Notes under the pieces: generated by a model
What the model was told of the DNA's origin: nothing
What the model saw: the letters and a program-made list of their open reading frames with translations, nothing else
Database searches by the model: none
Part shown: one piece after another, positions 1-8,513 of the stretch
Layout: each line of letters opens with the position of its first letter
Numbering within the stretch: the first letter of the stretch is position 1
Program-made: the position numbers and the translations under genes
Origin: a bacterium
GTDB lineage: Bacteria > UBP6 > JAFGXH01
Assembly: GCA_027064085.1 (NCBI GenBank)
Contig: JAMOQH010000121.1
Location: 1 to 8,513 of the forward strand
Reading direction: 5' to 3'
Length of the DNA stretch: 8,513 bases

Positions 1-1368
1 AATGAACTTGACAACTGTCCTCTTATTGTAAATCCTGAGCAACTTGATACAGATGGTGATGGAGTTGGAGATGCTTGTGATGAATGTATAAATGATGTTA
101 ATAAAACTCAAGCAGGTATTTGCGGTTGTGGAGTACCTGATAATGATACCGATGGAGATGGTGTTGAGGATTGTGTTGATAATTGTGTTTATACTGCTAA
201 TCCTGACCAAGCAAATGAAGATGGAGACAGTAAAGGTGATGCCTGTGATATGTGTGGTGAAGGGACAGAGCCTGAAGAAATTTGTAATGGAATAGATGAT
301 GACTGTAATGGAGTTATAGATGAAGCGGGAGTTTGTGATAATAACTGTACAAGAGAAGAATACAACGGTCATGTTTATCTTTTTTGTGATGAAGAGTTAA
401 ATTGGTTGGAGGCTCAGAATAAGTGTAATAATATGGGCTACACTTTAATAAAAATTGATGATAGTGATGAAAATACTTGGATAGATAGTAAAATTACTGA
501 ATATTTAGATATTACTAAAGGCACTATTATTGGTTTAAATGATATAAATGATGAAGCTGTTTATAGATGGAATTATGACACTGCATCAGCTATTTATTCA
601 AACTGGAATTCAGGAGAGCCTAACAATTCGGGTAATGAAGATTGTGTTGAAATGGGATATGGTAAGTGGAATGATATAAAATGTGATTCAGAAAGAAGAT
701 ATATTTGTGAAAATAATGTTCCAAATTACTTTAAATCCTGTAAAGAAATATTGGATAATGGTTTTAGTTATGGCGATGGAGTTTACACTATAGACCCTGA
801 TGGATTAGATGGTGATAATGAGCCTTTTAAAGTTTACTGTGATATGACAACAGATGGAGGAGGCTGGACTTATATCGGAACTAATAACTTAGAAGATAAA
901 ATAAATACTTTCAAATTATTTAATAGAACAACTCGTGTAATAAAAGGAACTGCTTCAGAGACAATAAGAAATATTGATGACAATTATTTTGAAATTGGTT
1001 CTATTATTGATGGTAATAAAAAAGTGGTATACTTTGAATTGGATACTATTTTTACATTTTCTGAGATTAGAGGAAGCTGGGCATCTAAAGGTTTAGCTCC
1101 TGTACATAATGATGATAATTCCACATTTAATAGTTGGGGAATAGCCCCAAGTTCATATTATGGTTATGTACAATATGGAACACCGTCTAAGTTAATTAAA
1201 AAAGGTGGCAACTGGGGAGGAGATTATAACAATAAAACTTCTGATACTGTATGGAATAATGATAATTCAGTTACTGTAGATAATGATAGTGTAATAAGAT
1301 GGGCAGTTGCTGACCAATCTACCAAGGAATATAGCCATATATATAAAATCAATTTATGGGTTAGATAA
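1..1368 (+). CDS. Partial secreted protein: TSP3 repeats, MopE-type motif, C-type lectin and fibrinogen-like domain (5' end missing)
   Basis: Frame 1 is open from the first base, so the Met at position 250 is internal and the true start lies upstream of the window. The 455 visible residues show, in order: thrombospondin type 3 calcium-binding repeats (about 1-83, with DTDGDGVGD and DTDGDGVED and paired Cys); a MopE-like motif (about 93-108, [12 protein letters not shown]); a C-type lectin-like domain (about 116-236) with EPN at 206-208, WND at 223-225 and the expected cysteines; and a bacterial fibrinogen-like YCDxxxxGGGW domain (about 245-455, YCD at 279-281, GGGW at 286-289). EPN plus WND is the calcium/mannose-type sugar-binding signature of animal C-type lectins. 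The second half of the fibrinogen-like region has no cysteine, unlike animal fibrinogen domains. A secreted or surface adhesin role is inferred; the ligand is unknown. No C-terminal anchor is visible. Confidence 0.9.
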
Positions 1369-1386
1369 TAAAACCTTTCTTGTTTG

Positions 1387-1415
1387 TTTAAAAACTATAA
1401 ATTATAGTTTTTAAA
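1387..1415 (+). terminator. AT-rich perfect inverted repeat after the lectin-like gene, probable terminator
   Basis: Two perfect 14-base arms (1387-1400 and 1402-1415) surround a single central A, beginning 19 bases after the stop codon. The 3' arm contains a run of five T. The stem has only one G-C pair, so it would be weak on its own. Position suggests an intrinsic terminator, but a regulatory or purely structural palindrome is possible. Confidence 0.5.
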
Positions 1416-1524
1416 GTAATGTTGTAAATAAATATACAATTTATAGATTTATTGTAAAAAACTTGTAACTTAACAGTATTATTATTAAACGGTATATCTT
1501 TTTTTATAGATTTGGTAAAATTAC

Positions 1525-1553
1525 TTGACAATAATTAAATCTAGTTATATAAC
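1525..1553 (+). promoter_or_regulatory. Sigma70-like promoter of the tetR-ydjM unit
   Basis: A perfect -35 hexamer TTGACA (1525-1530) is separated by 17 bases from TATAAC (1548-1553), five of six matches to the -10 consensus. The start of transcription would fall near 1560, about 23 bases before the tetR start codon. The -10 is overlapped by a palindrome annotated separately. The sequence between the upstream inverted repeat and this promoter is AT-rich and shows no other feature. Confidence 0.75.
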
Positions 1554-1564
1554 ATATATGTTAT
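1544..1564. promoter_or_regulatory. Probable TetR operator: overlapping palindromes across the -10
   Basis: ATAACATATATGTTAT (1549-1564) is a perfect 16-base palindrome. GTTATATAAC (1544-1553) is a second perfect palindrome sharing its left half-site. Together they give three GTTAT/ATAAC half-sites at 1544-1548, 1549-1553 and 1560-1564, covering the -10 and the expected transcription start. TetR-family proteins usually bind such palindromes in their own promoters, so autorepression by the adjacent regulator is inferred. Confidence 0.6.
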
Positions 1565-1582
1565 TTATCATTTGGAGGCTAT

Positions 1583-2176
1583 ATGGCACCTATCAGAAAA
1601 CATACTAAAGAAAGTATTTTGGACGGAGCATTCAATTTTGTTAGAGAAAAAGGTTACGAAAAAATTTCGGCAAGAAGAATTGCAAATTATATTCACGCCT
1701 CTACTGCTCCTATTTATAGTAATTTTAAATCTATGGAAGAACTAGAGTTAATTTTAGAAGAAAAAGCTGTTGATACATTAAAAATTTCTTTAATGAAAGT
1801 GGTTGATGATGAAAACTCTCATTTTTTAGATGTTCCATTAAAATATATTGAATTTGCATTTGATGAAAGAAATTTATTTAACCAAATTTCAAAATCTAAA
1901 AAATCAATTACTACGGTAAAAAATAAATTAAAAGAAGAAGTATATATTAAATTAGCTGAACATATGAAAAAAATAGATTTTGCAAAAGATTTAACAGAAG
2001 AACAATTACAAGAAATTATGATTAATACATGGTTACAATCTCATGGAATTGCAACATTTCTAGATAGAGATAAAACCAAAGAAGAAAATTTAGGGCAAGC
2101 TAAAGAATTATTAGAAAAATTAACTTATGCTTCTGTTTATATGGTAAAAAATAACTTTAAAGGTAATAATATTTAA
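1583..2176 (+). CDS. TetR/AcrR-family transcriptional regulator
   Basis: A 197-residue protein of normal family length. The N-terminus (about 8-55) matches the TetR DNA-binding domain: a first helix (ESILDGAFNFVREKGYEKIS), then the helix-turn-helix ending in the typical A-P-I-Y-S-N-F-K-S segment. The remaining alpha-helical part would bind a ligand and dimerise; nothing in it identifies the ligand. The start is supported by GGAGG at 1574-1578, four bases before the ATG. It is the first gene of a two-gene unit with a YdjM-type membrane hydrolase gene 2 bases downstream, so that gene is its most likely target besides itself. The promoter palindrome overlapping the -10 suggests autorepression. 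The family call is firm; the physiological role is unknown. Confidence 0.9.
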   Translation: MAPIRKHTKESILDGAFNFVREKGYEKISARRIANYIHASTAPIYSNFKSMEELELILEEKAVDTLKISLMKVVDDENSHFLDVPLKYIEFAFDERNLFNQISKSKKSITTVKNKLKEEVYIKLAEHMKKIDFAKDLTEEQLQEIMINTWLQSHGIATFLDRDKTKEENLGQAKELLEKLTYASVYMVKNNFKGNNI

Positions 2177-2178
2177 TA

Positions 2179-2817
2179 ATGGCAAATTTTAAGACACATC
2201 TTTTAGGTGGTGTAGCATCTTATGCTGCTTCAACTTATCTTTTTTGGAATCAAGGCAATAAAACAACTTTTTTATATATTGGAATAATGAGTATTGTTGG
2301 TAGTTTATTTCCTGATATTGATAGTGATACAAGTAAGACAATAAGGTATTTTTTTAGAGGATTAACTATTCTGACATTATTAATTGTATCTGGTAATTTG
2401 TATATTAACTCTATTGATTACAGAAAATCTGCATTTATTTTAATATCAATTCCATTTCTTATTATATATTTTATAAAACCTGTATTTGCAAAGTTAACAT
2501 CCCACAGAGGTATTTATCACTCTATACCTATGGGCTTAACTGTTTCATTATTAATACTATATATTCCATTTATTTCATATAAATTTATTATTTCATCTTC
2601 ATTTATGCTAGGTTTTCTTACTCATTTACTTTTAGATGAAATATATTCTTCTGTAACGATTTCAGGACTTAGAATAAAACCTAAAAAGTCATTTGGAACG
2701 GCATTAAAGTGGTTTGCTCCTTCACTTTATGCAAATATTATTTTAAATATAATTCTTTTACTTTTAATTATTGATAACTATAAGTTTCTGTATGATGAAA
2801 TTAGTAGTTTTTTTTAG
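2179..2817 (+). CDS. YdjM/DUF457-type membrane-bound metal-dependent hydrolase
   Basis: A 212-residue multi-pass inner-membrane protein. Family motifs are present in order: an N-terminal THLLGG with His7, PDID with Asp46 and Asp48 after a hydrophobic stretch, SHRGIYHS with His109 and His114, and THLLLDE with His149 and Asp153. These conserved His and Asp residues are the presumed metal ligands of the family, which includes the LexA-regulated YdjM of E. coli; the substrate is not established. Hydrophobic segments lie at about 33-44, 61-77, 84-100, 116-134, 136-152 and 183-199. The start is 2 bases after the tetR stop with only a weak purine run (AAAGG, around 2160) upstream, so translation is probably coupled to tetR. 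No LexA box is seen; control by the TetR regulator is inferred. Confidence 0.82.
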   Translation: MANFKTHLLGGVASYAASTYLFWNQGNKTTFLYIGIMSIVGSLFPDIDSDTSKTIRYFFRGLTILTLLIVSGNLYINSIDYRKSAFILISIPFLIIYFIKPVFAKLTSHRGIYHSIPMGLTVSLLILYIPFISYKFIISSSFMLGFLTHLLLDEIYSSVTISGLRIKPKKSFGTALKWFAPSLYANIILNIILLLLIIDNYKFLYDEISSFF

Positions 2818-2935
2818 ATTACTCTCCTGTTTTTAGGCAATTATAACCATAGTTTATTAATTTAACATTTACATTAACATATTGAATAAATAAATATTAT
2901 TATTCTAAAGAGTAGTCTATGGGAGTAAATAAATT
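2818..2935. other. Convergent intergenic gap, no clear terminator
   Basis: The hydrolase gene (plus) and pomB (minus) converge here. No GC-rich hairpin with a T-tract is seen. GATTACTCT (2817-2825) can pair with AGAGTAGTC (2909-2917) with one G-T pair, but over a loop of more than 80 bases. The T8 run ending the hydrolase gene is inside the coding region. How the two transcripts end is not evident. Confidence 0.4.
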
Positions 2936-3661
2936 TTAATCTTTTAATCCTTTTTTTATAGTTGAAAAAATAAATTCAACTCTTCTGTTTCTCATTTTAT
3001 TGATACTAGAATTATTGGGAAATAATGGAACACTATCTCCTCTACCAACAGCATGCAGTAAAAATCCTTTTACTTTTGATTCTTCATTAAAAAATCTTAC
3101 AACAGAAACAGCCCTAAGTGCAGATAATTCCCAATTTGTAGGAATAGTAACTGAGTTCATTGGAGAAGAATCTGTATGAGCCTCAACATATAATTCAACA
3201 TTTCTTGTTTTTTTATAAATAGCAATAACATCTTCTAACAATGGCCAAGCAATGGGTTTTATAACATAAGAAGCCTTATCAAAAATATAATTACCACTAA
3301 CCCTCAATACAATTCCTCGGGAATCTTTAAACACTTTCATTTCAACATCTTCTTCTGATTTTTTATATCTTTTTACTGTTGCTTTTAATTTTGTAATAAT
3401 GTCTTCTTCTAACTTAGGGTCAAAATCTGAAGCAATAAGAGTAGTACCAACTGGATTTTCATAAACGGGTATTTTCTTTTGAACACCGAAATTATCTTTA
3501 ACCTGCCCTGCAACTTGTTTATACTTAACTACATCCATAGTAGAAAATGAAAGTAAAAGAATAAAAAAAGTTAAAAGTAATGACATCAAATCACCAAAAC
3601 TAACCATCCAACCAGGAGCACCCTTTGGACAGGGTTTTGGTTTTTCAGCAGGCTTACCCAT
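2936..3661 (-). CDS. pomB: Flagellar stator protein PomB/MotB, OmpA-like C-terminus
   Basis: A 241-residue stator B subunit anchoring the flagellar ion channel to peptidoglycan. Residues 16-40 form the single transmembrane helix with the ion-carrying aspartate at Asp24 (F-G-D-L-M-S). A plug-like stretch follows (about 41-60, MDVVKYKQVAG). The OmpA-like peptidoglycan-binding domain spans about 115-235, with HTD at 162-164, NWELSALRA at 176-184 and NRRVEF at 225-230. The N-terminal half closely resembles, from memory, Vibrio PomB, including Asp24 and the segment VGTTLIASDFDP. It is shorter than Vibrio PomB (about 315 residues), chiefly in the linker. The ATG shares its A with the pomA stop (TAATG), and a GAGGGAG ribosome-binding site lies in the pomA 3' end, so the subunits are coupled. 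Sodium specificity is inferred from resemblance. Confidence 0.9.
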   Translation of the reverse strand: MGKPAEKPKPCPKGAPGWMVSFGDLMSLLLTFFILLLSFSTMDVVKYKQVAGQVKDNFGVQKKIPVYENPVGTTLIASDFDPKLEEDIITKLKATVKRYKKSEEDVEMKVFKDSRGIVLRVSGNYIFDKASYVIKPIAWPLLEDVIAIYKKTRNVELYVEAHTDSSPMNSVTIPTNWELSALRAVSVVRFFNEESKVKGFLLHAVGRGDSVPLFPNNSSINKMRNRRVEFIFSTIKKGLKD

Positions 3662-4425
3662 TACTTATCTCCCTCTTCTACCCCTCGACCAGCAGGAGGT
3701 AAATAAGTTAATAAAAATTCCTTTAAAATTTTTGGATTTTCTCCTTTTTGAATACCTAGTAATGCTTCAACAATTAGATTTTGTAATTTTTCTTCTTTAG
3801 CATTTCTATATTTCAATTTATCAGAAATAGGTAAAGCTATAAGGTTTGCAATAATAGAACCATATAAAGTTGTAAGTAAAGCAACTGCCATAGCAGGACC
3901 AATAGAAGCAGGGTCGTCCATATTTGCAAGCATATTAACAAGTCCAACTAAAGTTCCTATCATACCAAAAGCAGGAGCTGCATCTCCCCAAGCCTCAAAA
4001 ATACTAGCACCTAAATCGTGTCTTTCTACAGTATTTGAAATATCTGTATACATTAAACTTTCTAATTGCTCACTATCGGCACCATCAACTAAATAATTTA
4101 TTCCTTTTTGTAAAAACTGATTTTCTAATTCTACTCTTTCAAGGGCTAAGATTCCTTCTTTTCTTGCTAATGTTGCTAATTCTTCAACTTTATTAATTAT
4201 TTCTAGCATATCAGGAATTTTATCAGAAAAAGCATTTTTAGCAATTTTTATAGCAGACCCAATATCTTTTAGGCTATATCTAATAACAACAGCCATACTA
4301 CCACCACCAACAACTAACACAATAGAAATAGCATCAATAAATAAACCTAAACTACCACCTAGTAAAATAGCGACAATAATAAGAATTGTTCCAACAACTA
4401 AGCCAAGAACTGTTGCGAGATCCAT
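3659..4425 (-). CDS. pomA: Flagellar stator protein PomA/MotA, sodium-type residues
   Basis: Stator A subunit, 254 residues from the ATG at 4425. An upstream TTG at 4446 is in frame, but GAGGAG sits just before the ATG, inside that extension, so the ATG is preferred. The stop is at 3661-3663 and overlaps the pomB start by one base. Four transmembrane helices lie at about 4-22, 29-50, 150-168 and 178-200. In this numbering the residues match those known in Vibrio PomA: Arg88, Lys89 and Glu96 in the cytoplasmic loop facing the rotor; Asp148, Thr158 and Thr186 linked to sodium passage; Pro151 and Pro172. Proton-type MotA usually lacks these threonines. No other flagellar gene is in view, so this is an isolated stator pair. 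Family certain; ion choice inferred. Confidence 0.92.
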
Positions 4426-4491
4426 GGATTCTCCTCTAATACACAATACCTTATTCGTCTTTTTCCTAAAAAACTTAAATTTTTTATAATT

Positions 4492-4500
4492 TTTATAGCA
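4492..4500 (-). promoter_or_regulatory. Possible extended -10 upstream of pomA
   Basis: On the minus strand the sequence TGCTATAAA fits an extended -10 (TG-N-TATAAT) about 67 bases before the pomA ATG. No convincing -35 stands at the right distance. In such AT-rich DNA this could arise by chance. Confidence 0.3.
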
Positions 4501-4530
4501 CTACAACCACCAATAAGGTGTTTTTTGTGC

Positions 4531-4555
4531 AATTTTTAGCTAATATCTAAAAATT
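4531..4555 (-). terminator. AT-rich inverted repeat at the end of the lipoprotein gene
   Basis: Nine-base perfect arms AATTTTTAG (4531-4539) and CTAAAAATT (4547-4555) flank a 7-base loop and overlap the stop codon of the minus-strand gene. The stem has one G-C pair and no T-run follows it, so termination would be weak. A second inverted repeat lies nearby: ACCTTATT (4448-4455) and AATAAGGT (4512-4519). Confidence 0.3.
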
Positions 4556-5930
4556 ATTCTTTTGTAATAGTAACATCTTTTAAATTAAAATTAATCTTTT
4601 TATTACCATTAGGAGCATAAATAGTAACAGATTCACCAGTCTTAATGCTTCTTAGATTTGTTTTTGAAATAACAATACTTCCATAAGAAACAGACTTGCT
4701 CCCCTTTTCAAAAGCAGAATGTTTTGGAGAAAATGGAGATTTTTTATTTCCCATATTTAGCTTTTTTACAATATCATTGGTAATTACTTCATCTCCGGCA
4801 CTTCCTTTTGAAAATTCATTTTTTATAGACATCTGTGCCATTGTAAAATTATCTTTTACCATAAATATTTTTGATCTTTGAATATATGAAAGATATGAAG
4901 GTATTACCATTGCTGCCAGTACACCCACAATAGTTACAGCCATTTCAATGCTTTTCATATTAATAGTAACAAATAAATTACTTTCTTTAGCTTCAATTTT
5001 AACACTTTTTGCCATTATTTTAAATTCTTTAATTAGTATTTTATAGGCATCCTTTTCTCCTTGTGTAAGGTCTTTTTTATCAGAAAAAAGTTTTTCATAA
5101 GCATCAATTTGTTTCAATATCATTGGTAGATACACTTGATACATCACAGTTAACTTTTTAGAAGCATCAATAGCATCTTTTGTGTCTAATTTAACCAATA
5201 ATCTTAATTTATTCACCCCATTATTAGTAAAACTAAATAAAGAAGCTCCAGTTAAACTTTTTAAAAAGGAGGGCATATTTTTTGTTAAATTTAATTTTTT
5301 ATTATTATTTACAAAAGAAATATAAAATCCATTATTTTTACTCTCTTTTATTATATTTCCTAATTTTTCATCAATATTCATATCATAGTTTACAAGATTC
5401 TCAAGAGAAATTTTATCTGATGCAATATATGAATTTTTATCGTCAGATGCAATCATAAGTTTATCCTTCATAAAATATTTAATGTTTTTATATTTTTTAT
5501 ATTTTTGAGTATCTTTATTATCTTTTTTATTAATAAGGTTAATAACATCTAGAGCATTTAACCCATTAATCTTTACAAACATTTTTTCTTTATTTATTAC
5601 AAAAGATACACCCCTAAAATTTTCAATTTTTAAAGATTTGATTAACTCAACTTGTTGTGGTGGAAGTTTACTCATATAAACATCTAATTTTGAGAGAATT
5701 TGCTTCATCATACCATCTTCTAAAATGATTTCACCTTTTATCATGGCAGTATCTTTTAAATTTTTATTTTTCTCTCCATTTGCTTGAGTCACACTATTGT
5801 GTGCCTCTTTTTTAACGGTTGTATCAGAAGATTTATTTACTGATTTTTTTTCATTCATTGAATTTACTTTATTACAGCTTGTAAACACCATTAAAATAAC
5901 ACTTAATAACATTACAAATATTCTACTCAT
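4554..5930 (-). CDS. Lipoprotein with internal type IV pilin-like C-terminal domain
   Basis: I do not recognise the full 458-residue protein. Residues 1-19 are a lipoprotein signal peptide (hydrophobic core, then F-T-S-C with Cys19); Phe at -3 is not ideal. A Ser/Lys/Asn-rich linker follows (about 20-60), then a globular region to about 320 resembling no family I can name, possibly DUF3352-like. Residues 325-355 (IEMAVTIVGVLAAMVIPSYL, then SYIQRSK) match the conserved start of type IV pilins: Glu as in E5, the GVLAA stretch, the IPSYLSY turn. The last 100 residues could be a small pilin-like beta domain. In pilins this helix is at the extreme N-terminus after a prepilin peptidase site; here it is internal and the Gly at -1 is replaced by Asn. 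The ATG is supported by AAGGGAG. Role unknown. Confidence 0.75.
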   Translation of the reverse strand: MSRIFVMLLSVILMVFTSCNKVNSMNEKKSVNKSSDTTVKKEAHNSVTQANGEKNKNLKDTAMIKGEIILEDGMMKQILSKLDVYMSKLPPQQVELIKSLKIENFRGVSFVINKEKMFVKINGLNALDVINLINKKDNKDTQKYKKYKNIKYFMKDKLMIASDDKNSYIASDKISLENLVNYDMNIDEKLGNIIKESKNNGFYISFVNNNKKLNLTKNMPSFLKSLTGASLFSFTNNGVNKLRLLVKLDTKDAIDASKKLTVMYQVYLPMILKQIDAYEKLFSDKKDLTQGEKDAYKILIKEFKIMAKSVKIEAKESNLFVTINMKSIEMAVTIVGVLAAMVIPSYLSYIQRSKIFMVKDNFTMAQMSIKNEFSKGSAGDEVITNDIVKKLNMGNKKSPFSPKHSAFEKGSKSVSYGSIVISKTNLRSIKTGESVTIYAPNGNKKINFNLKDVTITKE

Positions 5931-5961
5931 AAAAACTCCCTTAGTTTATCAATAAATTTTG

Positions 5962-5990
5962 ATTCTACTCTTTCTTAATTTATTTTGCAA
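5962..5990 (-). promoter_or_regulatory. Sigma70-like promoter of the lipoprotein-pilin gene
   Basis: Read on the minus strand, TTGCAA (5985-5990) and TAGAAT (5962-5967) are 17 bases apart; they match four and five of six consensus positions. Transcription would start near 5955, about 25 bases before the ATG at 5930. The -35 lies 3 bases past the stop of the upstream gene, which suggests separate transcription. Confidence 0.55.
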
Positions 5991-5992
5991 AT

Positions 5993-6697
5993 TTAAAGAA
6001 CATTTGGTATTATTGAAGAAGGATATAATCTTGAAATATAAAGAACTTTGTGATTAATGTAAAGACACAAAAAATGAACTACAACGGTTAATATTTCAAG
6101 ATAAATAACTTCTGGCATAATAGGTTCTGTATATTTATTGTATAAAAATATAAATAAAGTAATTAAAACAATCCCCATAAAGTATGCAAATAATCTTGAA
6201 GAAGTAAATTTATTTTCATGCCCTGGTAATTTTACACCTGATATATTTACATTTCTGTTTGGATTAACAACCAGCAATCTTATTAATGGGCCAATAACAG
6301 AAGCTAAAATTACCAAAGCATAAAACCAAAGTCCATATTTACCAAACCAATATGTCACCAAAAGAGATATCGGTACCAACCAAATGGCATCACCCCAAAA
6401 ATATCCAAGCCATGGAACTTCATTTCTTCCGATTTTACGCTCTCCTCTGTAAAATCCATTCACCATTAAGTCAACCATTTCAGGCTGATAAACCTTACAT
6501 CTTGGACAGGGAAAAGGCTTTATATAGTATATTTCCTTTCCCTGCAATGTTTTTCTTATGTCATAACCACTATCATTATACCTCTGAATATAATCAGTTA
6601 CAGAAGAATATCCGAATTTTTGCCCACAAACAACACACTTATGACTGATATCAAGGTAAAAGGCTTCTCCATTTATTACATGATGTTTGATTCTCAT
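5993..6697 (-). CDS. Unrecognised four-helix membrane protein with N-terminal zinc-ribbon-like cysteines
   Basis: A 234-residue protein of unknown family. The N-terminal, probably cytoplasmic, part carries CVVC (Cys21, Cys24) and CPRC (Cys64, Cys67), two CxxC knuckles 39 residues apart that would suit one structural zinc or a rubredoxin-like site. Four hydrophobic segments follow at about 97-117, 121-143, 169-186 and 197-215, with a polar loop around 145-168 (NPNRN, PGHENK). There is no signal peptide. The ATG at 6697 is supported by GGAG five bases upstream. A good promoter lies 30-58 bases further upstream, and the downstream lipoprotein gene has its own, so it is probably monocistronic. 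Zinc binding is inferred from cysteine spacing only. No function can be given. Confidence 0.75.
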   Translation of the reverse strand: MRIKHHVINGEAFYLDISHKCVVCGQKFGYSSVTDYIQRYNDSGYDIRKTLQGKEIYYIKPFPCPRCKVYQPEMVDLMVNGFYRGERKIGRNEVPWLGYFWGDAIWLVPISLLVTYWFGKYGLWFYALVILASVIGPLIRLLVVNPNRNVNISGVKLPGHENKFTSSRLFAYFMGIVLITLFIFLYNKYTEPIMPEVIYLEILTVVVHFLCLYINHKVLYISRLYPSSIIPNVL

Positions 6698-6726
6698 ATC
6701 AACTCCACGACAGTAATTTTGCTATC

Positions 6727-6755
6727 AGAATAATCCAATGAGTATATAATGTCAA
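6727..6755 (-). promoter_or_regulatory. Sigma70-like promoter of the four-helix membrane protein gene
   Basis: On the minus strand a perfect -35 TTGACA (6750-6755) is followed after 17 bases by TATTCT (6727-6732), four of six -10 matches. The predicted start, near 6720, is about 23 bases before the ATG at 6697. Confidence 0.65.
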
Positions 6756-6781
6756 ATTTTCAATACATTCGTCAAAAAATA

Positions 6782-6967
6782 CTACAAATCATAAGTAAAT
6801 GAAATCCCTAAAAATCTGTAATTTGGATTATTTCTCATTTGACCAAAGGGATTTAAACCATTATAAGCTCTAAAAAATACACCAACAGCTCGGTTATCGG
6901 TTAAATCTGTATAAAATTTCCAACATACTATTACTCGGAATACAAGTAAAAATATCAAATAAATCAA
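6782..6967 (-). pseudogene. Short ORF resembling the C-terminal end of an outer-membrane beta-barrel protein
   Basis: The frame opens at a TTG (6967), has no ribosome-binding site, and stays open upstream to a TAA near 7027, so there is no credible start. The last 40 or so residues (from FYTDLTDNRAVG through NGLNPFGQMRNN to FLGISFTYDL) alternate polar and hydrophobic residues and look like two final beta-strands of an outer-membrane barrel, similar in flavour to DUF1207-type proteins. The first 17 residues are uniformly hydrophobic and look unrelated. My reading is the 3' remnant of a deleted gene. It could also be a chance ORF. I could not identify further fragments in the sequence up to yebC. 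Confidence 0.35.
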
Positions 6968-6985
6968 TAAAATATAAATTTTATA

Positions 6986-7014
6986 TTGAAAGCTAATTTC
7001 TTTTTTGTTAGAAT
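6986..7014 (+). promoter_or_regulatory. Sigma70-like promoter of yebC-purQ
   Basis: TTGAAA (6986-6991) and TAGAAT (7009-7014) are 17 bases apart, with four and five of six consensus matches. The start would be near 7021, giving a leader of about 45 bases before the yebC ATG. The leader shows no obvious riboswitch, and a PurR-type operator is not apparent. Confidence 0.65.
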
Positions 7015-7066
7015 GCCTCGTTTAACTAAGTTTAATAAACTTTTAACAGTATTTTAGGAGGATAAT

Positions 7067-7822
7067 ATGTCAGGACACAGTAAATGGAGCACAATAAAAA
7101 GAAAAAAAGGTGCAGCTGATGCAAAAAGAGGTAAAATTTTTACCAAATTAATTAAAGAAATTGTAGTTGCTGTAAAAACTGGTGGTTCATCTGACCCTGA
7201 TGCAAATCCTAAACTAAGAACAGCAGTATTAAATGCAAAAGCTAATTCTATGCCAAAAGATAATATCACAAGAGCCATAAAAAAAGCAGCTGGTGAAGAT
7301 GGAGCTACAGATTACATGGAAATAATATACGAAGGATATGGCCCTGCAGGTGTTGCGTTTTTAGTAGAAGCTTTAACTGATAATAAAAATAGAGCTGTAG
7401 GTGAGATTAGACATGCCTTTTCTAAAAATGGAGGAAACTTAGGTAAAAATGGATCTATTGCTTGGATGTTTCAAAGAAAAGGAACTCTAGAATTTGATAA
7501 AGAAAAATTCGATGAAGAAGGTTTAATGGAACACATGCTAGAATCTGGTGCTGAAGATATGACGGATGAAGGAACAAGTTGGCAAATACTTTGTGAAGTT
7601 GCCGAATTTGAAAATGTTAGACAATACTTTGATGATAATAGTATTGAATATTTAAGTGCAACAATTGCAATGATTCCAGAAAATTTTGTTGAAATAAAAG
7701 ATGTAGAAACTGCAACTAAGCTATTAAAATTATTTGATGCTCTTGAAGACTTAGATGATGTTCAAAATTTATATGCAAATTTTGATATCCCTGAAGAAGT
7801 ACAAGCACAAGTAGAATTATAA
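7067..7822 (+). CDS. yebC: YebC/PmpR (TACO1) family protein
   Basis: A 251-residue protein, typical length for the family, with the invariant N-terminus MSGHSKWSTIKRKKGAADAK and the following RGKIFTKLIKEI. Other hallmarks are NPKLR, MPKDNITRAIKKA, YEGYGPAG and the NKNRAVGEIRHAFSKNGGNLG block, then the acidic C-terminal domains. The family was annotated as DNA-binding regulators; more recent work on bacterial YebC and mitochondrial TACO1 points to a ribosome-associated role in translating polyproline-rich stretches. Which applies here cannot be told from sequence. The start has a perfect AGGAGG at 7056-7061, five bases before the ATG. purQ follows after 3 bases, so the two are cotranscribed from the promoter at 6986-7014. 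Confidence 0.96.
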   Translation: MSGHSKWSTIKRKKGAADAKRGKIFTKLIKEIVVAVKTGGSSDPDANPKLRTAVLNAKANSMPKDNITRAIKKAAGEDGATDYMEIIYEGYGPAGVAFLVEALTDNKNRAVGEIRHAFSKNGGNLGKNGSIAWMFQRKGTLEFDKEKFDEEGLMEHMLESGAEDMTDEGTSWQILCEVAEFENVRQYFDDNSIEYLSATIAMIPENFVEIKDVETATKLLKLFDALEDLDDVQNLYANFDIPEEVQAQVEL

Positions 7823-7825
7823 ACA

Positions 7826-8513
7826 ATGTACAAACCCAAAGTTTTAATTTTTTCTGGTCACGGGATAAACTGTGAAATAGAAAGCAAAAAAGCTTTTGAT
7901 ATAGTAAATGCTTACACAGAGATAATACACTTAAATAAATTTTTTAGTTCTCAAATTAATATTGATAATTATGATATAATTATGTTTCCTGGAGGATTTT
8001 CTTTTGGAGATGATTTAGGAGCAGGAATAGTCTTATCCGCAAAACTAAAGAAATATATAGATAAATTTAAAAATTTTATAAATAATGGTGGCTACATAAT
8101 TGGTATATGTAATGGATTTCAAGTTTTAGTTAATTTGGGTTTGCTTCCTAACATTAATAATAAAGAAAATAATGAAGCTGCATTAATAGAAAATAATAAT
8201 AAAACATTTATTGATAATTGGGTTAACTTAAAAGTTAATAATAGTAATAATTCTCCATTTTTTAAGGGTATAACTGAAATATATCTACCTATTAGACATC
8301 AAGAAGGTAAATTAATCATAGCAGATAATAAAATAAAAGAAGAAATAATAAAAAATAATTTAGATGTTTTAACTTATGAAGATAATCCTAATGGCTCAGA
8401 ACTTGATATAGCAGCTTTAACAGATAAAACAGGACATATTTTAGGAATGATGCCCCACCCTGAGGCTTTTTTAACTATCTATAATCATCCAAATTGGAAT
8501 AAGCTTAAAAAAG
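7826..8513 (+). CDS. purQ: Phosphoribosylformylglycinamidine synthase, glutaminase subunit (3' end missing)
   Basis: The first 229 residues of a class I glutamine amidotransferase, running off the window with no stop codon. PurQ hydrolyses glutamine and passes ammonia to PurL, which converts FGAR to FGAM in purine synthesis in the cytoplasm. Visible motifs: SGHGINCE at the start, PGGFSFGDDLGAG (55-67), the nucleophile loop GICNGFQ with Cys95, RHQEGK (157-162), DNPNGS (186-191), and PHPE with catalytic His211 and Glu213. HNHP-like text near the end suits the longer PurQ form with a NHPxW tail. Only a few residues are probably missing, but up to about 40 is possible. The ATG lies 3 bases after the yebC stop, without a strong ribosome-binding site, implying coupling. 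Asn-rich inserts (around 111-125 and 138-142) fit the AT-rich genome. Confidence 0.93.
   Translation, partial: MYKPKVLIFSGHGINCEIESKKAFDIVNAYTEIIHLNKFFSSQINIDNYDIIMFPGGFSFGDDLGAGIVLSAKLKKYIDKFKNFINNGGYIIGICNGFQVLVNLGLLPNINNKENNEAALIENNNKTFIDNWVNLKVNNSNNSPFFKGITEIYLPIRHQEGKLIIADNKIKEEIIKNNLDVLTYEDNPNGSELDIAALTDKTGHILGMMPHPEAFLTIYNHPNWNKLKK

Follow-up and report, generated by a model that had tools for sequence, protein, structure and literature searches.

Modules grafted onto pilins are believed to equip the pilus with new functions. More than 1,200 proteins that combine a pilin module with an unrelated module have been listed, and in examples such as PilB of Streptococcus sanguinis the class III signal (IPR012902) is N-terminal and intact while the extra, non-pilus module is C-terminal (PMC8179133). 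The class III signal of a type IV pilin is made up of a leader with Gly or Ala as its last residue, followed by a hydrophobic stretch in which Glu5 is usually found; prepilin peptidase acts from the cytoplasmic side on such a leader, and Glu5 is thought to aid docking (PMC10191384). A second system of relevance is TP0453 of Treponema pallidum (3k8g-3k8j), described in the available text of PMC5421087 as a putative lipoprotein at the inner surface of the outer membrane, with an alpha/beta/alpha architecture and amphipathic helices, and proposed there as a lipid carrier. The grafting of modules onto pilins is known, and the gene that we describe here is a variation on it, in reversed order and with the signal removed. 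Like the modular pilins, its product joins a pilin module to an unrelated module, but the extra module is N-terminal and carries a lipobox, and the pilin module is C-terminal and has lost the class III signal. Apparently, a subunit of the pilus has here been put to use as part of another protein.

A lipoprotein joined to a pilin

The gene is located at positions 4554..5930 on the minus strand of the window, by which we denote the whole stretch of 8,513 nucleotides that was analysed. It is a complete gene for a lipoprotein-pilin fusion of 458 aa, with an open frame, an ATG start and homologs on either side of the junction; a ribosome binding site AGGGAG (5936..5941, minus strand) lies 5 bases 5' of the ATG, the upstream sequence being AGGGAGTTTTT followed by ATG. 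By inspection, the n-region, the hydrophobic h-region and the lipobox cysteine of bacterial lipoproteins are all present in residues 1-19 (5874..5930, minus strand; MSRIFVMLLSVILMVFTSC), with the lipobox FTSC and Cys19, and an ortholog in a sister genus has the lipobox LPSC at the equivalent place. This signal peptide is the most hydrophobic stretch of the protein. It is followed by a low-complexity linker (residues 20-61; 5748..5873, minus strand), which is largely missing from the ortholog, and by a periplasmic-type alpha/beta domain of about 260 residues (residues 61-322; 4965..5750, minus strand), here called the N-domain, which is 31% identical to the ortholog (L005) and has a predicted TP0453-like fold. 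The linker (KKEAHNSVTQANGEKNKN) resembles a linker, RAEPHNSVVQKNGDNKNN, in another contig of the same genome (L004, G000:C188:52394-52522; E 3.3e-4); there, an unrelated frame of 845 codons carries it behind a transmembrane helix.

The original prediction described a lipoprotein with a pilin helix at residues 325-355. The fusion of a lipoprotein to a pilin was borne out and the pilin helix is real, but its extent needs revision, since the pilin homology, overlooked earlier, goes on through the globular part and spans the whole subunit from about residue 328 to the C-terminus. Residues 328-438 matched PilA1 of the same genome with 42% identity (E 1.8e-24) and residues 327-441 matched PilA2 with 39% identity (E 2.6e-20). 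These two are tandem canonical, type IVa-like PF07963 pilin genes on contig C103 (G000:C103), and they are the best other matches in the genome. The alpha-1 core helix (residues 328-350; 4881..4949, minus strand; IEMAVTIVGVLAAMVIPSYL denotes residues 328-347) was identified by profile and shuffle tests against PilA, and the globular domain (residues 351-458; 4557..4880, minus strand) by alignment to PilA1 and PilA2, so that both structural parts by which a type IV pilin is recognised, the alpha-1 helix and a globular domain homologous to pilins, are found in the fusion protein. The globular part alone scores 180 against PilA1, compared to a maximum of 60 in 5000 shuffles.

In common with PilA, the fusion protein has the alpha-1 core helix, alpha-1C, the globular core (LNxG.K..PF..., TGESVT) and the C-terminal ending ...VT.KE. 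The pilin-specific helix residues (AA, P, Y..SY, S) are still present, which exceeds the needs of a plain anchor. Unlike PilA, it has a 320-residue lipoprotein in front and lacks the leader, Gly-1, Phe1, Glu5 and both cysteines of the disulfide-type loop WCGSAGVMGDC; its globular part is basic, with a net charge of +10 compared to -3 and 0 for the PilAs. The loss of the cysteines and the basic globular part fit a non-pilus, possibly cytoplasmic location, although the charge argument is weak because the N-domain is likewise basic.

In a small tree, the fused pilin part fell together with PilA1 and PilA2 and apart from the PilAs of the sister genus; support was moderate (88/89) and its branch was long (1.68). 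Similarly, the globular part scores 180 against PilA of its own genome versus 72 against PilA of the sister genus. This closeness suggests that the globular part was captured later in this lineage or underwent gene conversion there, or else that PilA has changed fast in the sister genus. It would also be expected if the pilin part were a donor for pilA variation by gene conversion, and silent pilin cassettes lack the pilin N-terminus, as the fused pilin part does. We consider such a role highly improbable, since the protein identity is just 39-42%, there is one copy, and no conversion tracts were seen in a nucleotide alignment that was short and gapped.

Loss of the processing signal

In a gapless register with PilA, Pro344 of the fusion protein corresponds to pilin Pro22, Ser327 to position 5, Glu329 to position 7 and Asn324 to position 2. 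Gly-1, Phe1 and Glu5 are all missing and the preceding ..FVTINMK has no Gly-Phe; the protein has neither the class III signal of type IV pilins nor the N-terminal IPR012902 signal of modular pilins. An earlier reading of Asn at -1 and of a Glu5 is corrected here, as it would require that two residues had been deleted from the helix and the gapless register puts this Asn at position 2. The accompanying expectation that cleavage is unlikely nevertheless stands, because the site is absent in either register and because PF07963 (N_methyl), which recovered ten pilins above the cut-off in the same genome, left the fusion protein unmatched even at E 10. The loss of the site matters because the genome encodes two prepilin peptidases. 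With the class III signal gone, neither prepilin peptidase cleavage nor normal pilus assembly of the fusion protein would be expected.

A lipoprotein of this kind could still tether or regulate the type IV pilus if its pilin module, periplasmic or at the membrane, packed on PilA or on the pilus base. The genome has the tandem pilA pair, minor pilins and the two peptidases, the grouping of the pilin part with its own PilAs and its higher score to them are as co-evolution would give, and the pilin-specific helix residues have been retained. We regard this adaptor role as unlikely, if worth keeping in mind, since Glu5 and the free Phe1 N-terminus are missing, the pilin part comes behind a 300-residue secreted domain and would insert opposite to a pilin, and the globular part is dispensed with in the sister genus. 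The location of the gene also speaks against it: motA and motB lie downstream, a membrane protein with two CxxC pairs lies on the upstream side, and no pil genes adjoin the gene in the window neighbourhood. For the pilus-base tether and the minor pilin-like adaptor of the original prediction, the analysis yielded no evidence.

The ortholog and the age of the fusion

The sister genus (G001, contig JAFGXH010000022, MAG ZodW_Metabat.349) carries the same lipoprotein (L005), which has 331 aa and is 31% identical overall, among neighbours that differ from those of the window gene. Directly after the last strand of its lipoprotein domain, at the equivalent junction, there is a pilin-like helix, IVLIPIIAAIAVPAYQSYAKASQNN. 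This helix scores 74 against PilA of its own genome, a value reached by none of 5000 shuffles, and the best non-pilin hydrophobic helix compared scores 43. The ortholog stops right behind the helix and the next gene follows back to back; a decayed pilin remnant was looked for 3' of the stop and none was detectable. Looking for the same fusion in relatives, as had been proposed earlier, hence returned a pilin-like helix at the matching junction but without the globular part.

The junction is common to the two genera. The first ~8 residues of the mature pilin are missing from both fused helices, and this favours a single fusion event prior to the split of the genera. Helix and junction probably predate that split, whereas the globular part of the pilin appears to be confined to the window lineage. 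Separate capture of the helix in each genus may also be considered, as each fused helix is nearer to PilA than to the other fused helix. The suggestion of a recent fusion fails for the helix and the junction, which the sister genus shares, and holds at most for the apparently lineage-specific globular part. Since the sister genus keeps the anchor helix alone, we suggest that selection acts on the helix.

Another reading of the same truncation is that the lipoprotein works alone and that the pilin tail is a tolerated, decaying by-product of recombination, already lost in the sister genus with no recognisable remnants downstream; the tail also lacks the cysteine loop and the processing site, and has the long branch (1.68). 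This appears doubtful to us, as 135 codons have stayed free of stops and the tail still shares 39-42% identity with PilA, both genera have preserved the hydrophobicity of the helix, and the globular part retains its LNxG.K..PF core. A lost stop or frameshift near 4950, a concern raised with the original prediction, or a chimeric assembly could likewise have merged two genes, given that the contig comes from a fragmented draft assembly (195 contigs) and the full-length form exists in a single copy. We give almost no credence to an artefact: one clean frame with even GC3 (0.160 and 0.156) runs through both parts, no ribosome site is apparent before the internal Met325 when the sequence is read directly, and an independently assembled ortholog has a pilin-like helix at the matching place.

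The N-domain itself is rare. Homologs were found in 2 of 386 genomes at E 0.001, both in this family; scans of the genome contigs with the window protein gave no relative and those with the two-sequence alignment gave the sister MAG alone, and there was no match in the viral contigs and plasmids searched. A search of the phylum at relaxed stringency returned two weak matches, to an alpha-amylase-like protein and a trypsin-like protease, which were judged from their reading frames to be due to chance.

A possible second membrane anchor and other pilin fusions

Searches of Pfam, NCBIfam, PHROGs and PDB sequences gave no family match for the N-domain. It was modelled alone (AF2) from an alignment of the two sequences, giving a mean pLDDT of 56 and ~84 in the last 70 residues. 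With Foldseek, this model of mean pLDDT 56 matched TP0453 over the whole domain (E 1.1e-6, prob 1.0, TM 0.43), and VIA-align gave Z 9.7 over 195 residues at rmsd 5.3 A, compared to 7.0 for the best unrelated row. TP0453 was the sole strong fold match; the full-length AF2 model (pLDDT 42) had no significant match in the fold search and did not reproduce it, and the BFVD fold search gave no significant match. Both proteins would be lipoproteins with a similar predicted alpha/beta fold over nearly the whole length, but no sequence similarity between them was detected and the available text of PMC5421087 reports no pilin part for TP0453. The TP0453-like fold of the N-domain is a lead and not an assignment.

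Our preferred reading, to which we give a tentative probability of about 0.45, is that the pilin helix has been exapted as a second membrane anchor. A gene fusion would have joined an envelope lipoprotein, with its predicted TP0453-like domain, to a copy of the lineage's PilA, entering the pilin ~8 residues into mature alpha-1 and thereby discarding its leader, cleavage site and Glu5. The product would be exported by its own lipoprotein signal, which would place the N-domain in the periplasm, and we infer lipidation at Cys19 from the lipobox. A hydrophobic helix behind a translocated domain, if hydrophobic enough, acts as a stop-transfer sequence and takes an N-out/C-in orientation, the reverse of that of a pilin. 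The pilin helix would in this manner serve as the second hydrophobic anchor, most likely as a stop-transfer in the inner membrane, and the lipoprotein domain would be held at both ends in the periplasm. The globular pilin part, where present, would be on the cytoplasmic side, and the fusion protein would undergo neither PilD processing nor polymerisation.

The mean KD of the fused helix is 1.95 in the window protein and 2.16 in the sister protein, each second only to the signal peptide. However, the mean hydrophobicity of the PilA helix is 2.96 versus 1.95 in the fused helix, and a crude insertion energy puts the fused helix at the margin, most clearly that of the sister genus; taken together, these values mean that the helix may not span the membrane. 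An outer-membrane destination like that of TP0453 would, if it applied, conflict with an inner-membrane anchor, and the N-domain is present in just two genomes. With the same inverted topology, the cytoplasmic PilA fold might contact or report on the pilus motor, the pilin being re-purposed for signalling or anchoring, which we hold to be quite unlikely.

The usual traffic is seemingly reversed here, with a signal-less pilin turned into part of a lipoprotein, and with the sister genus retaining the pilin helix alone. If this is true, pilin helices are a supply of ready-made membrane segments. Searches that rely on the class III signal overlook such proteins, and those that rely on the helix miscall them pilins.

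In order to look for comparable arrangements, 386 genomes were surveyed with a profile built from both internal helices, and the reading frames of ten selected matches, for the most part the longest ones, were inspected. Other domains followed by a pilin segment are thus present elsewhere, as a few cases among the matches listed and in differing arrangements. An M48 metallopeptidase in at least one genome among the matches listed (L148, G202:C4:411600-418100) has an internal pilin-like helix, FAVAMIGILAAIAIPNFLRYQERA, with no class III signal. It is similar to the fusion protein in this internal signal-less helix (IGILAAIAIPNFLRYQERA), but its host domain, Peptidase_M48, is unrelated and a pilin globular domain is not evident. 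Also among the matches listed, at least five genomes of one family in another phylum have a HAMP-like protein fused to a signal-bearing pilin. The frames (L151, G156:C3:12200-14700; L154, G293:C15:18700-21200; L163; L164) have two TM segments, a HAMP-like domain and a coiled coil, followed in frame by a pilin with an intact KGFTLIE; copies in four genomes are 54-100% identical to the query, and a fifth copy, in G394, is contig-cut and has the pilin segment at its end. Here too the pilin is joined behind another domain, but the site behind the HAMP-like domain is intact, so processing is possible: the entire HAMP protein would be the 'leader' removed by prepilin peptidase, which the topology permits. 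An aspartokinase-like frame (L149, G226:C40:7700-10900) reads stop-free into a pilin with its own Met and signal (MIKSNGFTLIEL), and is either a fusion or a lost stop. No further internal pilin helix was recognised in surveys of two small other phyla, and a literature search on internal pilin helices gave no relevant paper for the phrases tried.

Three other genes of the window can be noted. The membrane protein upstream of the fusion gene (window 5993-6697, minus strand), whose two CxxC pairs read CVVCG...CPRC, has no family match above the cut-off. For motA (window 3661-4446, minus strand), the listed TTG start is probably wrong, as an ATG preceded by GAGGAG lies 21 bases downstream (GAGGAGAATCCATGGATC). 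The product of window 250-1368 (plus strand) combines a C-type lectin domain with the start of a fibrinogen C-terminal domain, and also has a weak MopE-like metal-binding motif; these are animal-like adhesion domains in a bacterium.
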